Assembly: GCF_030689685.1 (NCBI RefSeq)
Contig: NZ_JAUYEY010000004.1
Span: 1-64,000, forward strand
Direction: 5' to 3'
From: Polaromonas sp.
Lineage (GTDB): Bacteria > Pseudomonadota > Gammaproteobacteria > Burkholderiales > Burkholderiaceae_C
DNA: 64,000 nt
This document shows positions 1-64,000 of this stretch, one piece after another; the first letter of the stretch is position 1; each line of letters starts with the position of its first letter. The position numbers and the translations under genes were made by a program. The notes below the pieces were generated by a model. That model made no database searches. It was not told the origin of the DNA and worked only from the letters and a program-made list of their open reading frames with translations.

Positions 1-141
1 CGGCTGCAAAGCGGCCGCGCCGGTCCATTTTTCACCGGCTTTTTGCCCCATAGCTACGGCTATGAGGCTGCAAACCCGGCAAAAACTGTCCTCGCCGGGG
101 CCACTTTTCGCTTCGACGCCTTCTGCCGCCCAGACTCCTAG
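1..141. repeat. MITE-like repeat, copy 1, cut by the window edge
   Basis: This stretch matches 26488-26629 almost base for base over its whole length. It includes the perfect hairpin CATAGC-TACG-GCTATG (about 49-64 here) and the right-hand arm ending CTTCTGCCGCCC near 120-132. The left inverted arm seen in copy 2 would lie outside the window. Identity with copy 2 stops at 141, and serA-like sequence begins at 142. The repeat therefore appears to abut or interrupt an old serA fragment. No protein is encoded. Confidence 0.8.
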
Positions 142-281
142 GGGAAGTTGAGCGACGAGGTCGAGGTGCCGTTGTCGCTGTACTTGACGAGTTTTTTCGT
201 GACTTCGATCCCGATGTTGGCCTGTGCCTCCATGGTGGAGCCGCCCACATGCGGCGTCAGGATCACGTTGTCCAGGCCGGG
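142..281 (-). pseudogene. serA: Remnant of serA (D-3-phosphoglycerate dehydrogenase), internal fragment
   Basis: The minus strand encodes about 45 codons that look like the region of SerA linking the catalytic domain to the C-terminal ACT domain. The block runs from LDNVILTPHVGGST through EAQANIGIEV to YSDNGTSTSSLNFP. Known SerA proteins continue after the NFP, but here the reading frame stops at once inside the neighbouring repeat. Nothing upstream resembles the remaining SerA. The fragment is about a tenth of a normal gene, so it cannot make an enzyme. It probably marks a rearrangement or repeat insertion at this locus. An intact serA would be expected elsewhere in the genome. Confidence 0.7.
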
Positions 282-330
282 CGCGGCTCCGGGCGTCCAC
301 CGCTTTGCCCGGCCCCGCAGCAAGGTCGGC

Positions 331-1272
331 TCAATCCACCGGCGCGGGTGCCTCGCGCGCGCCACGGCCGGTGAACTGCGCCAGCGCCACGCCCACCAGG
401 GTCAGCGCCGCGCCGGCCAGCTTGATGCCGGTGTACTGCTCGCCGGCAAACAGCCAGGCCACCAGGCCGGCCACCGGCGGCATCAGGTACATCAGCGGCG
501 CGGTGCGGGCCACACCGCGCACCGCATTGACCCAGCCCCAAAGTAGCCAGCCCAGAAAGGCCGACACCGTGACCGACCAGACCAGGCTGAGCCACACCAC
601 CAGCGAGGCATCGCCCCAGGGCGCGGCCAGCCCGGCAGGCAAGGCAAACAACACGACCGGCACGCTGCCCAGCAAGGTGGCGTAGGCCATGGTGAGCACA
701 CCACCGTGGCGCTCAATCAGCGGCTTGGCCGCCACGGTGTAATACGAGAAGAAACTCGCCGCCACCAGCAAAAACAAATCACCGCCGGTGGCCAGCCACT
801 GGCCGCCCAGCAGCTTGTCGGAGAGAAAAATCAGCACGCCCGCAAAGGCCACCGCCACGCCGGCAATCTGCGCCTTGTGCAATGGCTCCAGGCCCATGAG
901 GCGCAGGATCAGCAGCGTGAAGATGGGCCCGCAGGCCAGGATCAACGAGCTCGAAAACGCGGTGGACCAGTGGATGCCGTAAGTCACCATGCCCACATGC
1001 AAAAAGTGGCCGGCGACGCCCAGGCGGGCCAGTTCCCAGAACTCGCGCCGTGTGACTTTCGGGAAGTACCGGCCATAACGCCACAGCAGCAGCGCCAGCG
1101 CGCAGACCGGCATGATCAGGTAACGCGCAAACAAAAAGCCGCCAGGGCCGACCACATTGAAGACAAACTTCTGCAGCGAGAAGTTGATACCCCAGACCAC
1201 CACCAGCACCAGCCCCAACCCCAAGGCCAGGGTGGCGCGCCGCTGTGCGGCGCTTTCCTGCTGACTACTCAT
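331..1272 (-). CDS. EamA/DMT-family inner-membrane transporter
   Basis: This 313-residue protein is almost entirely hydrophobic. It has about ten predicted membrane segments arranged as two EamA repeats (roughly residues 20-150 and 165-300), the usual size for drug/metabolite transporter superfamily exporters. The N-terminal part contains a VVWGINFSLQK stretch like the first helix of EamA proteins, and the C-terminal repeat has the typical MYLMPPVAGLVAWLF segment. Family members export amino acids, metabolites or drugs, but the substrate cannot be read from sequence. The gene stands alone. A hairpin repeat lies just upstream of its start (1301-1355). No good ribosome-binding site is visible before the ATG, so the exact start is less certain than the identity. 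Confidence 0.85.
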   Translation of the reverse strand: MSSQQESAAQRRATLALGLGLVLVVVWGINFSLQKFVFNVVGPGGFLFARYLIMPVCALALLLWRYGRYFPKVTRREFWELARLGVAGHFLHVGMVTYGIHWSTAFSSSLILACGPIFTLLILRLMGLEPLHKAQIAGVAVAFAGVLIFLSDKLLGGQWLATGGDLFLLVAASFFSYYTVAAKPLIERHGGVLTMAYATLLGSVPVVLFALPAGLAAPWGDASLVVWLSLVWSVTVSAFLGWLLWGWVNAVRGVARTAPLMYLMPPVAGLVAWLFAGEQYTGIKLAGAALTLVGVALAQFTGRGAREAPAPVD

Positions 1273-1300
1273 GAACGGACATAGTTTGGATTTGCGAATA

Positions 1301-1355
1301 AAAAAGGCCTGCAGCCCAATGAAAATAAGCTCAAGCAGCTATCATTTTTGAAGCA
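1301..1355 (-). repeat. GCTAT/ATAGC hairpin repeat, minus orientation
   Basis: Read on the minus strand this is a clear member of the window-wide family: an imperfect hairpin ending ATAGC (core 1337-1354), then TGCTTGAGC, a short spacer, and GGGCTGCAGGCC followed by a T run. It lies between the divergent EamA transporter and Mrr-like genes. It is the only copy in this orientation. Confidence 0.75.
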
Positions 1356-1435
1356 TACCAGTTTGGCGATAAGACTGCCTGCCGCAGCGCTGCGCGGCAT
1401 GATACAAACAGCGCTGTCCCGTTGAAAGGAATATC

Positions 1436-2026
1436 TTGAAATTCAAAATGGCTGAAAAGTCGCTCTTCGCCGTCTTGCTGCGCTCCTCGTGGTGGATCAG
1501 CCTGTCGATTGCCGGCGTCATCGCGCTGGTGTCCAAAGCGCTGCTGCCGCCCCAGTATTTTTTGTTCGGCGCCATGGGCGGTTTTCCATTTGTGGTGATT
1601 GCACTGATCACGCTGTGGCGGCAATTGAGCGCACCCAGCACCGCCCATGTTGAGGCCACGCTGGCGCAGATCAACGCCATGCCCTGGCGCGAATTTTCGG
1701 CCGCGCTGGAGCAGGCCCTGGTGCGCGAAGGTTTCCAGGCCAAACGTCTGGAAAGCGCTGCGGCCGACTTCGAGCTGATCAAGGGCGGCCGCACCGTGCT
1801 GCTGAGCAGCAAACGCTGGAAAGCCGCGCGCCTGGGGCTGGAGATATTCCAGGGCCTGGAGGCGGCGCGCAGCGCGCGTGGTGCCAGCAGTTGTATCTGT
1901 GTGACAACCGGTGAGGTCACCGACAACGCACGCCAGTTCGCCGCCAGCCACCAGATCCGCGTGATCCAGGGCACCGAGCTGGCGCAATTGCTCAGGCCGG
2001 TGCTGATCGCCAAAGCAGTCGCCTGA
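1436..2026 (+). CDS. Membrane-anchored Mrr-like restriction-endonuclease-fold protein
   Basis: The 196-residue product has two hydrophobic helices (about 19-36 and 45-63) followed by a soluble domain of about 120 residues. That domain resembles the Mrr/type IV restriction endonuclease core. It contains the helix NAMPWREFSAALEQALVREGF, then D111 and a strand with LLSSKRW (K126), where active family members usually have an acidic residue and QxK. The glutamine position is serine here, so nuclease activity is doubtful. TTG is chosen as start because AAAGGA sits five bases upstream. An in-frame ATG four codons later is the alternative. Similar two-helix proteins may have quality-control or DNA-binding roles; the function is not known. 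The gene stands alone. Confidence 0.65.
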   Translation: MKFKMAEKSLFAVLLRSSWWISLSIAGVIALVSKALLPPQYFLFGAMGGFPFVVIALITLWRQLSAPSTAHVEATLAQINAMPWREFSAALEQALVREGFQAKRLESAAADFELIKGGRTVLLSSKRWKAARLGLEIFQGLEAARSARGASSCICVTTGEVTDNARQFAASHQIRVIQGTELAQLLRPVLIAKAVA

Positions 2027-2036
2027 CGCTCTTCCC

Positions 2037-3290
2037 TCATCCGGCCGAAGCGCCCGCCTTGCCCGACACCGGGTAGGCCTTGACCATCCATAGATACATC
2101 AGCGCACCGGCCAGCAAGGTGGCGGCGGCAACTTCCAGCGACAGCGTGAAGCCCTCACCCAGGCTGCGGCTGTGCCGCAGCAGCAGCGCCACCATAGGCG
2201 GGCCGGCGATTTGCCCAATGCCGTACATGACCGTTAGCAGGCCCATGGTGCTGGCCGCAGCCGCTGGCCGCAGGCGCCGCACCTCCTGCATCGCAAAAAA
2301 AGTGATGGCGGTGAATGGAATGCCCAGCAACAGGCTGCCGATGGCAAAACCAGCCAGGTTCGGACTGAAGATGCTGGCGGCAATGCCCAGCGCCTGCACG
2401 AAGTAACACGCGGCCAGCAGGTGGCGGTAGTCGCCCGTGGCCGGGATGCGCGTGGCCAGCAGGGCGCCGGTGATGACACCCAGTCCGAAGATGGGCCAGA
2501 AAAAGTCGATCCAGACCGAACCCGGCATCGCCTCGCGCGCAATCACCGGCAAAAAGGTCGCGGTGATGATGTAGCCGAAACCCGCCAGGCCGTACGCCGC
2601 TGCCAGCAACAGCATCTGATTGCGACCCGCCGGCGCGTCCGCGCGCAACGCCGCTGTTGGCGCGGCTGCGCTACCGACGCCCTGCCCGCCCCGCTCCTGG
2701 AAGGTGCGCCAGACAACTGCCGTGAGCAGCGCCGCCAGTACGCCAAAAATCAGCCAACCAGCAGCGGCCCGCCACTGCAGCGCCACCATGCCGCTGGCAA
2801 ACAGGCCGCTCAGCGCGATGCCGGCGCCGGGGCCGGCGTAAATCACGCCGCCCATCATGGGTGCGTTGCGCCGGGCCAATTGCGACAGACACCAGCCCGA
2901 GGTGTAGACAAACACCAGCGCGCTGGCCACACCGGCGGAAAAACGCAGCAAGGGCCAGGCGGCAGGCACGTGCAGCGCCATGCCCAGGGTCAGCACGGCG
3001 GTGGCGACCAGGCCGATACGCACCCAGGTCGGGCCGGCGACCTGCGGCAAAAACGGCAGCCGTTTCCAGATCCAGGGCTGAAAGGTGCACATCAAGGCAC
3101 CCACCAGGTAGCCAAAATAATTGGCGCTGGCCAGCCAGCTCGCCGTGGGCAGGTCCACCACGCCGTCGCTGAGCATCATGGGCAACAGCGGCGTGAAGGC
3201 AAAACGGCCTATGCCCATGGCAATCGCCAGCGACAACAGGCCGGCGATGGCGATGGTCCAGCGGCCGGGCTCGGGCCGGGGCGCGCTCAA
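2037..3290 (-). CDS. MFS transporter, YbfB/YjiJ-like
   Basis: This 417-residue protein with about twelve membrane segments belongs to the major facilitator superfamily. The N-terminal region, IAMGIGRFAFTPLLPMM followed by a WLASANYFGYLVGAL helix, is characteristic of the YbfB/YjiJ subgroup. The central loop (about residues 200-225) is hydrophilic and Ala-rich, as expected between the two six-helix halves. Its start overlaps the stop of the upstream lipoprotein gene by four bases (ATGA), so the two are probably translationally coupled. It is the last gene of an MlaE-MlaD-lipoprotein-MFS string. The substrate is unknown. Confidence 0.85.
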   Translation of the reverse strand: MSAPRPEPGRWTIAIAGLLSLAIAMGIGRFAFTPLLPMMLSDGVVDLPTASWLASANYFGYLVGALMCTFQPWIWKRLPFLPQVAGPTWVRIGLVATAVLTLGMALHVPAAWPLLRFSAGVASALVFVYTSGWCLSQLARRNAPMMGGVIYAGPGAGIALSGLFASGMVALQWRAAAGWLIFGVLAALLTAVVWRTFQERGGQGVGSAAAPTAALRADAPAGRNQMLLLAAAYGLAGFGYIITATFLPVIAREAMPGSVWIDFFWPIFGLGVITGALLATRIPATGDYRHLLAACYFVQALGIAASIFSPNLAGFAIGSLLLGIPFTAITFFAMQEVRRLRPAAAASTMGLLTVMYGIGQIAGPPMVALLLRHSRSLGEGFTLSLEVAAATLLAGALMYLWMVKAYPVSGKAGASAG

Positions 3291-3961
3291 AGCCGGGGTC
3301 CTGCGGCGCCGGTTTTGACCGGCTCCACCAGCATCATGCGGCGGCGCAGGCGCGCGGCTTCTTCGAGATCGCCACTCTTGTCAGCGAGCTGCGCCTGCAC
3401 GCCCAGCCAGGCCAGCAGCGGCCGACGCCAGCCTTGGGCAGATGAAGTGTCCACTGCCTGCTGCACGACCTGCGGGCTGGCGCGCCCACCCCGAAACAGC
3501 ACCGCCGCAGCCACCAGTTGCGACAGCGGATCGGCGATGGCCTTGACAGCGGCCGCATCCCCGGCAGCAGCGGCGCGTTGGGCTGCGGGCAACAGGGCCG
3601 TGTCCTGCGGCTGCAGCCGGTCGGCCAGGTAGTCGGCATAGGCGCGCTCTACCGGTGGCGCATCGGCGCGCAATCGCTCGAAGCCGACACACGGCTCAAG
3701 CACCAGGCTGGCGGTGCGACTGGCGCAGCGCAGCAGTTCAACACGCGCTGTCAGATCGACTCGACCGGTGCTGGAGACTTCGCTGAGTGCCCGCGCAAAT
3801 TCCACGGCTTCGACGCGTGCATTGCCTTCCATGTAGGCCGCCACGCCGCGCTCGCTGGCGGTTTTGGCTTCGAGTTGCCAGTCAGCAGGTTTCGGGCCGC
3901 TGCTGCAGGCGGCCAGCGCCAGCAAGGCCGCAGGAAGCAGCGTTTTTGCAAAATTACTCAT
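3287..3961 (-). CDS. Predicted outer-membrane lipoprotein, helical
   Basis: The 224-residue product starts with a short basic tip, a hydrophobic stretch and a lipobox ending LAAC, with the acylated cysteine at residue 19. The mature part is alanine-rich and predicted helical, with two cysteines (about 78 and 91) that could form a disulfide. It shows no recognised domain. It overlaps the MCE-domain gene upstream (ATGA, 3958-3961) and the MFS gene downstream. In many MCE/MlaE operons a lipoprotein completes the transport path across the periplasm, so that role is plausible here, but this protein does not clearly match the known auxiliary lipoprotein families. Confidence 0.65.
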   Translation of the reverse strand: MSNFAKTLLPAALLALAACSSGPKPADWQLEAKTASERGVAAYMEGNARVEAVEFARALSEVSSTGRVDLTARVELLRCASRTASLVLEPCVGFERLRADAPPVERAYADYLADRLQPQDTALLPAAQRAAAAGDAAAVKAIADPLSQLVAAAVLFRGGRASPQVVQQAVDTSSAQGWRRPLLAWLGVQAQLADKSGDLEEAARLRRRMMLVEPVKTGAAGPRL

Positions 3962-4971
3962 GGCAGCTTGATCTCCGTGTCACGGGCAAACGGCCACTTG
4001 CGGTTGACCTCGTTGATCAGGCTGTCGACCTTGCGCAGGCTGGACTCGACCTCGCCGCGCAGCGTGCCGAGGTCGTCGCTTGCCGCGCGGGCATTAGCAC
4101 CCACGGCTTGGGCCTCGACCAGCACCGCATCGACTTTTTTCAGACTGGTGCGCGCTTCGCCGAGCAGGGCATTGAGCTGAACCACCGTGGCGCGCGTTTC
4201 GAGCACCACCCCCAGATTTCCCGGCTTGTCGCCGAACACCTGGGTGTCAGTCTTAGTGGCGAGTCCGTCAAGCTTGGTCAGCAAGGCGTTGGTACGGTCC
4301 AGCGTGGCGATCAGTTTTTTGGCCTCGGCCTCGTTGCCCAGCAACACGCCGAGCGCGCCGCCGGGCCCGTTGAGGCGCTCGGTCAGCTTCTGCACATTGC
4401 CCAGGCTGGCCGCCACCGCGCCCTCGCTGGCGGTCAGGCTGTTGAGGTTTTCGATCAGTTCCTTGGCTGCGGCGATCAGCTTGGGCACCTCGGCGCCGGT
4501 GTCGCCGCGCAACACCTCGCGCACCGCGCCGTCGGGCAGCGGCGGGTCCTTGAGCAGGCCGGTGTAAGCCCGGATGTTGGTGCTGCCGACCAGGCCGCGC
4601 ACCAGCGTGAACACGCTGGAGGTGCGCAGCCAGTGGGCGTCGCGCGTCGGCACGTCAATGACGATGCGGGCCTTGCCGTCGTTGGCCAGCTCAATGCGGC
4701 GCACGCGGCCGATAGGAAAACCCGAAAACGTCAGGTCCATGCCGACCACCACGCCTTCGGAGTCGTCCGACACCAGCACCAGTTTTTGCGTGCTTTCAAA
4801 CAGGCCGCGTGCATACAGCACGTACAGCGCCGAGCCGATCACCAGCGTGGCCATGAAGATCAGCAGCAACACGGCCTTGAACTCCAGGTTGGCCACGGGT
4901 GGCAATGGCCCCACCGCGTCCACCGGCGGCAGTGGGCCGGCAGCCGGTGATGTGTCAAGGGGCTTGCTCAT
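3958..4971 (-). CDS. mlaD: MCE/MlaD-family substrate-binding protein
   Basis: From the ATG at 4971 the protein has 337 residues: a short cytoplasmic proline-rich tip, one membrane helix (about 32-54), an MCE domain (about 62-140, including GMDLTFSGFPIGRV), and a long C-terminal helical region with repeated heptads. MlaD-type proteins form hexameric rings in the periplasm that carry phospholipids or other lipids between membranes. The upstream gene is a MlaE permease and the next gene encodes a lipoprotein, which supports a lipid-transport role. An in-frame start at 5040 would add 23 residues overlapping the permease stop. Neither start has a strong ribosome-binding site. Confidence 0.8.
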   Translation of the reverse strand: MSKPLDTSPAAGPLPPVDAVGPLPPVANLEFKAVLLLIFMATLVIGSALYVLYARGLFESTQKLVLVSDDSEGVVVGMDLTFSGFPIGRVRRIELANDGKARIVIDVPTRDAHWLRTSSVFTLVRGLVGSTNIRAYTGLLKDPPLPDGAVREVLRGDTGAEVPKLIAAAKELIENLNSLTASEGAVAASLGNVQKLTERLNGPGGALGVLLGNEAEAKKLIATLDRTNALLTKLDGLATKTDTQVFGDKPGNLGVVLETRATVVQLNALLGEARTSLKKVDAVLVEAQAVGANARAASDDLGTLRGEVESSLRKVDSLINEVNRKWPFARDTEIKLP

Positions 4972-5005
4972 GGTGTGAAAGGATTCATGGTGGGAGGACC
5001 GGGTT

Positions 5006-5809
5006 TCAATAGTAGTTGCCGACAAGGGACAACACCTCAATCAACAGGATCACAGCGAACATGCGCACCAGCATGCGCAACTCGGCGCTGGCGCGCAGGC
5101 GCGGCGCTGTCGAATCGTAGAGGGCCGAGGCCATCGGAATCAGGGACACAGCCAGGCTGAAAAACAAGGTCTTGAGCAGAAAAATCAACGTGACCTCCGG
5201 GTTGAACACCTGGCCAAACAGCCGTGTGTAGGTGACCACGCCAGACAGCGTGAAGCCGTACACCGCCAGGTAAGCCATCACCAGTGCTACCACGCAACTG
5301 AGCGCGGCCAGCGTGATGGTCGAAAAAATACCTGCCGTCACGCGCGGCAGCACCTCGTGGCGCACCGGGTCCACACCGCGCTGCTGCAGCGCTTCAAGCG
5401 CGCCGGCACGGCGCATCTGAGACAGCTCGACACCGCTGGCAATGGCGCAGCGCAGCGCCACAAACATCGCCGCTGTCAACGGAATCAGCTCCAGCACCAG
5501 CACCCGAATCACCACCTGCAGCGCGTACTGCGACAAGCCGTAACTGATGGCGGTGACGATCACGATGCGTGTGATGACCACCGTGATCAGGGCACACATC
5601 AGCGTGAAACCAAGCAGGTTGGGCGCCGTGTTGCGGTAGATGTGTTCGGCCAGCACACGGCGGTGGGGGCGGCCGTAACTCGAGGGCGACATAGCCAGCA
5701 CCAGAATCATTGCGCCCAGGTAAATCAGTCGCCACCAGCCTAGCAGCCAGTCGCGTGCCCTGCGGTTAAGCAGCGAAAGCGAAGAAAACCCGCGCGCCTT
5801 TGAGATCAT
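5006..5809 (-). CDS. mlaE: MlaE-family ABC permease, divergent
   Basis: This 267-residue membrane protein matches the MlaE permease family, with about five helices and the conserved ELIPLTAAMFVALR segment followed by a cytoplasmic loop ending GVDPVRHEVLPR. In well-studied members that loop contains a T-E-Q-I-D-A-L motif that contacts the MlaF ATPase. Here the equivalent stretch reads QMRRAGALEALQQRG, with the E-Q pair absent. No ATP-binding gene lies on either side. The permease and the adjoining MCE protein presumably form a lipid transporter, but either they use an ATPase encoded elsewhere or the coupling differs. Confidence 0.75.
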   Translation of the reverse strand: MISKARGFSSLSLLNRRARDWLLGWWRLIYLGAMILVLAMSPSSYGRPHRRVLAEHIYRNTAPNLLGFTLMCALITVVITRIVIVTAISYGLSQYALQVVIRVLVLELIPLTAAMFVALRCAIASGVELSQMRRAGALEALQQRGVDPVRHEVLPRVTAGIFSTITLAALSCVVALVMAYLAVYGFTLSGVVTYTRLFGQVFNPEVTLIFLLKTLFFSLAVSLIPMASALYDSTAPRLRASAELRMLVRMFAVILLIEVLSLVGNYY

Positions 5810-5838
5810 GAAACATGATAGCCGTGAGGGGCGCGAAC

Positions 5839-6267
5839 TCAGGCGAGCGGCCCCTGGTCCAGCGGCAATGAGCCATTGGGAATGCCGCCTGCCAATTGCA
5901 GCCGGCCCGCAGCTTTGGCAATGTCATCGCGGTCACCCCGCCACAACGCGCCGACATAGGCGCGGTAGTCGGGGTGCCAATCGGCCGCGTCTTCAAGCGC
6001 GTCCAGCGCGCCCGATACCTCGTCCAGTGCCTGCACATGCGCCGCGACTTCCACCGCCAGTGTGCAGGTGGTGTTGATCACGCGATCAAAATCATCGTCC
6101 TCCGGTGTCAAGGCGCTGATACCGAATAACTCGAACACCCGCGCAATTGATGCGGCAGACGCCGGGTCCAGCGACTCCTCGCCGGTCTGCGGGTCGCGTG
6201 TTTTTTCGGCAGGAAACACGGCTTGTTCGGAGGCTGCGAGAAGTTGCTCGCGAAATAACACGGTCAT
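5839..6267 (-). CDS. Conserved-looking hypothetical protein
   Basis: This is a 142-residue acidic, mostly helical protein with no signal peptide or membrane segment. A GGAG ribosome-binding site lies eight bases before the ATG. The middle contains PEDDDFDRVINTTCTLAVEV and the end is a short tail PNGSLPLDQGPLA. I do not recognise a family. It lies 29 bases upstream of the mlaE-like permease in the same orientation and could be co-transcribed with it, but the sequence gives no functional hint. Confidence 0.6.
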   Translation of the reverse strand: MTVLFREQLLAASEQAVFPAEKTRDPQTGEESLDPASAASIARVFELFGISALTPEDDDFDRVINTTCTLAVEVAAHVQALDEVSGALDALEDAADWHPDYRAYVGALWRGDRDDIAKAAGRLQLAGGIPNGSLPLDQGPLA

Positions 6268-6336
6268 GCCGGTCTCCAGAAAGAATGAAGCGCCGTGACA
6301 GCGCGGCGCACAAGTTTAGGCCATGCGGCATGCCAC

Positions 6337-6750
6337 TCAGGTGGCGAGTGACTTGCAGTAATTGAGGAAGGCGTCCATCTCGGTGCCCTTGTCGAACACC
6401 GCGTCAGCGCGCAAGGCCAGGCACTTCTGGCGCATGGCATCGGTGAGCTCCCCACTCAAAACCACCACCCGTTGCTCAGGCCGGCGCGTGGTACACCAAC
6501 TCAGCGCACCCACGCCACTGCCCTTTTTGAGATGCAGGTCCACCACCGCCAGGTCCCAGGCGCTGTCGTTGGACGACAGCCAGTTGGTCGCGGCAATTTC
6601 GTTGTCTGCATAAAACAGCACCTCCACCGATGGTATGTCGCGCAGCGCAGCCACAATGATGTTGCGCAGCACCACGTTGTCCTCAATCAGAAAAACCTTG
6701 AGCGAGGAATGCCCCTTCCGACTGCTGTGATCTGTCTCTTTTACCTGCAT
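6337..6750 (-). CDS. Single-domain response regulator (receiver only)
   Basis: The 137-residue product is a CheY-like receiver with no output domain. The acidic pair E23-D24, the phospho-acceptor D71 (in AVVDLHL), a serine at 99 in VVLSG, and K121 in FDKG are all in place, so phosphorylation should be possible. It has no adjacent histidine kinase and probably acts through protein-protein contacts or takes part in a phosphorelay with a distant partner. The N-terminal 17 residues are a polar extension. A ribosome-binding-like AGTGGA precedes the ATG. Confidence 0.85.
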   Translation of the reverse strand: MQVKETDHSSRKGHSSLKVFLIEDNVVLRNIIVAALRDIPSVEVLFYADNEIAATNWLSSNDSAWDLAVVDLHLKKGSGVGALSWCTTRRPEQRVVVLSGELTDAMRQKCLALRADAVFDKGTEMDAFLNYCKSLAT

Positions 6751-6903
6751 CTAAGTTCCACTGTTGCCCAAAGTGTAGACGCCACAGCACAGCGCGCGCG
6801 CCGCCAAGCCCGGCCACGCCCTGAAAGACAAGCTCAACGCAGCTTTTCTGCAAACCCATGCAGGGCGTCAGGGTGGCAGGCAGCGCAACAGCAAGCCACG
6901 GCC

Positions 6904-7092
6904 TCAGCGCTGATTGAAGCGGTAGGACGTCTTGGGGGACCAGGGTTTGGCCACCTGTTTGCCCTGCTGCGAACCAGGCGCAAATGGCCAGGCCTTGACC
7001 GACAGGGCGCCAGCGTGACTGGCCTGCGGGTCCGCGTCATCGGCGGTTTTCATGGCTTTCAATTCCTTGGAAGGGTCTGATGGCTTGCGCAT
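6904..7092 (-). CDS. Small basic hypothetical protein (62 aa)
   Basis: The start is taken at 7092 because AAAGGAG lies six bases before this ATG. A longer version starting at 7116 lacks such a site. The 62 residues are hydrophilic and basic, with the tail KPWSPKTSYRFNQR and an Ala-Asp-rich middle, and no cysteine or membrane segment. The gene begins 30 bases after the methyltransferase stop on the same strand, so it is likely the last gene of a diiron protein-methyltransferase-small protein operon. It could be a substrate peptide, a small accessory subunit, or an unrelated conserved small protein. Confidence 0.55.
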   Translation of the reverse strand: MRKPSDPSKELKAMKTADDADPQASHAGALSVKAWPFAPGSQQGKQVAKPWSPKTSYRFNQR

Positions 7093-7122
7093 AACGCTCC
7101 TTTGATGTTCATTCAAGATATT

Positions 7123-8067
7123 TCATGCCTTCACAGCGACCAGCCCAACCGCCGCAATCCGGTCCGCTTGCCGGTACACCGTCCGTTCCAGCTCTTCGCC
7201 GAAGACATCGGAGTCGATTTCGGCATAGGTGTAGGTACAGCCGGCCTGCCTTAGAAATGGCTCCATCTCCCGGATGAAATGATCAACACCGTCCACAATC
7301 GCGACGCCGGTGTACAGAATCAGCCGTCCGCCGGGCAGCAGGCGCTGCAGGGCCTGGGCACCTATCTTCACGCTCAGTGCCCGACCCAGATCGCCACCGC
7401 CATGCCGGTAGGCACGCTCGGCGTCGTCTTCGAGGTAAGGGGGGTTCGACAGCACGACATCAAAGTCGCCTGTGACGGCGGACAAGGCATCGCCGGGCGC
7501 AAGCTCAACGTCCACCCCCGCCGAGGCCGCGTTGATGCCGGCGTAACGCAGGGCCAATGGGTTGATGTCATTGAGCGTCACGTGCGCACCCACGCGCAAA
7601 CGCGCCGCCAGGATGCCACCGGCGCCACTGCCGCATCCCACGTCCGCGATACGCAGTGGCCTGTCTGCAGTAGCCACGGGCATGTGATCGCGGATCAGGT
7701 TCAGGAACCGGTAGGTGTCCGGGCCGAAAAAAACGGCATCGTTGGCCAACGTGGGAAACGCCGAATGCACAAACAAGTCACCGTCAAAACTCGCTACCCT
7801 GATGCGGCTGCGGTACAGCGCATCTTCGCGGACCACGACGCCGTGCAGCAGCAGCACGTCCAACAAGGCGGCTGGCATTGCCGGTTCAGAAAAACCCAGG
7901 GACCAGCCAAAAATATCGCGCAAGCTGTTGGCCGGAATGCCCTGCCGGTTCACCAGCGCGCGTGCATGCGTCAGCGGTGTCACGGCGGTGAACTGGTAAG
8001 CCTGCTCTCGCAAATGTTGCAGCAACGCCTTCAGTGCTGCGTCGAAGGCCGCTGCGGATTCAAGCAT
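7123..8067 (-). CDS. Class I SAM-dependent methyltransferase, NPPY type
   Basis: The 314-residue protein has an N-terminal domain of about 135 residues that I cannot assign. It is followed by a Rossmann methyltransferase fold with motif I VGCGSGAGG (143-151), acidic D167 after the second strand, and NPPY (208-211). The NPPY tetrad is used by enzymes that methylate planar amide or base nitrogens, such as HemK/PrmC and RsmC-like proteins. The ATG at 8067 is chosen because it lies five bases after the stop of the diiron gene; an upstream start would overlap that gene. Tight spacing suggests the two enzymes act together. The target could be RNA, a protein or a small metabolite. Confidence 0.75.
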   Translation of the reverse strand: MLESAAAFDAALKALLQHLREQAYQFTAVTPLTHARALVNRQGIPANSLRDIFGWSLGFSEPAMPAALLDVLLLHGVVVREDALYRSRIRVASFDGDLFVHSAFPTLANDAVFFGPDTYRFLNLIRDHMPVATADRPLRIADVGCGSGAGGILAARLRVGAHVTLNDINPLALRYAGINAASAGVDVELAPGDALSAVTGDFDVVLSNPPYLEDDAERAYRHGGGDLGRALSVKIGAQALQRLLPGGRLILYTGVAIVDGVDHFIREMEPFLRQAGCTYTYAEIDSDVFGEELERTVYRQADRIAAVGLVAVKA

Positions 8068-8072
8068 CGGTG

Positions 8073-9005
8073 TCAATGCCCCGGCATCAGCTTGACCGAA
8101 TAACAATCAAAACAGCGTTGTCCACACAGCAGCCGCATCAGCGCGCCTTCGGCGATAAAGCGCCCGCACGCGGGGTCCGCATCGACCAAGGGCGCAATCA
8201 CTTCAGCATTCCAGGCCTGGGAATGGTGCACATCAAGTACCGCGTGCAGATCAAAGTAGGCTCGAACACGCCCGCTCATACCGAGGCGACGCATACCGTC
8301 CGACACCAGCTTCACACGCATCGGTGCGGTCAGCTCAATAACACCGAGCGCACCAATCGAGTGGTAGGCATAACGGCGCGACGTCGCCATGCCCAGCATG
8401 GTGTTGGCCAGCGCCAGCGCTTGCCATACGGTGCTATTTATACAGGGGGTCAGCCCGAGTTCGGACACCACATTGGCCAGCATGGCGCCATGCATGGCCT
8501 TGGGTTTTCCATGGCCCATTTCATCCCAGTAATTGCGGGCCAGTTCCAGCTTGGGACGGTTTGGTAGCTGAACCTGGGTGTAAGCCAGCAGGTCATCAAA
8601 CCCGGCTTCTCCCGCCGCTTCCTGACGCAAAAACCAGCACATGTCCTGGTAGGACGCCGTGTGCGCCAGCCAGTCAAACAAAGGGTGCTGCTGACCCGGG
8701 CCATCTTGTGCAAGACCTTCAAACCAGCTCACGAAGGCTTGGGACGCCAGCCCGGCCTGCGGCAGCAGGGGCGCGACGATGGCGCGAAGATTTTCAAGAA
8801 ACTCGCCTTCAGCGCTGCGCCAGGCCAGTTCAGCGCTCAGGTGTTGGCGCCAGTCGCTGCTTGGCGTCGAGACAGCGACCCGCTGCTTGTTGAAATGCGC
8901 CAATCCGCGATGCAAAGCAACTGGGTCGCGGCTGTCGACGGGCGCTGGGGCCAGATCATGGGGCTGCGGAAAGTCGCCGATTTCGTTAAAAAATTCCTTG
9001 GCCAC
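8073..9005 (-). CDS. Heme-oxygenase-like iron-containing redox enzyme (HDO type)
   Basis: This 310-residue all-helical protein resembles the iron-containing redox enzyme family built on the heme-oxygenase/TenA fold. The segment NYWDEMGHGKPKAMH (159-172) and the later H254-x3-D258-x2-H261 motif match the pattern of iron ligands found in heme-oxygenase-like diiron oxidases. Members oxidise amino acids, fatty acids or peptide-derived amines with oxygen. GTG is used as start, with GGAG five bases upstream. The gene leads an apparent operon with the methyltransferase and a 62-residue protein. The substrate is not known. Confidence 0.75.
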   Translation of the reverse strand: MAKEFFNEIGDFPQPHDLAPAPVDSRDPVALHRGLAHFNKQRVAVSTPSSDWRQHLSAELAWRSAEGEFLENLRAIVAPLLPQAGLASQAFVSWFEGLAQDGPGQQHPLFDWLAHTASYQDMCWFLRQEAAGEAGFDDLLAYTQVQLPNRPKLELARNYWDEMGHGKPKAMHGAMLANVVSELGLTPCINSTVWQALALANTMLGMATSRRYAYHSIGALGVIELTAPMRVKLVSDGMRRLGMSGRVRAYFDLHAVLDVHHSQAWNAEVIAPLVDADPACGRFIAEGALMRLLCGQRCFDCYSVKLMPGH

Positions 9006-9198
9006 AAGTGCTCCAGTGCGAACCAGCGACAGACCGCAGGATGCGGCCAGGCTGTTCTAGCTGAAAAGCTTAGGCAGGGCGGTGAGCCCGTCTTGTAGGA
9101 AATGGATGAAGATTCGGTAGGCCTGTCGCAAGCCACTGTCCGGAAACCAGGATGCAGCTCCCCACACGCATGCAACCCCTGCCGGATGGCCGCAAGCC

Positions 9199-9222
9199 GC
9201 TATTCAATCAATAGCAACTCGG
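9199..9222 (+). repeat. GCTAT/ATAGC hairpin repeat, short copy
   Basis: A perfect hairpin core GCTATTCAATCAATAGC (9199-9215) is followed by AACTCGG in place of the usual TGCTTGCGC tail. It lies just past the psd stop codon. The rest of the 9006-9227 spacer, between the start of the diiron gene and the end of psd, shows no gene. Confidence 0.65.
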
Positions 9223-9227
9223 GATGG

Positions 9228-10076
9228 TCAGTCGGCCAGGTGGGCCATTGCTTCACCGAGTCGCACCGCCGCACCCGGCGCCCAGGCTGGGTTGAAGCGG
9301 CAGGGTCCTTGCGGGAAAAGCAGCACGACGGTGGAGCCGAGCAGGAAGCGTCCCATCTCGTCGCCTTGCCGCAGCGCCACCTGCTCGGCGTCATAACGCC
9401 AATCACGCACCTCGCGCGTCCTCGGCGGATTGACGACGCCATGCCAGACCGTCGCCATGCTGCCTACAATCGCGGCCCCCACCAGCACCAGCACAAAAGG
9501 GCCGCGCGCCGACTCGAACACGCAAACCACCCGCTCGTTGCGTGCAAACAGGCCGGGCACACCGCGCGCCGTGGCCGGGTTGACCGAGAACAGCGCGCCC
9601 GGTACATAAATCATGCGGCTCAATCGTCCGTCGGCCGGCATGTGGATGCGGTGGTAGTCCTTGGGACTGAGGTAAATCGTGGCGAAGCTGCCACCGTCAA
9701 AATGCGCAGCCAGCTCACGGTCGCCGCCGACCAGGGCGGTGGTCGAATAGTGGTGACCCTTAGCCTGGAAAATCTGGTCGCCAGCGATGGCGCCGAACTG
9801 GCTGATCACACCGTCCACCGGGCAGATCAGGTCGGCGGCGGCCAGCGGGCGGGCGCCGGGTCGGAGGGCCCGCGTGAAAAAATCATTGAAGCTCGCGTAA
9901 CTGGCGATGTCCGGGTTGGCCGCCTCGGCCATGTTGACGCCGTACTTGCCGATGAACCAGCGGATGATGCGCGTGGTGATGGCACCGCCCCGCATGGACG
10001 CAATATGGTGGCCGAACTCGGTGATCGCCCGTTTGGGCAAAAGGTATTGCAACAGGACTTCGGATCGTTCGGTCAC
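9228..10076 (-). CDS. psd: Phosphatidylserine decarboxylase proenzyme
   Basis: This 282-residue protein decarboxylates phosphatidylserine to phosphatidylethanolamine at the inner membrane. It carries the LGST self-cleavage motif (246-249), where Ser248 becomes the pyruvoyl group. D88 in CPVDG and H142 in KDYHRIH complete the charge relay seen in the family. Length and motif position fit the bacterial proenzyme that splits into a large beta and a small alpha chain. Translation probably starts at GTG (10074-10076). No partner gene such as pssA is adjacent. Confidence 0.95.
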   Translation of the reverse strand: MTERSEVLLQYLLPKRAITEFGHHIASMRGGAITTRIIRWFIGKYGVNMAEAANPDIASYASFNDFFTRALRPGARPLAAADLICPVDGVISQFGAIAGDQIFQAKGHHYSTTALVGGDRELAAHFDGGSFATIYLSPKDYHRIHMPADGRLSRMIYVPGALFSVNPATARGVPGLFARNERVVCVFESARGPFVLVLVGAAIVGSMATVWHGVVNPPRTREVRDWRYDAEQVALRQGDEMGRFLLGSTVVLLFPQGPCRFNPAWAPGAAVRLGEAMAHLAD

Positions 10077-10155
10077 GCAGGCTCACTCTGGTTGGGAAAA
10101 GCAACTATTCTATCGGCGCAGGCGGATGCCCCCCGCCAAAACACCCGCGCAAGTC

Positions 10156-11307
10156 TTACTGCGGCTGCAAACGCAACAAGCGGCCCTGCGAGCTGTCGGT
10201 CAGCACGTACAGCAGCCCGTCCGGGCCCTGCCGCACATCACGGACGCGGCCGGCGCCCTCCAGCAACTTGTGCTCGCGCACCACCTTGCCCTTGAAGGGC
10301 TGCTCCAGCTCGATGCGGTTGAGGTAGCCGAACTTCAGCGAACCGACAAACAGGTTGCCCTGCCAGCCCTTGCCGTACTTGTCGCTGCTCAAAAACGCCA
10401 TGCCCGAGGGCGCAATCGACGGCACCCAGTAATGCAGCGGCTGCTCCAGGCCGGGTTTGGCAGTGATGCCCTCGCCCATCTTGCCGCCGCCGTAGTTCTC
10501 GCCATAGGTGATCACCGGCCAGCCGTAGTTGCGGCCCGGCTGCGGCAGGTTGATTTCGTCGCCGCCCTGCGGCCCGTGTTCATGGGTCCAGTAAACGCCG
10601 TCCGGCGTCAAGGTGGCGCCCTGCAGGTTGCGATGACCGTAACTCCAGATTTCCGGCAACACACCGGGCCGGCCGACAAACGGGTTGTCGGTGGGCACGC
10701 TGCCGTCCTTATTAATGCGCACGACCTTGCCGTGGTGGTTGTCGAGCTTTTGCGCGTCCTGCATGCGGGAATAGCGGTCGCCCAAGGTCAGAAACAGGGT
10801 GCCGTCGGGTTTGCCGTCTTTGCGCCCCTCGACAATGCGGCAGCCAAAATGCGCGCTGCTCGAAAACTTGGGTTTCTGGCTGAAGATCACCTTGACATCT
10901 TCAAGCCGCGAATTGTCGGCCGCCAGGGTGGCACTCGCGAGCGCGGTGCTGTTGCCGCCTGAAGCCGTAGCCTCCGAGTAACAAAAGTAGACCCGCCGGT
11001 TGGCCGCGACATCCGCATCGGCCACCACATCTAGCAAGCCGCCCTGCCCGCCGGCATCAATGGCGGGCAAACCCGGCAAAGGCGGGCCGAGTCGGCCGTC
11101 GGCCTCGACCACCCGCATGCGGCCAGGGCGCTCGGTCACCAGAAAGCGCCCTTGCGGCAAAAAAGCCACCGCCCAGGGGTTTTGCAGGCCACTGGCAAGG
11201 ACCTCGGGGCGCACGCCTTGGGACTGTGCCTGGTTGAATGCGGTAGCACCCAAAAATGCTATCAAAAACATAGCTACTTGCGCACGTCCCTTATGGGCTG
11301 AAGGCAT
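10156..11307 (-). CDS. yliI: PQQ-dependent sugar dehydrogenase (YliI/Asd-like), secreted
   Basis: The 383-residue protein has an N-terminal hydrophobic signal (about 1-29, ending AQSQG) and a six-bladed beta-propeller typical of soluble aldose sugar dehydrogenases. Recognisable parts are LQNPWAVAFLPQGRFLVTERPGR, LTLGDRYSRMQDAQKL, EIWSYGHRNLQG and the C-terminal VRDVRQGPDGLLYVLTD. Members oxidise aldoses in the periplasm using pyrroloquinoline quinone. GAGAG lies six bases before the ATG. The first 17 or so codons fall inside a hairpin repeat copy, so the signal-peptide region seems to have been built partly from repeat DNA. An internal ATG (codon 13) would give a shorter signal. Confidence 0.85.
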   Translation of the reverse strand: MPSAHKGRAQVAMFLIAFLGATAFNQAQSQGVRPEVLASGLQNPWAVAFLPQGRFLVTERPGRMRVVEADGRLGPPLPGLPAIDAGGQGGLLDVVADADVAANRRVYFCYSEATASGGNSTALASATLAADNSRLEDVKVIFSQKPKFSSSAHFGCRIVEGRKDGKPDGTLFLTLGDRYSRMQDAQKLDNHHGKVVRINKDGSVPTDNPFVGRPGVLPEIWSYGHRNLQGATLTPDGVYWTHEHGPQGGDEINLPQPGRNYGWPVITYGENYGGGKMGEGITAKPGLEQPLHYWVPSIAPSGMAFLSSDKYGKGWQGNLFVGSLKFGYLNRIELEQPFKGKVVREHKLLEGAGRVRDVRQGPDGLLYVLTDSSQGRLLRLQPQ

Positions 11308-11315
11308 ATTTGACT
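11257..11315 (+). repeat. GCTAT/ATAGC hairpin repeat overlapping a gene start
   Basis: The core is GCTATCAAAAACATAGC (11258-11274), followed by TACTTGCGC, then GGGCTGAAGGC and a T-rich end. On the minus strand it covers the start codon and first 17 codons of the sugar dehydrogenase. Confidence 0.75.
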
Positions 11316-11543
11316 CTCAATTCAAAGCGGCGGCTTGGCCCCGAAATGTTGCGGGGGACGGAGGGCCAATATGCCAGCCTTTGCACAGCGCTGCGGGGCT
11401 GACGCTTGTTTCCATCAGCTTCGCGTGGATTTGCACAGACCAAGTAACTTGTTTTATATCTTTACAAATCAACGGCTTAACAACGCAATCTAGAAAAAAC
11501 TTTAGCTTGACGTAGGACTCATCCTTCAAGTACCCTAGCGCCC

Positions 11544-12092
11544 ATGCGTTTCACCCTGCTCGTCACCAGCCTTCTGCTTGCCGCCTCAGCGCAAGCCAGC
11601 CCTGGCCATTCTGGCGACGACATGGACAAGTTTATGGCCGACAAAGGCCTGTTGAACCGGATCGACCATGTGCGCCAGTCGGTGGGCTACCGAGCGTCGG
11701 AGCTGGTCGTCAACGCCATGGGGTTTTTGGGCGTGCCGTATCGGCGCGGTGGCAATTCGGCGGAAACCGGTTTTGACTGCAGCGGTTTTGTACGCGCCAT
11801 TTACGAACAGAGCATTGGCCTGGTGCTGCCGCGCCGTGCCGAGCAGCAGGCCGCAGCCACCGAAAACATCGACAAAAAAGACCTGCAGCCGGGTGACCTG
11901 GTGTTCTTCAACACCCTCAAGCGCACTTTCAGCCATGTCGGCATTTATGTCGGTGACGGCAAGTTCATCCACTCGCCCAAGCCTGGCGCGGAAGTGCGGG
12001 TTGAAAGCATGGGTGTGGCCTACTGGGCACGCCGCTTTGACGGCGCACGCCGGGTACCCGGCACGTCGACCTCCCCCGCCTCCGGCGAATAA
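11544..12092 (+). CDS. Secreted NlpC/P60 (C40) cell-wall hydrolase
   Basis: This 182-residue protein has a signal peptide (about 1-18) and a single NlpC/P60 domain. The catalytic triad is C79 in GFDCSGFVR, H131 in TFSHVGIYVG and H143 in KFIHSPK. Such enzymes cut D-Glu-diaminopimelate bonds of peptidoglycan stem peptides in the periplasm. There is no separate cell-wall anchoring domain. The gene stands alone between a sugar dehydrogenase and a Bug protein. A TTGACG/TACCCT pair at 11507-11536 is only weakly promoter-like and lies very close to the start codon. Confidence 0.9.
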   Translation: MRFTLLVTSLLLAASAQASPGHSGDDMDKFMADKGLLNRIDHVRQSVGYRASELVVNAMGFLGVPYRRGGNSAETGFDCSGFVRAIYEQSIGLVLPRRAEQQAAATENIDKKDLQPGDLVFFNTLKRTFSHVGIYVGDGKFIHSPKPGAEVRVESMGVAYWARRFDGARRVPGTSTSPASGE

Positions 12093-12134
12093 GCCCACGC
12101 TGCGGCCCAGGTCGCCCTCCTGACGCTGGGTCCA

Positions 12135-13121
12135 TTAGTCGGCTTTCACGCCCGCTTCCTTGATGACCCTGCCCCATTTGACGGTTTCGGCCGCAATGAA
12201 GGCATCAAATTCCTCCGGCGAGCCACCAGCACCAAAAGTCCCCATCGCATCCAGTCGCGCGCGGGTCTCGTCACTGCGGATGATGCGCCCCACTTCGTCT
12301 GACATGCGTTTGACAATGTCTTTTAGCGTCGCCGCCGGGGCCAACATGCCGGCCCAGGTGCTGCCAGTGAAGCCGGCAAACCCCTGCTCAATAAAGGTGG
12401 GGACGTCGGGAACAGCGGGCAGTCGGCGGTCGCTGGACACACCAATCAGCCTGACCTTGCCAGCCTTGCCCTGGTTGATCAGCCCGGTGGCAGCATCAAA
12501 AAACAGCTGTATCTGGCCGCCGATGAGATCGGTCAATGCCGGCACCGCACCCCGGTAAGGAATGTGCACCATGTAGGTTTTGGTCAGCGACTTGAGCAGC
12601 TCGCTGGTCAGGTGCGCAGCCGAACCATTGCCCGACGACCCAAAGCTGACCTTGCCAGGGTTCGCGCGTGCATAAGCAATCAATTCTTTGGCGGTCTTGA
12701 AAGGCGCGTCGTTGTTGACGGCGGCCAGCAACGGAGACACCCCCATCAGCGACACGCCGGTCAGGTCCTTGCGCGGGTCATACGGCAGCTTGGGGTAAAG
12801 CGTGGTGTTGGCGGCATAGGCTGCAATCACCACCGCAAAGGTGCTGCCGTCGGCTGGCGCCTTGGCCAGCAAGTCCACGCCAATGATGCTGTTGGCGCCC
12901 GGTTTGTTGTCCACCGTAACAGTTTGCTGCAAGCGATTTTGCAGACCCACCTGAACAATGCGGGCCATCTGGTCGGTAAAACCGCCCGGTGGGTAAGGCA
13001 CGATGAGACGAATCGGCTTGTTCGGCCAGGCCGACTGGGCCAGCAAGGGTGCACACACAGTAGCGGCACTGGCGGAGATGGCCAGATTGAATCGGCGGCG
13101 GGACAATGGGTTTGCTGACAT
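12135..13121 (-). CDS. Bug/TctC-family periplasmic substrate-binding protein
   Basis: This 328-residue protein has a twin-arginine-like leader (SRRRFNLAI) and the Bug fold. It includes WPNKPIRLIVPYPPGGFTD just after the leader, then PGANSIIG and FGSSGNGSAAHL, the loops that hold carboxylate ligands in this family. These proteins feed tripartite tricarboxylate transporters and are very abundant in Burkholderiales, where most are orphans. No TctA/TctB membrane genes are nearby. A GGAG site precedes the ATG. The ligand cannot be read from sequence. Confidence 0.9.
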   Translation of the reverse strand: MSANPLSRRRFNLAISASAATVCAPLLAQSAWPNKPIRLIVPYPPGGFTDQMARIVQVGLQNRLQQTVTVDNKPGANSIIGVDLLAKAPADGSTFAVVIAAYAANTTLYPKLPYDPRKDLTGVSLMGVSPLLAAVNNDAPFKTAKELIAYARANPGKVSFGSSGNGSAAHLTSELLKSLTKTYMVHIPYRGAVPALTDLIGGQIQLFFDAATGLINQGKAGKVRLIGVSSDRRLPAVPDVPTFIEQGFAGFTGSTWAGMLAPAATLKDIVKRMSDEVGRIIRSDETRARLDAMGTFGAGGSPEEFDAFIAAETVKWGRVIKEAGVKAD

Positions 13122-13317
13122 GACGTCTCCAGGAATGGTGTTTCATTTTGGGGCAAGCCTTGCCCGCCGGCCAGCGGGTTTGCACCGTGAACAGCACTCA
13201 AACGCCGATGGGCTGACACCTGCGCGACGCGCGTACCGGCCTCAATGGTTTGTCGGCAACAGGCTGATCGCGCTTCCAGCTTGCGCAGGCCTGCAGAGTC
13301 GGCCCACTGGCACCCGC

Positions 13318-13476
13318 CGCGTGCTGTTTTTCATGACTGACTCCGGCCTGAAAATGGTCCGCAAACTTTCAACGCGAGCGGATGTATTTCATGCCGATCT
13401 TTTTGCCGAAATTTCTCCGGAAGACATGGCACAGTTGACCCAAACTCTCAGTAGCCTGGCAGCACCCGGCCGATAG
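13318..13476 (+). pseudogene. Possible remnant of a MarR-type regulator, C-terminal part
   Basis: About 50 codons read RRVLFFMTDSGLKMVRKL and then continue to ISPEDMAQLTQTLSSL before a stop. This resembles the end of MarR regulators: the wing with RxV-x-LTxxG, a long helix, then SPED...L..LL..L. The upstream part in this frame does not look like a DNA-binding domain, so the gene appears truncated at its 5' end. It may once have controlled the catabolic genes beside it. Confidence 0.45.
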
Positions 13477-13489
13477 TAGTGCGTGGATT

Positions 13490-13675
13490 GCCTGCGCACC
13501 AGCGGCAGGTCGGTGCAGCTCCCGTGCGCCACCTCTGCCGCCATGCCAATGCTTTTCGCCGAGCGTCGGATGCGGGTGGGTGGCTTTTCCGATATCCCTT
13601 GCGTCGGCGCCCAATTCAATCGCGAGTGTGATCTGCCCGATCATCTGGCCTATGTGGGTGACCACGCGAGTTCGG
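13490..13675 (-). pseudogene. Decayed C-terminal fragment of dihydrolipoamide dehydrogenase
   Basis: The minus strand resembles the last 60 codons of the intact lpdA at 19885-21720: HIGQMIGQITLAIELGADA, then HPHPTLGE, then a frame change, then SIGMAAEVAHGSCTDLP. One extra base in the run near 13553-13560 breaks the frame between the HPHPTLGE and SIGMAAE blocks. The DNA similarity to 19889-20060 is obvious by eye but imperfect, so this is an old or foreign copy. The rest of the gene is missing. Together with the MarR-like fragment it explains the otherwise empty stretch 13122-13835. Confidence 0.75.
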
Positions 13676-13835
13676 GGTCGGTATGCCCACGCTGGGATCA
13701 CGCAGGCGTAAACGCCGTCGATCAGCACAGCCAATCATTGGCACACAAGTTGCTTAATCGTGAGCGCCTTTATCGCCGTACCGTTTTAAACCCATTGATC
13801 GCTGCTCATGCAGCCCTTAACCGTCAGGAGCCTTC

Positions 13836-14816
13836 ATGAAACGTCGTCACATCTTGGCCGCAGGTGTTTCTGCCTTGACAGCCCCGGCATGGGTAGGCGC
13901 CCAAAGCGCCTGGCCCACACGCGGGCCCGTCAGACTGGTCGCGCAATTCCCGCCCGGCGGTCTGGTCGATACGGTGTCGCGGTTGATGGCGCCGCATCTG
14001 GCGCAGGCGTTGGGCCAGACTGTCGTGGTTGAAAACCGCGCTGGTGCGGGTGGCCTGATCGGCACGGACTACGTCTCCAAGCAGCCCGCCGACGGCTACA
14101 CTCTGCTGGTCAGCCATGCGTCAGTGCACATCTATGCAACGGCCACCCGCAAAACCATGCCGTTTGATCCAGTGAACGATTTTTCTCACATGGGCATGCT
14201 GGTTGAAGCACCGATGGTGCTGCTGGTGCGTGCGCAGTCGCCCTTCCAGACACTGGAGCAATACCTGACCGCCGCCAAAACCAAGCCAGTGCGCTACGGC
14301 TCGTCGGGTATTGGCTCTGCGAACCATTTGTTTGGCGAAATGCTCAAGATTGAAGGCAAGGCACCCCAGCACGACCACATCCCCTACCAGGGCAGCGCGC
14401 CCGCCATGCAGGATTTGCTGGGCGGGCAAATCGATAGCGTGCTTGACCCCATCACCACCAATGTGGCCCAACTGAAGGCTGGGTCGCTGCGCGCGCTGGC
14501 TGTTTCTACGCCCAACCGCCTGCCTGCCCTGCCCAACATTCCGACGTTTGCCGAACTCGGCTTTCCCAAGCTGACGGGCTCACAGTGGCTGGGACTGTCG
14601 GCGCCTAAAGGCCTGCCAGCGCCCATCTTTCAGCGCTTGACGGCGCTGATTCCGGAAATTCTGGCCAAACCGGATATTGTTGCCAGATTGGAAGACATTC
14701 AGACCTTGCCCCGCAAAAATGCTGTCGTCGGTACCGACTTTGTTCAGTTGATCAATGCCCAGATAAACACATGGCGCGACGTGGCCAAATTGGCCAACGT
14801 TGAGGTGATAACATAA
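13836..14816 (+). CDS. Bug/TctC-family periplasmic substrate-binding protein
   Basis: This 326-residue protein begins with a leader (KRRHILAAGVSALTAPAWVGA) and then WPTRGPVRLVAQFPPGG, the usual start of a mature Bug protein. RAGAGGLIGTDYV and YGSSGIGSANHLFGEM match the ligand loops. A strong AGGAG site lies six bases before the ATG. The gene is the first of a plus-strand run with an NTF2-like protein and a PuuE-like deacetylase, so it probably binds the substrate or product of that pathway. No membrane components of a tripartite transporter are nearby. Confidence 0.9.
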   Translation: MKRRHILAAGVSALTAPAWVGAQSAWPTRGPVRLVAQFPPGGLVDTVSRLMAPHLAQALGQTVVVENRAGAGGLIGTDYVSKQPADGYTLLVSHASVHIYATATRKTMPFDPVNDFSHMGMLVEAPMVLLVRAQSPFQTLEQYLTAAKTKPVRYGSSGIGSANHLFGEMLKIEGKAPQHDHIPYQGSAPAMQDLLGGQIDSVLDPITTNVAQLKAGSLRALAVSTPNRLPALPNIPTFAELGFPKLTGSQWLGLSAPKGLPAPIFQRLTALIPEILAKPDIVARLEDIQTLPRKNAVVGTDFVQLINAQINTWRDVAKLANVEVIT

Positions 14817-14854
14817 TTTTTTATCGGCCGACGACAGCCGCAGGAGAGCTTTGA

Positions 14855-15295
14855 TTGAACACCGCTCCCGCCATTTCAAGCGACCCGGCAAGCGCTGCCG
14901 AGGTGGTCAACGAATTCCTGCGGCTCATCATGCTGCCCGATCCAGTGGCCGCCAGCCGGTTCACAGCACCCGACATGAAAATCCTGTTCACGGGCGGTCG
15001 CGCCTTCAGCGCGCCCGCTGATTGCACCAAATTCAACGCCTCGCGCTACAAATGGGTGAAGAAAAGGATTGAGCGCACCGAAACGGTCATGGCAAGTTCG
15101 AACGGTGCGGCACCCGTTGAAGCCGTTGTCTATAGCCTGGGCACCTTGTACAGTGAGTGGCCTGACAGCACGCCTTTTCAAGGCAACCGCTACGTTGACC
15201 GCTATGTCGTCAAAAACGGGCTGATCACCCACATGGACGTGTGGAATGACAGTGCCGAGTGGCTGCTGGTACGTGCTGGCCTGGCTGTCCTCTGA
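14855..15295 (+). CDS. NTF2/SnoaL-like small protein
   Basis: This 146-residue protein, starting from a TTG with AGGAG eight bases upstream, has the pattern of the NTF2-like fold. An N-terminal helix (EVVNEFLRLI) is followed by a curved sheet ending RYVDRYVVKNGLITHMDVWNDSAEW, the hallmark final strands of SnoaL-like proteins. Such proteins act as isomerases, hydrolases, or binding partners. The gene lies 38 bases after the Bug gene and ends seven bases before the deacetylase start, so the three are likely one operon. The substrate is unknown. Confidence 0.7.
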   Translation: MNTAPAISSDPASAAEVVNEFLRLIMLPDPVAASRFTAPDMKILFTGGRAFSAPADCTKFNASRYKWVKKRIERTETVMASSNGAAPVEAVVYSLGTLYSEWPDSTPFQGNRYVDRYVVKNGLITHMDVWNDSAEWLLVRAGLAVL

Positions 15296-15302
15296 TCAGC
15301 CA

Positions 15303-16214
15303 ATGGCAGCAAGCTACACCGGCGCCCTGCCAACGCATAGGCGCTTTGACTACCAAGCGATTCATCAGCGCAAACCCTATCGCTGGCCCAACGGGGCGGG
15401 GCTGGCCGTTTACCTGGGTTTTAACATCGAGCACTTTGCCTTTGGCGAAGGTATGGGTGCAGCCATCGGTCCGCCCAGCCCCCAGCCCGATGTCCTGAAT
15501 TATAGCTGGCGTGAATACGGAAACCGCGTGGGTGCGTGGCGTTGCCTGGAGCTGTTCGACAACCTCGGCCTTCCGGCGGCGGCTTTGATCAACACGGCGC
15601 TGTATGACCACTGCCCGGAGCTGGTTGCCGCCTGCGTGGCACGCGGCGACGAGCTGGTCGGCCACGGTCACAGCAATGCCGAGCGGCAAGCCGCGCTGAG
15701 TGAAGCGGACGAGGGAGGCCTGCTGGTGCAATGCCGCGCGCGCATGCAAAAGGAAAGTGGCCAGTCGCCAGCCGGGTGGCTGTCACCCTGGATTTCTGAA
15801 AGCCTGCACACGCCTGACCTGCTGGCGGAAAGCGGCTACGGCTACACGCTGAACTGGTGTCACGACGACCAGCCGCTACCCATGCGAACCCGCAGCGGTC
15901 AACCCTTGTGGGCCGTGCCTTACCCGCAAGAGCTCAATGACATCCCGATGATCATTGGACGGCAGATGGACGGCAAAGATTTTGCGCAAATGATCATCGA
16001 CCAGTTGGACGAAATGGTCGAACAATCGCAAGCACCCGGCAAAGCACCGCTTGTCATGGGCATCGCGTTACACCCCTACATTGTCGGCCAGCCTTACCGC
16101 CTGCGGCATCTACGGCGGGCGTTACAGCACCTTGCTGCCGCACGAGATCGTGGTCAGGTCTGGATGACCACGCCTGGCGAAATCTTCAGACACGCAGTGC
16201 AGATAGCTGCGTGA
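15303..16214 (+). CDS. Polysaccharide-deacetylase-fold hydrolase, PuuE-like
   Basis: From the ATG at 15303 the protein has 303 residues with no signal peptide. It resembles the cytoplasmic NodB-fold branch that includes PuuE allantoinase: the start RWPNGAGLAVYLGFNIEHF, then YSWREYGNRVGAWRC, then DELVGHGHSNAE (metal-binding histidines) and a late GIALHPYIVGQPYRLRHL. Family members hydrolyse C-N bonds of small molecules rather than chitin. The start seven bases after the upstream stop is preferred over an in-frame GTG or ATG inside that gene. Pairing with an Asp/Glu racemase hints at degradation of a cyclic ureide or amide. Confidence 0.75.
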   Translation: MAASYTGALPTHRRFDYQAIHQRKPYRWPNGAGLAVYLGFNIEHFAFGEGMGAAIGPPSPQPDVLNYSWREYGNRVGAWRCLELFDNLGLPAAALINTALYDHCPELVAACVARGDELVGHGHSNAERQAALSEADEGGLLVQCRARMQKESGQSPAGWLSPWISESLHTPDLLAESGYGYTLNWCHDDQPLPMRTRSGQPLWAVPYPQELNDIPMIIGRQMDGKDFAQMIIDQLDEMVEQSQAPGKAPLVMGIALHPYIVGQPYRLRHLRRALQHLAAARDRGQVWMTTPGEIFRHAVQIAA

Positions 16215-16229
16215 GTTGCATCAGAGCGT

Positions 16230-16946
16230 TCAGCATTTGCCCAGCCAGGAACCAATCTCATCGAGACGGTCAGTATTTTGAATGGGCGCTTGCGCAGCTA
16301 ACAAAAGAGCTTGGCGAACTCCCGCCAGAACGCTGTCGATCACGGGCACCCCCACCTGCGCCTGCACTTGTGCAGCCATGCCCGCAAGGCCAGCACCCCC
16401 CAAAATGACGGCCTGGACATTGAATTGCCTCACGGCTTGCTGGCAGGCGTCAGCCAGCAGAGCCGGTGCGGCGAGCGGGTCCCGGGCCAGCTGCGCCCCT
16501 GTGGGATCAATAGTCACAATACCCCTCAGCGCCGAGCGATAACCGAGGTTTTCTGCCATGCGCTGCAAGATGGGCTTCCAACGCTGCCCACCCGTGACAA
16601 CCGCAAAGCGTCCATATCGTGCGGCCTTGGCGAACGCCGCCTCCGCCAGACCTGTGACCGGCGCTGCACTGGCTTCGCGAAGTGCAAACAGGCCAGGGTC
16701 CCCAAAACAGCCTATCAACACCGCGTCGGGAGGTGTGGCATTTCCGGCCACTGCACCTGCCCAAGCGGCCAGGGTGGCGTGACCAGCCACGGCATAACTG
16801 GCCTCGCACGATATATAGGGAGCACCAAACCTGGCAGTGACAACGTGCACCTGCACCTCAGCTCCCGCAGCATTTTGCCCATGGTGTTGCAGCAAGGCTG
16901 TCACGCTTGCCGAAGTATTTGGATTGATGATCAGAATGTGGCGCAT
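16230..16946 (-). CDS. Asp/Glu/hydantoin racemase superfamily protein
   Basis: This 238-residue protein begins HILIINPNTSASVT, the classic start of hydantoin/allantoin racemase-like proteins, and carries the first catalytic cysteine C80 in LIGCFGDPG. The second cysteine expected in a GCAG motif is replaced by glycine (G184 in ILGGAGLAG). Racemases of this fold normally use both cysteines as acid and base. Single-cysteine relatives catalyse decarboxylation or other one-sided chemistry, so a non-racemase role is possible. It converges on the deacetylase gene with 15 bases between, and probably belongs to the same catabolic patch. Confidence 0.8.
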   Translation of the reverse strand: MRHILIINPNTSASVTALLQHHGQNAAGAEVQVHVVTARFGAPYISCEASYAVAGHATLAAWAGAVAGNATPPDAVLIGCFGDPGLFALREASAAPVTGLAEAAFAKAARYGRFAVVTGGQRWKPILQRMAENLGYRSALRGIVTIDPTGAQLARDPLAAPALLADACQQAVRQFNVQAVILGGAGLAGMAAQVQAQVGVPVIDSVLAGVRQALLLAAQAPIQNTDRLDEIGSWLGKC

Positions 16947-17010
16947 GACAAGCCCATGCTAAAGCAACGAGACAGGTGCGACAAGCTAAGGCGCTGCCAG
17001 GTCGCTACGC

Positions 17011-18138
17011 CTAAGCGCCCATCAGCTTCAGGTCCAACGCGCGCTCCGCCAGCCATACCAGGGCAATCAGCAGCGTGAGCAGCGAGCCCCCCACAAAGAT
17101 GCCCTGGCGGTAAAAACCAGTGTTGCGCAACCAAAAAGCGGCGGGCAAAAATGCCGCCACAATCGCCAACTGCCCAATCTCGACCCCGACGTTGAAGCCT
17201 ACCAGGCTCAGCACGAGCGTCTCTTGTGGCAAGCCCAAATCGCCCAGCACGCTGGCAAAGCCAAAGCCGTGAATCAGGCCGAACACAAAGGCAATCAGCC
17301 AGCGACGCTCGTTGACCACGGGCTTGAGGTTGTTGAGCGCCGCCAGCACCACCGACAAGGCAATCGCCGACTCCACCAGCCGGGAGGGCAGCGAGACCAG
17401 TCCCAGCGCGGCCAGGGACAAAGTGATCGAATGGGCCACGGTGAAGGAGGTCACCACCCACAACACCTCCCGCAAGGCCTCGCCAAACCGCCCCACACCG
17501 CGCCAGCGCCTCGCCTCGCGCACCAGCACCACCGGCAGCAACAGCGAGATCAGGAACAAGATATGGTCAAACCCGATCCAGATGTGCCAGACGCCTTGTA
17601 CAAAAAACTGCCCAAATTGCGCCACGAGCGATGGCTTGTCGGCGCTGAAACGCTGCCGGGCGTTGTCAGGCGCCATGATGGCCGAGTGGGTGATGCCCCC
17701 CAGGTCCAGACGCAACAAGCCCCGGTGCAGCGCATCCTGGTCAAACAGCAGGCGGTAGTTCACACCCAGCTCGCCCTCGTCTGACGGGCAGCTACCCCTC
17801 AACTTGAGCACGGCGTAGGCACCGTCGGTGTGCTCATCCACCTGGTGCCGGGTAACCTGCAGCACGCAGGCACCACCCCGATCCAGCGTCAAGGCACTCA
17901 AGGCCCAGGCGGCAATATCTGTGTGGCGGGCGCGCAGCTCACCCCAAGTGATCTCGCCGTTGCCATCGGCATCAAGCCCGATGGCAAAGTCAATGTCGCG
18001 CAAGGCAATGTCCCACTGACCGGTCAGCTGTTGGCTCTTGACATCGAGCACCAGATAACTGTCGCTGGCCTTGTGCGCCCACACGGGGTTAATGAGCAGC
18101 AGCAGCGACACACTCAGAAAAAGGATGCGCCACCTCAT
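17011..18138 (-). CDS. HupE/UreJ-family membrane protein with EF-hand-like loop
   Basis: This 375-residue protein has a signal peptide (1-21), an extracytoplasmic domain of about 160 residues, and then about seven membrane helices resembling the HupE/UreJ group (DHILFLISLLLPVVL, VTSFTVAHSITLSLA, FGLIHGFGFASVL). The helix histidines in GFDHI, FTVAHS and LIHGFG are typical of putative metal transporters. In the N-terminal domain, DADGNGEITWGE (about 56-67) fits a calcium-binding EF-hand loop. The start overlaps the stop of the TPR gene by four bases, so the two are coupled. Transport of nickel, another metal or a gas is possible but unproven. Confidence 0.75.
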   Translation of the reverse strand: MRWRILFLSVSLLLLINPVWAHKASDSYLVLDVKSQQLTGQWDIALRDIDFAIGLDADGNGEITWGELRARHTDIAAWALSALTLDRGGACVLQVTRHQVDEHTDGAYAVLKLRGSCPSDEGELGVNYRLLFDQDALHRGLLRLDLGGITHSAIMAPDNARQRFSADKPSLVAQFGQFFVQGVWHIWIGFDHILFLISLLLPVVLVREARRWRGVGRFGEALREVLWVVTSFTVAHSITLSLAALGLVSLPSRLVESAIALSVVLAALNNLKPVVNERRWLIAFVFGLIHGFGFASVLGDLGLPQETLVLSLVGFNVGVEIGQLAIVAAFLPAAFWLRNTGFYRQGIFVGGSLLTLLIALVWLAERALDLKLMGA

Positions 18139-19346
18139 TTTTTACCCCCGTCAGCGCCCGCTGACTCAGACGCCTGCGCAAGACGGCGCGTGCGGGCGTC
18201 TTCAAAACCACTGCGCAGCAACCAGTCGCGCACGACCTGGGCGCTGGCACGGTCCTTGGCGGCAACTGCAGCTTCCAGCAGCACACGCGCATCCCTCGGC
18301 TCGCGCTGCACAGCGTAGTTCTCCTGCGCCAGACGCAAGGCGGTGGCCGGGTCCTGGCGCAAGCGCAGCTCAAACCGAGCCTCTTCGGCCCGGTGCGTCG
18401 TGTCACCGCGGGCGCGGGCGGCGGCAAACCGGTCCACCAGCATTTTTTGGTGTCGGGCGGCTTCAGGCAGCTTGAGCAGGGTCTCGGCCTCGGCCAGCCG
18501 CAGCAACAAGCTGTCGGCCGACTCCCATTTGGCCAGCAGACGAACCACCTCGGCCGGCTGACCAGCGTCGAGCAAAAAGTCTGTCCAGGCGGCAAGCAAA
18601 TACACATCGTCGCGCCCCAAGCCAAGTGCCTCGCGGTAATGCGCTTGCGCTTGCGCGTCTTGCCCGCGCCAAGCGGCGACCTCGCCCAGCCGGGTCAGGA
18701 GCCACAAGCGGTTGTCGGCATCCGTAGCCAGGTCCAAGATTTTCTGCAGGGTCTTGTAACCCAACGCCAGTTGCCCACTGTAGGCCTGCAACAGCCCAAG
18801 GCAGGCCCCCGCCAGCGTCTCGCGATCCAATTTTTGCAAGGCGGCGCATTCCTTCTGGGCAGCGCCATAGTCAGCTTCTACCAAATAAATGGCGCCGCGC
18901 CAGGCGTGGGCTGCCGCGTACTCTGGCGCCAGCGCCAGGGCGGCTTCGAAGTCCTTCAAGGCCCCTGCAAAATCATGTCGGTACTGGCGCAGCACACCCC
19001 GCAAAGTGAGCAAGGGCGCCGGCAAGGGGTTGGCAAAGCGGGTCACCACGGCCTCGGCATAGCCCACATAACGGGGATCCCCTTGGGCCAGCGCCAGATC
19101 AAAGTACCGTTGCGCCAGCTCTGTGGCCAATGAGGCGTCGGTGGGCGCTTTGGCCACAGCCGCACGCAGGGCAGCCAACTCGCGCGCGGTGCTGTCAGCG
19201 GCGCGGGTTGGCAGCTTCTCCAGCACTTCGGCGTCGTTGGCAGGCGTGCGCGGCACTGCGTGCGACACCGCCGCGGGTATCAACGCCGACAAGAGGATAG
19301 TGAAAACCCTGATACGCAGTAAACCTGTCAACCAATGAATAACCAT
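18135..19346 (-). CDS. Secreted tetratricopeptide-repeat protein
   Basis: This 403-residue protein has a signal peptide (about 1-30) and repeated helical hairpins spaced by about 34 residues. Examples are FAGALKDFEAALALAPEYAAAHAWRG and GQDAQAQAHYREALGLGRDD, typical of TPR units. TPR domains mediate protein contacts. It is translationally coupled to the downstream HupE/UreJ-like gene, so it may assist that membrane protein in the periplasm. No enzymatic motif is visible. Confidence 0.8.
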   Translation of the reverse strand: MVIHWLTGLLRIRVFTILLSALIPAAVSHAVPRTPANDAEVLEKLPTRAADSTARELAALRAAVAKAPTDASLATELAQRYFDLALAQGDPRYVGYAEAVVTRFANPLPAPLLTLRGVLRQYRHDFAGALKDFEAALALAPEYAAAHAWRGAIYLVEADYGAAQKECAALQKLDRETLAGACLGLLQAYSGQLALGYKTLQKILDLATDADNRLWLLTRLGEVAAWRGQDAQAQAHYREALGLGRDDVYLLAAWTDFLLDAGQPAEVVRLLAKWESADSLLLRLAEAETLLKLPEAARHQKMLVDRFAAARARGDTTHRAEEARFELRLRQDPATALRLAQENYAVQREPRDARVLLEAAVAAKDRASAQVVRDWLLRSGFEDARTRRLAQASESAGADGGKK

Positions 19347-19413
19347 GTCTGTTGTATGCTGCGTTGCCAGCCATTTTGTTGGCAGCTATTTGAATCACTA
19401 TCGGAGTTTACCC

Positions 19414-19599
19414 ATGCGCAAACTACTGTCAGTTTTGATCGCCGCGACCTTCGCCACCGTTTCTTTCACTTCGATTGCCGGCTCGCACGGCGGTGCCATG
19501 AAAGACGACAAGAAAATGGAAGAGTGCAAAAAGATGGACGCCGCCAAGGCCGACGACAAGATGAAGGCCGAGTGCAAAAAGATGATGGAAAAGAAGTAA
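19414..19599 (+). CDS. Small secreted Lys/Met-rich protein with ECKKM repeats
   Basis: This 61-residue product has a clear signal peptide (RKLLSVLIAATFATVSFTSIA, cleaved after about residue 21), leaving a mature peptide of about 40 residues rich in lysine, methionine, aspartate and glutamate. Two ECKKM units supply the only cysteines, about 20 residues apart. GGAG lies seven bases before the ATG and a strong terminator follows the stop, so this is a real single-gene transcript. Met, Cys and acidic residues suggest metal binding, but the family is not recognised. The divergent TPR gene starts about 70 bases upstream. Confidence 0.75.
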   Translation: MRKLLSVLIAATFATVSFTSIAGSHGGAMKDDKKMEECKKMDAAKADDKMKAECKKMMEKK

Positions 19600-19621
19600 T
19601 TCCGTTGACTTGTTCCCTGAC

Positions 19622-19648
19622 AAGCGGGCCATTTGGCCCGCTTTTTTT
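19622..19648 (+). terminator. Rho-independent terminator of the small secreted protein gene
   Basis: A nine-base perfect stem AAGCGGGCC/GGCCCGCTT with a four-base loop is followed by a run of T residues, 22 bases after the stop codon. Confidence 0.9.
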
Positions 19649-19690
19649 GTTTCTGGCACGGCTTGTGCGCAGTCCTGTTGGTTGATCTGA

Positions 19691-19813
19691 ACCCGGAATT
19701 GCCATGCACTCAAACAGACCGCAGTGCGAAAGGTCTCGTACTGGCTTGAACATCGGGGCACCGAATACGCCGCCGAAGTGATGCGCTTCTCTCACCTGCA
19801 AGCCAACGAATAA
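19691..19813 (+). other. Coding-like remnant of unknown origin
   Basis: One frame reads TAVRKVSYWLEHRGTEYAAE and then VMRFSHLQANE before a stop, a natural-looking protein C-terminus without any start codon or upstream body. A stop codon precedes it at 19688. It could be the tail of a lost gene brought in by recombination, or chance. I cannot name a family. Confidence 0.2.
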
Positions 19814-19830
19814 GGAATAGGAAACCCAGC

Positions 19831-19862
19831 AAAAAGCCCGAACTGTGGCCAGTTCGGGCTTT
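19831..19862 (-). terminator. Rho-independent terminator of the pdh operon
   Basis: A 13-base perfect stem AAAGCCCGAACTG/CAGTTCGGGCTTT with a four-base loop, ending in T residues on the minus strand, lies 22 bases beyond the lpdA stop. Confidence 0.9.
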
Positions 19863-19884
19863 GCATCGGAGAACGGGACTTCGG

Positions 19885-21720
19885 CTACTTGCGAGCCGGC
19901 GGCAGATCGGTGCAGCTACCGTGCGCCACTTCCGCCGCCATGCCGATGCTTTCGCCCAGCGTCGGATGCGGGTGGATGGTCTTGCCGATGTCCACTGCGT
20001 CGGCGCCCATTTCAATCGCGAGTGCGATCTCGCCAATCATGTCGCCCGCATGGGTGCCAACGATGCCGCCGCCCAGAATTTTGCCGTGGCCATGCGCTTC
20101 CGGGCTGTCGTCGAACAGCAGTTTAGTGAAGCCTTCGTCGCGGCCGTTGGCAATCGCGCGGCCGGAGGCGGTCCATGGAAACAGGCCTTTTTTGACCTTG
20201 ATGCCTTGCGCTTTGGCCAGGTCTTCGGTCAGGCCGACCCATGCCACCTCGGGGTCGGTGTAGGCCACGCTCGGAATCACGCGCGCATTGAAGGCGGCGC
20301 TGGCCAGTTCTTTGTTGCCCTGCAACTCGCCGGCAATCACTTCGGCGGCCACATGCGCTTCATGCACCGCCTTGTGCGCCAGCATGGGCTGGCCGACGAT
20401 GTCCCCGATGGCGAAGATGTGCGGCACGTTGGTGCGCATCTGGATGTCGACCGGGATGAAGCCGCGGTCGCTGACATTGACACCGGCTTTCTCGACGCCA
20501 AGCTTCTTGCCGTTGGGTGTGCGGCCCACGGCTTGCAGCACCAAATCGTAGGTTTGCGGGGCGGGCGCCGTGCCGCCCTCTTCCGCCGCAGCGAACGTCA
20601 CCTCGATGCCCGCCTTGGTCGCCCTGGCGCCCACGGTTTTGGTCTTCAGCATGAGGTTGTCGAAACGCGGCGCGTTCATCTTCTGCCAGACCTTGACCAG
20701 GTCGCGGTCGGCACCCTGCATCAGGCCATCCATCATCTCGACCACGTCGAGGCGCGCACCCAGCGTGCTGTAAACCGTGCCCATCTCCAGGCCGATGATG
20801 CCGCCGCCCAGAATCAGCATGCGTTTGGGCACGTCCTTGAGCGCCAGCGCGCCAGTGCTGTCCACCACCCGTGGATCGTCCGGCATGAAAGGCAGGCGCA
20901 CCGCCTGAGAACCGGCGGCGATGATGCAGGTCTTGAATGCAATGGTCTGGGTCTTGCCGGTTTTTTCCTGGCCCTCGGCACCGGCGGTTTCGTCCACCTG
21001 CAGGTGGTTGGTGCCGACGAACTGGCCGATGCCGCGCACCGTGGTGACCTTGCGCATCTTGGCCATGACGGCCAGGCCGCCAGTGAGTTTGCCGACGACT
21101 TTTTCCTTGTGCGTGCGCAGCTTGTTGATGTCCACCGTCGGCTCGGCGAAGGTCACGCCGAGCGCCTCGAAATGTTTGACCTCGTCCATCACGGCCGCCA
21201 CATGCAGCAGCGCCTTGGATGGAATGCAGCCGACGTTCAGGCAGACACCACCCAGCGTGGCATAACGCTCGACCAGCACAACTTTCAGGCCGAGGTCGGC
21301 GGCGCGGAAAGCCGCCGAATAACCGCCCGGGCCGGCGCCGAGCACCAGCAGGTCGCAGTCGAGGTCGGCGCTGCCGGTGAAGGCCGTTGCTGCAGGCGCT
21401 ATCTTTTCAGGAGCTGCTTGCGCAGGTACAGCATGGGCTGGAGCCTGTTTTTGTTCTGAAACCGGGACAGCAGCGGCGCCTTCGGCTTCCAGCGATAAAA
21501 CCACCGTGCCTTGCTTGACTTTGTCGCCCAGTTTGACTTTGAGCGCTTTCACGACACCAGCGTGGCTGGACGGAATTTCCATCGAGGCCTTGTCGCTTTC
21601 GACCGTCAACAGGCTCTGGTCGGCCTGGATGCTGTCACCGGCTTTGACCAGCACCTCGATAACGGTCACTTCGTCGAAATCGCCAATGTCGGGAATTTTT
21701 ATGTCTATCAATGCCATCAC
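19885..21720 (-). CDS. lpdA: Dihydrolipoamide dehydrogenase (E3) with N-terminal lipoyl domain
   Basis: This 611-residue protein is the E3 component that reoxidises the dihydrolipoyl arm and reduces NAD. Residues 1-80 form a lipoyl domain with K44 in ESDKAS. A flexible Ala/Pro linker (81-120) leads to the flavoprotein with GAGPGG (128-133), the redox cysteines C160 and C165 in GGVCLNVGC, and the C-terminal HPHPTLGE (from 583) base. The lipoyl domain is nearly the same as the first one of AceF, so the fusion probably arose by duplication within the operon. A hairpin repeat encodes part of the linker. The gene is last in aceE-aceF-lpdA and is followed by a strong terminator. Confidence 0.97.
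   Translation of the reverse strand: MMALIDIKIPDIGDFDEVTVIEVLVKAGDSIQADQSLLTVESDKASMEIPSSHAGVVKALKVKLGDKVKQGTVVLSLEAEGAAAVPVSEQKQAPAHAVPAQAAPEKIAPAATAFTGSADLDCDLLVLGAGPGGYSAAFRAADLGLKVVLVERYATLGGVCLNVGCIPSKALLHVAAVMDEVKHFEALGVTFAEPTVDINKLRTHKEKVVGKLTGGLAVMAKMRKVTTVRGIGQFVGTNHLQVDETAGAEGQEKTGKTQTIAFKTCIIAAGSQAVRLPFMPDDPRVVDSTGALALKDVPKRMLILGGGIIGLEMGTVYSTLGARLDVVEMMDGLMQGADRDLVKVWQKMNAPRFDNLMLKTKTVGARATKAGIEVTFAAAEEGGTAPAPQTYDLVLQAVGRTPNGKKLGVEKAGVNVSDRGFIPVDIQMRTNVPHIFAIGDIVGQPMLAHKAVHEAHVAAEVIAGELQGNKELASAAFNARVIPSVAYTDPEVAWVGLTEDLAKAQGIKVKKGLFPWTASGRAIANGRDEGFTKLLFDDSPEAHGHGKILGGGIVGTHAGDMIGEIALAIEMGADAVDIGKTIHPHPTLGESIGMAAEVAHGSCTDLPPARK
21398..21459 (+). repeat. Hairpin repeat in frame in the lpdA linker
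   Basis: GCTATCTTTTCAGG-AGCTGCTTGCGC, then GGGCTGGAGCC and TTTTT, follow the family plan with one damaged stem arm. It encodes roughly residues 88-108 of LpdA, within the Ala/Pro linker between lipoyl and flavoprotein domains. Confidence 0.7.
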
Positions 21721-21796
21721 TTATCTCCGCTTGATCGTGGGTTGTCAGCTGGTTTGCTTCAGCTCGACGGTGAACATCTCTGCCGACCGCCTGTGG

Positions 21797-23476
21797 TCAC
21801 AGCAGAACCCGGCGGAAGTCGCCCAGTATCTGGCCGAGGTAGGCGTTGAAACGGGCCGCTGAAGCGCCGTCGATCACGCGGTGGTCCCAGGCCAGCGACA
21901 GCGGCAACATCAGGCGCGGGCGGAAGGCTCCCCCTCCGTGGTTCGCGTCCCAGACCGGTTCCATCTGGCTCTTGGACACGCCGAGGATGGCGACTTCGGG
22001 CGCATTGATGATGGGTGTGAAGTAGCGCCCGCCAATGCCGCCCAGCGAGGAGATGGTGAAGCTTGCGCCCTGCATCTCGGCCGGGGCCAGCTTGCCGTCA
22101 CGCGCCTTTTTGGCCAGCTCACCCATCTCCTGCGATATCTGCATGATGCCTTTTTTGTCGGCATCCTTGAGCACGGGAACCACCAGGCCGTTGGGCGTAT
22201 CGGCGGCAAAACCGATGTTGTAGTACTGCTTGTAGACCAGTTGGTCGCCGTCCAGCGAGCTGTTGAACTCGGGGAATTTCTTCAGCGCTGCCACGCTGGC
22301 CTTGATCAGGAAAGCCAGCATGGTGACCTTGAGGCCTGATTTTTCGTTGTCCTTGTTGGTGGACACGCGGAAAGCTTCCAGGTCGGTGATGTCAGCATCG
22401 TCGTGGTTGGTGACGTGCGGGATCATCACGTAGTTGCGCAGCAGGTTGGCGCCACTGATCTTCTTGATGCGCGGCAGGTCCTTGCGCTCGACCGCGCCGA
22501 ACTTGCTGAAGTCCACCTTGGGCCAGGGCAGCAGGTCCAGCCCGGCGCCACTGCTGCCTGTTGCTGCCGCTGGCGCCTTCGTCGACTGGGCCTGGGTGCG
22601 CACATCGCCGGCCATCACGGATTTGGTGAAGCCCTGCACGTCGTCCTGCGTGATGCGGCCCTTGGGACCACTGCCCTTGACCTCGGCCAGCGGCACACCG
22701 AGCTCGCGCGCGAACTTGCGCACTGAAGGCGAAGCGTGCGGCAGTTGCCCGGTGGGGGCAGCTGGTTCATGCGTCGGCAAGGCGGCTGTCGGCGCTGCCG
22801 CAGCACTGGGTGCAGGGGCGGCAGCAGGTGCAGGCGCCGCAGCGGGTGCAGCAGACGCGCCAGCAGCCACGCCTTCGAGCACCAGCAACACGTCGCCGAC
22901 ATTGATCTTGTCGCCGAGCTTGATCTTTACTTCCTTGACCACGCCGGCCTGGCTGGACGGAATCTCCATCGAGGCCTTGTCGGACTCCACGGTCGCCAGC
23001 GACTGCTCGGCCTTGACGGTGTCGCCGACCTTGACCAGCACCTCGATCACAACCACGTCCTTGAAGTCGCCGATGTCAGGCACGTGGACCTCCACCGGGC
23101 TAGCTGCAGTGGCTGGTTCTGCTACTGATTTTGTAGCTGCTTGTGCTGGCGTGACGGGGGCTGGGGCTTTCGAGCCCTCCCCATGGGGGGAGGGTTGGGG
23201 AGAGGGAGAGCCAGCTTGTCCCGAAAGGGAGCTCGCGCTTGTGCTTTCAAGCACAAGTACAAGAGATCCTTGCTTGACCTTGTCGCCGAGCTTGACCTTG
23301 AGTTCTTTCACGACGCCGGCCTGGCTGGACGGGATTTCCATCGAGGCCTTGTCGCTTTCGACCGTCATCAGGCTCTGGTCGGCCTTGATGCTGTCGCCGG
23401 GTTTGACCAGCAGTTCGATGACCGTCACTTCGTCAAAGTCGCCGATGTCGGGAATGGTGATGTCTACCAGTGCCAT
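21797..23476 (-). CDS. aceF: Pyruvate dehydrogenase E2, dihydrolipoamide acetyltransferase
   Basis: This 559-residue E2 core protein transfers the acetyl group to coenzyme A. It has two lipoyl domains (K43 and K167 in ESDKAS), Ala/Pro-rich linkers, a peripheral-subunit-binding domain (about 248-284) and a catalytic domain ending AWDHRVIDGASAARF with the catalytic H532 and D536. The first linker (about 89-119) is encoded by two different repeat elements lying back to back. The gene sits 36 bases after aceE and 76 bases before lpdA in the same operon. Confidence 0.97.
   Translation of the reverse strand: MALVDITIPDIGDFDEVTVIELLVKPGDSIKADQSLMTVESDKASMEIPSSQAGVVKELKVKLGDKVKQGSLVLVLESTSASSLSGQAGSPSPQPSPHGEGSKAPAPVTPAQAATKSVAEPATAASPVEVHVPDIGDFKDVVVIEVLVKVGDTVKAEQSLATVESDKASMEIPSSQAGVVKEVKIKLGDKINVGDVLLVLEGVAAGASAAPAAAPAPAAAPAPSAAAAPTAALPTHEPAAPTGQLPHASPSVRKFARELGVPLAEVKGSGPKGRITQDDVQGFTKSVMAGDVRTQAQSTKAPAAATGSSGAGLDLLPWPKVDFSKFGAVERKDLPRIKKISGANLLRNYVMIPHVTNHDDADITDLEAFRVSTNKDNEKSGLKVTMLAFLIKASVAALKKFPEFNSSLDGDQLVYKQYYNIGFAADTPNGLVVPVLKDADKKGIMQISQEMGELAKKARDGKLAPAEMQGASFTISSLGGIGGRYFTPIINAPEVAILGVSKSQMEPVWDANHGGGAFRPRLMLPLSLAWDHRVIDGASAARFNAYLGQILGDFRRVLL
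23121..23173 (+). repeat. Hairpin repeat in frame in the aceF linker
   Basis: GCTACTGATTTTGTAGC-TGCTTGTGC, then GGGGCTGGGGCTTT, keeps the stem and tail of the family. On the minus strand it encodes about residues 102-119 of AceF. Confidence 0.7.
23175..23211 (+). repeat. Second repeat type (SPQPSP-coding palindrome) in aceF
   Basis: The stretch CCCTCCCCATGGGGGGAGGG followed by TTGGGGAGAGGGAG is a C/G-run palindromic element. On the minus strand it reads as SPSPQPSPHGEG (about residues 90-101). Such SPQPSP-coding palindromes occur as scattered short repeats in many proteobacterial genomes. Confidence 0.65.
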
Positions 23477-23512
23477 GTTTTTGTCTCCGTTCGCTTCGGT
23501 CAGGCCTGAATT

Positions 23513-26248
23513 TCAGGCGTAAAGCGGGTTGATCTTGTCGGCATTGATGCCGTATTTCTTGATGGCCTCGGCCACCTTGGCGACCGGCATGGTTCCGTCT
23601 TCGCTGAGGGCTTTCAGCGCCGCAACAACAATGTAATGGCGGTTAATCTCGAAGTGCTCGCGCAGCTTGCTGCGGAAGTCGCTGCGCCCAAAACCGTCGG
23701 TACCCAGCACTTTGTAGGTGCGGCCCTTGGGGATGAAGGGCCGGATCTGCTCGGCGTAGGCCTTCATATAGTCGGTCGAGGCGACCACCGGGCCGGTACT
23801 GGCGGACAGTTGTTGCGTCACGAAAGGCACACGCGGTGCGTCCACCGGATGCAACAGGTTCCAGCGCTCGGCGTCCTGGCCGTCCCGCGTCAGTTCGTTG
23901 AAGCTCGGGCAGCTCCAGACACTGGCGGCAATGCCCCAATCTTTCTCCAGCAGTTCCTGGGCGGCGATGCTTTCGCGCAGGATGGTTCCGCTGCCCAGCA
24001 ACTGGACGGTGGGCGCCTTGGCGGCAAGCGCGGGTGCCTGTTTGCACAGGTACATGCCCTTGATGATCTGCTCTTCGGTGCCGGGCTGCAGGCCGGGCAT
24101 GGCGTAGTTTTCGTTGAGCAGCGTCAGGTAGAAATACACATTGTCCTGGTGCTCGACCATGCGTTTGAGACCGTGGTGCAGGATCACGCCGACTTCATGC
24201 GCAAAGGTCGGGTCGTAGGAGATGCAGTTCGGGATCGTGCCGGCCAGGATGTGGCTGTGGCCGTCTTCATGCTGCAGACCTTCGCCGTTGAGCGTGGTGC
24301 GGCCGGAGGTGCCGCCCAGCAGGAAGCCGCGCGCCTGCATGTCGCCGGCTGCCCAGGCCAGGTCACCGACACGCTGGAAGCCGAACATCGAGTAATACAC
24401 GTAGAACGGGATCATGATCCGGTTGTTGGTGCTGTACGAGGTGGCCGCCGCGATCCAGCTGCTCATGCCACCGGCTTCGTTGATGCCTTCCTGCAGGATC
24501 TGGCCCTTCTTGTCTTCCTTGTAATACATCACCTGGTCTTTATCGACAGGCGTGTACTGCTGGCCGTCCGGGTTGTAGATGCCGATCTGGCGGAACAGGC
24601 CTTCCATGCCGAAGGTGCGCGCCTCGTCCACCAGGATGGGTACCACGCGCGGGCCCAGCGCCTGGTCGCGCAGCAATTGCGTGAGGAAACGCACATAGGC
24701 CTGGGTGGTGGAAATCTCGCGGCCTTCGGCGGTCGGCTCGATCACCGACTTGAAAGTTTCCAGCGCTGGCACCGTGAAGCTTTCATCGGCCTTGACACGG
24801 CGGTGCGGCAAATAGCCGCCCAGAGCCTTGCGGCGCTCGTGCAGGTACTGCATCTCGGGCGTGTCATCGGCCGGCTTGTAGAACGGGATGTCGGCGAGCT
24901 GGCTGTCGGGGATGGGGATGTTGAAACGGTCGCGGAAGGCCTTGATGTCCTCGTCCGACAGCTTCTTGGTCTGGTGGACATTGTTCTTGCCCTCGCCAAT
25001 CTTGCCCATGCCAAAACCCTTGACGGTCTTGATCAGCAGCACGGTGGGCTGGCCCACATGATTGACCGCCGCATGGAAGGCCGCGTAGACCTTCTGCGAG
25101 TCATGCCCGCCACGGCGCAACTCGAAAATGTCCTCGTCGCTCATCTTGGCGACCATCTCCAGGGTCTTCGGGTTCTGCCCAAAGAAATGCTTGCGCACAT
25201 AGGCGCCGTCGTTGGCCTTCATGGCCTGGTAGTCGCCGTCGACCGTGTCCATCATGACCTTGCGCAGCGCACCGTCCTTGTCGCGCGCCAGCAGCGGGTC
25301 CCAGCTACTGCCCCAGATCAGCTTGATGACGTTCCAGCCCGCGCCGCGGAAATCGCCTTCAAGCTCCTGGATGATCTTGCCGTTGCCGCGCACCGGGCCG
25401 TCCAGGCGCTGCAGGTTGCAGTTGATAACAAACACCAGGTTGTCGAGCTTTTCGCGCGCGGCCAGGCCGATGGCGCCCATCGATTCGACCTCGTCCATCT
25501 CGCCGTCGCCGCAAAACACCCAGACCTTGCGGTTTTCGGTGTTGGCAATGCCGCGGGCATGCAGGTACTTCAAAAAACGCGCCTGGTAGATCGCCATCAG
25601 CGGGCCCAGACCCATGGAGACCGTCGGGAACTGCCAGAACTCGGGCATCAGCTTGGGGTGCGGGTAGCTCGACAGGCCCTTGCCATCGACCTCCTGGCGG
25701 AAGTTGAGCAGTTGCTCTTCGGTCAGGCGGCCCTCGAGATAGGCACGCGCATACACGCCGGGCGAGACATGGCCCTGGATGTAGAGGCAATCGCCGCCAT
25801 GATTGTCACTTTCTGCATGCCAGAAATGGTTGAAACCGGCGCCAAACATGCTGGCCAGCGAGGCAAACGAACCAATGTGGCCGCCGAGGTCGCCGCCGTC
25901 GGCCGGATGCAGTCGGTTGGCCTTGACCACCATGGCCATGGCGTTCCAGCGCATGTAGGCGCGCAAGCGCCGTTCGATTTCAAGGTTGCCGGGAGATCGC
26001 TCTTCCTGGTCCACCTCGATGGTGTTGACATAACCGGTGTTGGCCGAAAACGGCATGTCGATGCTGCTCTGGCGGGCGTGCTCAAGCAGTTGCTCCAGCA
26101 AAAAGTGAGCACGCTCTGGGCCTTCACTTTCAATGACGGCGGTCAGGGCGTCGAGCCACTCCCGCGTTTCCTGGGCGTCTTTGTCAAGCGCATCGTTCGC
26201 GGCTTTGCCCAAAGCGTCCAAACGTGCCTGTTCCAGATTTGCAGCCAT
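23513..26248 (-). CDS. aceE: Pyruvate dehydrogenase E1 component
   Basis: This 911-residue homodimeric-type E1 decarboxylates pyruvate with thiamine diphosphate and acetylates E2. The thiamine-binding motif is seen as CGDGEMDEVES continuing to VFVINCNLQRLDG. The catalytic loop regions HFFGQNPKT, GGHDSQKVYAAF and GTSGRTTLNGEGLQHEDGHS are also typical. The length is slightly above that of the E. coli protein. It is first in aceE-aceF-lpdA; the ATG has AGCAGGA eight bases upstream. The kinase gene is divergent across a 426-base spacer that must hold both promoters. Confidence 0.98.
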   Translation of the reverse strand: MAANLEQARLDALGKAANDALDKDAQETREWLDALTAVIESEGPERAHFLLEQLLEHARQSSIDMPFSANTGYVNTIEVDQEERSPGNLEIERRLRAYMRWNAMAMVVKANRLHPADGGDLGGHIGSFASLASMFGAGFNHFWHAESDNHGGDCLYIQGHVSPGVYARAYLEGRLTEEQLLNFRQEVDGKGLSSYPHPKLMPEFWQFPTVSMGLGPLMAIYQARFLKYLHARGIANTENRKVWVFCGDGEMDEVESMGAIGLAAREKLDNLVFVINCNLQRLDGPVRGNGKIIQELEGDFRGAGWNVIKLIWGSSWDPLLARDKDGALRKVMMDTVDGDYQAMKANDGAYVRKHFFGQNPKTLEMVAKMSDEDIFELRRGGHDSQKVYAAFHAAVNHVGQPTVLLIKTVKGFGMGKIGEGKNNVHQTKKLSDEDIKAFRDRFNIPIPDSQLADIPFYKPADDTPEMQYLHERRKALGGYLPHRRVKADESFTVPALETFKSVIEPTAEGREISTTQAYVRFLTQLLRDQALGPRVVPILVDEARTFGMEGLFRQIGIYNPDGQQYTPVDKDQVMYYKEDKKGQILQEGINEAGGMSSWIAAATSYSTNNRIMIPFYVYYSMFGFQRVGDLAWAAGDMQARGFLLGGTSGRTTLNGEGLQHEDGHSHILAGTIPNCISYDPTFAHEVGVILHHGLKRMVEHQDNVYFYLTLLNENYAMPGLQPGTEEQIIKGMYLCKQAPALAAKAPTVQLLGSGTILRESIAAQELLEKDWGIAASVWSCPSFNELTRDGQDAERWNLLHPVDAPRVPFVTQQLSASTGPVVASTDYMKAYAEQIRPFIPKGRTYKVLGTDGFGRSDFRSKLREHFEINRHYIVVAALKALSEDGTMPVAKVAEAIKKYGINADKINPLYA

Positions 26249-26469
26249 GATTTTGTCCTGCTGTTAGCTAGGGTGCTAGCTTGGGTTGAGTGGCGTCCTC
26301 ATCACGTTGTAACGCAATTTAGATTCAAGTCTCCAGTTTCTCACAGTTTTTTCAGAATTTCAAATAGTGCCTGATGATTTCATATTAAGGAATTTAATCA
26401 GACACATTCATTTCGCTCAGAGTGACAGCATGGGCCCAAAAACGCCCGCCGGCAGCGGGGCGCGAGCCA

Positions 26470-26629
26470 GGGCGGCAGAAGGAACGTCGGCTGAAAAACG
26501 GCCGTGCCGGTCCATTTTTCACCGATTTTTTTGCCCCATAGCTACGGCTATGGGGCTGCAAACCCGGCAAAAACTGTCCTCGCCGGGACCACTTTTCGCT
26601 TCGACGCCTTCTGCCGCCCAGACTCCTAG
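26470..26629. repeat. MITE-like repeat, copy 2, with terminal inverted repeats
   Basis: Perfect 13-base inverted arms GGGCGGCAGAAGG (26470-26482) and CCTTCTGCCGCCC (26607-26619) flank about 125 bases that match copy 1 at the window start. The interior has the hairpin CATAGC-TACG-GCTATG and the pair CCCGGC/GCCGGG. No transposase is encoded. It lies in the 26249-26674 spacer between divergent aceE and the sensor kinase, whose start codon comes 45 bases later. The remaining spacer is AT-rich near aceE, fitting promoters, but no convincing boxes were found. Confidence 0.75.
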
Positions 26630-26674
26630 AAGTACCGCTTGCAGGGCTTAAGCCCTTAAACTTGACGACCCACC

Positions 26675-29239
26675 ATGTCCACCCCAACGCCCGCCACTCC
26701 CGCCCGCCCTTCCGGCACCGCGCCGCTGGCACGCTGGCGCCACTGGTGGCGCAAACAATCCCCTACGCGGCAGGACCGCTTTGTCACCCTCGGCCCGCTG
26801 CTGGCGGTAATGCTGTTCCTCGCGGCGGTGATTGCCGCCTTCGCCTACCTGCGCATCGAGGAAATCGACCGCGAACAGCAAGCCGTCAAACGCGATGTCG
26901 AATACGCCCAGCAGAGATTGCGTCTGCGCCTGCTGGAGCGCCAGGAACAATTGATGCGCCTGGGCCGCGATGTCTCGAACAAGGAGGTGGACACCGAGGA
27001 GTTCATTGCCCAAGCGGAATCGCTGGTCAACCAGTATCCGGAGCTGCTGGCCGTGACCTGGGTCGATTCGCGCCGCAAGGTTAAAGCCGCGTATGTGTCG
27101 CCGAGCGCCAACCTGGCGCAGGCCCGCCTGTCCGGGGAGCAGCTCAAATACGGCGAAACCGAAGGCACCTTCGGCCTGGCGCGCGATTTGCGCCAGCCGG
27201 TGTATTCGCGTCCGCTCATGAACAAGGACGACGCTAGCTACAACGGTGCCAGCCTGCAGTTGCAGATACCGCTGGATGACCAGGGCAAGTTCGGTGGTGT
27301 GATCATGGGTGAATACGCGGTGGACGGCCTGCTGCGCTTTGGTGTGCCGACCGAAGTCACCGCCAAATACGCGGTGGCGCTGCTCGACGACCAGGGCAAA
27401 CTATTGGCCGGCAACTTGCCGCCGCCGCGAAACACCGCCGCCAAGCTGCTGCCCTGGTCCGACGAGGCGCAGGAATACGAGATTCCGGTGTCGCCGGTTG
27501 GTAACAGCCTGCTGCTCAAGGCCCAGGGTTACCGGGCATCGCTCGGTGTGGTGGGCAGCGGCTTCTTCTGGCTGGTCAGCGCACTCAGCGCCCTCACGGT
27601 GTGGATGCTGCTGGGCACCTGGCGCCATACGCGGCGGCGTGTGCAGGCCCAGGAAGCCTTGATCTCGGAAACCAACTTCCGCCGCGCCATGGAAAACTCC
27701 ATGCTGACCGGTATGCGCGCACTGGACCTGCAGGGCCGCATCACCTACGTGAACCCGGCGTTTTGCCAGATGACCGGCTGGAGCGAGGGTGAGCTGGTTG
27801 GCCGTACCGCGCCTTTCCCCTACTGGCCCGAGCAGGACCGCGAAACACTGGCCGCACGGCTGGACGATGAGCTGCACGGCCGATCCACACCGGGTGGTTT
27901 TGAGGTGCGTATCAAACGCAAGAGCGGTGCAATTTTTGATGCCCGGATGTATGTCTCACCCCTGATCGACCCGCGCGGCCAACAAACAGGCTGGATGACC
28001 TCGGTCACCGACATCACCGAGCCCAAACGTGTCCGTGAAGAACTGTCGGCCTCGTACGAGCGCTTTACCACCGTGCTGGAAGGGCTGGACGCGGCGGTAT
28101 CGGTGGCGCCACTCGGCAGCGAGGAATTGCTGTTTGCCAACAAGCTCTACCGCGCCTGGTTTGGCGGTGAAGTCGCTGGCCATATGAACCTGATCGCCCA
28201 AGCCGGCGTGCCGACTGTGGCCCCGACCGAGGACACGCTGGATGCCGTCGATGGGCTGGCCGGTTTTCCGACCGACACCCTGACCGCAGCGCAAAGTGCA
28301 AACGCTGAAATTTATGTGCCTGAACTTGGCAAGTGGCTGGAGGTGCGCTCGCGTTACCTCACCTGGGTCGATGGACGGCTGGCGCAGATGGTGATTGCCA
28401 CCGACATCACGCCGCGCCGCCATGCCGAAGCGCAAGCGGCGCAACAGGCCGAGCGTGCGCAGTCGGCCAGCCGCCTGATCACCATGGGCGAGATGGCCTC
28501 CAGCGTGGCGCATGAGCTCAACCAGCCGCTGACTGCGATCAACAACTATTGCAACGGCATGGTCTCGCGCATCAAGGCCCGGCAAATCAGCAATGATGAC
28601 CTGCTGGTGGCGCTGGAAAAAACCGCCAGGCAGGCGCACCGCGCGGGGCAAATCATCCAGCGCATCCGCTCTTTCGTCAAACGCAGCGAGCCGAACCGCA
28701 CTTCCGCTGATGTGGCCACCATGGTCAGCAACGCGATGGAGCTGGCTGACATTGAACTGCGTCGCCACAATGTGCGCCTGAGCCACTACATCGCGGCGCG
28801 CCTGCCGCCGGTGATGGTGGACCCCATCCTGATCGAGCAGGTGCTGATCAACCTGATGAAAAACGGCGCTGAGTCGATTGCCCAGGCGCGTCGGCCCACG
28901 GCGCGTCGCAGCGTGGAGTTGCGCGTCGTGCCCAAGACCATAGCCGAGCAGAGCGTGATCGAATTTTCGGTGCTGGACTCAGGCAAGGGCCTGTCGCCCG
29001 AAGTGATGGGCCGGCTTTATGAAGCCTTCTACTCGACCAAGGCCGAAGGTATGGGCATCGGCCTGAAGCTGTGCCGCAGCATCGTCGAGTCGCACCAGGG
29101 CAGGATGCAGGCGGAGAACCTCTACAATGGCGACGAAGTGGTGGGGTGCCGGTTCACCTTCTGGATCCCCGTGACTCCCCTGCTTTCACCAGCCCTGGCT
29201 GCCACAGAAACGCCGTCCCCACCGGCTGGCGTTCACTGA
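26675..29239 (+). CDS. Membrane sensor histidine kinase with PAS domains (FixL/DctB-like)
   Basis: This 854-residue protein has a helix at about 37-59, a periplasmic sensor domain (60-292), a second helix (293-314), a PAS domain (about 333-450) and a likely second PAS (460-580). The kinase core follows, with the phospho-accepting H613 in SSVAHELNQPLTAINNY. The ATP-binding domain has LINLMKNGAESI (N box), DSGKGLSP and GMGIGLKLCRSIVESH. The FixL-like HELNQPL box and the adjacent FixJ-type regulator 36 bases downstream indicate one two-component system. The periplasmic domain should sense an extracellular ligand, which is not identified. The gene begins just after a MITE-like repeat. Confidence 0.9.
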   Translation: MSTPTPATPARPSGTAPLARWRHWWRKQSPTRQDRFVTLGPLLAVMLFLAAVIAAFAYLRIEEIDREQQAVKRDVEYAQQRLRLRLLERQEQLMRLGRDVSNKEVDTEEFIAQAESLVNQYPELLAVTWVDSRRKVKAAYVSPSANLAQARLSGEQLKYGETEGTFGLARDLRQPVYSRPLMNKDDASYNGASLQLQIPLDDQGKFGGVIMGEYAVDGLLRFGVPTEVTAKYAVALLDDQGKLLAGNLPPPRNTAAKLLPWSDEAQEYEIPVSPVGNSLLLKAQGYRASLGVVGSGFFWLVSALSALTVWMLLGTWRHTRRRVQAQEALISETNFRRAMENSMLTGMRALDLQGRITYVNPAFCQMTGWSEGELVGRTAPFPYWPEQDRETLAARLDDELHGRSTPGGFEVRIKRKSGAIFDARMYVSPLIDPRGQQTGWMTSVTDITEPKRVREELSASYERFTTVLEGLDAAVSVAPLGSEELLFANKLYRAWFGGEVAGHMNLIAQAGVPTVAPTEDTLDAVDGLAGFPTDTLTAAQSANAEIYVPELGKWLEVRSRYLTWVDGRLAQMVIATDITPRRHAEAQAAQQAERAQSASRLITMGEMASSVAHELNQPLTAINNYCNGMVSRIKARQISNDDLLVALEKTARQAHRAGQIIQRIRSFVKRSEPNRTSADVATMVSNAMELADIELRRHNVRLSHYIAARLPPVMVDPILIEQVLINLMKNGAESIAQARRPTARRSVELRVVPKTIAEQSVIEFSVLDSGKGLSPEVMGRLYEAFYSTKAEGMGIGLKLCRSIVESHQGRMQAENLYNGDEVVGCRFTFWIPVTPLLSPALAATETPSPPAGVH

Positions 29240-29275
29240 CAAGCTGTTTGATACCGTCTAAGCAAAAGGTTTGGC

Positions 29276-29902
29276 ATGAGCTTGATTCCCAAAAAAGGCA
29301 CCGTGTACGTCGTCGATGATGACGAGGGCGTGCGCGACTCGCTGCAGTGGCTGCTCGAAGGCAAGGACTACCGGGTGCGCTGCTACGACTCCGCCGAAAC
29401 CTTTCTGAGCCGCTACGATGCGCGCGAGGTCGCCTGCCTGATCGTGGACATTCGCATGGGCGGCATGACCGGCCTGGAGCTGCAGAACCGGCTGGTCGAA
29501 CGCAAGTCACCGCTGCCCATCGTCTTCATCACCGGCCACGGCGACGTGCCGATGGCAGTGGACACCATGAAGAAAGGCGCCATGGACTTCATCCAGAAGC
29601 CTTTTCAGGAGGAAGCCCTGGTCAGCCTGGTCGAACGCATGCTGGAGCAGGCCAAAGAAGCCTTCAGCGAACACCAGCAGTCGGCCAGCCGCGACGCCCT
29701 GCTGGCCAAGCTCACCTCACGCGAAGCCCAGGTGCTCGAACGCATCGTCGCTGGCCGCCTGAACAAGCAGATTGCCGACGACCTGGGCATCAGCATCAAG
29801 ACGGTGGAGGCGCACCGCGCCAACATCATGGAAAAACTCAATGCCAACACCGTCGCCGACTTGCTGAAAATTGCCCTGGGATCGAGCGCTCCCAAAGCCT
29901 GA
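29276..29902 (+). CDS. FixJ/NarL-type response regulator
   Basis: The 208-residue regulator has a receiver domain (acidic residues 14-16, phospho-acceptor D58 in LIVDIR, T86, K108 in FIQKPF). A linker helix leads to a LuxR-type helix-turn-helix (about 145-205) with LTSREAQVLERIVAGRLNKQ and DLGISIKTVEAHR. It is the expected partner of the upstream kinase. Targets are unknown. A terminator built from a hairpin repeat follows 38 bases after the stop. Confidence 0.93.
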   Translation: MSLIPKKGTVYVVDDDEGVRDSLQWLLEGKDYRVRCYDSAETFLSRYDAREVACLIVDIRMGGMTGLELQNRLVERKSPLPIVFITGHGDVPMAVDTMKKGAMDFIQKPFQEEALVSLVERMLEQAKEAFSEHQQSASRDALLAKLTSREAQVLERIVAGRLNKQIADDLGISIKTVEAHRANIMEKLNANTVADLLKIALGSSAPKA

Positions 29903-29917
29903 GACCGACTTCCCGAT

Positions 29918-29978
29918 TGCTATCTTTTCGATAGCTGCTTGCGCCCGTGACTCCTGAGTCGGCGGGCGTTTTTACTTG
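29918..29978 (+). repeat. GCTAT/ATAGC hairpin repeat between regulator and folD
   Basis: The core is a perfect GCTATCTTTTCGATAGC (29919-29935), followed by TGCTTGCGC and a second GC-rich stem ending in TTTTT. This is the best-preserved copy in the window. Confidence 0.85.
29941..29973 (+). terminator. Terminator formed by the second stem of the hairpin repeat
   Basis: CGCCCG and CGGGCG pair around an inner GACT-CCTG-AGTC stem, followed by TTTTT, giving a plausible Rho-independent terminator for the kinase-regulator pair. Confidence 0.75.
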
Positions 29979-29991
29979 AAAAACTGACACC

Positions 29992-30858
29992 ATGACAGCA
30001 CAACTCATTGATGGCAACGCCTTGTCCCGGCAACTGCGCGGCGATGTCGCCCGGCGGGCCGCCGCCCTGCGCGCACGCGGCATTGTTCCCGGTCTGGCCG
30101 TGGTCCTGGTCGGCGAGAACCCGGCCAGCCAGGTCTATGTGCGCAACAAGGTGAAGGCCTGCCAGGACAGCGGCGTGCATTCGGTGCTGGAGCAGTATCC
30201 CGCCACGCTCAGCGAAGCCGACCTGCTGGCACGCGTGGACACCCTGAATCGCGACCCGGCGATTCACGGCATCCTGGTGCAACTGCCGCTGCCGCCACAC
30301 ATTGATGCGCAAAAGGTCATAGAAGCAATTGCTCCTGCCAAGGACGTGGACGGCTTCCACGTCGCCAGCGTCGGCGCCCTGCTGGTCGGCCATCCCGGCT
30401 TCTGGCCCTGCACGCCTTACGGCTGCATGAAGATGCTCGAAAGCATTGGCTACGACCTGAAGGGCAAACACGCCGTGGTCATCGGCCGCAGCAACATCGT
30501 CGGCAAACCGATGGCGCTGATGCTGCTGCAAAAAAATGCCACGGTGACCATCTGCCACAGCGGCACACAGAACCTCAAAGCCCTGACGCTTCAGGCCGAT
30601 GTGATCGTGGCCGCCGTGGGTAAACGCAATGTGCTGACGGCCGATATGGTCAAACCCGGCGCGGTGGTGATTGATGTCGGCATGAACCGCAACGAGGCCG
30701 GCAAACTATGTGGCGATGTGGATTTTGAAGGCGTGAAGGAGGTCGCCGGCTGGATCACGCCGGTGCCGGGCGGCGTCGGCCCCATGACCATCACCATGCT
30801 GCTGGTCAATACCCTCGAGGCTGCTGAAAGAGCCCCCACGGTTGCTCGGTTCGGGTAG
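29992..30858 (+). CDS. folD: Methylenetetrahydrofolate dehydrogenase/cyclohydrolase
   Basis: This 288-residue bifunctional enzyme interconverts methylene-, methenyl- and formyl-tetrahydrofolate in one-carbon metabolism. [18 protein letters not shown] carries the catalytic tyrosine and lysine, ILVQLPLP and [12 protein letters not shown] mark the active site and dinucleotide-binding region, and [11 protein letters not shown] is the classic C-terminal signature. The last residues ([10 protein letters not shown]) fall in sequence resembling a downstream GC-rich repeat and may be a lineage-specific tail. Confidence 0.97.
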
Positions 30859-30999
30859 CGCCCGAGGCCTTGCAGGCCGCAGCTCGCAAGACGCTTCGCC
30901 TCTGTCGCCTGCGGGCCGGCCCTTCGGCAGGATCAGGACGGGCCAAGGCCGGACCCGCGGCCCCTGCTTGAAAAGAGTGCTGCGGTCCTTGTTGCCGAG

Positions 31000-31443
31000 C
31001 TAAGCGGCGCCATCTTTCGTGGTTCGGCTCAGGCACCACAGCGTCCAGCCCGCCGCAAGCCACTGCGCCGCATACATCGCGCTGCCCAGGCCGTGCCAGA
31101 GCTGGAGGTTGCCGCCGTCGGCGCGCGCGCTGACGATGCGTGGCGACACGGCAAACTCGATAAGCACCGCCAGCAGCAGGCCAGCCACTACATATTTCAT
31201 AGCATCTTGCGCAGGCTGTGTAAGGGCTACAGCCTCTTTTCCCTTGAGAAACAGCAGCAGGAAGAAAGTGCAGGCAATGCTCAGCCAGGTTTGCGCGGTA
31301 AACAGCTTCGCCGCCATAGCGCCGGCCGCCGCCGGGCTGGGAAGGTGCACGAACAGCAGCGGTACCACCAGAAAACCCAATGTGCTCAGGCTGCCCCACC
31401 ACAAGGCGGCGAGCAGGATGCTGATGCGTGACCGGGTGTTCAC
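31000..31443 (-). CDS. DUF4149-like four-helix membrane protein
   Basis: This product of about 147 residues has four predicted membrane helices. It begins SRISILLAALWWGSLSTLGF and ends WLAAGWTLWCLS, matching the pattern of DUF4149 proteins often found next to greA or heat-shock genes in beta-proteobacteria. The GTG at 31443 is preferred because the ATG at 31494 lies inside a repeat (31479-31549). A hairpin repeat (31194-31250) forms part of the reading frame. No function is known. Confidence 0.65.
   Translation of the reverse strand: MNTRSRISILLAALWWGSLSTLGFLVVPLLFVHLPSPAAAGAMAAKLFTAQTWLSIACTFFLLLFLKGKEAVALTQPAQDAMKYVVAGLLLAVLIEFAVSPRIVSARADGGNLQLWHGLGSAMYAAQWLAAGWTLWCLSRTTKDGAA
31194..31250 (+). 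repeat. Hairpin repeat inside the DUF4149-like gene
   Basis: CATAGCATCTTGCGCAGGC, then AAGGGCTACAGCC and TTTT, keep the second half of the hairpin-repeat plan; the first stem arm is degraded. It encodes a loop between membrane helices on the minus strand. Confidence 0.55.
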
Positions 31444-31478
31444 GCTCAAGTGGAAGAGAGCCGTGAACGCGCAGCGAA

Positions 31479-31549
31479 GGGCCGCCCCGAGCAAGCGACG
31501 GTCCCCTCGGGGGGCAGAGAGTTACACGCAGTGAACGAACGTGGGGGCA
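31479..31549. repeat. GC-rich repeat of a third family, copy 1
   Basis: GGGCCGCCCC, then GGTCCCCTCGGGGGGCAG, then a TACACG-like segment and GTGGGGGC, match 47075-47145 in order and spacing. It starts immediately after the greA stop codon, on the 3' side. Confidence 0.7.
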
Positions 31550-32026
31550 TCAGATGTACATCACCGCGATGATTTCGTAACGCTTGATACCGCCCGGCGC
31601 CTGCACTTCGGCGGTGTCGCCCTCACCCTTTCCAATCAGCGCGCGGGCAATCGGCGAGCTGATGTTGACCAGGCCCAGCTTGATGTCGGCCTCGTCCTCA
31701 CCAACGATCTGGTAGGTCACCTTGTCACCGCTGTCCTCGTCTTCGAGTTCGATGGTCGAGCCGAACACCACCTTGCCGCCGGCATCGACTTCAGCCGGAT
31801 CAATGACCTGCGCGGCAGACAGCTTGCCTTCAATTTCCTGGATGCGGCCTTCGACAAAGCCCTGCTTGTCCTTGGCAGCGTCGTATTCGGCGTTCTCGCT
31901 GAGGTCGCCCTGGGCGCGCGCTTCCGATATCAGGTTGATCACATGGGGGCGCTCCACCGTCTTGAGCTGGTGCAGTTCAGCCTTGAGCTTTTCTGCGCCC
32001 TTTTTGGTAATGGGAATGGTTGCCAT
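31550..32026 (-). CDS. greA: Transcription elongation factor GreA
   Basis: This 158-residue factor rescues backtracked RNA polymerase by stimulating transcript cleavage. The N-terminal coiled coil (about 1-75) carries the acidic tip (SEARAQGDLSENAEYD) and the C-terminal globular domain contains ISSPIARALIGKGEGDTAEV. Length and order are standard. A GGAGGA ribosome-binding site precedes the ATG. The gene lies 119 bases after carB. Confidence 0.98.
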   Translation of the reverse strand: MATIPITKKGAEKLKAELHQLKTVERPHVINLISEARAQGDLSENAEYDAAKDKQGFVEGRIQEIEGKLSAAQVIDPAEVDAGGKVVFGSTIELEDEDSGDKVTYQIVGEDEADIKLGLVNISSPIARALIGKGEGDTAEVQAPGGIKRYEIIAVMYI

Positions 32027-32145
32027 GGTTTGAGTCCTCCAAAAGCGAAACCGCCACCAGTCACCTGGCGGCGGCGTCTTAACATGTTTGTCCGGGTGCC
32101 AGTTTAATGCAAATGCGCGGTTAGTAGCTTGGTACTTGTCCCGAG

Positions 32146-35100
32146 TCAGGCCAGTTGCGCGTGCAGTTCCTGAATCGAATAAACCGTCAAGTTGTCCAGG
32201 TACTTCATGCCTTCCACCGCAGCTTCAGCGCCGGCAATCGTGGTGAAGGTGGTGACCCGGGCCAGCAGGGCCGAAGTGCGGATCTGCCGCGAGTCGGCAA
32301 TCGCATTGCGGCGCTCTTCCACAGTGTTGATGACCAGCGCAATCTCGTTGTTCTTGATCATGTCCACCACGTGCGGCCGGCCTTCGGTGACCTTGTTGAC
32401 CACGCCGCAGCTGATGCCCGCCGCAGTGATGGCTGCAGCCGTGCCCTTGGTGGCGACCAGCTCGAACTTCAGCGCCGCCAGCGCGCGCGCCACGTCCACG
32501 GCACGCTGCTTGTCATTGTTCTTGACCGTCAGGAAGACCTTGCCCGAGGTCGGCAGCTTGGTGCCGGCACCGAGCTGGGACTTCACGAAAGCTTCTCCAA
32601 AGGTCTTGCCCACACCCATCACCTCGCCGGTGGACTTCATCTCGGGGCCGAGAATCGTGTCCACACCGGGGAACTTGACGAAGGGAAAGACAGCCTCCTT
32701 GACGCTGAAGTACGGCGGCGTCACTTCCTTGCCGATGCCTTGCGAGGCCAAGGTCTGGCCAACCATGCAGCGCGCCGCCACCTTGGCGAGCTGGATGCCG
32801 GTGGCCTTGCTCACGAAGGGCACGGTGCGCGATGCGCGCGGATTCACTTCCAGGACATAGATCACGTCCTTGCCGTCCACATGCTGGATCGCAAACTGCA
32901 CATTCATCAGGCCGACCACATTCAGGGCTTGGGCCATGGCGGCGGTCTGACGCTTGATCTCGGTGATGGTCTCCAGACCCAGCGAATACGGCGGCAGGGA
33001 ACAGGCCGAGTCACCGCTGTGTACGCCGGCCTGCTCGATGTGCTCCATCACGCCGCCGATGAAAGTCACGCCCTCCAGATCGCGGATGCAGTCCACATCA
33101 CACTCAATGGCATCGTTGAGGAAACGGTCCAGCAGCACCGGTGAATCGTGGCTGACCTTGACCGCTTCGCGCATGTAACGCTCCAGATCGCGCTGCTCGT
33201 GCACGATCTCCATGGCGCGGCCACCCAGCACATAACTCGGACGCACCACCAGCGGGTAACCGAGGGCAGCGGCTTTTTCCAGCGCTTCGGGCTCGGTACG
33301 GGCTGTGGCGTTAGGCGGCTGGCGTAATTTCAGCTCGTGCAGCAGCTTCTGGAAGCGCTCGCGGTCTTCGGCCGCGTCAATCATGTCGGGCGAGGTGCCG
33401 ATGATGGGTACGCCGTTTTTCTCCAGGTCCAGCGCCAGCTTCAAGGGCGTCTGGCCGCCGTACTGGACGATCACGCCCAGCGGCTTTTCCTTGTCGACGA
33501 TTTCCAGCACGTCTTCCAGTGTCAAGGGCTCGAAGTACAGGCGGTCGCTGGTGTCGTAGTCGGTCGAGACGGTCTCGGGGTTGCAGTTGACCATGATGGT
33601 CTCGTAGCCGTCCTCGCGCATGGCCAGCGCAGCATGCACGCAACAGTAGTCGAACTCAATGCCCTGGCCGATGCGGTTCGGTCCGCCGCCCAGTACCATA
33701 ATTTTCTTGTTGGTGGTCGGCGCAGCTTCACACTCGCTGCCCTCAGCCTCATAGGTCGAGTACATGTAGGCGGTGTTGGTGGCAAATTCGGCCGCGCAGG
33801 TGTCCACACGTTTGTAGACCGGTCGCACGCCCAGCGCGATGCGCCGCTCGCGGATGGTGGTGTCGGTGGTTTTGAGCTGTTTGGCCAGGCGCCGGTCGGA
33901 AAAACCTTTTTGCTTGAGCGCGCGCAGCGTGGCGGCGTCCAGCTTGTCCAGCGAAGTGGTTTCCAGCTCCAGCTCGATCTTGACGATCTGCTCAATCTGC
34001 ACCAGAAACCAGGGATCGATTTTTGTCAGCGAAAAAACTTCGTCAACACTCATGCCTAGTGCAAAGGCGTCACCCACGTACCAGATGCGGTCCGGGCCAG
34101 GCGCGCCCAGTTCTTTCTCGAGCACCTCGCGGTCCTGCGTCTTTTCGTTCATGCCGTCAACGCCGACTTCGAGGCCGCGCAGGGCTTTCTGGAAGGACTC
34201 CTGGAAGGTGCGGCCCATGGCCATGACCTCGCCGACTGACTTCATCTGCGTGGTCAGGCGGCTGTCGGCCTGCGGGAACTTTTCAAATGCGAAACGCGGA
34301 ATCTTGGTGACCACGTAATCGATGCTGGGCTCAAAACTGGCGGGCGTGGCGCCACCGGTGATCTCATTGCGCAACTCGTCCAGCGTGTAGCCGACAGCCA
34401 GCTTGGCCGCGACCTTGGCGATCGGGAAACCCGTCGCCTTGGAAGCCAGGGCCGACGAACGCGACACACGCGGGTTCATCTCGATCACCACCATGCGGCC
34501 ATCGACCGGGTTGATGGCGAACTGTACGTTGGAGCCGCCGGTATCGACACCGATCTCGCGCAGCACGGCTAGACTCGCATTGCGCAATATCTGGTATTCC
34601 TTGTCGGTCAGGGTCTGGGCCGGTGCCACGGTGATCGAGTCACCGGTGTGTACGCCCATGGGGTCCAGGTTTTCGATGGAGCAGACAATGATGCAGTTGT
34701 CGGCCTTGTCGCGCACCACCTCCATCTCATACTCTTTCCAGCCCAGCAGCGACTCTTCAATCAGCAGCTCGTTGGTCGGCGAAGCTTCCAGGCCGCGCTT
34801 GCAGATGACCTCGAACTCTTCCGAGTTGTAGGCAATGCCGCCGCCAGTGCCGCCCAGCGTGAAACTGGGGCGGATGACAGTCGGAAAACCCAGCGTCTTC
34901 TGCGCGGTCCAGGCTTCTTCGATGCTGTGCGCAATGCCAGAGCGCGCCGAGCCCAAGCCGATTTTGGTCATGGCGTCCTTGAACTTCAGGCGGTCTTCGG
35001 CCTTGTCAATGGCTTCAGGGGTAGCGCCTATCAACTCGACCTTGTATTTGTCGAGCACGCCGTTGTGCCAGAGGTCGAGGGCGCAATTGAGCGCGGTCTG

Positions 35101-35376
35101 CCCGCCCATGGTCGGCAGGATCGCATCCGGGCGCTCCCTGGCAATGATTTTCTCGACAGTCTGCCAGGTGATGGGCTCGATGTAGGTGACGTCGGCCGTG
35201 GCCGGGTCGGTCATGATGGTCGCCGGGTTGCTGTTGATCAGGATAACCTTGTAGCCCTCTTCGCGCAGCGCCTTGCAGGCCTGCACGCCGGAGTAATCAA
35301 ACTCGCAGGCCTGGCCGATGATGATGGGGCCGGCGCCTATGATCAGGACGGATTTGATGTCGGTGCGTTTAGGCAT
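32146..35376 (-). CDS. carB: Carbamoyl-phosphate synthase large subunit
   Basis: This 1076-residue subunit makes carbamoyl phosphate from ammonia, bicarbonate and two ATP for arginine and pyrimidine synthesis. It shows the duplicated ATP-grasp halves (first with [17 protein letters not shown], second with [17 protein letters not shown]), an oligomerisation region between them, and a C-terminal allosteric MGS-like domain. Its ATG overlaps the carA stop by one base (TAATG), giving tight coupling. Confidence 0.98.
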
Positions 35377-36560
35377 TATTTTTTCCCTCCATGCTGTTCC
35401 ATGAGGGTGGTGAAACGGTCAAACAAATACGAAATGTCGTGCGGTCCGGGCGAGGCTTCCGGGTGGCCCTGGAAGCAGAAGGCCGGCTTGTCGGTGCGGG
35501 CCAAGCCTTGCAGCGTGCCGTCGAACAGGCTGATGTGGGTGGGGCGCAGATTCGCCGGCAGCGTCTTTTCGTCCACAGCAAAACCGTGGTTCTGGCTGGT
35601 GATGCTGACGCGGCCATTGTCCAGGTCTTTCACCGGATGGTTGGCGCCGTGGTGGCCGAACTTCATCTTGAAGGTTTTCGCACCACTGGCCAGCGCCATG
35701 ATCTGGTGGCCCAGGCAGATGCCAAAGGTTGGGATGCCGGTCTCGATCAGCTCGCGCACCGCCGCAATCGCGTAGTCGCAGGGCTGCGGATCACCGGGAC
35801 CGTTCGCCAGGAAGATGCCGTCTGGCTTGAGTTTGAGCACGTCGACCGCCGGCGTCTGCGCCGGCACCACGGTGATGCGCGCGCCGCGCTCGGCCATCAT
35901 TCGCAGGATATTTTTCTTCACGCCGTAGTCAGAGGCCACCACATGGAATTTCGGCGTGATCTGCACGCCGTAACCCGCGCCCAGTTTCCACTCGGTCTGC
36001 GTCCACTCGTAGGTCTGCTTGACCGAGACGACCTTGGCCAGGTCCAGGCCAGCCATGCTGGGCGCCGCCTTGGCAGCGGCAATCGCTTTGTCTTTCGCGG
36101 CCTGAGTCACGCCTTCACCCGCGGCCAACGCGAGGATGCAACCGTTTTGCGCCCCCTGGGTGCGCAGGTGGCGCGTTAGCTGGCGCGTGTCGATGCCGGC
36201 AATAGCGACGGTGTTTTCCTTGACCAAATACTCGGTCAGGGTCATGTTCATGCGGAAGTTGGAGGCCAACAGCGGCAGGTCCTTGATGATCAGGCCGGCG
36301 GCATGGACTTTTTCAGCTTCGACGTCTTCGGCATTGATGCCGTAGTTGCCGATGTGGGGATAGGTCAGCGTGACGATTTGCTGGCAATAACTCGGATCGG
36401 TCAGAATTTCCTGGTAGCCGGTCATCGCGGTGTTGAACACCACCTCACCGACGGTGGAACCTGCGGCGCCTATGGAATTGCCAATAAAGACCGTGCCGTC
36501 TGCGAGCGCCAGGATGGCGTGCGGGGTTCTTCCTGATTTTCCCTGTAGAGACAAAAGCAC
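35376..36560 (-). CDS. carA: Carbamoyl-phosphate synthase small subunit
   Basis: This 394-residue glutaminase subunit releases ammonia for CarB. The N-terminal CarA domain has [20 protein letters not shown], and the class I amidotransferase domain has [11 protein letters not shown] with the nucleophile C282. GTG at 36560 is chosen because GGAG lies six bases upstream and the protein then starts at the usual place. A longer open frame to 36713 is not supported. A perfect TATAAT lies upstream on the minus strand. Confidence 0.96.
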
Positions 36561-36692
36561 TGGGTTCTCCGGATGGGTTACGGTTCGCCCAAGCGTGCAC
36601 AAGAAACGTCTCGGTAAGACTCTTGCAGGCTGCTTTTGTGAGGGGGTTGGCTTGGTATGCGCTGGGCGAAGCTGTGTTTTGAAAAGCCCTTG

Positions 36693-36698
36693 ATTATA
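36693..36698 (-). promoter_or_regulatory. Candidate -10 box for carAB
   Basis: A perfect TATAAT on the minus strand sits about 130 bases upstream of the carA GTG. No good -35 box lies at 17 bases, so the assignment rests on the -10 alone. Confidence 0.4.
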
Positions 36699-36765
36699 GC
36701 TTGAGGATGACACCGCTTTTTACGCGTTTATGGCATGTGGTCCTGTGCAGACCAGCCTGCACCTC

Positions 36766-37548
36766 TCAGGGCCGGGGGACTGCCAGCGAACTCGCGTACA
36801 GGCATACCGCCGCCGCAGCAGCCACATTAAGCGACTCTTCGCCGCCCGGCTGGTCTATGCGCACCTTCAGGGCAGCCCTGGCCATCAGCGCATCGCCGAC
36901 GCCCTGCCCTTCATGACCCATGGCCCAGGCACAGGGCATGGGCAAGGCCTGCTGGTGCAGAAACTCGCCATGGTGGGAACTCGTGACCAGCACCGGCACC
37001 GTCAGCGCATCGAGGTCTTCGGGCGCCAGTCCTTCGACCAGTCGCAGCGCAAAATGCGCGCCCATGCCGGCACGCAGCACCTTGGGCGACCAGAGCGCGG
37101 CCGTGCCTTTGAGCGCGATCACCTGGCTGAAACCAAAGGCGGCGGCACTGCGCAGCATGGAGCCGACATTGCCGGCATCCTGGACCCGGTCCAGGATCAG
37201 CGATGCCGCGCCCGGCGCCAAGGCCGCCGGCGCCGGCAGGTCCAGCACAAAACCTATGCGCGCCGGGGATTCAAGGCCGCTGATGTCGGCCATCAGCGAA
37301 TCCGGGATCACTATGGTTTTGATAGCTGCCTGCGCCCATTCGGCGGGGGCTACAGACCAAAAAGACTCGCAAAAAACGCCAACAGCAGGTTTGAAGCCAC
37401 GAGCCAGCGCCGCGCGGCACAGGTGGTCGCCTTCGAGCCAGACGCGGCCCTGCTTGCGGTAGGCCATGCTGTCCTGCGAGAGCTTGCGCAAGTCCTTGAG
37501 CAGCGTGTTGTCACGCGAGGTCACCAGAACCGGTGCGCCAGCGCTCAA
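36766..37548 (-). CDS. SpoU/TrmH-family RNA 2'-O-methyltransferase
   Basis: With TTG at 37548 the protein has 260 residues. It overlaps the rnhB stop by four bases (TTGA). An N-terminal substrate-binding domain is followed by the SPOUT knot with [20 protein letters not shown], then [11 protein letters not shown] and the final [18 protein letters not shown]. These are the three motifs of SpoU methyltransferases that modify ribose in rRNA or tRNA. The specific target cannot be told apart. A longer frame begins inside rnhB and lacks a ribosome-binding site. A hairpin repeat encodes a loop near residues 62-80. Confidence 0.9.
37309..37367 (+). repeat. Hairpin repeat inside the RNA methyltransferase gene
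   Basis: CTATGGTTTTGATAG-CTGCCTGCGC, then GGGGGCTACAGACC and an A-rich end, fit the family. It is in frame on the minus strand, in a region that is variable between relatives. Confidence 0.6.
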
Positions 37549-38126
37549 CGCAAGACCTCGGCGACGGGGCTGAAGGAGCGGCGGTGCTGCGGGCAGGCGC
37601 CGTGCTCCCGCAAAGCTGCGAGGTGTTCGGCCGTGCCATAACCCTTGTGGCCGGCAAAACCGTACTGCGGATATTCGAGGTGGAACTGCTCGCACCAGCG
37701 GTCACGGTGGACCTTGGCCAGGATAGAAGCGGCGGAGATAGCCGGAATACGGGCATCGCCCTTGACGATGGCCTCCGCGAGGATGCTCAGCTTCGGCAGC
37801 CGGTTGCCGTCCACCAGCACCTTGACGGGTTTGAGGCGCAGGCCTTCGACCGCGCGCCGCATGGCCAGCAGGGTGGCCTGCAAAATGTTGAGGCTGTCGA
37901 TTTCCTCGACCGTGGCCATGGCGATCGAGCAGCACAGGGCCTTGGCGCGGATTTCGTCATAAAGCTTTTCGCGGCGCAGTGCGGTCAGCACCTTGGAGTC
38001 CGCCAGGCCCTTGATCGGTTGGAGGTCGTCCAGGATCACCGCTGCGGCCACCACTGGACCGGCCAGCGGCCCGCGGCCGGCCTCGTCCACGCCGGCCCAC
38101 AGGCCCGGCGTGTCCCAAGAAAGCAT
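37545..38126 (-). CDS. rnhB: Ribonuclease HII
   Basis: This 193-residue enzyme removes ribonucleotides from DNA and RNA primers. It shows [19 protein letters not shown] (catalytic acidic pair), [22 protein letters not shown] and [11 protein letters not shown], all conserved in type II RNases H. The ATG at 38126 lies eight bases downstream of the lpxB stop; a longer frame overlaps that gene. The order lpxA-lpxB-rnhB is common in proteobacteria. Confidence 0.97.
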
Positions 38127-38133
38127 GACCTGT

Positions 38134-39333
38134 TCAGCCTGCAAGAATGTTCTGGATCGCATCGGTGGCTATTTTCGCGGTATCGCGCTGCAATTCTTCG
38201 TGCAGCTTTGTAAATCGTTGTTCGACGGCTCGGATTTTTTCGGGTGCGGTGATTTTCGCATCCAGCCACTGCAAAACGCCATCCGCCAGGGCTTGCGGCG
38301 TTGCGGCGTCCTGAAGCAGCTCGGGCACCACAAAATCGCGGCACAGGATGTTGGGCAAGCCAACCCAGGGCTGCAGTTTTTTGCGCCGCATGATCTGCCA
38401 GGACAGCCAGTTCATGTTGTAGGCAATCACCATGGGGCGCTTGTACAGCGCCGCCTCCAGTGTCGCCGTGCCGCTGGCAATCAGGGTCACGTCGCAGGCG
38501 GCAAGTACGGTGTGAGACTGCCCGGCCACGATCTGCACCTGGCCGGCCATACCGGCGGACTGCGCCGCCTGCTCAATCAGGGTTTGCAGGGCGGGAACCG
38601 CTGGCGCTATGATCTTGATAGCGGGATGTAACCTCTGGACAAGGGCTGCAGCCTTAAAGAACCGTTCGGCGAGATAGTCGATCTCGGACCGCCGGCTGCC
38701 CGGTAACAGCGCCAGGATGAGGGCCTCCGGCTGCAGGCCCAGTTGCCGGCGCGCTGCGGCCTGGTCGGGATACATGGGAATCACGCTGGCCAGCGGATGG
38801 CCGACGTAGGTGGCGTCAATTCCGTGCTGCGCCAGCAAGGCCGGCTCGAACGGGAAAATGCACAGCACATGGTCCACACTGCGCCGGATTTTTTCGACCC
38901 GGTCGGCGCGCCAGGCCCAGACCGAGGGGCTGACGAAATGAACCGTTTTGATGCCTGCCGCCTTGAGATCGGCCTCCAGATCCAGGTTGAAGTCGGGCGC
39001 GTCAACCCCGATAAACACATCCGGCCGATGGGCCAGCAGTTTTTCGCGGAGTTGAGCGCGGATGCCGACAATCTCGCGGTAGTGCCGCAGGACCTCGACA
39101 TACCCGCGGACAGCCAGCTCCTCGCTGGGCCACCAGGCCTCGAAGCCGCGCCGCATCATTTGCGCACCGCCAATGCCGCCGGCGCGCAGGTCCGGCCAGC
39201 GTGCGCGAAAGCCGTCGAGCAACAGGCCTGCGAGCAAATCGCCTGAGGTCTCGCCGGCCACCATGGCGAACGCAGGGGCGTCGGGGGTGCCAGCTCCTCC
39301 ACGGGTCGGCAGAGAACTGGGTGCGTCCGGCAC
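38134..39333 (-). CDS. lpxB: Lipid-A-disaccharide synthase
   Basis: This 399-residue glycosyltransferase joins UDP-diacylglucosamine and lipid X during lipid A synthesis at the inner membrane. [45 protein letters not shown] and [11 protein letters not shown] are diagnostic. A short Pro/Ala-rich N-terminal extension precedes the family start. It follows lpxA closely (seven bases). A hairpin repeat is in frame at about residues 225-243. Confidence 0.97.
38605..38660 (+). repeat. Hairpin repeat in frame inside lpxB
   Basis: GCTATGATCTTGATAGC (38606-38622) has the full stem. The tail is less conserved but keeps AAGGGCTGCAGCC. It encodes a stretch containing [10 protein letters not shown] on the minus strand. 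Confidence 0.55.
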
Positions 39334-39340
39334 GAGAGAC

Positions 39341-40135
39341 CTAACGCACGATGCCGCGCTGCGGCGAGGAGGCTTCCAGAAACCCCAGCATCATCTGCAC
39401 ATCGGCTTCGGCTTCGGGATGCTGGGCCGCCAGCATGGCGATGCGCGCCCTCGCCTGCTCAAGCGTCAGGTCCTCGCGGTAGAGCGCCTTGTGCATGCCT
39501 TTGACGGCGGCGATGCGGTCAGGGGAGAAGCCGCGGCGGCGCAGGCCTTCAAAGTTCATGGAACGGGCGGCGGCCGGCTGACCCTGGCTCATGACAAACG
39601 GCGGCAAGTCGGCAAACAACAGTGAACACATGGCCGTCATGCTGTGCGCGCCCAGCCGCACAAACTGGTGAACCACGGTGAAGCCGCCGAGGATCACCCA
39701 GTCACCCACATGCACATGGCCGGCAAGCTGGGCGTTGTTGGCGAAGATGGTGTGGTTGCCAACATCACAGTCATGCGCGAGGTGCACATAAGCCATGATC
39801 CAGTTGTCGTTGCCGACACGCGTCACGCCGCTGTCGCCGGGTGAACCGATGTTGAAGGTGCAAAACTCGCGCACGGTGTTGCGGTCGCCGATGACCAGCT
39901 CGCAGGGCTCGCCCGCATACTTCTTGTCCTGCGGAATCGCGCCCAGGGAATTAAACTGGAAAATGCGGTTGTCACGCCCAATCGTGGTGTGCCCCTCGAT
40001 CACGCAGTGCGCGCCTACCGTGGTGCCGGCACCAATGCGCACATGCGGGCCGATCACGGTGTAGGGGCCGACGCTGACGCTGCTGTCGAGTTGGGCCTGC
40101 GGGTCAATCAGGGCCGTGGAATGGATGCCTGTCAC
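39341..40135 (-). CDS. lpxA: UDP-N-acetylglucosamine acyltransferase
   Basis: This 264-residue trimeric left-handed beta-helix enzyme performs the first committed step of lipid A synthesis. Hexapeptide repeats run from about residue 5 to 190 (for example [19 protein letters not shown]), with the catalytic histidine in [14 protein letters not shown] helical C-terminal domain follows. GTG is the likely start. The order is lpxD-fabZ-lpxA-lpxB. Confidence 0.97.
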
Positions 40136-40157
40136 GGAAACGCTCTCGCTGCCAGAA

Positions 40158-40598
40158 TCAGGCGATGGTGCGCATGGTGCACATCAGTTCGGCTTCGCAG
40201 GCCATGTTGTCGTCCACGCGGGCGACACCCTTGAACTTGAACACGCCGGCCTTGAGCCGTTCCAGCGTCACTTCCATGATCAACTGGTCGCCCGGCTCCA
40301 CCGGCCGCTTGAAACGCGCGCCATCAATGCCGGCAAAGTAATACACCGTCTTCTCATCGGGCGTGATGCCCTGCATGTCAAAAGCCAGCAGGGCTGCAGC
40401 CTGTGCCATCGCCTCAAGCATCAGCACACCCGGCATCACTGGCCGGTGCGGGAAATGACCGGTGAAAAACGGCTCATTCATGGTGACGTTTTTCAGGGCC
40501 TTGATGCGTTTGCCCTTGTCGAGTTCGAGCACCCGGTCCACCAGCAGAAACGGGTATCGGTGCGGCAACTGCTTGAGGATTTGGTGGATGTCCATCAT
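40158..40598 (-). CDS. fabZ: 3-hydroxyacyl-ACP dehydratase
   Basis: This 146-residue hot-dog-fold dehydratase acts in fatty acid elongation. The active-site region [23 protein letters not shown] carries the catalytic histidine and glutamate. The N-terminus [16 protein letters not shown] is typical. Its start overlaps the lpxD stop (ATGA), linking fatty acid and lipid A supply. Confidence 0.97.
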
Positions 40599-41662
40599 GA
40601 TTTTTCTGGGTTCTTTCGAGAAGCGGTGGCTATGGTCTGCTCCAGCACCTTGAGGCGTTCACGCAATCCGTGAAGCTGTTTGAGCGTGGCGGCATTTTTT
40701 TCCCAACTGGCATTGTCGTCGATGGGAAACAGGCCGGTGTAATGCCCAGGCTTGCGGATGGAGCGCGTGACCACCGACGCCGCCGAGACATGCACATGGT
40801 CGGCCAGGCTCAAATGCCCCAGCACCACCGCGCCGCCACCCACGGTGCAGTGGGCGCCTATGGTGGCGCTGCCTGCCACGCCCACACAACCGGCCAATGC
40901 TGTGTGCCGACCGATATGCACGTTGTGGCCGATCTGGATCAGGTTGTCGAGCTTGACACCGTCCTCTATCACGGTGTCGTGCAGGGCGCCGCGGTCGATG
41001 CAGGTGTTGGCGCCGATTTCAACGTCGTTGCCGATACGGACCACACCGATCTGCTCGATTTTGACCCAGGCGCCCTCATGCGGCGCAAAACCGAAACCGT
41101 CGGCGCCGATGACAGCGCCGGGATGCACAATGCAGCGCTCGCCGATCACGCAGCCGTTATTGACAGTCACCCGTGAAGACAGCCGTGTATCCCCGCCGAC
41201 CCGCACGTCATCGCCAATCACGCTGTGCGCGCCAATGTGCACATCTGCACCCAACACCGCACGCGCTCCGATGCAGGCAAATGCGCCCACGAAAACCCCC
41301 GGCGACAGCTCAGCCAAAGGATCAATGACAGCGCTGGGATGGATTCCAACACGGCCGGGTTGCGCATGTCGTTTTTTCCAAAGCTGGGTGATGCGGGCGA
41401 AATAGAGATAGGGATCGCTGACGACGAGACAGGCACCACGCTGGGTCGCCGCCTGCTCCGCCTGGGGGCTCACCACGACGCAAGCTGCTGCCGACTGACT
41501 AAGCTTGCCCTGGTACTTGATGTGGCTCAGAAAGGTCAGCTCGGCGGGGCCTGCGGACTCAAGTGGCGCGAGCCGCTCGATCAAGAGCTCGGGGTCGCCC
41601 ACCAATCTGGCATCGAACTCACCGGCCAGCGATGCGACGATATCCCCGAGTCTGAGCGTCAC
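40595..41662 (-). CDS. lpxD: UDP-3-O-acylglucosamine N-acyltransferase
   Basis: This 355-residue enzyme adds the N-linked hydroxyacyl chain in lipid A synthesis. An N-terminal uridine-binding domain (about 1-100) precedes hexapeptide repeats ([20 protein letters not shown] and later), with the catalytic histidine in [14 protein letters not shown]-terminal helix closes the trimer. It probably starts with GTG at 41660-41662. Confidence 0.97.
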
Positions 41663-41683
41663 ACCTGGCCTGTGCCTGAACGC

Positions 41684-42190
41684 TTACCTGGCGGCGTTGA
41701 GCGCCTTGATGACCTTGTCTGTGATGTCATGCTTGGGGCTGGCATAAACCGCTTCCTGCAGGACCAGGTCATATTTTTCGGTCTCGGCAACCGTTTTGAC
41801 CACCTTGTTCGCGCGTTCGATGACCTGCTGCAACTCTTCGTTCTTGCGTGCATTGAGGTCTTCCTGAAATTCGCGACGTTTGCGCTGGAAGTCCCGATCT
41901 TGATCAACCAGTTGCTTCTGGCGGGTGGCGCGCTGGCTCTCGGACAAAGTGGGCGCTTCACGCTCAAACTTGTCGGCCAGCGTTTTTAGCTGGGTACCCA
42001 GATCGCCGAGTTCTTTTTCACGCTTGCCGAATTCCTGCTCGAGCTTGGCCTGGGCCGCCTTGGCACTGTTGGCTTCGCGGAAAATCCGGTCAATGTTGAC
42101 GATGCCGATCTTGAACTCCTGCGCACCTACCGCACAAGCAGCCAGGGCCATCATCGCAGCCAGAAAAAACTTGTATGAAAAATACTTCAT
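41684..42190 (-). CDS. skp: Periplasmic chaperone Skp/OmpH
   Basis: This 168-residue secreted chaperone holds unfolded outer-membrane proteins. It has a signal peptide ending near AVGAQ, then EFKIGIVNIDRIF and two long charged helices forming the coiled-coil tentacles (about 45-130). It overlaps the bamA stop by one base (TAATG) and precedes lpxD, the standard envelope-biogenesis order. Confidence 0.93.
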   Translation of the reverse strand: MKYFSYKFFLAAMMALAACAVGAQEFKIGIVNIDRIFREANSAKAAQAKLEQEFGKREKELGDLGTQLKTLADKFEREAPTLSESQRATRQKQLVDQDRDFQRKRREFQEDLNARKNEELQQVIERANKVVKTVAETEKYDLVLQEAVYASPKHDITDKVIKALNAAR

Positions 42191-44484
42191 TAGAAGGATG
42201 TACCGATTTGGAATTGCAATCTCTGGATTCTATCTGTTGGCTTCTTGCTCAGCGGATTGGCAATCGCCAGGCGCAAAGGCCCCAACGGGGAAATCCAGCT
42301 GATGCCGATGCCCACCGACGAGCGCAGGTCGCCCAGGCTGTACTTTTGATTTTCACCAAACACGTTGCCAGTGTCGACGAAACCGAAGAGACGCAAGGTC
42401 CGGTCGTTGCCCGCGCCAGGGAATGGCGCCAAAATCTCCGCATTCAAGGTGATTTTTTTAGGCCCGCCAATGGCATTGCCTTGGGCATCACGCGGGCCCA
42501 GCGTGCTCGGTTCAAAACCGCGCACCGAACCCAGGCCGCCCGAGTAGGAATTCTTGAACACCGGAAAAGGCTGACCATTCAGACCTTTTCCCCAACCCAA
42601 CTCCCCGTTCAGGGCAATGGTGAACTGCCTGTTCAGCGGAATGTACTTCTGGACCTGGTAGTTGGTGCGCAGGAAACGGGCATCGCCCGCCACGCCCCAA
42701 TCGCCGTAAACGCGTTGGAAGGTGCCCCTGCTCGGAACCAGTGCGCTGTCCCGGTCATCCCGCGACCAGCCCACCGTCAACGGAACTGTATTGCTCTTGG
42801 CGCCAAAGGTACGTATGTAATCTTGATACACCAAAGGAAGGACGCGACCAGAAATATCGATTTGCTCCAGTCCTGCCCCGAAATACACGGTATCCACTTC
42901 ACTGAAAGGCACACCAAAGCGTACGCTTCCACCTGTGGTTTTGAGCTGATAGTCACCCCCCTGGCTGCTAAAAGGCCGTGAGGTCCGCGAATAGAGGTCC
43001 AAGGTCCGGGAAATACCGTCATTGGTGAAATAAGGGTCTACCGTGCTCAGCACAAATTGCCGATTGAATTTTCCGGTGTTGACTTCCAGACCCAGATAGT
43101 TGCCCGTACCGAAGGCATTTTCCTGCTTGAAGCCAAAAATCAGGGAGAGTTTCTCAGCACTGGAAAAACCCGCGCCCAGTTGCAGGTTGCCGGTGGGCTT
43201 CTCGACCACCGCCATGTTCAGGTCCACCTGGTCCGGCGTGCCAGGCACTTCCTGCGTGTCGATGTTGACTTCGGTGAAGTAGCCCAGGCGGTCCACGCGG
43301 TCGCGTGACAGGCGGATCTTGTCACCGTCGTACCAGGACGCCTCGAACTGGCGGAATTCGCGGCGCACCACTTCGTCTCGTGTACGGTTGTTGCCGCTGA
43401 TGTTGACGCGCCGCACATAGGCACGGCGCGAGGGATCGCCTTGCAGCACGAAGGCCACGCGGTTGTTGACCCGATCAATCTCAGGCTTGGCGTCGACCTT
43501 GGCAAAGGCGAAACCAAAGCTGCCGTAATACTCGGTAAACGCTTTGACGGTTTGAGCCACCAGGTCTGCGTTGTAGGCATCGCCGGGTTTAATGGTTACC
43601 AGCGACTTGAACTCTTCCTCGCGCTCCAGGAAATTGCCTTCAAGCTTGACGCCGGAAACAGTGAACCGCTCACCTTCGGTAATGTTGATGATCACCGAAA
43701 TATCCTGCTTGTTCGGCGAAATGGCCACCTGGGTGGAGTCAACCTTGAACTCGAGATAACCCCGGGTCAGGTAGTAGGAGCGCAGGGTTTCGATATCGGC
43801 GTTGAGCTTAACCCGCGAATACTGATTGGATTTGGTGTACCAGCTGAGCCAGCCACCGGTGTTCAGGTCGAACAGCCCGCGCAGGGTGGATTCGCTGAAG
43901 GCCTTGTTACCGACGACGCGGATTTCCTTGATTTTGGCGATATCGCCCTCAGTGACGCTGAAGGTGACATTGACGCGGTTGCGTTCGATCGGGGTCACCG
44001 TTGTCAGCACCTCAGCGCCGTACAGGCTGCGGTTGATGTACTGGCGCTTGAGTTCCTGCTCGGCGCGGTCCGCCAAGGCCTTGTCAAAAGGCCGGCCATC
44101 GGCCAGGCCGATATCGCGGAGCGCCTTTTTCAGCACTTCCTTGTCAAATTCCTTGGCGCCAACGAAGTCCACATCGGCCACGGTCGGCCGTTCTTCCACA
44201 ATCACCACCAGCACGTCGCCGCTGACCTCCAGGCGCACATCCTTGAACAAGCCCAGCCCGAACAGCGCGCGAATGGCACTGGACCCCTTGTCGTCGTTGT
44301 AGGTCTCACCCACCCGAAAAGGCAGCGACGCAAAAATGGTTCCAGGCTCCACACGCTGCAGTCCTTCGACGCGAATGTCGCGCACCGTGAAGGGGTCCAC
44401 AGCCCAGGCGGCTTGCGCGATCAGGAAGCTGGCCACTATCGCGGATACGCTGCGGACCTTGAATCGTTTGATTTGTTTTTGCAT
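42190..44484 (-). CDS. bamA: Outer-membrane assembly factor BamA
   Basis: This 764-residue protein inserts beta-barrels into the outer membrane. A signal peptide (about 1-28) is followed by five POTRA domains (about 29-345) beginning FTVRDIRVEGLQRVEPGTIF, and a 16-strand barrel ending in an aromatic C-terminus (LQFQIGTSF). The barrel shows VRGFEPSTLGPRD, the conserved VRGF of the lid loop. It lies 12 bases after rseP. Confidence 0.98.
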   Translation of the reverse strand: MQKQIKRFKVRSVSAIVASFLIAQAAWAVDPFTVRDIRVEGLQRVEPGTIFASLPFRVGETYNDDKGSSAIRALFGLGLFKDVRLEVSGDVLVVIVEERPTVADVDFVGAKEFDKEVLKKALRDIGLADGRPFDKALADRAEQELKRQYINRSLYGAEVLTTVTPIERNRVNVTFSVTEGDIAKIKEIRVVGNKAFSESTLRGLFDLNTGGWLSWYTKSNQYSRVKLNADIETLRSYYLTRGYLEFKVDSTQVAISPNKQDISVIINITEGERFTVSGVKLEGNFLEREEEFKSLVTIKPGDAYNADLVAQTVKAFTEYYGSFGFAFAKVDAKPEIDRVNNRVAFVLQGDPSRRAYVRRVNISGNNRTRDEVVRREFRQFEASWYDGDKIRLSRDRVDRLGYFTEVNIDTQEVPGTPDQVDLNMAVVEKPTGNLQLGAGFSSAEKLSLIFGFKQENAFGTGNYLGLEVNTGKFNRQFVLSTVDPYFTNDGISRTLDLYSRTSRPFSSQGGDYQLKTTGGSVRFGVPFSEVDTVYFGAGLEQIDISGRVLPLVYQDYIRTFGAKSNTVPLTVGWSRDDRDSALVPSRGTFQRVYGDWGVAGDARFLRTNYQVQKYIPLNRQFTIALNGELGWGKGLNGQPFPVFKNSYSGGLGSVRGFEPSTLGPRDAQGNAIGGPKKITLNAEILAPFPGAGNDRTLRLFGFVDTGNVFGENQKYSLGDLRSSVGIGISWISPLGPLRLAIANPLSKKPTDRIQRLQFQIGTSF

Positions 44485-44496
44485 GAAAAATATGGT

Positions 44497-45864
44497 TTAA
44501 CCCAAAAGCCGGGTGACATCGTTAAACAGGGCAACAGACATCATGCCCAGCAGGATCGCAACGCCACCGCGCTGCAACCGGTCCATCCAGGCGTCAGAAA
44601 CGCTCTTGCCGGTTATTGCCTCCCAAAGATAATACATCAGGTGCCCACCGTCCAGAACCGGCAGCGGCAGTAAATTGAGCACGCCCAGGCTGACGCTGAT
44701 CAGCGCCAGAAACAGCAGGTAAGCGCTCCAGCCTATGCTGGCCGACTTGCCAGCGTAGTCGGCAATCGTCAGCGGACCGCTGAGGTTTTTCAGGGACGCC
44801 TCGCCGATCAGCATCTTGCCCATCATCTTGAGCGTCAGCACAGACACCTCCCAGGTGCGTACCGCGCCGTTCCACAGGCCGTCCAGCGGCCCGTAGCGCA
44901 CCGTCACCAGCGCCGGCGGCGTGCCGACGTAAGCGCCGATACGGCCTACCGACTGACCGGCCTCCTGGCGCATCTCCGGCTCGACTTGCAATTGCAGCGT
45001 CTGCCCTCCCCGCAGGATCTGCCAGGTCTGGGCGCCTTTGGAGGCACGTATGGTCTCGCGCAGTTGCTGGCCGTCGACAATCGTCCGCTCGCCTATGCGT
45101 TGGACCACATCATCGGTGCGCAAGCCTGATTTTTCGGCGGCACCGCCCGGCATGACCTCGCCGATCACGGCTTGCGTCCAGGGGCCGAGGATGCCGATCT
45201 TTCTGAAAAGCTGGGCGTCGGCATCGGCTGCGTTGAGCTGGCTCAGCGGCAGCAGCACGCTGCGTGTCGCCGCGACACCGGCGCCCGTGGACTCACCCAC
45301 ACCGTCGGTGACCTGCAGGCGCACGTCACGCCCGCCCAGCGCCGCACGGGTCAGGTGCCAGCGCAGGTCCTCGAAGGAGCGCACCTCCTCCAGCGTGTCT
45401 CCGTCAAAAGCGGCCTGCTGGACGCGTTCACCACCGCGCAGGCCAGCGCGCTCGGCGATCGAGCCAGCCACCGGACTGGCCAGCACCGGCTGCGGCTCTT
45501 GCATGCCGCTCCAGTTGACAACGGCATACAGCACAACGGCCAGCAGCAGGTTGGCGGCCGGCCCGGCCGCCACAATCGCCGCGCGTGCGCCCAGCGGACG
45601 GTTGTTGAACGCCAGATGACGCTCCGCCGGATCGACCGGACCTTCGCGCTCGTCCAGCATCTTGACGTAGCCACCCAACGGCAACATGCCGATGGAAAAC
45701 TCTGTCGGGCGATTCTTCAGACGCCAGGTGTAGATCGGCTTGCCGAACCCCACCGAGAACTTCAGCACCTTGACGCCACAAGCAACCGCCACACGGTAGT
45801 GCCCGTACTCGTGGATGGCAATCAGGATGCCCAACGCAACAACAAAGGCAACCAAGGTCAGCAT
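44497..45864 (-). CDS. rseP: Site-2 zinc metalloprotease RseP
   Basis: This 455-residue intramembrane protease cleaves the anti-sigma factor RseA in the envelope stress response. Zinc ligands are H18 and H22 in HEYGH, with the third ligand in LPVLDGGH near the C-terminus. Two PDZ domains occupy about residues 115-290. It is placed between dxr and bamA as in other proteobacteria. Confidence 0.97.
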   Translation of the reverse strand: MLTLVAFVVALGILIAIHEYGHYRVAVACGVKVLKFSVGFGKPIYTWRLKNRPTEFSIGMLPLGGYVKMLDEREGPVDPAERHLAFNNRPLGARAAIVAAGPAANLLLAVVLYAVVNWSGMQEPQPVLASPVAGSIAERAGLRGGERVQQAAFDGDTLEEVRSFEDLRWHLTRAALGGRDVRLQVTDGVGESTGAGVAATRSVLLPLSQLNAADADAQLFRKIGILGPWTQAVIGEVMPGGAAEKSGLRTDDVVQRIGERTIVDGQQLRETIRASKGAQTWQILRGGQTLQLQVEPEMRQEAGQSVGRIGAYVGTPPALVTVRYGPLDGLWNGAVRTWEVSVLTLKMMGKMLIGEASLKNLSGPLTIADYAGKSASIGWSAYLLFLALISVSLGVLNLLPLPVLDGGHLMYYLWEAITGKSVSDAWMDRLQRGGVAILLGMMSVALFNDVTRLLG

Positions 45865-45877
45865 AGCAATACTCCGG

Positions 45878-47059
45878 TCAGGGGGTCAGGTTGGCTACAA
45901 GGTCGGACGCCACCGCGCGCGACCGCTCGTCCAGTGCCAGCAAATCGCCAATGCCGCGAATGCTGGAAGCAGAAACTGCGTCCAGCGTTGCGCGGTTCAC
46001 GACGTGGATCTGGTCAAAGCGTATCCGTTTTTCGAGAAAGGCGGCGACGGCCACTTCATTGGCCGCGTTGAGCACTGCCGGAGTGCCAGCGGGCGCGCCA
46101 AGCACCTCCCAGGCCAGCGGCAGCCCGGGAAACAGGGCATTGTCCGGCACAGCGAAAGTCAGGGTGGCCAGCGCACGGAAGTCGAGAGCCTGGGCACCCG
46201 AGCTGACGCGTCCGGGCCAGGCCAGGCCGTAGGCAATCGGCACACGCATGTCGGGCGTGCCGAGTTGGGCCACCACCGAGGTGTCGCGGTACTGCACCAT
46301 CGAATGGATGATGCTTTGCGGGTGAATCACCACCTCGATCTGCGCCGGCGCCAACCCGAACAGGTAACGCGCCTCAATCACTTCGAGCGCCTTGTTCATC
46401 ATGGTGGCCGAGTCCACCGAGATCTTTCGCCCCATGACCCAGTTGGGATGGGCGCAGGCCTCTTCCGGCGTGACGTCGCGCAGGCTGGCCGGCGCGCGGG
46501 TGCGAAACGGGCCGCCAGAGGCCGTCAGGATGATCTTGTCGATGCGCTCGGCCCAGGTCGCCGGGTCTTCGGGCAGCGACTGGAAAATCGCCGAATGTTC
46601 GCTGTCGATGGGCAGCAGTTGGGCACCGCCCTCGCGCACCGCCTGCATGAAGACCTCGCCGCCGACCACCAGGGCTTCCTTGTTGGCCAGCAGCAGGCGT
46701 TTGCCCGCGCGCGCGGCCGCCATGCAGGCGCCCAGACCTGCGGCGCCGACAATGGCCGCCATCACGGTGTCGACACGTTCGTCACACGCTATTATTTCGA
46801 GAGCATCATCCCCATACAGGACATGGGTTGCAAGCCCATTTGCCTTCATTTTTTCCGCCAGAGCCCGGCCATGCGGCGCGCTCGCCATGACGGCATAAGC
46901 GGGTCTGAAACGCATGCATTGCGCCAGCATCAACTCGGTCTGGGTGGAAGCGCTGAGCGCAAACACGTCAAAACGGTCCGGATGGCCGGCGATCACATCC
47001 AGTGTGTTGACGCCGACCGAGCCGGTCGAGCCCAAGACGGTAACCCGTTGTTTTTTCAT
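45878..47059 (-). CDS. dxr: 1-deoxy-D-xylulose 5-phosphate reductoisomerase
   Basis: This 393-residue enzyme makes methylerythritol phosphate for isoprenoid synthesis. It has the NADPH-binding VLGSTGSVGVNTLDV, the metal-binding PIDSEHSAIFQ, TASGGPFRTR and HPNWVMGRKISVDSATMMNK. The ATG at 47059 is preferred over an upstream TTG. A hairpin repeat lies in frame at about residues 70-91, in a variable loop. Confidence 0.97.
   Translation of the reverse strand: MKKQRVTVLGSTGSVGVNTLDVIAGHPDRFDVFALSASTQTELMLAQCMRFRPAYAVMASAPHGRALAEKMKANGLATHVLYGDDALEIIACDERVDTVMAAIVGAAGLGACMAAARAGKRLLLANKEALVVGGEVFMQAVREGGAQLLPIDSEHSAIFQSLPEDPATWAERIDKIILTASGGPFRTRAPASLRDVTPEEACAHPNWVMGRKISVDSATMMNKALEVIEARYLFGLAPAQIEVVIHPQSIIHSMVQYRDTSVVAQLGTPDMRVPIAYGLAWPGRVSSGAQALDFRALATLTFAVPDNALFPGLPLAWEVLGAPAGTPAVLNAANEVAVAAFLEKRIRFDQIHVVNRATLDAVSASSIRGIGDLLALDERSRAVASDLVANLTP
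46788..46850 (+). repeat. Degraded hairpin repeat inside dxr
   Basis: GCTATTATTTCGAGAGC (46788-46804) keeps most of the stem; the second half forms CCCATACAGGACATGGG rather than the common tail. It is in frame on the minus strand. Confidence 0.45.
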
Positions 47060-47074
47060 GGATTGAGCGACGCT

Positions 47075-47145
47075 GGGCCGCCCCAAGGCGCGAGGGCCCC
47101 CTCGGGTGGCAGCGTAGTACGCGAAGCGACAAGCGTGGGGGCCAT
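47075..47145. repeat. GC-rich repeat of a third family, copy 2
   Basis: GGGCCGCCCC, then GGCCCCCTCGGGTGGCAG, then GTACGCG and GTGGGGGCC, match 31479-31549 in order. It follows directly after the cdsA stop codon, the same placement as the copy after greA. Confidence 0.7.
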
Positions 47146-47146
47146 G

Positions 47147-47983
47147 TCAGACTGTGACAAGCATGAGGGCCAGCGGCAGCACCGGCACCAGCGCATCGAC
47201 CCGGTCCAGCACGCCGCCATGGCCGGGCAGCAGGCCGCTGGAATCCTTGGCGCCGGCACTGCGCTTGACCAGGGACTCGACCAGGTCGCCGACCACGCTG
47301 AAGGCGGCCAGAAAAATCATGGCCAGCAAGGTCACCGGCAGGCCGTATTGCGCGGCCAGCCGCGCGTAGAGGCTGTTCCCGGTGGTGTCCAGCGCCACCC
47401 AGGCGATACACAGTACCAGCACCCCCAGCATGCCGCCCCAGACGCCCTCCCAGCTCTTGCCCGGACTGATGGCCGGCGCAAGCTTGCCCTTGCTGAAACG
47501 TCCGCCCAGGCCCTTGCCAGCAAAATAGGCGCCGATATCGGCGACCCAGACCAGCAGCAGCAGCGACAGCAGGAACTCGATGCCGATGAAGCGCGCCTGC
47601 GCCACCGCCAGCCAGGCCAGCCACAGCGCCAGCACGCCCACCACCAGTCGGACAGCTCGCGGAATGCGCGGCCAGCCAGCCACGCCGCTGCGCAGCAGCC
47701 AGGCGCCGACCAGTACCCAGGCCGCGCCCGCCAGACGCCATAGCAGCGGCAAAGGCTCCTCCAGCATGCCAAGGTCCCAGGACATGGCGCACAACACCAC
47801 ACAGGCGAAACCGACCACCAGCGAGGCGATGGGTCCGTAGCCGTTCAGGCGGCCCCACTCCCACGCGCCGGCGGCAATCAGCACCACGGCGACAGCACCA
47901 AACGGAATGGGTGTCGGGGAAAAAAGCGCCGGCAGCAGGATGGCCAGCAGCACGATAGCGGTGATCACGCGTTGCTTAAGCAT
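47147..47983 (-). CDS. cdsA: Phosphatidate cytidylyltransferase
   Basis: This 278-residue membrane enzyme makes CDP-diacylglycerol for phospholipid synthesis. It has about seven membrane helices and the C-terminal signature region SVVGDLVESLVKRSAGAKDSS, followed by LPGHGGVLDRVDAL. Its start overlaps the uppS stop by one base. Confidence 0.96.
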   Translation of the reverse strand: MLKQRVITAIVLLAILLPALFSPTPIPFGAVAVVLIAAGAWEWGRLNGYGPIASLVVGFACVVLCAMSWDLGMLEEPLPLLWRLAGAAWVLVGAWLLRSGVAGWPRIPRAVRLVVGVLALWLAWLAVAQARFIGIEFLLSLLLLVWVADIGAYFAGKGLGGRFSKGKLAPAISPGKSWEGVWGGMLGVLVLCIAWVALDTTGNSLYARLAAQYGLPVTLLAMIFLAAFSVVGDLVESLVKRSAGAKDSSGLLPGHGGVLDRVDALVPVLPLALMLVTV

Positions 47984-48726
47984 CAGGCGACTTTCACGGT
48001 AGAGGGTTGGGTGCCAGGCACAAGCTGGCCGGACGTCTTGCCGAAGCGCCGCTCACGGCTGGCGTACACCGCGATCGCTTCATCCAGCGCGGTATCGTCG
48101 AAATCAGGCCAAAGTTTGTCTGAAAAATGCAGCTCGGAATACGCCACCTGCCAGAGCAGGAAGTTGCTGATGCGCAGCTCACCGCCGGTGCGGATCAGCA
48201 GGTCCGGGTCTGGTACGTGGGCCAGCGCCAGCGCGCGGTCCAGCGCCATCTCGGTGATCTCCTGGCCGCTGGCGGCCAGCTTGCGGGCAGCCTGGGCAAT
48301 GTCCCAGCGTCCGCCGTAGTTGAAACACACGTTGAGAACCAGGCGGCTGTTGTCTGCCGTCGTCGCCTCGGCCTGGGCCAGCCCGGCCCTGACCTTCTCG
48401 GAGAGTTGCTGGCGTTCGCCCACAAAATGTAGCTGCACGCCGTTGGCCTTGAGGGACGGCACCTCGCGCGCCAGCGACAGCGCCAGCAGTTCCATCAGGC
48501 CCGAAACTTCCTCCGCAGGACGGTTCCAATTTTCGGATGAAAAAGCAAACACCGTCAGCACGCTGATGCCGCGGGCCATGCAAGCCTTGACACAACGGCT
48601 CAAGGCGCCCACGCCCTGTTGGTGGCCGGCCACACGCGGCAGGAAACGTTTGGTCGCCCAGCGGCCGTTGCCGTCCATGACGATGGCAACGTGGTGGGGA
48701 ACCGGTGAGGGGCTGGAGGTGACCAT
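47983..48726 (-). CDS. uppS: Undecaprenyl diphosphate synthase
   Basis: This 247-residue cis-prenyltransferase builds the C55 lipid carrier for cell-wall synthesis. HVAIVMDGNGRWA holds the catalytic aspartate and the later GELRISNFLLWQVAYSEL is the conserved C-terminal block. ATG at 48726 is chosen; an upstream TTG would add four residues. It lies between frr and cdsA. Confidence 0.97.
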   Translation of the reverse strand: MVTSSPSPVPHHVAIVMDGNGRWATKRFLPRVAGHQQGVGALSRCVKACMARGISVLTVFAFSSENWNRPAEEVSGLMELLALSLAREVPSLKANGVQLHFVGERQQLSEKVRAGLAQAEATTADNSRLVLNVCFNYGGRWDIAQAARKLAASGQEITEMALDRALALAHVPDPDLLIRTGGELRISNFLLWQVAYSELHFSDKLWPDFDDTALDEAIAVYASRERRFGKTSGQLVPGTQPSTVKVA

Positions 48727-48752
48727 GTCAGCAATCAACGCCGGGGCGCTGA

Positions 48753-49313
48753 TCAGACCGCCATGATGTCTTGTTCTTTGGCGGCGACCAGCTTGTCGAC
48801 ATCCGCAATGAACCGGTCGGTAGACTTTTGCACGTCGTCATGCGCGCGGCGCTCGTCATCTTCCGATGCCAGCTTGTCCTTGACGAGCTTTTTGACGCCG
48901 TCGTTGGCGTCGCGGCGCAGGTTGCGAATCGCGACCTTGGCGTGTTCGCCCTCTCCCCGCACGACTTTGGTCAGCTCCTTGCGGCGCTCTTCAGTCATGG
49001 CCGGCATCGGCACCCGGATCAAGTCGCCCTGCGCAGCGGGATTAAGCCCGAGGTCGGAATCGCGGATGGCTTTTTCAATCTTGGCGCTCATGCCTTTTTC
49101 CCAGGGGGACACGCTGATGGTGCGTGCATCAAGCAGCGAGACGTTGGCGACCTGGCTGATGGGCACCATGGCGCCGTAGTAATCGACCTGGACGCTGTCC
49201 AGCAGGCCGGGATTGGCACGGCCGGTGCGAATCTTGGTCAACGCCTGTTTGAAGGAGTCCAGCGACTGCTGCATTTTCTGCTCGGTGCTGCTCTTGATAT
49301 CAACAATGCTCAT
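48753..49313 (-). CDS. frr: Ribosome recycling factor
   Basis: This 186-residue factor splits ribosomes after termination together with EF-G. The two-domain pattern is clear: [20 protein letters not shown], then [19 protein letters not shown], and the long helix [22 protein letters not shown] at 49313 has GGAG upstream; a longer frame to 49346 is not needed. Confidence 0.98.
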
Positions 49314-49379
49314 GATGGAATCTCCGGATGGATCTTGTTTTTGCAAAAGTTGCGATGGGCCTGCAGCGGCCGCGAAGCC

Positions 49380-50090
49380 TCAGACGTGAACCAGGGTTCC
49401 CTCGTCCTCGCCCTGCACCACGCGCTTGAGGGCGCCGTGCTTGAAAATGCTGAAAATCTTGATCGGCAGCTTCTGGTCGCGGCACAGCGCGAAGGCGGTG
49501 GCATCCATCACTTCCAGGTTCTTGCCAATGGCCTCGTCGAAGGTGATGTTGGTGTAACGCGTCGCCGTCGGATCTTTTTTCGGATCGGCGCTGTAGACAC
49601 CATCGACCTTGGTGGCCTTGAGCACGATTTCCGCGCCGATTTCGGCGCCGCGCAGGGCAGCGGCAGTATCGGTCGTGAAAAACGGATTGCCGGTGCCGGC
49701 CGCAAAAATCACCACCTTGCCTTCCTCCAGGTATTGCAGTGCCTTGGGCCGAACGTAGGGCTCAACGATACGCTCGATGCCGATGGCCGACATGACGCGC
49801 GGCGTGAGGCCAGCCTTGTCCATGGTATCGCCCAGGGCCAGCGCATTCATCACCGTGGCCAGCATGCCCATGTAGTCGGCGGTGGCCCGGTCCATGCCGA
49901 CCGAGCCGCCTGCCACACCGCGAAAAATATTGCCGCCGCCGATCACGACGGCAACTTCCACACCCAGGCGCGTGACTTCGGCAATTTCCTCAACCATGCG
50001 CACAATCGTCGCGCGGTTGATGCCGAAGGCATCGTCTCCCATCAAGGCTTCACCTGAAAGTTTCAACAAGATTCGCTTGTAGGCTGGCAT
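49380..50090 (-). CDS. pyrH: UMP kinase
   Basis: This 236-residue hexameric kinase converts UMP to UDP. It starts [14 protein letters not shown], continues with [12 protein letters not shown] and ends with the regulatory region typical of bacterial UMP kinases. ATG at 50090 with AGGAA eight bases upstream is used; the longer open frame to 50303 runs antisense into tsf and is not real. Confidence 0.98.
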
Positions 50091-50154
50091 GAGGGAAGTT
50101 CCTGTCGTTTTTATGGGCGTAAGTTTAGCGGCCTTCCGGGTCAATGGGGGCTGA

Positions 50155-51066
50155 TCAGCCCTTGGCAGCAGCCACTTGTGCGGCCACTTCAGCGGCAAAA
50201 TCGTCGACCTTTTTCTCGATGCCTTCGCCGACGACGTACAGCGTGAAAGACTGCACGCTCGTGCCTTTTTCCTTGAGCATCTGCTCGACGGTCTGCTTGT
50301 CATTCTTCACGAAGGACTGGTTGTGCAGGCTGACTTCCTTGAGGTATTTCTGCACGCCGCCTTCGATACGCTTGGCAACAATTTCAGGCGACTGCACCGG
50401 CTTGCCGGCGGCTGTTGCCACGGACGCATCTTCAGCGGCCTTGGCGGCGGCCACCGAACGCTCACGCGCCACCAGTTCGGCCGGCACCTGGTCGCTGGAC
50501 AGCGACACCGGCTTCATGGCCGCCACGTGCATGGCCACATCCTTGGCGGCAGTTTCGTCGCCGTCAAACTCGACCACCACGCCGATGCGTGTGCCGTGCA
50601 GGTAGGAAGCGAGCTTGCCGCTTTCGAAACGCTGGAAGCGGCGCACAGACATGTTCTCGCCAATCTTGCCGATCAGGCCCTTGCGTACGTCTTCCACCGT
50701 CGGGCCAAAACCGTCCAGGCTCAGGGGCATGGCGCCGACAGCGGCCAGGTCGGTCGGCTTGTTCGTGACGATGCCCTTGGCGACCGCATCGGTGAAGGCC
50801 AGGAAGCTGTCGTTCTTGGTGACGAAGTCGGTTTCACAGTTGATCTCGACCAGCGCGCCGATGCCGCCTTCGCTGTGGTAGGCGATCACGCCTTCAGCGG
50901 TAATGCGGGAAGCGGCCTTGCCTGCCTTGTTGCCCAGCTTGACGCGCAGGATTTCCTCGGCTTTTTCGAAGTTGCCTTCGGCTTCGGTCAGTGCTTTCTT
51001 GCACTCCATCATCGGGGCGTCGGTTTTTGCGCGCAGTTCTGCGACCATGCTTGCTGTGATTGCCAT
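50155..51066 (-). CDS. tsf: Translation elongation factor Ts
   Basis: This 303-residue nucleotide-exchange factor recharges EF-Tu. The N-terminal TS-N domain and the TDxxM...NCETDFV segment ([13 protein letters not shown]) are typical. GGAG lies nine bases before the ATG. A terminator separates it from rpsB, allowing independent levels of S2 and EF-Ts. Confidence 0.98.
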
Positions 51067-51129
51067 CTTCGGTTCTCCGTGTGTCGTGTTGACTTCAAAT
51101 AAATACAGGGGCCTTTGGACAAGGCTGTG

Positions 51130-51156
51130 AAAAAGGGGCTACGCGAGCCCCTTTTT
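51130..51156 (-). terminator. Terminator/attenuator between rpsB and tsf
   Basis: A perfect 11-base stem AAAAAGGGGCT/AGCCCCTTTTT with a five-base loop ends in T residues on the minus strand. It probably lets only part of rpsB transcription continue into tsf. Confidence 0.85.
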
Positions 51157-51181
51157 CGCGTCAGGCGCAGGGCCGGACCGA

Positions 51182-51934
51182 TCAGGTAGCGGCGTTTTCC
51201 ACTTCGACGAATTCGTCGGTGCTTTCAGCAGAAACCATCTTGACGACTTCATTGCCGGCGCTGGCACGGCCTTCGATGATCGCGTCGGCGATGCCGCGTG
51301 CGTACAGGGCCACAGCCTTGGACGAGTCATCGTTGCCGGGAATCACGTAGTCGATGCCGATGGGTGAGTGGTTGGAGTCCACCACGCCGATCAGCGGGAT
51401 ACCCAGCTTCTTGGCTTCGAGGATGGCGATTTTGTGGAAACCCACGTCGATCACGAAAATCGCGTCCGGCAGTGCATTCATGTCCTGAATGCCGCCGATG
51501 TCTTTTTCCAGCTTTTCCATTTCGCGCTTGAAGGTTAGCTGCTCTTTCTTGCTCAGGGAGTCGAGGCCGACTTCCTGCTGGGCCTTCATTTCCTTGAGGC
51601 GCTTGATCGAGGTCTTGACCGTCTTGAAATTGGTCAGCATGCCGCCCAGCCAGCGCTGGTCGACAAAGGGCACGCCGGCGCGTTTGGCTTCCGCAGAGAC
51701 CAGCTCGCGGGCCTGGCGCTTGGTGCCGACCATCAGGATGGTGCCGCGGTTGGCGGAGAGCTGCTTGGCGAACTTCATCGCGTCCTCGAACATCGGCAAC
51801 GATTTTTCGAGGTTGATGATGTGAATACGGTTGCGATGGCCGAAAATATACGGGGCCATCTTCGGGTTCCAGAAGCGGGTTTGGTGGCCGAAATGGACGC
51901 CAGCTTCCAGCATTTCACGCATGCTTGTTGACAT
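51182..51934 (-). CDS. rpsB: Ribosomal protein S2
   Basis: This 250-residue 30S protein begins [22 protein letters not shown] and contains [19 protein letters not shown] and [19 protein letters not shown], all family hallmarks. GGAG precedes the ATG by eight bases. It leads the rpsB-tsf-pyrH-frr translation block. Confidence 0.98.
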
Positions 51935-52076
51935 AGAGATACTCCAAAGGTTGTGTCTAAAATCAGCGCTTATCGCCTGGAGAGCTCATTTGCATAAGTC
52001 CCGCAGGCAACACCTTGAATGGCTGATTTGCGATTTATTGCGCGAAGGGCCGGACGGCCTCTCGTACAACTCGCTG

Positions 52077-52082
52077 AGTATA
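52077..52082 (-). promoter_or_regulatory. Candidate -10 box for rpsB
   Basis: TATACT on the minus strand lies about 140 bases upstream of rpsB, leaving a leader long enough for S2 autoregulation. No clear -35 box is present at 17 bases. Confidence 0.35.
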
Positions 52083-52168
52083 ACATCCTGCCACTGGGCC
52101 GGACTGGCCTGATCACCCGCCAAATTGGGGCGCCCACCCAAGCCACCGTCCCGCCCGCCTCATCCACA

Positions 52169-52222
52169 CTATAAAAATGATAGCTACCCATGTCCGCCTG
52201 ACATGGGCTACGACCCGATTTA
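52169..52222 (+). repeat. Hairpin repeat between rpsB and dadA
   Basis: CTATAAAAATGATAGC is followed by an inverted pair CCCATGTC/GACATGGG and GGGCTACGAC. It fits the two-stem plan and lies about 65 bases before the dadA start. Confidence 0.6.
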
Positions 52223-52286
52223 CCCAGGAAACCATGCCTTTTCCCCTGATCCCCTCGATTTCCCCCGGTTTACACCGGGTCAGGCC

Positions 52287-53552
52287 ATGAAAGTCGCCGT
52301 CATAGGCGCCGGCATCATCGGCATCACCTCCGCCTGGGAACTGGCCCTGGACGGCCATGAAGTCACGGTGTTCGAGCGCCGCGGCGCGGCTGCGGAAGAA
52401 GGCAGCTTCGCCAACGCCGGCGTGGTCGCGCCCGGTTACGTCACGCCCTGGGCAGCCCCTGGCATGCCGCGCAAAGTGCTCAGCCACCTGTTGAGCCGCC
52501 ACGCCCCGGTCACCCTGAGCCTGCCGCTGTCAGGCAGCGAGCTGGCCTGGATCTTGAAATGGTGGCGCGCCTGCAAACTGGAGACCTACCTGGCCAACCG
52601 CGCCCGGCTGCAGCGCCTGGCGTTTTACAGCCGGGAACGCCTGCACCAGATCACCGCCGACCGGCAGCTCGAGTACGACCGCAGCCCCGGCTACCTGGTG
52701 CTGCTGCGTACGGAAGCCGATGCCCGCATGATCGAGCCCGGCCTGCAGGTGCTGCGCGACGCCGGTGTGAGCTTCCGGCAGGTCGGCAGCGACGAGGCAC
52801 GCAAAATCGAGCCGGCGCTCAACCCGGACACGACCTTGCTGGGCGCGGTGCACCTGCCCGATGACGAGGTCGCGAATTGCCGCCAGTTCGCGCTGCTGCT
52901 GAAAACCGAAGCCCAACGCCTGGGTGTAAATTTTGAGTTCAACAAGGCGGTAGCCCATATGGACCGGGCACAACCAGCTACTTTTTTGATAGCAGGGGAA
53001 ACTCAACCACGCAGCTTCGACGCCGTCGTGCTGTGCGCCGGATTGGCGTCGGCACGGTTGCTCAGGCCGTTGGGCATAAAAATTCCACTGGCGGCGATAT
53101 ACGGCTACTCAATCAGCGCCCCGATTCGCGAGCCGCTGAATGCGCCGCGCAGCGCGCTGATGGACGAACGCTACAAGGTCGCCATCTCGCGCTTGGGCAA
53201 CCGCGTGCGCGTGGCCGGCAGCGCCGAAATCGGCGGCAACCCCGACAAAAAACGCGCGGCCTCGGTGCAGACGCTGTACAAGGTGCTGCAGGACTGGTTC
53301 CCGGGCGCGGCCCACACTTCAAACACAGGCGCCAGCGTGCAGGAATGGAAAGGCGCCCGCCCCATGCTGCCGGACGGCCCGCCCATCATCGGCGCCAGCG
53401 GCCTGCCCGGCCTGTGGCTGAACCTGGGGCACGGTTCCAGCGGCTGGGCGCTGAGCTGCGGCAGCGCGCGGGCGCTGGCGGACGTGATGGCAGGCAAGGC
53501 TGCCGACATAGACATGGAAGGCTTGGGCATTGCACGGTTAAGTGAATCTTGA
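52287..53552 (+). CDS. dadA: D-amino acid dehydrogenase
   Basis: This 421-residue flavoenzyme oxidises D-alanine and other D-amino acids to keto acids, passing electrons to the respiratory chain. It starts VAVIGAGIIGITSAWEL (FAD-binding), continues with EEGSFANAGVVAPGYVTPWA and ends LNLGHGSSGWALSCGSAR. The ATG at 52287 gives the family start; a longer frame is not supported. A hairpin repeat sits in frame near residue 235. No alanine racemase gene follows; instead a SulP gene faces it. Confidence 0.95.
   Translation: MKVAVIGAGIIGITSAWELALDGHEVTVFERRGAAAEEGSFANAGVVAPGYVTPWAAPGMPRKVLSHLLSRHAPVTLSLPLSGSELAWILKWWRACKLETYLANRARLQRLAFYSRERLHQITADRQLEYDRSPGYLVLLRTEADARMIEPGLQVLRDAGVSFRQVGSDEARKIEPALNPDTTLLGAVHLPDDEVANCRQFALLLKTEAQRLGVNFEFNKAVAHMDRAQPATFLIAGETQPRSFDAVVLCAGLASARLLRPLGIKIPLAAIYGYSISAPIREPLNAPRSALMDERYKVAISRLGNRVRVAGSAEIGGNPDKKRAASVQTLYKVLQDWFPGAAHTSNTGASVQEWKGARPMLPDGPPIIGASGLPGLWLNLGHGSSGWALSCGSARALADVMAGKAADIDMEGLGIARLSES
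52977..53000 (+). repeat. Hairpin repeat core inside dadA
   Basis: GCTACTTTTTTGATAGC (52977-52993) has the stem of the family; the tail is reduced. It lies in a variable loop before the SFDAVVLCAG strand. Confidence 0.5.
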
Positions 53553-53678
53553 GCCAAGCTTGTTGATGCCACGCCTTGTTGCATGTTTCGCGTTTCAATA
53601 TTCACCGCACCGCGTGTTCAATAAAACGGGTTGCGCACTACTAGATTGCCGCACGATTGCATTACGGTAATTGGGCAT

Positions 53679-55781
53679 TCAGGCACGCTCACGCGAAATG
53701 AGCTGATGCAAGAACCGCAACCGGTTGGCCAATTCTTTGCATAGAATTTGCAGGATTTGCTGCGCCACCTCAGGATGCTGCTGGCTGAGCGTGTCAAATC
53801 TTTCGCGACTCAAGGTGAGAGAGACCAGCGACTCAACAGCCACCACATCGGCGGCGCGGGGCGAGCCATCTAAAAACCCCATTTCACCCAAAATAGCACC
53901 TGCATTGACCCCCGCCAAGCGAATCGTTCCGCCGTGAATCAACACATCAGCGCGGCCGCTGGCTATCACGTGCAAGTCGCGTGTTTTTTCCCCCACTTTC
54001 AGCACATGGTCACCTGCGGTGTAGTCGCGCCGCTCAAAACAACCCCTGAGCAGGGTTTGTGCGGTCGAGTCAAGATCGACAAGCAACGCATTCAAGTGGA
54101 AAGCATCGCTTTCGAAGGCGTCCGTGCGCGGGCGCTGTTCGTCAAGCAGTTGGTTTTCGCAAACTTCCAAAGCGCGATCCAGATCGGAAAAACCATCTGC
54201 GTGGCCCGGTCGGGCACAGTGGAACACGCTCACGCCACGCAAGGCTACAGACTTCTCAAAGCGATCGAGCATGAGCGCCAGCGTAGTGTCATGCGAGGCC
54301 ACGGCACGCCAGTCCAGAATCAGCCACTGTGGCTGCGTGCTTTGCGGCAACAACGCTTCAATTTCTGCTCGCAGGGTTCGTGCTACACCAAAATACAGCG
54401 CCCCCTGCAGCCGCACGCTCAAAATGCGCTCGCCGTGCTGGGTCAGCAGCGCTGTGTCGCTGGAAGAGCGCGCGCAGTTCGATCGCCAGGCTCTGCCATC
54501 GTGCACGTCTTTGATGGGGCTTTTACCGTTGCGTTTGGCAAACAACACCAAGCCCAAAACCATGCCCGCCACTAAGGCAGCCACCATGTTGGCCATCGCA
54601 CCCAATAGCGTCACCAAAACGACAATCAACAAATCTTCGCGTTGCATCGCACCCATGGCCTGGCGCGCGCGGGGCTGTAAAACATAGCGCCAGACCAACT
54701 GCACGCTGGGTGGATCCACCAAGTCCCTGACTAAAAACAACAACAGTCCAATAATCGCTGCGCTAGGCACCCAGGCCAGAAAGTCCAAACCATAAAACAG
54801 CAGTGCCAGAATGGAAAACACGATCAGCGATCCGGGGGTCAGTCCACCCGTTCGCATGGTCACCAACGCTGGGGTCGAGGAGCCACTCATGGGCACCGAT
54901 CCCAGGCAGGCACTGATGACTTTTCCTGCGGACAAAAGCATCACCTGCCGGGTATCTGGCAGCGGCTTGTCATCGACCTGTGAAATCGTTTCAACCACCG
55001 TGATGGTGTTCAAAAAAATCACCACGCCCAACAAAGCGCTTGCCACCGCAGTGTGCAGCAGCAATGCACCCAGCGCGCCATGGGCGGGGTCTAAAACGCG
55101 CCAGTCCATCAAGGCAATGGGCAATACCCATTGCGTGTCCGGTGAGAGGATGGGTGGCAACGCATACCCCAGCCGCATCAAAATGATTGCCCCCAAGCTG
55201 GCCGCCGCCAAACCCAACACACCAGCGGGCAGCTTTGGATTGAGACTGCGCGCAGCATAAGCGACAGCAAAACAAATGGCCGCAATCATCAGCGAAGGCC
55301 AAGCCCCCTCAAACGAGCCGGCAAGCAAGGCAAGGATCTGCTTGCCTTGGCTGATCACCAAAATCAAGGCTGTGGCATTGAGGAACCCAGCAAACACGGG
55401 CGCCGGTATGAAGCGGGTCAGGCGTTGCAGGCGAAAGGCGTAAAAAACAGGTTGCAGTAACGCTGCGCCAATGCAAACCATCACCACCAGGCTCAGGCGG
55501 GTCACAGCGGTATCTGCCAAACCCCATGCCTCGAGTCGCGGCACAAAGCTGTCAATAAAGCCAATTAGCAGGGAAACCTCAAAAAAACGCGTGAAATAAG
55601 TCAGGGGCCGCTGTGAGAAGGCAGCGCACAGATTGGTTACTGCAATCCCACAAAACATCGCCAGCATCAAGGGGCCGATCATCTGTGGGCCAATTTTGTA
55701 GGCCACAAACCCGAGCGCACCCAGGGTGATGGGAAGGGCACTGCCGAGGGCTTCAAGCGCCGTGAAGAAGGTTTTAAACAT
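53679..55781 (-). CDS. SulP anion transporter with STAS and cyclic-nucleotide-binding domains
   Basis: This 700-residue protein has a SulP membrane core (about 1-430) with GFVAYKIGPQMIGPL, PAPVFAGFLNATALILV and GSVPMSGSSTPALV. A STAS domain follows (about 460-560). The C-terminal cyclic-nucleotide-binding domain has ILGEMGFLDGSPRAADV, including E633 and R642, the usual contacts to the nucleotide. SulP proteins move sulfate, bicarbonate or other anions. The cNMP domain suggests control by cAMP or cGMP, and a cyclase is encoded four kilobases away. The region is visibly more AT-rich than the flanking genes. Confidence 0.88.
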   Translation of the reverse strand: MFKTFFTALEALGSALPITLGALGFVAYKIGPQMIGPLMLAMFCGIAVTNLCAAFSQRPLTYFTRFFEVSLLIGFIDSFVPRLEAWGLADTAVTRLSLVVMVCIGAALLQPVFYAFRLQRLTRFIPAPVFAGFLNATALILVISQGKQILALLAGSFEGAWPSLMIAAICFAVAYAARSLNPKLPAGVLGLAAASLGAIILMRLGYALPPILSPDTQWVLPIALMDWRVLDPAHGALGALLLHTAVASALLGVVIFLNTITVVETISQVDDKPLPDTRQVMLLSAGKVISACLGSVPMSGSSTPALVTMRTGGLTPGSLIVFSILALLFYGLDFLAWVPSAAIIGLLLFLVRDLVDPPSVQLVWRYVLQPRARQAMGAMQREDLLIVVLVTLLGAMANMVAALVAGMVLGLVLFAKRNGKSPIKDVHDGRAWRSNCARSSSDTALLTQHGERILSVRLQGALYFGVARTLRAEIEALLPQSTQPQWLILDWRAVASHDTTLALMLDRFEKSVALRGVSVFHCARPGHADGFSDLDRALEVCENQLLDEQRPRTDAFESDAFHLNALLVDLDSTAQTLLRGCFERRDYTAGDHVLKVGEKTRDLHVIASGRADVLIHGGTIRLAGVNAGAILGEMGFLDGSPRAADVVAVESLVSLTLSRERFDTLSQQHPEVAQQILQILCKELANRLRFLHQLISRERA

Positions 55782-55928
55782 CAGGAAATTTCAACGACTT
55801 TTTTCATGCCGCGAGATTGCTCAACCAGTGCGCAGCGCATCTTCAATTGCGATGCACTTACAGATCCCAGAATTCAAAGTCCACACAGTGAGCCTTGGGT
55901 AAAAGCGACTGCCACTTTCTGCCACGCA

Positions 55929-57440
55929 TTAGTACTGAATGCTGGCAGAAATGGTACGTGAATACCGTTCTGAATATTTTGGATCTTCTGGATCTCCCGC
56001 TACAAGCGGCATGAAGTTGGGCATGATGGCGGCCACTTTGCCGCTGATAATTTTCAAATCTGCGTGAAACTTTAGTTGAGCCTGCAGCAACTGCGGCGAT
56101 GTGAAAGCGTAAGTGGTGTCGAAAAGGTTGGGCCAGATCGTCGCGCTTTTGAAGAACATCTCTTCCGCCATTTCGGCCCGGTACAAATCATCGGGCTCGC
56201 ACACGTCACCCACCAGCTTCACGCCAGCACCATCTGACAATTCTTTTGGCGGCGGCACCCGCAGCCGCAGGAATTTCCAGGCCGCCAGATTGGTACCGGC
56301 CGGGCCAGGTGCTTGGGGCGTAATGTCATTGGCATAGCTGTAGTGATCGGCGGCGTGCGACACCGTAACGTCCCACATATAGATCGCCAGCGCTTTGGCC
56401 AGCACACCGGGTACGAAAATTTCTTTCCCGTCCGGAAAGCCGTAGAGATTGGCGCTGATGTAGTTGGCCCATCGTTCCACGTAGGTGTCATTTGGACTTG
56501 CCTTGAGAATCTCTGAGGCCACTGTGGTGCAGAAGCTCAAAAACGGTTCAAAGTAAAGACTTAGACAACGACCGTAGTCAATGCTGGTATCCATCCAGGG
56601 GGTCATGTAGTTGTATTTCGGATACAAGTCCGGGCGCTCTGGAAGACCCGCGTAGCCCGCGCCAAACATGCGCTTGATCACCAAGCCCGTGGCCGTGAGT
56701 GGGTCAAACCAGGTTCCCGGTGGGTTGCTACTGAGCACACCATCTTCAGTTTCAAGAACTGCGTTATTCACGGCCAGCGCATAACTGCTGTGAGCAGACA
56801 GCAGTTGAAACAGTGGGTGAGTGTGCGGCACTGCGGTCTTGGTGATCGCGTTGACCGTATCCATCGGGAAATGCAAGGCCGGGTGTACCACAAACAAGCC
56901 GATGTAGGACGCCCCTTGCAGGGCGTAAGCCTTGGCCAAATTCCAGGCTGGATCGCCAGGACGCACTTCCAGCTGCTGCTGCGCAATGACTGGCACATTG
57001 ATGCTCACGCAAGAAAACTGATCACCGTTGCGCGAGAAGACGCAGTTCACCGGCCAGGAGTAGGTGCCCTGCAATGTCGCGTCGGCGATCAAGTCCATGG
57101 CATAGAAACGTGACACCCAAATATTGCCCTCAACATTTTTCAGACACCGCGCATGCACCGAATTTGTCATCATCCGGACGAACTCGGCATCCGACGGTAT
57201 CGGCAGCTGGCTGCCAGCGACCGCATTGGCCGCCGCCCCACCGGGGTAAAAAGTCAAGGTCTTGAAGTAGCGTGAGCCAATAGCCTGATTCCAGAGCAGC
57301 GTCTCAACCGGCGGGATATTCAGAATTTCGGGCGCGTGCTCCATCGGGTACGAGGGACTGGGCTGGGGCCAAGGCCCCTTGCGCTGGTAGAGAAATTGAT
57401 CGGCTGCCAGGTCGGGCTGGCTCCATTGGGGCTTCTTCAT
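55929..57440 (-). CDS. Divergent lipoxygenase-like protein
   Basis: From the ATG at 57440 (GAGGAAG eight bases upstream) the product has 503 residues. THPLFQLLSAH (207-217) fits the second lipoxygenase signature pattern. H190 lies 18 residues before the signature histidine, the spacing of the second iron-ligand histidine in known enzymes; H186 lies near the first ligand position but off by one. H362 and H366 in SHAADHY match the spacing of the third and fourth ligands, where the fourth is Asn or His in known members. The usual C-terminal isoleucine ligand is replaced by tyrosine. It is likely an iron protein acting on polyunsaturated lipid or a related substrate. There is no signal peptide. 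Confidence 0.65.
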   Translation of the reverse strand: MKKPQWSQPDLAADQFLYQRKGPWPQPSPSYPMEHAPEILNIPPVETLLWNQAIGSRYFKTLTFYPGGAAANAVAGSQLPIPSDAEFVRMMTNSVHARCLKNVEGNIWVSRFYAMDLIADATLQGTYSWPVNCVFSRNGDQFSCVSINVPVIAQQQLEVRPGDPAWNLAKAYALQGASYIGLFVVHPALHFPMDTVNAITKTAVPHTHPLFQLLSAHSSYALAVNNAVLETEDGVLSSNPPGTWFDPLTATGLVIKRMFGAGYAGLPERPDLYPKYNYMTPWMDTSIDYGRCLSLYFEPFLSFCTTVASEILKASPNDTYVERWANYISANLYGFPDGKEIFVPGVLAKALAIYMWDVTVSHAADHYSYANDITPQAPGPAGTNLAAWKFLRLRVPPPKELSDGAGVKLVGDVCEPDDLYRAEMAEEMFFKSATIWPNLFDTTYAFTSPQLLQAQLKFHADLKIISGKVAAIMPNFMPLVAGDPEDPKYSERYSRTISASIQY

Positions 57441-57702
57441 GACGCAGTCTTCCTCTCTATTCTTGCTTTTTGAATCGGTTGGCATCTCGTGCCAGATATT
57501 TTCATTTCCGCTTCAGCCTGCGGCTCACACCGTGCAGCCGAGCACGAAGAAGTGTTCACGCAAATCCGACCATCACCATGAGCGAATACCCTGAGTAGCC
57601 ATTCGGTGTGATTTTGGGTGCACCAGCCTGCTGTCAGAAATTGCGTTTTCTGTTTCATGCCTTTGCCATTAAAGTAGGCACACCGAGCGCCCCTCAAAGC
57701 CC

Positions 57703-59589
57703 ATGACTCACTACGCCCGCCTTCTCTGGATCGTCCTGTTTGCCATACCCTGTTATGCGCTGCCTGCCGCAGCACAGGATTCAAGGCTCGCATTGTCGTC
57801 AAACACAACTGAAGTGGCCTTGACGCCGTGGGTGCGCATCGTCAAGGACGCCGACAAAAACAAAACCGTCGAGCAAATTCTCAATTCGCCCCTGGCGATG
57901 CCGCCAGGAGATGCCGGTGGCGCGATTAATTTTGGCTACACAGATGCGGCTTATTGGTTTGTGATTCCGCTGGACAATACCGAAAAAAATCCACTGGAGC
58001 GCCTGCTGATGTTCGAGCCCACCTGGCTCGACGAGGTCAACGTCACGCTAGTTGATGCCAGCGGGCAACTACAGACCCAGGTCGGCGGCGACACCCTGCC
58101 TTTTGCGCAGCGCGCAGAGCTGCGCCGACAGATCAATTTCAATTTGGTGTTGCCGCCCGGCCAGAGCACGCTCGTCGTACGCGTCGCCAGCCGCGATACA
58201 TTGTTTTTGGTCATGTCCTTGCTGGACCGCAGCGCGTTGAATCAATTGGCGTCTGGGGAAGCGGCCTTTTTTGGTTTTTTCTATGGCGCATTGATTGCGC
58301 TGATTGCGTTCAACTTTGTGCTGTACCTCTCGGTGCGCCAGCCGATGTACCTGGCTTACTGCGCCTATGTTGGGGCATTTCTGTTAATCCACTCGGTGTA
58401 CAACGGGCACGCCTTCGGTCTGATTTTTCGCCAGTGGCCCGAGCTGTCCAACTGGGCGCATTCCCTGTTTGCTTACCTCTTTGCACTGTCCGGGCTGGTT
58501 TTTGCCAGTGTGTTCCTTGACCTGAAGCACAAGCTTCCACGCATATACGGGGTTTGGCAGAAATTTTTGCTCGTATTTGTTGTGTACTTTTTTGCGACGT
58601 TTCCCTTTGGTTACGGCGTCCATGCGCGTGGAGCGGTCACTTGGATCGCCATCTGTTCTGTCTTCGTCCTGGGTCTTGGCATTATTTCCATGAAGCAAGG
58701 CAACAGCGTTGCCAAGTACTACCTGGCAGCCACCGCAGCCGGCCTGATTGGTACCGCCATTACGTCATTGACGGTACTTGGAATTCTGCCTTACACCTTC
58801 GCAACCTTCAGGGCCGTTGACTTTGGCATGTTGGTGGATGCCATCCTGCTGTCACTGGCGCTTGCTGAACGAATTTCACGGGTCAATAGTCTCGAGCGTT
58901 TGCGGCGTTTCTTTTCCCCCGCCGTGGCCAATCAGTTGCTCTCGGCACGCAACGAGGATTTGTACCGCCCGCATCAGCGCGAGATCGTGGTGGTTTTTCT
59001 GGACTTACGCGGCTACACCAGTTTTACCCTGAAGCACGGGCCTGAAGAAGTCATGCGTATGCTGGCCGAGTTCCATGCAGTCATGGGGGAATTGATCGCG
59101 TCGCATGGTGCTACCCTGGAGCGATTTGCGGGCGACGGGATGATGCTATTTTTCAACGACCCGGTTGAGATCCCGGATCCCGCCGTTAAGGCTTGCCGAA
59201 TGACCATGGAAATGCAATCGCGTTTTGAAGATTTGCAAAAAACATGGGCGGCGCGCAGTTACAGCCTGTCATTGGGCGTTGGCATTGCCCAAGGCGTGGC
59301 CACTATTGGCGCCATCGGCTTTGAGGGGCGGCGCGACTATGCCGCCATTGGCAATGTGACCAATCTTGCCGCGCGACTTTGCTCACAGGCGCAGGGCGGA
59401 CAAACCATCGTATGCAGCGTGGTCGCGAAAAACGTCAGCACAACGCTTTCGGTACAGCCCATGACCTCGCTGAGTTTGAAGGGTTTTGACGAGCCGGTTG
59501 AGTGCTTCGAGCTGGGCACACCGCTTGGGACAACGCTTTTGGCGCCAGCAATACCCAGGCGGCCCCAGGAGATTACTGCTGTGGCTTAA
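57703..59589 (+). CDS. 7TM receptor-type class III nucleotide cyclase
   Basis: This 628-residue protein has a signal peptide (1-24) and a periplasmic sensor domain (about 35-180) like 7TMR-DISM extracellular domains. Seven membrane helices (about 190-390) and a class III cyclase domain (about 425-610) follow. Metal-binding D434 (VFLDLRGYTSF) and D478 (FAGDGMMLFF) are present, and DYAAIGNVTNLAARL (545-559) supplies D545, N554 and R558. The aspartate favours adenylate over guanylate cyclase, though the lysine that usually reads adenine is Arg474. It diverges from the lipoxygenase-like gene across 262 bases and may supply the nucleotide sensed by the SulP protein. Confidence 0.85.
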   Translation: MTHYARLLWIVLFAIPCYALPAAAQDSRLALSSNTTEVALTPWVRIVKDADKNKTVEQILNSPLAMPPGDAGGAINFGYTDAAYWFVIPLDNTEKNPLERLLMFEPTWLDEVNVTLVDASGQLQTQVGGDTLPFAQRAELRRQINFNLVLPPGQSTLVVRVASRDTLFLVMSLLDRSALNQLASGEAAFFGFFYGALIALIAFNFVLYLSVRQPMYLAYCAYVGAFLLIHSVYNGHAFGLIFRQWPELSNWAHSLFAYLFALSGLVFASVFLDLKHKLPRIYGVWQKFLLVFVVYFFATFPFGYGVHARGAVTWIAICSVFVLGLGIISMKQGNSVAKYYLAATAAGLIGTAITSLTVLGILPYTFATFRAVDFGMLVDAILLSLALAERISRVNSLERLRRFFSPAVANQLLSARNEDLYRPHQREIVVVFLDLRGYTSFTLKHGPEEVMRMLAEFHAVMGELIASHGATLERFAGDGMMLFFNDPVEIPDPAVKACRMTMEMQSRFEDLQKTWAARSYSLSLGVGIAQGVATIGAIGFEGRRDYAAIGNVTNLAARLCSQAQGGQTIVCSVVAKNVSTTLSVQPMTSLSLKGFDEPVECFELGTPLGTTLLAPAIPRRPQEITAVA

Positions 59590-59838
59590 GCATGCCCGCA
59601 GTTTTATCGGTTGCCGCATAGATATCCTGGGTACGCCGAAGCAAACAGCCCCAGGCCAACGCACCCCCGTAAAATCGATTTCGTTCACGTGTTGCGTATT
59701 CCTGCAGGTGCTTCAAACAGCATGACGGGCTGATGCAAAAAATCACGACAGCACACAGCCAACCACTTTTTGATGTGGCGACTACGCAGTCGAGGTGTCG
59801 GTTGATAACCTCGGCGTTGACCTGACGGCCATGGAGCC

Positions 59839-59928
59839 GGCAGCGCGCGCGCCGTCGCCGACCTGATCGCGGCCAGAACGCCCGAGATCGACATGGAAGG
59901 GCTGGGGCTGAGCCGACTCAAGGCCTGA
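59839..59928 (+). pseudogene. Displaced dadA C-terminal tail
   Basis: Thirty codons read GSARAVADLIAARTPEIDMEG, then LGLSRLKA and a stop. They match the end of the intact dadA at 53465-53552 (GSARALADVMAG, then DIDMEGLGIARL), with about the same layout but clearly diverged DNA. No start or body of the gene precedes it. The preceding bases (59590-59838) contain no gene. It lies 45 bases before nnr, so dadA and nnr were probably once neighbours. Confidence 0.8.
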
Positions 59929-59973
59929 AACGCATGAAGCGCATGAAGCCCCTGATGCCCCCACAATCAGTCC

Positions 59974-61551
59974 ATGCAACTCGTCTCCAGCGCCCTCAGC
60001 CTGCCGCTTTACAGCATTGCCGCCACGCGGCATTTTGAGCAGGCCGCAGCAGCCACCCTGCCCGCCCACGCCCTGATGCAGCGCGCCGGGCTGGCTGCAG
60101 CCCGCCTGAACCTGGCGCTGGCGCCCCATGCGCAGCACATCTGGGTCGCCTGCGGCCCAGGCAACAACGGCGGCGACGGCCTTGAAGCCGCGATGCATCT
60201 GCACCAGTGGGGCAAAAAAGTGACCGTGACCTGGCTGGGCACACAACAGGCAACACAGGGGCCGGCTGACGCGCTGGCTTCTCACGCCAGGGCGCGGGCT
60301 GCGGGGGTATTGTTTTCACAGACACCGCCCGCCGATTTCGACTTCGCCCTGGACGCCCTGCTGGGCATAGGGGCTGCGCCACGCAGCGCGGGCGCAAGCC
60401 CCCGCGTCGATCCGCTTTCACACTGGTTGGCACTGCTGCGCGGCAGCCCGCAACCCGTGCTGGCGCTGGATATTCCGAGCTTGCTCGATGCGGATACAGG
60501 CACCGACCTTGTGCTCGAATCCGCTATTGAATCAATAGCTGCTCACGCGCACCCGCAAAGGGCTGGAGCCCGATTTACCTTGACATTTTTGACCCTGAAG
60601 CCGGGTTTGTTCACGGGCGCCGGGCGTGACCTGGCCGGGCAGGTGTGGTGGGACGATTTGGGTGTCATCGGCCCCCTCGACATGTCGCCAAACGCCTGGT
60701 TGGCGGGCCAGGACCGCGCCGACACCACTGGCCGCGACCAGGCCAGCCACAGCAGCCACAAAGGCAGTTTCGGCGATGTAGCCATCGTCGGCGGCGGGTC
60801 GGCGGGCATAACCCACATGGCCGGCGCCGCTTTGCTGGCCGGGCGTGCCGCCCTGCATGCCGGCGCCGGCCGGGTGTTTGTCGCCCTGCTCGGCAGCCCA
60901 AGCCTGACGGTGGACCCGCAGCAGCCAGAGCTGATGTTTCGCAGCCCGGACGCCTTGGACCTGACCCATCAAGTCGTGGTTTGCGGTTGTGGCGGTGGCG
61001 ATGCCGTCGCCGCTGTGCTGCCAAAAATCCTGTCGCAGGCAAAGTCCCTGGTGCTGGACGCCGATGGGCTCAACGCCGTCGCACGCGACACGCAGTTGCA
61101 GACCCAGATGCGCGCCCGCGCCGCTCGGGGCTGGCACACCATCCTGAGTCCGCACCCGCTCGAAGCCGCGCGCCTGCTAGGCAGCACTACGGCCGCCGTG
61201 CAAGCAGATCGCCTGACAGCGGCAAGCCGGCTGGCCGCACAGTTTCAGTGTGTGGTGGTGCTCAAGGGCTCGGGCACTGTGATCGCCGCGCCCGGCGCCA
61301 TCCCGATGATCAACCCCACCGGCAATGCGCGCCTGGCCACGGCCGGAACCGGCGATGTGCTGGCGGGCATGCTGGGCGCCATGCTGGCTGCCGGGCTACC
61401 GGCCCTTGAAGCCGCCAGCAACGCCGTATTCCGGCACGGCCAGCTTGCGGACGACTGGGCGGCGCAGCATCCCGGCCAGGCGCTGACCGCCTCGCGGCTA
61501 GCCAAGAACCATCAGGCCGATTTGCAGCAGCAACAGCAGCACCAGCGCTGA
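59974..61551 (+). CDS. nnr: Bifunctional NAD(P)H-hydrate epimerase/dehydratase
   Basis: This 525-residue enzyme repairs hydrated NAD(P)H. The N-terminal epimerase half (about 1-230) has WVACGPGNNGGDGLEAA. The C-terminal ADP-dependent dehydratase half (about 240-525) has GSFGDVAIVGGGSAG, VLDADGLNAVA and ATAGTGDVLAGMLGAM. A hairpin repeat contributes about 20 extra residues near 184-204, before FTLTFLTLKPG. The last 54 bases overlap the end of the convergent YggT gene, giving a glutamine-rich tail. Confidence 0.95.
   Translation: MQLVSSALSLPLYSIAATRHFEQAAAATLPAHALMQRAGLAAARLNLALAPHAQHIWVACGPGNNGGDGLEAAMHLHQWGKKVTVTWLGTQQATQGPADALASHARARAAGVLFSQTPPADFDFALDALLGIGAAPRSAGASPRVDPLSHWLALLRGSPQPVLALDIPSLLDADTGTDLVLESAIESIAAHAHPQRAGARFTLTFLTLKPGLFTGAGRDLAGQVWWDDLGVIGPLDMSPNAWLAGQDRADTTGRDQASHSSHKGSFGDVAIVGGGSAGITHMAGAALLAGRAALHAGAGRVFVALLGSPSLTVDPQQPELMFRSPDALDLTHQVVVCGCGGGDAVAAVLPKILSQAKSLVLDADGLNAVARDTQLQTQMRARAARGWHTILSPHPLEAARLLGSTTAAVQADRLTAASRLAAQFQCVVVLKGSGTVIAAPGAIPMINPTGNARLATAGTGDVLAGMLGAMLAAGLPALEAASNAVFRHGQLADDWAAQHPGQALTASRLAKNHQADLQQQQQHQR
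60522..60585 (+). repeat. Hairpin repeat in frame inside nnr
   Basis: A perfect core GCTATTGAATCAATAGC (60523-60539) is followed by TGCTCACGC, then AAGGGCTGGAGCC and a T-rich end. It encodes an extra loop (ESAIESIAAHAHPQRAGARF) in the epimerase half. Confidence 0.8.
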
Positions 61552-62067
61552 CAGGTCCACACCGCCAATCTGCGGGATCACCCGGCGCAGCGGCGCCAGC
61601 AGCGGCTCTGTCAGACGGCCCAGCAGGACATACATCGCCGAGCCGGGCTGCACCCAGGAGATGATCGCAAAGGCCAGCACCGCCACAAATGCGACCTGCA
61701 GGGCGACACGCAGCAGCATCTTCAGCCCAGCCAGCAGCAGCGCCGGCAACAGCATGAGGTTAAGGTCCGCCATGGCCTGCAGGCCACCTGAAAGCGCACC
61801 GATCAGCAGCGCGCCCAGCAAGGCGTACAGCAGTGCCAGCACAAAGGCCGCCAGCACGCTGGCCCAGTCCACACGCGATTGCGCCACGGCTACGGGCAAC
61901 ACACGCCGCAGGGGCTTGACGATCCAGTCGCTCACCGCCATCACGAAGATGCCGGGCTGCGCGCGCATGTTGATGCGCAGGTAGTTCATCCAGGCACGCA
62001 GCAGGGTAGCCCCAATCAACACAAAAAACAGCGTCTCAAGCAAAAAGGCCAGGATACGGATCAGCAT
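61498..62067 (-). CDS. YggT-family membrane protein
   Basis: This 189-residue protein has four hydrophobic helices in two YGGT repeats, each with a WI-x-KPLRR or LTEPLLAPLRRVIP segment at the membrane edge. YggT proteins are linked to membrane or osmotic homeostasis, without a firm biochemical role. It ends inside nnr on the opposite strand (54 bases shared) and starts five bases after the rnr stop, so it is probably co-transcribed with rnr. Confidence 0.85.
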   Translation of the reverse strand: MLIRILAFLLETLFFVLIGATLLRAWMNYLRINMRAQPGIFVMAVSDWIVKPLRRVLPVAVAQSRVDWASVLAAFVLALLYALLGALLIGALSGGLQAMADLNLMLLPALLLAGLKMLLRVALQVAFVAVLAFAIISWVQPGSAMYVLLGRLTEPLLAPLRRVIPQIGGVDLSALVLLLLLQIGLMVLG

Positions 62068-62072
62068 GTCGC

Positions 62073-64000
62073 TCAGCGCCTCGGTTTTTTGCTGGACTTG
62101 CGCCCGGCACTGCCGGCCGACTTCTTGACCGCTGCCTTGAGCGCCTGGATCGGCGAGACCGACGCGCGGCTGCCGCCGGCACTGCTGCCGCGTCCACCAG
62201 CGCCCTGCCCGCTTCGCTTGTCGGCGCGTTTGTCCACACGATTGTCGCCACGCGCCTCGCCCGCACTGCGGTTTGCGCCGCGCTCCTGCTCGGGCAGGTC
62301 GGTACTGCGTCCGCCGGTCTTGTCCTTCATGGCACGGGTCAGCAACTCCTCGCCTTCGCGGACCAGCCGGAAATCGATCTTGCGCCCGTCCAGGTCCACC
62401 CGGCTGACCTGCACCCGCACCCGCGTGCCGATGGCGTAACGGATGCCGGTGCGTTCACCGCGCAGCTCCTGGCGCGCCTCGTCAAAACGGAAATACTCGC
62501 CGCCCAGTTCGGTGATGTGCACCAGGCCTTCGACATACATCGCGTCAAGCGTGACAAAGATGCCGAAGCCTGTGGCCGCCGTCACCACACCGCCGAACTC
62601 CTCGCCCAAATGCTCGCGCATGTACTTGCACTTGAGCCAGGCTTCCACGTCGCGGCTGGCCTCGTCGGCACGCCGCTCGTTGGCGCTGCAATGCAGGCCG
62701 GCTGCCAGCCAGGCCAGTTGATCCACGCTGACCTTTTTCGGTTTTTGCGTCGGGTCGCTGACCCGCGAGGCCAGCCGCTTGGACAGCTTGGCCTCGGCTT
62801 CGCCAGGCGTGGGCAGTGACGGCAACTGGTAAGTCGTCTGGTTCAGGATGGCCTTAATCACGCGGTGCACCAGCAGGTCGGGGTAGCGCCGGATCGGACT
62901 GGTGAAGTGGGTGTAGGCCTCGTAGGCCAGGCCGAAGTGGCCGTTGTTCATCGGCGTGTAAATCGCCTGCTGCATGGATCGCAACAGCATGGAATGGATT
63001 TGCTGTGCGTCCGGCCTGTCCTTGGTGGCCACCGCTATCTGCTGGAACTCACTCGGGCTCGGGTCGTCGCTGATGCTTAGCCCGAGGCCGATGGCCTTGA
63101 GGTAGTTGCGCAGCATGTCCTTTTTCTCAGGCGTCGGGCCTTCGTGCACACGGAACAGACCCACGTGTTTGCTCTGCGAAATATAGTCGGCCGAACACAC
63201 GTTGGCCGCCAGCATGGCCTCCTCGATCAGGCGGTGAGCCACATTGCGCGTGCGTGGCACGATTTTTTCGATGCGGCCGGCGTCATCACAGACGATCTGG
63301 GTTTCGGTGGTTTCAAAATCCACAGCGCCGCGCACGCTGCGCTCCTTGAGCAGCGCCTGGTAGACATCGTGCAGGTCCAGCAGGTGCGGCACCAGGGCCT
63401 TGCGCTGCGCCGCTTCCGGACCGCGTGTATTGGCCAGAATGGCCGCGACCTCGGTGTAAGTAAAGCGTGCATGGCTGAACATGACGGCCGGGTAAAACTG
63501 GTAGGCGTGGACCTCGCCCTTGGCATTGACCAGCATGTCGCAAACCATGCACAGACGCTCGACATTGGGATTCAGCGAACACAGACCGTTGGAGAGTTTT
63601 TCCGGCAGCATTGGAATCACGCGACGCGGAAAATAAACGCTGGTGGCCCGGTCGTAGGCATCAACGTCAATCGCACTGCCGGTCTCCACATAGTGGCTCA
63701 CATCGGCAATCGCCACCAGCAGGCGCCAGCCCTTGCCGCGACCAACCTTGGCTGGTTCGCAATACACCGCATCGTCAAAATCACGTGCGTCTTCGCCGTC
63801 GATGGTGACCAGCGGAACGTCGCTCAGATCAACACGGTGCTTTTTGTCGGCGGGACGCACCGTGTCCGGCAAGGTGCGGGCCAGCGCCAGCGCCGCGTCA
63901 CTGAACTCGTGCGGCACACCGTACTTGCGCACCGCGATTTCGATCTCCATGCCAGGGTCGTCAATCTCGCCGAGCACTTCCTTGACGCGTCCGACCGGCT
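62073..64000 (-). CDS. rnr: Ribonuclease R, C-terminal part (gene runs off the right edge)
   Basis: The visible 642 codons cover the RNB catalytic domain, with DGEDARDFDDAVYCE (metal-binding aspartates) and AYTHFTSPIRRYPDLLVHR. An S1 RNA-binding domain (GVVTAATGFGIFVTLD) and a basic Lys/Arg/Gly-rich tail follow. RNase R degrades structured RNA from the 3' end. The reading frame continues without a stop through 64000, so the N-terminal cold-shock domains lie beyond the window. Confidence 0.96.
   Translation of the reverse strand, partial: PVGRVKEVLGEIDDPGMEIEIAVRKYGVPHEFSDAALALARTLPDTVRPADKKHRVDLSDVPLVTIDGEDARDFDDAVYCEPAKVGRGKGWRLLVAIADVSHYVETGSAIDVDAYDRATSVYFPRRVIPMLPEKLSNGLCSLNPNVERLCMVCDMLVNAKGEVHAYQFYPAVMFSHARFTYTEVAAILANTRGPEAAQRKALVPHLLDLHDVYQALLKERSVRGAVDFETTETQIVCDDAGRIEKIVPRTRNVAHRLIEEAMLAANVCSADYISQSKHVGLFRVHEGPTPEKKDMLRNYLKAIGLGLSISDDPSPSEFQQIAVATKDRPDAQQIHSMLLRSMQQAIYTPMNNGHFGLAYEAYTHFTSPIRRYPDLLVHRVIKAILNQTTYQLPSLPTPGEAEAKLSKRLASRVSDPTQKPKKVSVDQLAWLAAGLHCSANERRADEASRDVEAWLKCKYMREHLGEEFGGVVTAATGFGIFVTLDAMYVEGLVHITELGGEYFRFDEARQELRGERTGIRYAIGTRVRVQVSRVDLDGRKIDFRLVREGEELLTRAMKDKTGGRSTDLPEQERGANRSAGEARGDNRVDKRADKRSGQGAGGRGSSAGGSRASVSPIQALKAAVKKSAGSAGRKSSKKPRR

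Follow-up and report, generated by a model that had tools for sequence, protein, structure and literature searches.

The genes dadA and nnr of this Polaromonas sp. are separated by three genes, encoding a SulP-type anion transporter, a lipoxygenase (LOX)-like enzyme and a 7TM receptor cyclase, and the question raised by this locus is whether these genes were acquired together and whether they work together. The three genes had been described at this place by a sequence-only reading of the window (the whole stretch of 64,000 nucleotides that was analysed), and all of them are present and intact.

Insertion of the Islet between dadA and nnr

The islet, with approximate limits 53525..59838, is unmatched by blastn at the dadA–nnr junction of relatives. 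It is preceded by dadA, which encodes D-amino acid dehydrogenase (52284..53552, + strand; PF01266/NF001933), and followed by nnr, which encodes NAD(P)HX epimerase/dehydratase (59974..61551, + strand; PF03853, PF01256). Of 21 genomes from the genus, including the present one, 18 carry nnr, and neighbourhoods were compared in 13 of the 17 other same-genus genomes with this gene; SulP, LOX and cyclase matches are absent from all 13, and dadA lies on the same stretch as nnr in seven. In L011, the dadA match stops 28 bases 5' of the nnr start, and a longer gap of some 250 to 800 bases separates dadA from nnr in L016, L018 and L020. Alignments of the window to L011, L012, L014 and L015 by blastn end at 53521-53530 and restart at 59838; from there they continue into nnr in L012, L014 and L015, while in L011 the restart is a separate 60-base piece, followed by alignment from 59960.

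A stray dadA tail had been noticed in front of nnr, and a 3' end of dadA is indeed stranded there (59839..59928, + strand, 30 codons including the stop; blastn to L012, L014, L015). Since it is continuous with nnr as in these three relatives, it has the appearance of the native end of dadA. By comparison with L011, identity of the intact dadA is 0.79-0.93 in ten 120-column blocks and falls from 0.91 to 0.59 in the last one, and the last ~100 bases of this gene therefore seem to have been exchanged and to have arrived with the islet. Most simply, incoming DNA that brought its own dadA end would have recombined at the end of the resident dadA. A fresh target-site duplication was rejected because identity between the two tails of dadA reaches only 74%, and none of the three islet genes encodes an integrase or transposase.

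Composition was the check proposed for transfer, and it bears out the idea in part. Between 54 and 60 kb, the six 1-kb blocks have a GC of 0.543-0.580 and include the four lowest of the window, with blocks elsewhere reaching down to 0.559; GC3 of the islet genes is 0.65-0.66 versus 0.76 (SD 0.055) for the 49 other called frames. Codon usage, however, does not set the islet apart, its divergence being unremarkable, and the islet was rejected as a codon-usage outlier. With the three genes missing from all 13 same-genus neighbourhoods compared, the junction mapped in four of them and GC3 shifted, an insertion by horizontal transfer, as had been proposed, is supported.

A Divergent and Rare Lipoxygenase

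The central gene of the islet encodes a divergent LOX of 503 aa (55929..57440, − strand; an alternative upstream start is possible at 57485). It scores 14.7 bits against PF00305, under the gathering score of 23.6, as does its most distant relative L029 (17.9 bits), and no NCBIfam family matches it. The LOX catalytic-domain fold was nevertheless matched over residues 28-500 of the predicted model, which is of moderate quality (pLDDT 72; residues 1-56 and 219-253 below 50), at 12-18% identity to the solved LOXs compared. There is no strongly hydrophobic stretch in the protein, which is probably cytosolic.

Candidate metal ligands are H186-x3-H190 (HPALH; 56871..56885, − strand), at the start of an H-x17-H-x8-H signature, and H362-x3-H366 (HAADH; 56343..56357, − strand). 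The first pair is kept in the seven other near-full-length members, and the second is invariant across the eight rows of alignment A3 (window, L002, L003, L009, L028, L029, L004, which is cut at its start, and the C-terminal scrap L005; L031 is not included). In L031, the frame stops right after the first His of the second pair. In known LOXs, the carboxylate of the C-terminal Ile binds iron, and Tyr503 (55932..55934, − strand) is in register with this residue: model residue 500 is aligned with h12-LOX 660, 5-LOX 670, PA-LOX 682 and soybean 836, positions which we take to be three residues short of their C-termini.

These features bear on whether the protein is an enzyme at all, as it might instead bind lipid without catalysis and serve the cyclase as a subunit or scaffold. 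Such a role would fit the final residue, which is Tyr or Phe rather than Ile in all eight A3 rows and in the 3' frame of L031, and also the absence of the His that we take to open the classical LOX signature, present in the control LOX L030. Against it, members down to 30% identity keep all four candidate His and the C-terminal register (A3). MF-LOX1 of Myxococcus fulvus, for which His-x3-His metal ligands are also reported, can be read both ways, in that it has an iron load of 5.6% and low activity, yet, slow as it is, still oxygenates fatty acids (PMC6612559). A pseudo-enzyme is considered improbable. As for the H-x3-H pair, it was rejected as a mark of the window LOX family alone, because it occurs in MF-LOX1, by the reported ligands, and in the further bacterial LOX-like proteins L042-L045, among which the frames of L043-L045 end in SPWN, not in Ile.

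Relatives of the window LOX were found at 10 places, eight with near-full-length members (window, L002, L003, L004, L009, L028, L029, L031) and two with scraps (L005, L010), repeats having been merged: L001 with the window, L006 with L009, L007, L027 and L032 with L010, L008 with L002, L024 with L028, L025 with L029, L026 with L030, L041 as part of L031, and L033-L040 with L042-L045. With the own genome included, the family was matched in 2 of the 399 genomes sampled from the order, 3 of the 399 from the taxonomic family and 3 of the 239 from the class; without it, 1 of 201 genomes from the G888 family matched. A profile search of the phylum matched 5 of 398 genomes (own included), one of which, G1154, represents a canonical LOX; all of these samples overlap, together with the 274 class genomes of the control described below. 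A scan of genome contigs reduced 18 pattern matches to four loci, plasmids gave no match, and 24 pattern matches in viral contigs included no relative. The five other same-genus genomes in the family sample lack the window LOX. The family is rare and patchy in distribution, and lipoxygenases as a whole are reported from under 0.5% of sequenced bacterial species (PMC6612559).

The Receptor Cyclase and the SulP Transporter

Divergent from the LOX and SulP genes lies a gene encoding a 7TMR-DISM receptor class III nucleotide cyclase of 628 aa (57703..59589, + strand), with DISMED2 (PF07696, 1.1e-23), seven-helix (PF07695, 1.4e-38) and class III catalytic domains (PF00211, 1.3e-17; 64.5 bits, over 21.9). 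In the catalytic domain (58969..59508, + strand), the metal Asps, Asn and Arg are kept, which presumably represent metal-binding and transition-state residues. The nearest solved catalytic domains are named adenylate cyclase, CyaB among them. Adenylate cyclases, the product of which is cAMP, contact the base with Lys and Thr/Asp; at the two positions occupied by Lys and Thr in CyaB, the window cyclase has Arg and Ala. Other residues are also present there in the top-scoring solved chain, 2w01, which likewise bears the name adenylate cyclase. Upstream of the gene, TTAAAGTA (57669-57676) is common to the window, L002 and L003 in an otherwise diverged intergenic region, and could possibly be a promoter or operator. 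CRP-like palindromes number 15 in the window versus 20.5 expected, with none between the LOX and cyclase genes.

The SulP-type anion transporter (700 aa; 53679..55781, − strand) contains Sulfate_transp (PF00916, 5.5e-13), STAS (PF01740, 4.8e-06) and cNMP_binding (PF00027, 5.6e-14) domains, all over cut-off and in that order. Its cNMP-binding domain (53775..54029, − strand) contains GEMGFLDGSPRAAD, which we take to resemble the phosphate-binding cassette of cAMP-type sites. The protein is 84% identical to the L002 copy and 78% to the L003 copy, these being, with the window, the three of the eight near-full-length loci in which SulP-cNMP adjoins LOX. In L028, the LOX neighbour is a different protein of 232 residues with a cNMP domain, so that cNMP-binding proteins adjoin LOX in four of the eight loci. 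They also adjoin both LOX scraps, L005 and L010, and the cNMP proteins of L028 and L010 have hydrophobic N-terminal halves and appear by eye to be membrane proteins. Near L009, neither a cNMP domain nor a SulP was found. The absence of a cNMP gene at L004 and L031 is uninformative, as L004 begins inside LOX and L031 is a 3.4-kb contig. As an observation apart, the LOX scrap of L010 (1527-4924, genome G049) lies beside two cNMP-domain proteins, one of them a SulP 26% identical to that of the window, and an intact LOX–cyclase pair lies ~139 kb away on the same contig.

Of 50 genomes of the taxonomic family (own among them), four carry a SulP relative without LOX, with identities of 53, 41, 41 and 34% along almost the full length. 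In L046 (1596-8773), the gene for the 53% relative diverges from those for a flavoprotein of the amine-oxidase fold and for a class III cyclase with AAA and TPR, and the stretches of the other three contain no cyclase. In this one example of four, another oxidising enzyme may take the slot of LOX, hinting at a general plan of oxidising enzyme, cyclase and cNMP-gated transporter.

A cyclase beside a cNMP-binding membrane protein also recalls Pycsar anti-phage defence, in which case the cyclase product would trigger a membrane cNMP effector and LOX would be a membrane-damaging accessory. The patchy distribution and mobility of the genes are consistent with defence, as are the two base-contact positions that differ from CyaB and the matches of the PADLOC PycC and PycTIR models to the cyclase and cNMP domains. 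These matches, however, span only the catalytic or cNMP domain and not the whole proteins, no PADLOC model matches LOX, and no PycC known to us resembles a receptor cyclase that has a 7TM domain. We regard such a defence role as very unlikely. As a separate observation, at L009 (954-2680) two adjacent genes, which we take to resemble an AAA/RloB-like defence pair, lie ~4 kb from the LOX–cyclase pair.

Conserved Pairing of Lipoxygenase and Cyclase

Conserved clustering in other genomes had been suggested as the check on a module, and LOX–cyclase clusters are indeed conserved in other lineages. A class III cyclase adjoins LOX in seven of the eight near-full-length loci (window, L002, L003, L004, L009, L028, L031). 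Three cyclase architectures are found there, namely 7TMR-DISM (five loci; called by Pfam for the window and L009 and by alignment for the other three), kinase-AAA-GAF-cyclase (L028) and cyclase-AAA (L031); the cyclase of the LOX-free L046, with AAA and TPR, represents a fourth. Gene order varies as well. The window, L002 and L003 have the 7TM cyclase in divergent orientation to LOX and SulP. The cyclase comes first in L009, where its frame either overlaps that of LOX or ends 2 bases before it, depending on the start, and LOX comes first in L004, with the cyclase 8 bases further on if the cyclase ATG at 1258 is used. L028 has on one strand the cNMP protein, a LOX 43% identical to that of the window and the kinase-AAA-GAF-cyclase, and in L031 a LOX with a broken frame is followed by the cyclase-AAA gene on the same strand. 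Because of this broken frame and of one in-frame stop in the L004 cyclase, some copies may be dead.

The three-family module that had been proposed for the islet was thus upheld in its core, LOX plus class III cyclase; SulP adjoins only three of the eight loci. A strict three-gene module was rejected, as L009 is without SulP and L028 has another cNMP protein. The exception to the pairing is L029, the most distant LOX (30% identity), which has no cyclase nearby and whose genome contains zero PF00211 matches. In this locus (L029, 2-4422), LOX follows an RHS-repeat gene, whose end is ADP-ribosyltransferase-like, and a 143-aa gene. Neither of the scraps L005 and L010 adjoins a cyclase.

Canonical LOXs were used as a control. 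LOXs over the Pfam cut-off occur in 4 of 274 class genomes (G1384, G1397, G1467, G1579), and G1154 was added; the stretches surrounding these five control LOXs in five genomes, 3.4 to 18 kb long, contain no cyclase. Elsewhere, G1384 has four cyclases, G1467 five (the nearest 14.7 kb from its control LOX), G1579 three, G1397 eight and G1154 none. One of the eight in G1397 lies beside the window-family LOX of this genome, on another contig than the control LOX. The control is small, with G1467 and G1579 from one genus and G1397, whose control stretch is 3.4 kb, also having a family member.

Chance travel of unrelated cargo genes, which share no function, was weighed against this evidence. The islet is mobile, loci are few, five of the seven pairings are of one related type, and one member and two scraps are without a cyclase, all of which would be expected of cargo. 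It is countered by the three distinct cyclase architectures, by genes that overlap or nearly abut in two orders and by the lack of pairing around the five control LOXs. Moreover, PF00211 matches number six in G000, three in G049, five in G595, eight in G1397, none in G1123 and one in G888, so the LOX-linked cyclase of L028 is the sole cyclase of its genome. A naive uniform-placement estimate gives p 0.0008-0.006 per genome for LOX–cyclase adjacency, of which a product across genomes would overstate independence; as the five 7TM loci share ancestry, the independent pairings number ~3. Chance cargo is judged highly improbable, the related clusters of other bacteria point to a functional pairing, and LOX and cyclase very probably act in one pathway.

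Proposed Mechanism

Our tentative reading, plausible though still short of probable, is a mobile signalling module with LOX upstream of the cyclase, whose nucleotide acts on a membrane protein. The core, divergent LOX plus class III cyclase, would move horizontally, and a cNMP-binding membrane protein, here SulP-STAS-cNMP, would often be added as receptor. A polyunsaturated fatty acid, whose source might be eukaryotic prey, a host or debris, would be bound or oxidised by LOX, and the product or liganded state of LOX would set the activity of the neighbouring cyclase, jointly with the cyclase's own sensor, here the DISMED2/7TM receptor. Binding of the nucleotide to the cNMP domain would then alter transport by the membrane protein. 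We infer each catalytic and signalling step, and their order, from what is observed, namely the genes, the predicted fold, the candidate active-site residues, the insertion and the conserved pairing. We know of no such bacteria that make polyunsaturated fatty acids, which counts against the mechanism, and no common oxylipin-binding domain is visible in the cyclases, whose sensor domains differ between loci.

The opposite order had been proposed for the islet, in which an outside signal sets the nucleotide level, the nucleotide gates anion transport and lipid oxidation is a linked output. In the form weighed here, the receptor cyclase would sense the outside, its nucleotide would switch the membrane protein, and LOX would lie downstream, its oxylipin product being exported or modifying membranes. 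The obvious sensor domains do sit in the cyclases, the cNMP proteins are the obvious receivers, and SulP could conceivably export an anion such as an oxylipin. However, no cNMP domain was detected in LOX, and LOX stays constant while sensor and receiver types change between loci, which fits LOX standing nearer to the cyclase than to either end. The opposite order is regarded as rather unlikely.

LOX upstream of the cyclase is the order we retain. Roles of bacterial LOXs are little known, and a LOX that travels with a cyclase suggests that lipid oxidation is coupled to a second messenger. On balance somewhat doubtful, but possible, is a new signalling class, in which an intracellular LOX would be wired to a cNMP circuit, a class III cyclase either being governed by fatty-acid oxygenation or governing it, with interchangeable cNMP-gated membrane proteins as targets of the nucleotide. 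If true, bacterial oxylipin signalling would also operate through a circuit inside the cell, and SulP-cNMP transporters would gain an input. Animal enzymes that produce eicosanoids are relatives from which the window LOX has diverged, and the module would then be a bacterial parallel to eicosanoid-receptor-cAMP signalling.

Comparison with Known Systems

Each part of the islet belongs to a known family, and the pairing sits among cyclic-nucleotide signalling modules; no report of a LOX–cyclase pairing was found in the open-licence literature at the level of listings and the first lines of abstracts. The window LOX shares the fold and the register of the C-terminal carboxylate position with the LOX of P. 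aeruginosa, Cyanothece CspLOX2 and MF-LOX1, and, with the last, the reported x3 spacing in its two candidate His clusters. Unlike these LOXs, it lies under the Pfam cut-off, ends in Tyr/Phe and is tied to a cyclase. The catalytic domain is like those of CyaB-type class III cyclases except for Arg/Ala in place of the CyaB Lys/Thr, and the SulP has the domain order of other SulP-STAS-cNMP transporters but is linked to LOX and cyclase. To our knowledge, Pycsar has no 7TM receptor cyclase. It does resemble the islet in having a cyclase with an adjoining cNMP-binding receptor, and base-recognition residues of PycC enzymes have been reported (PMC11224242); the window, in contrast, has a LOX and different receptor proteins. 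In P. aeruginosa, oxylipins derived from oleic acid mediate cell-to-cell communication, so oxidised fatty acids likewise serve as bacterial signals there, and the available part of that report mentions no lipoxygenase–cyclase pairing (PMC6377657).
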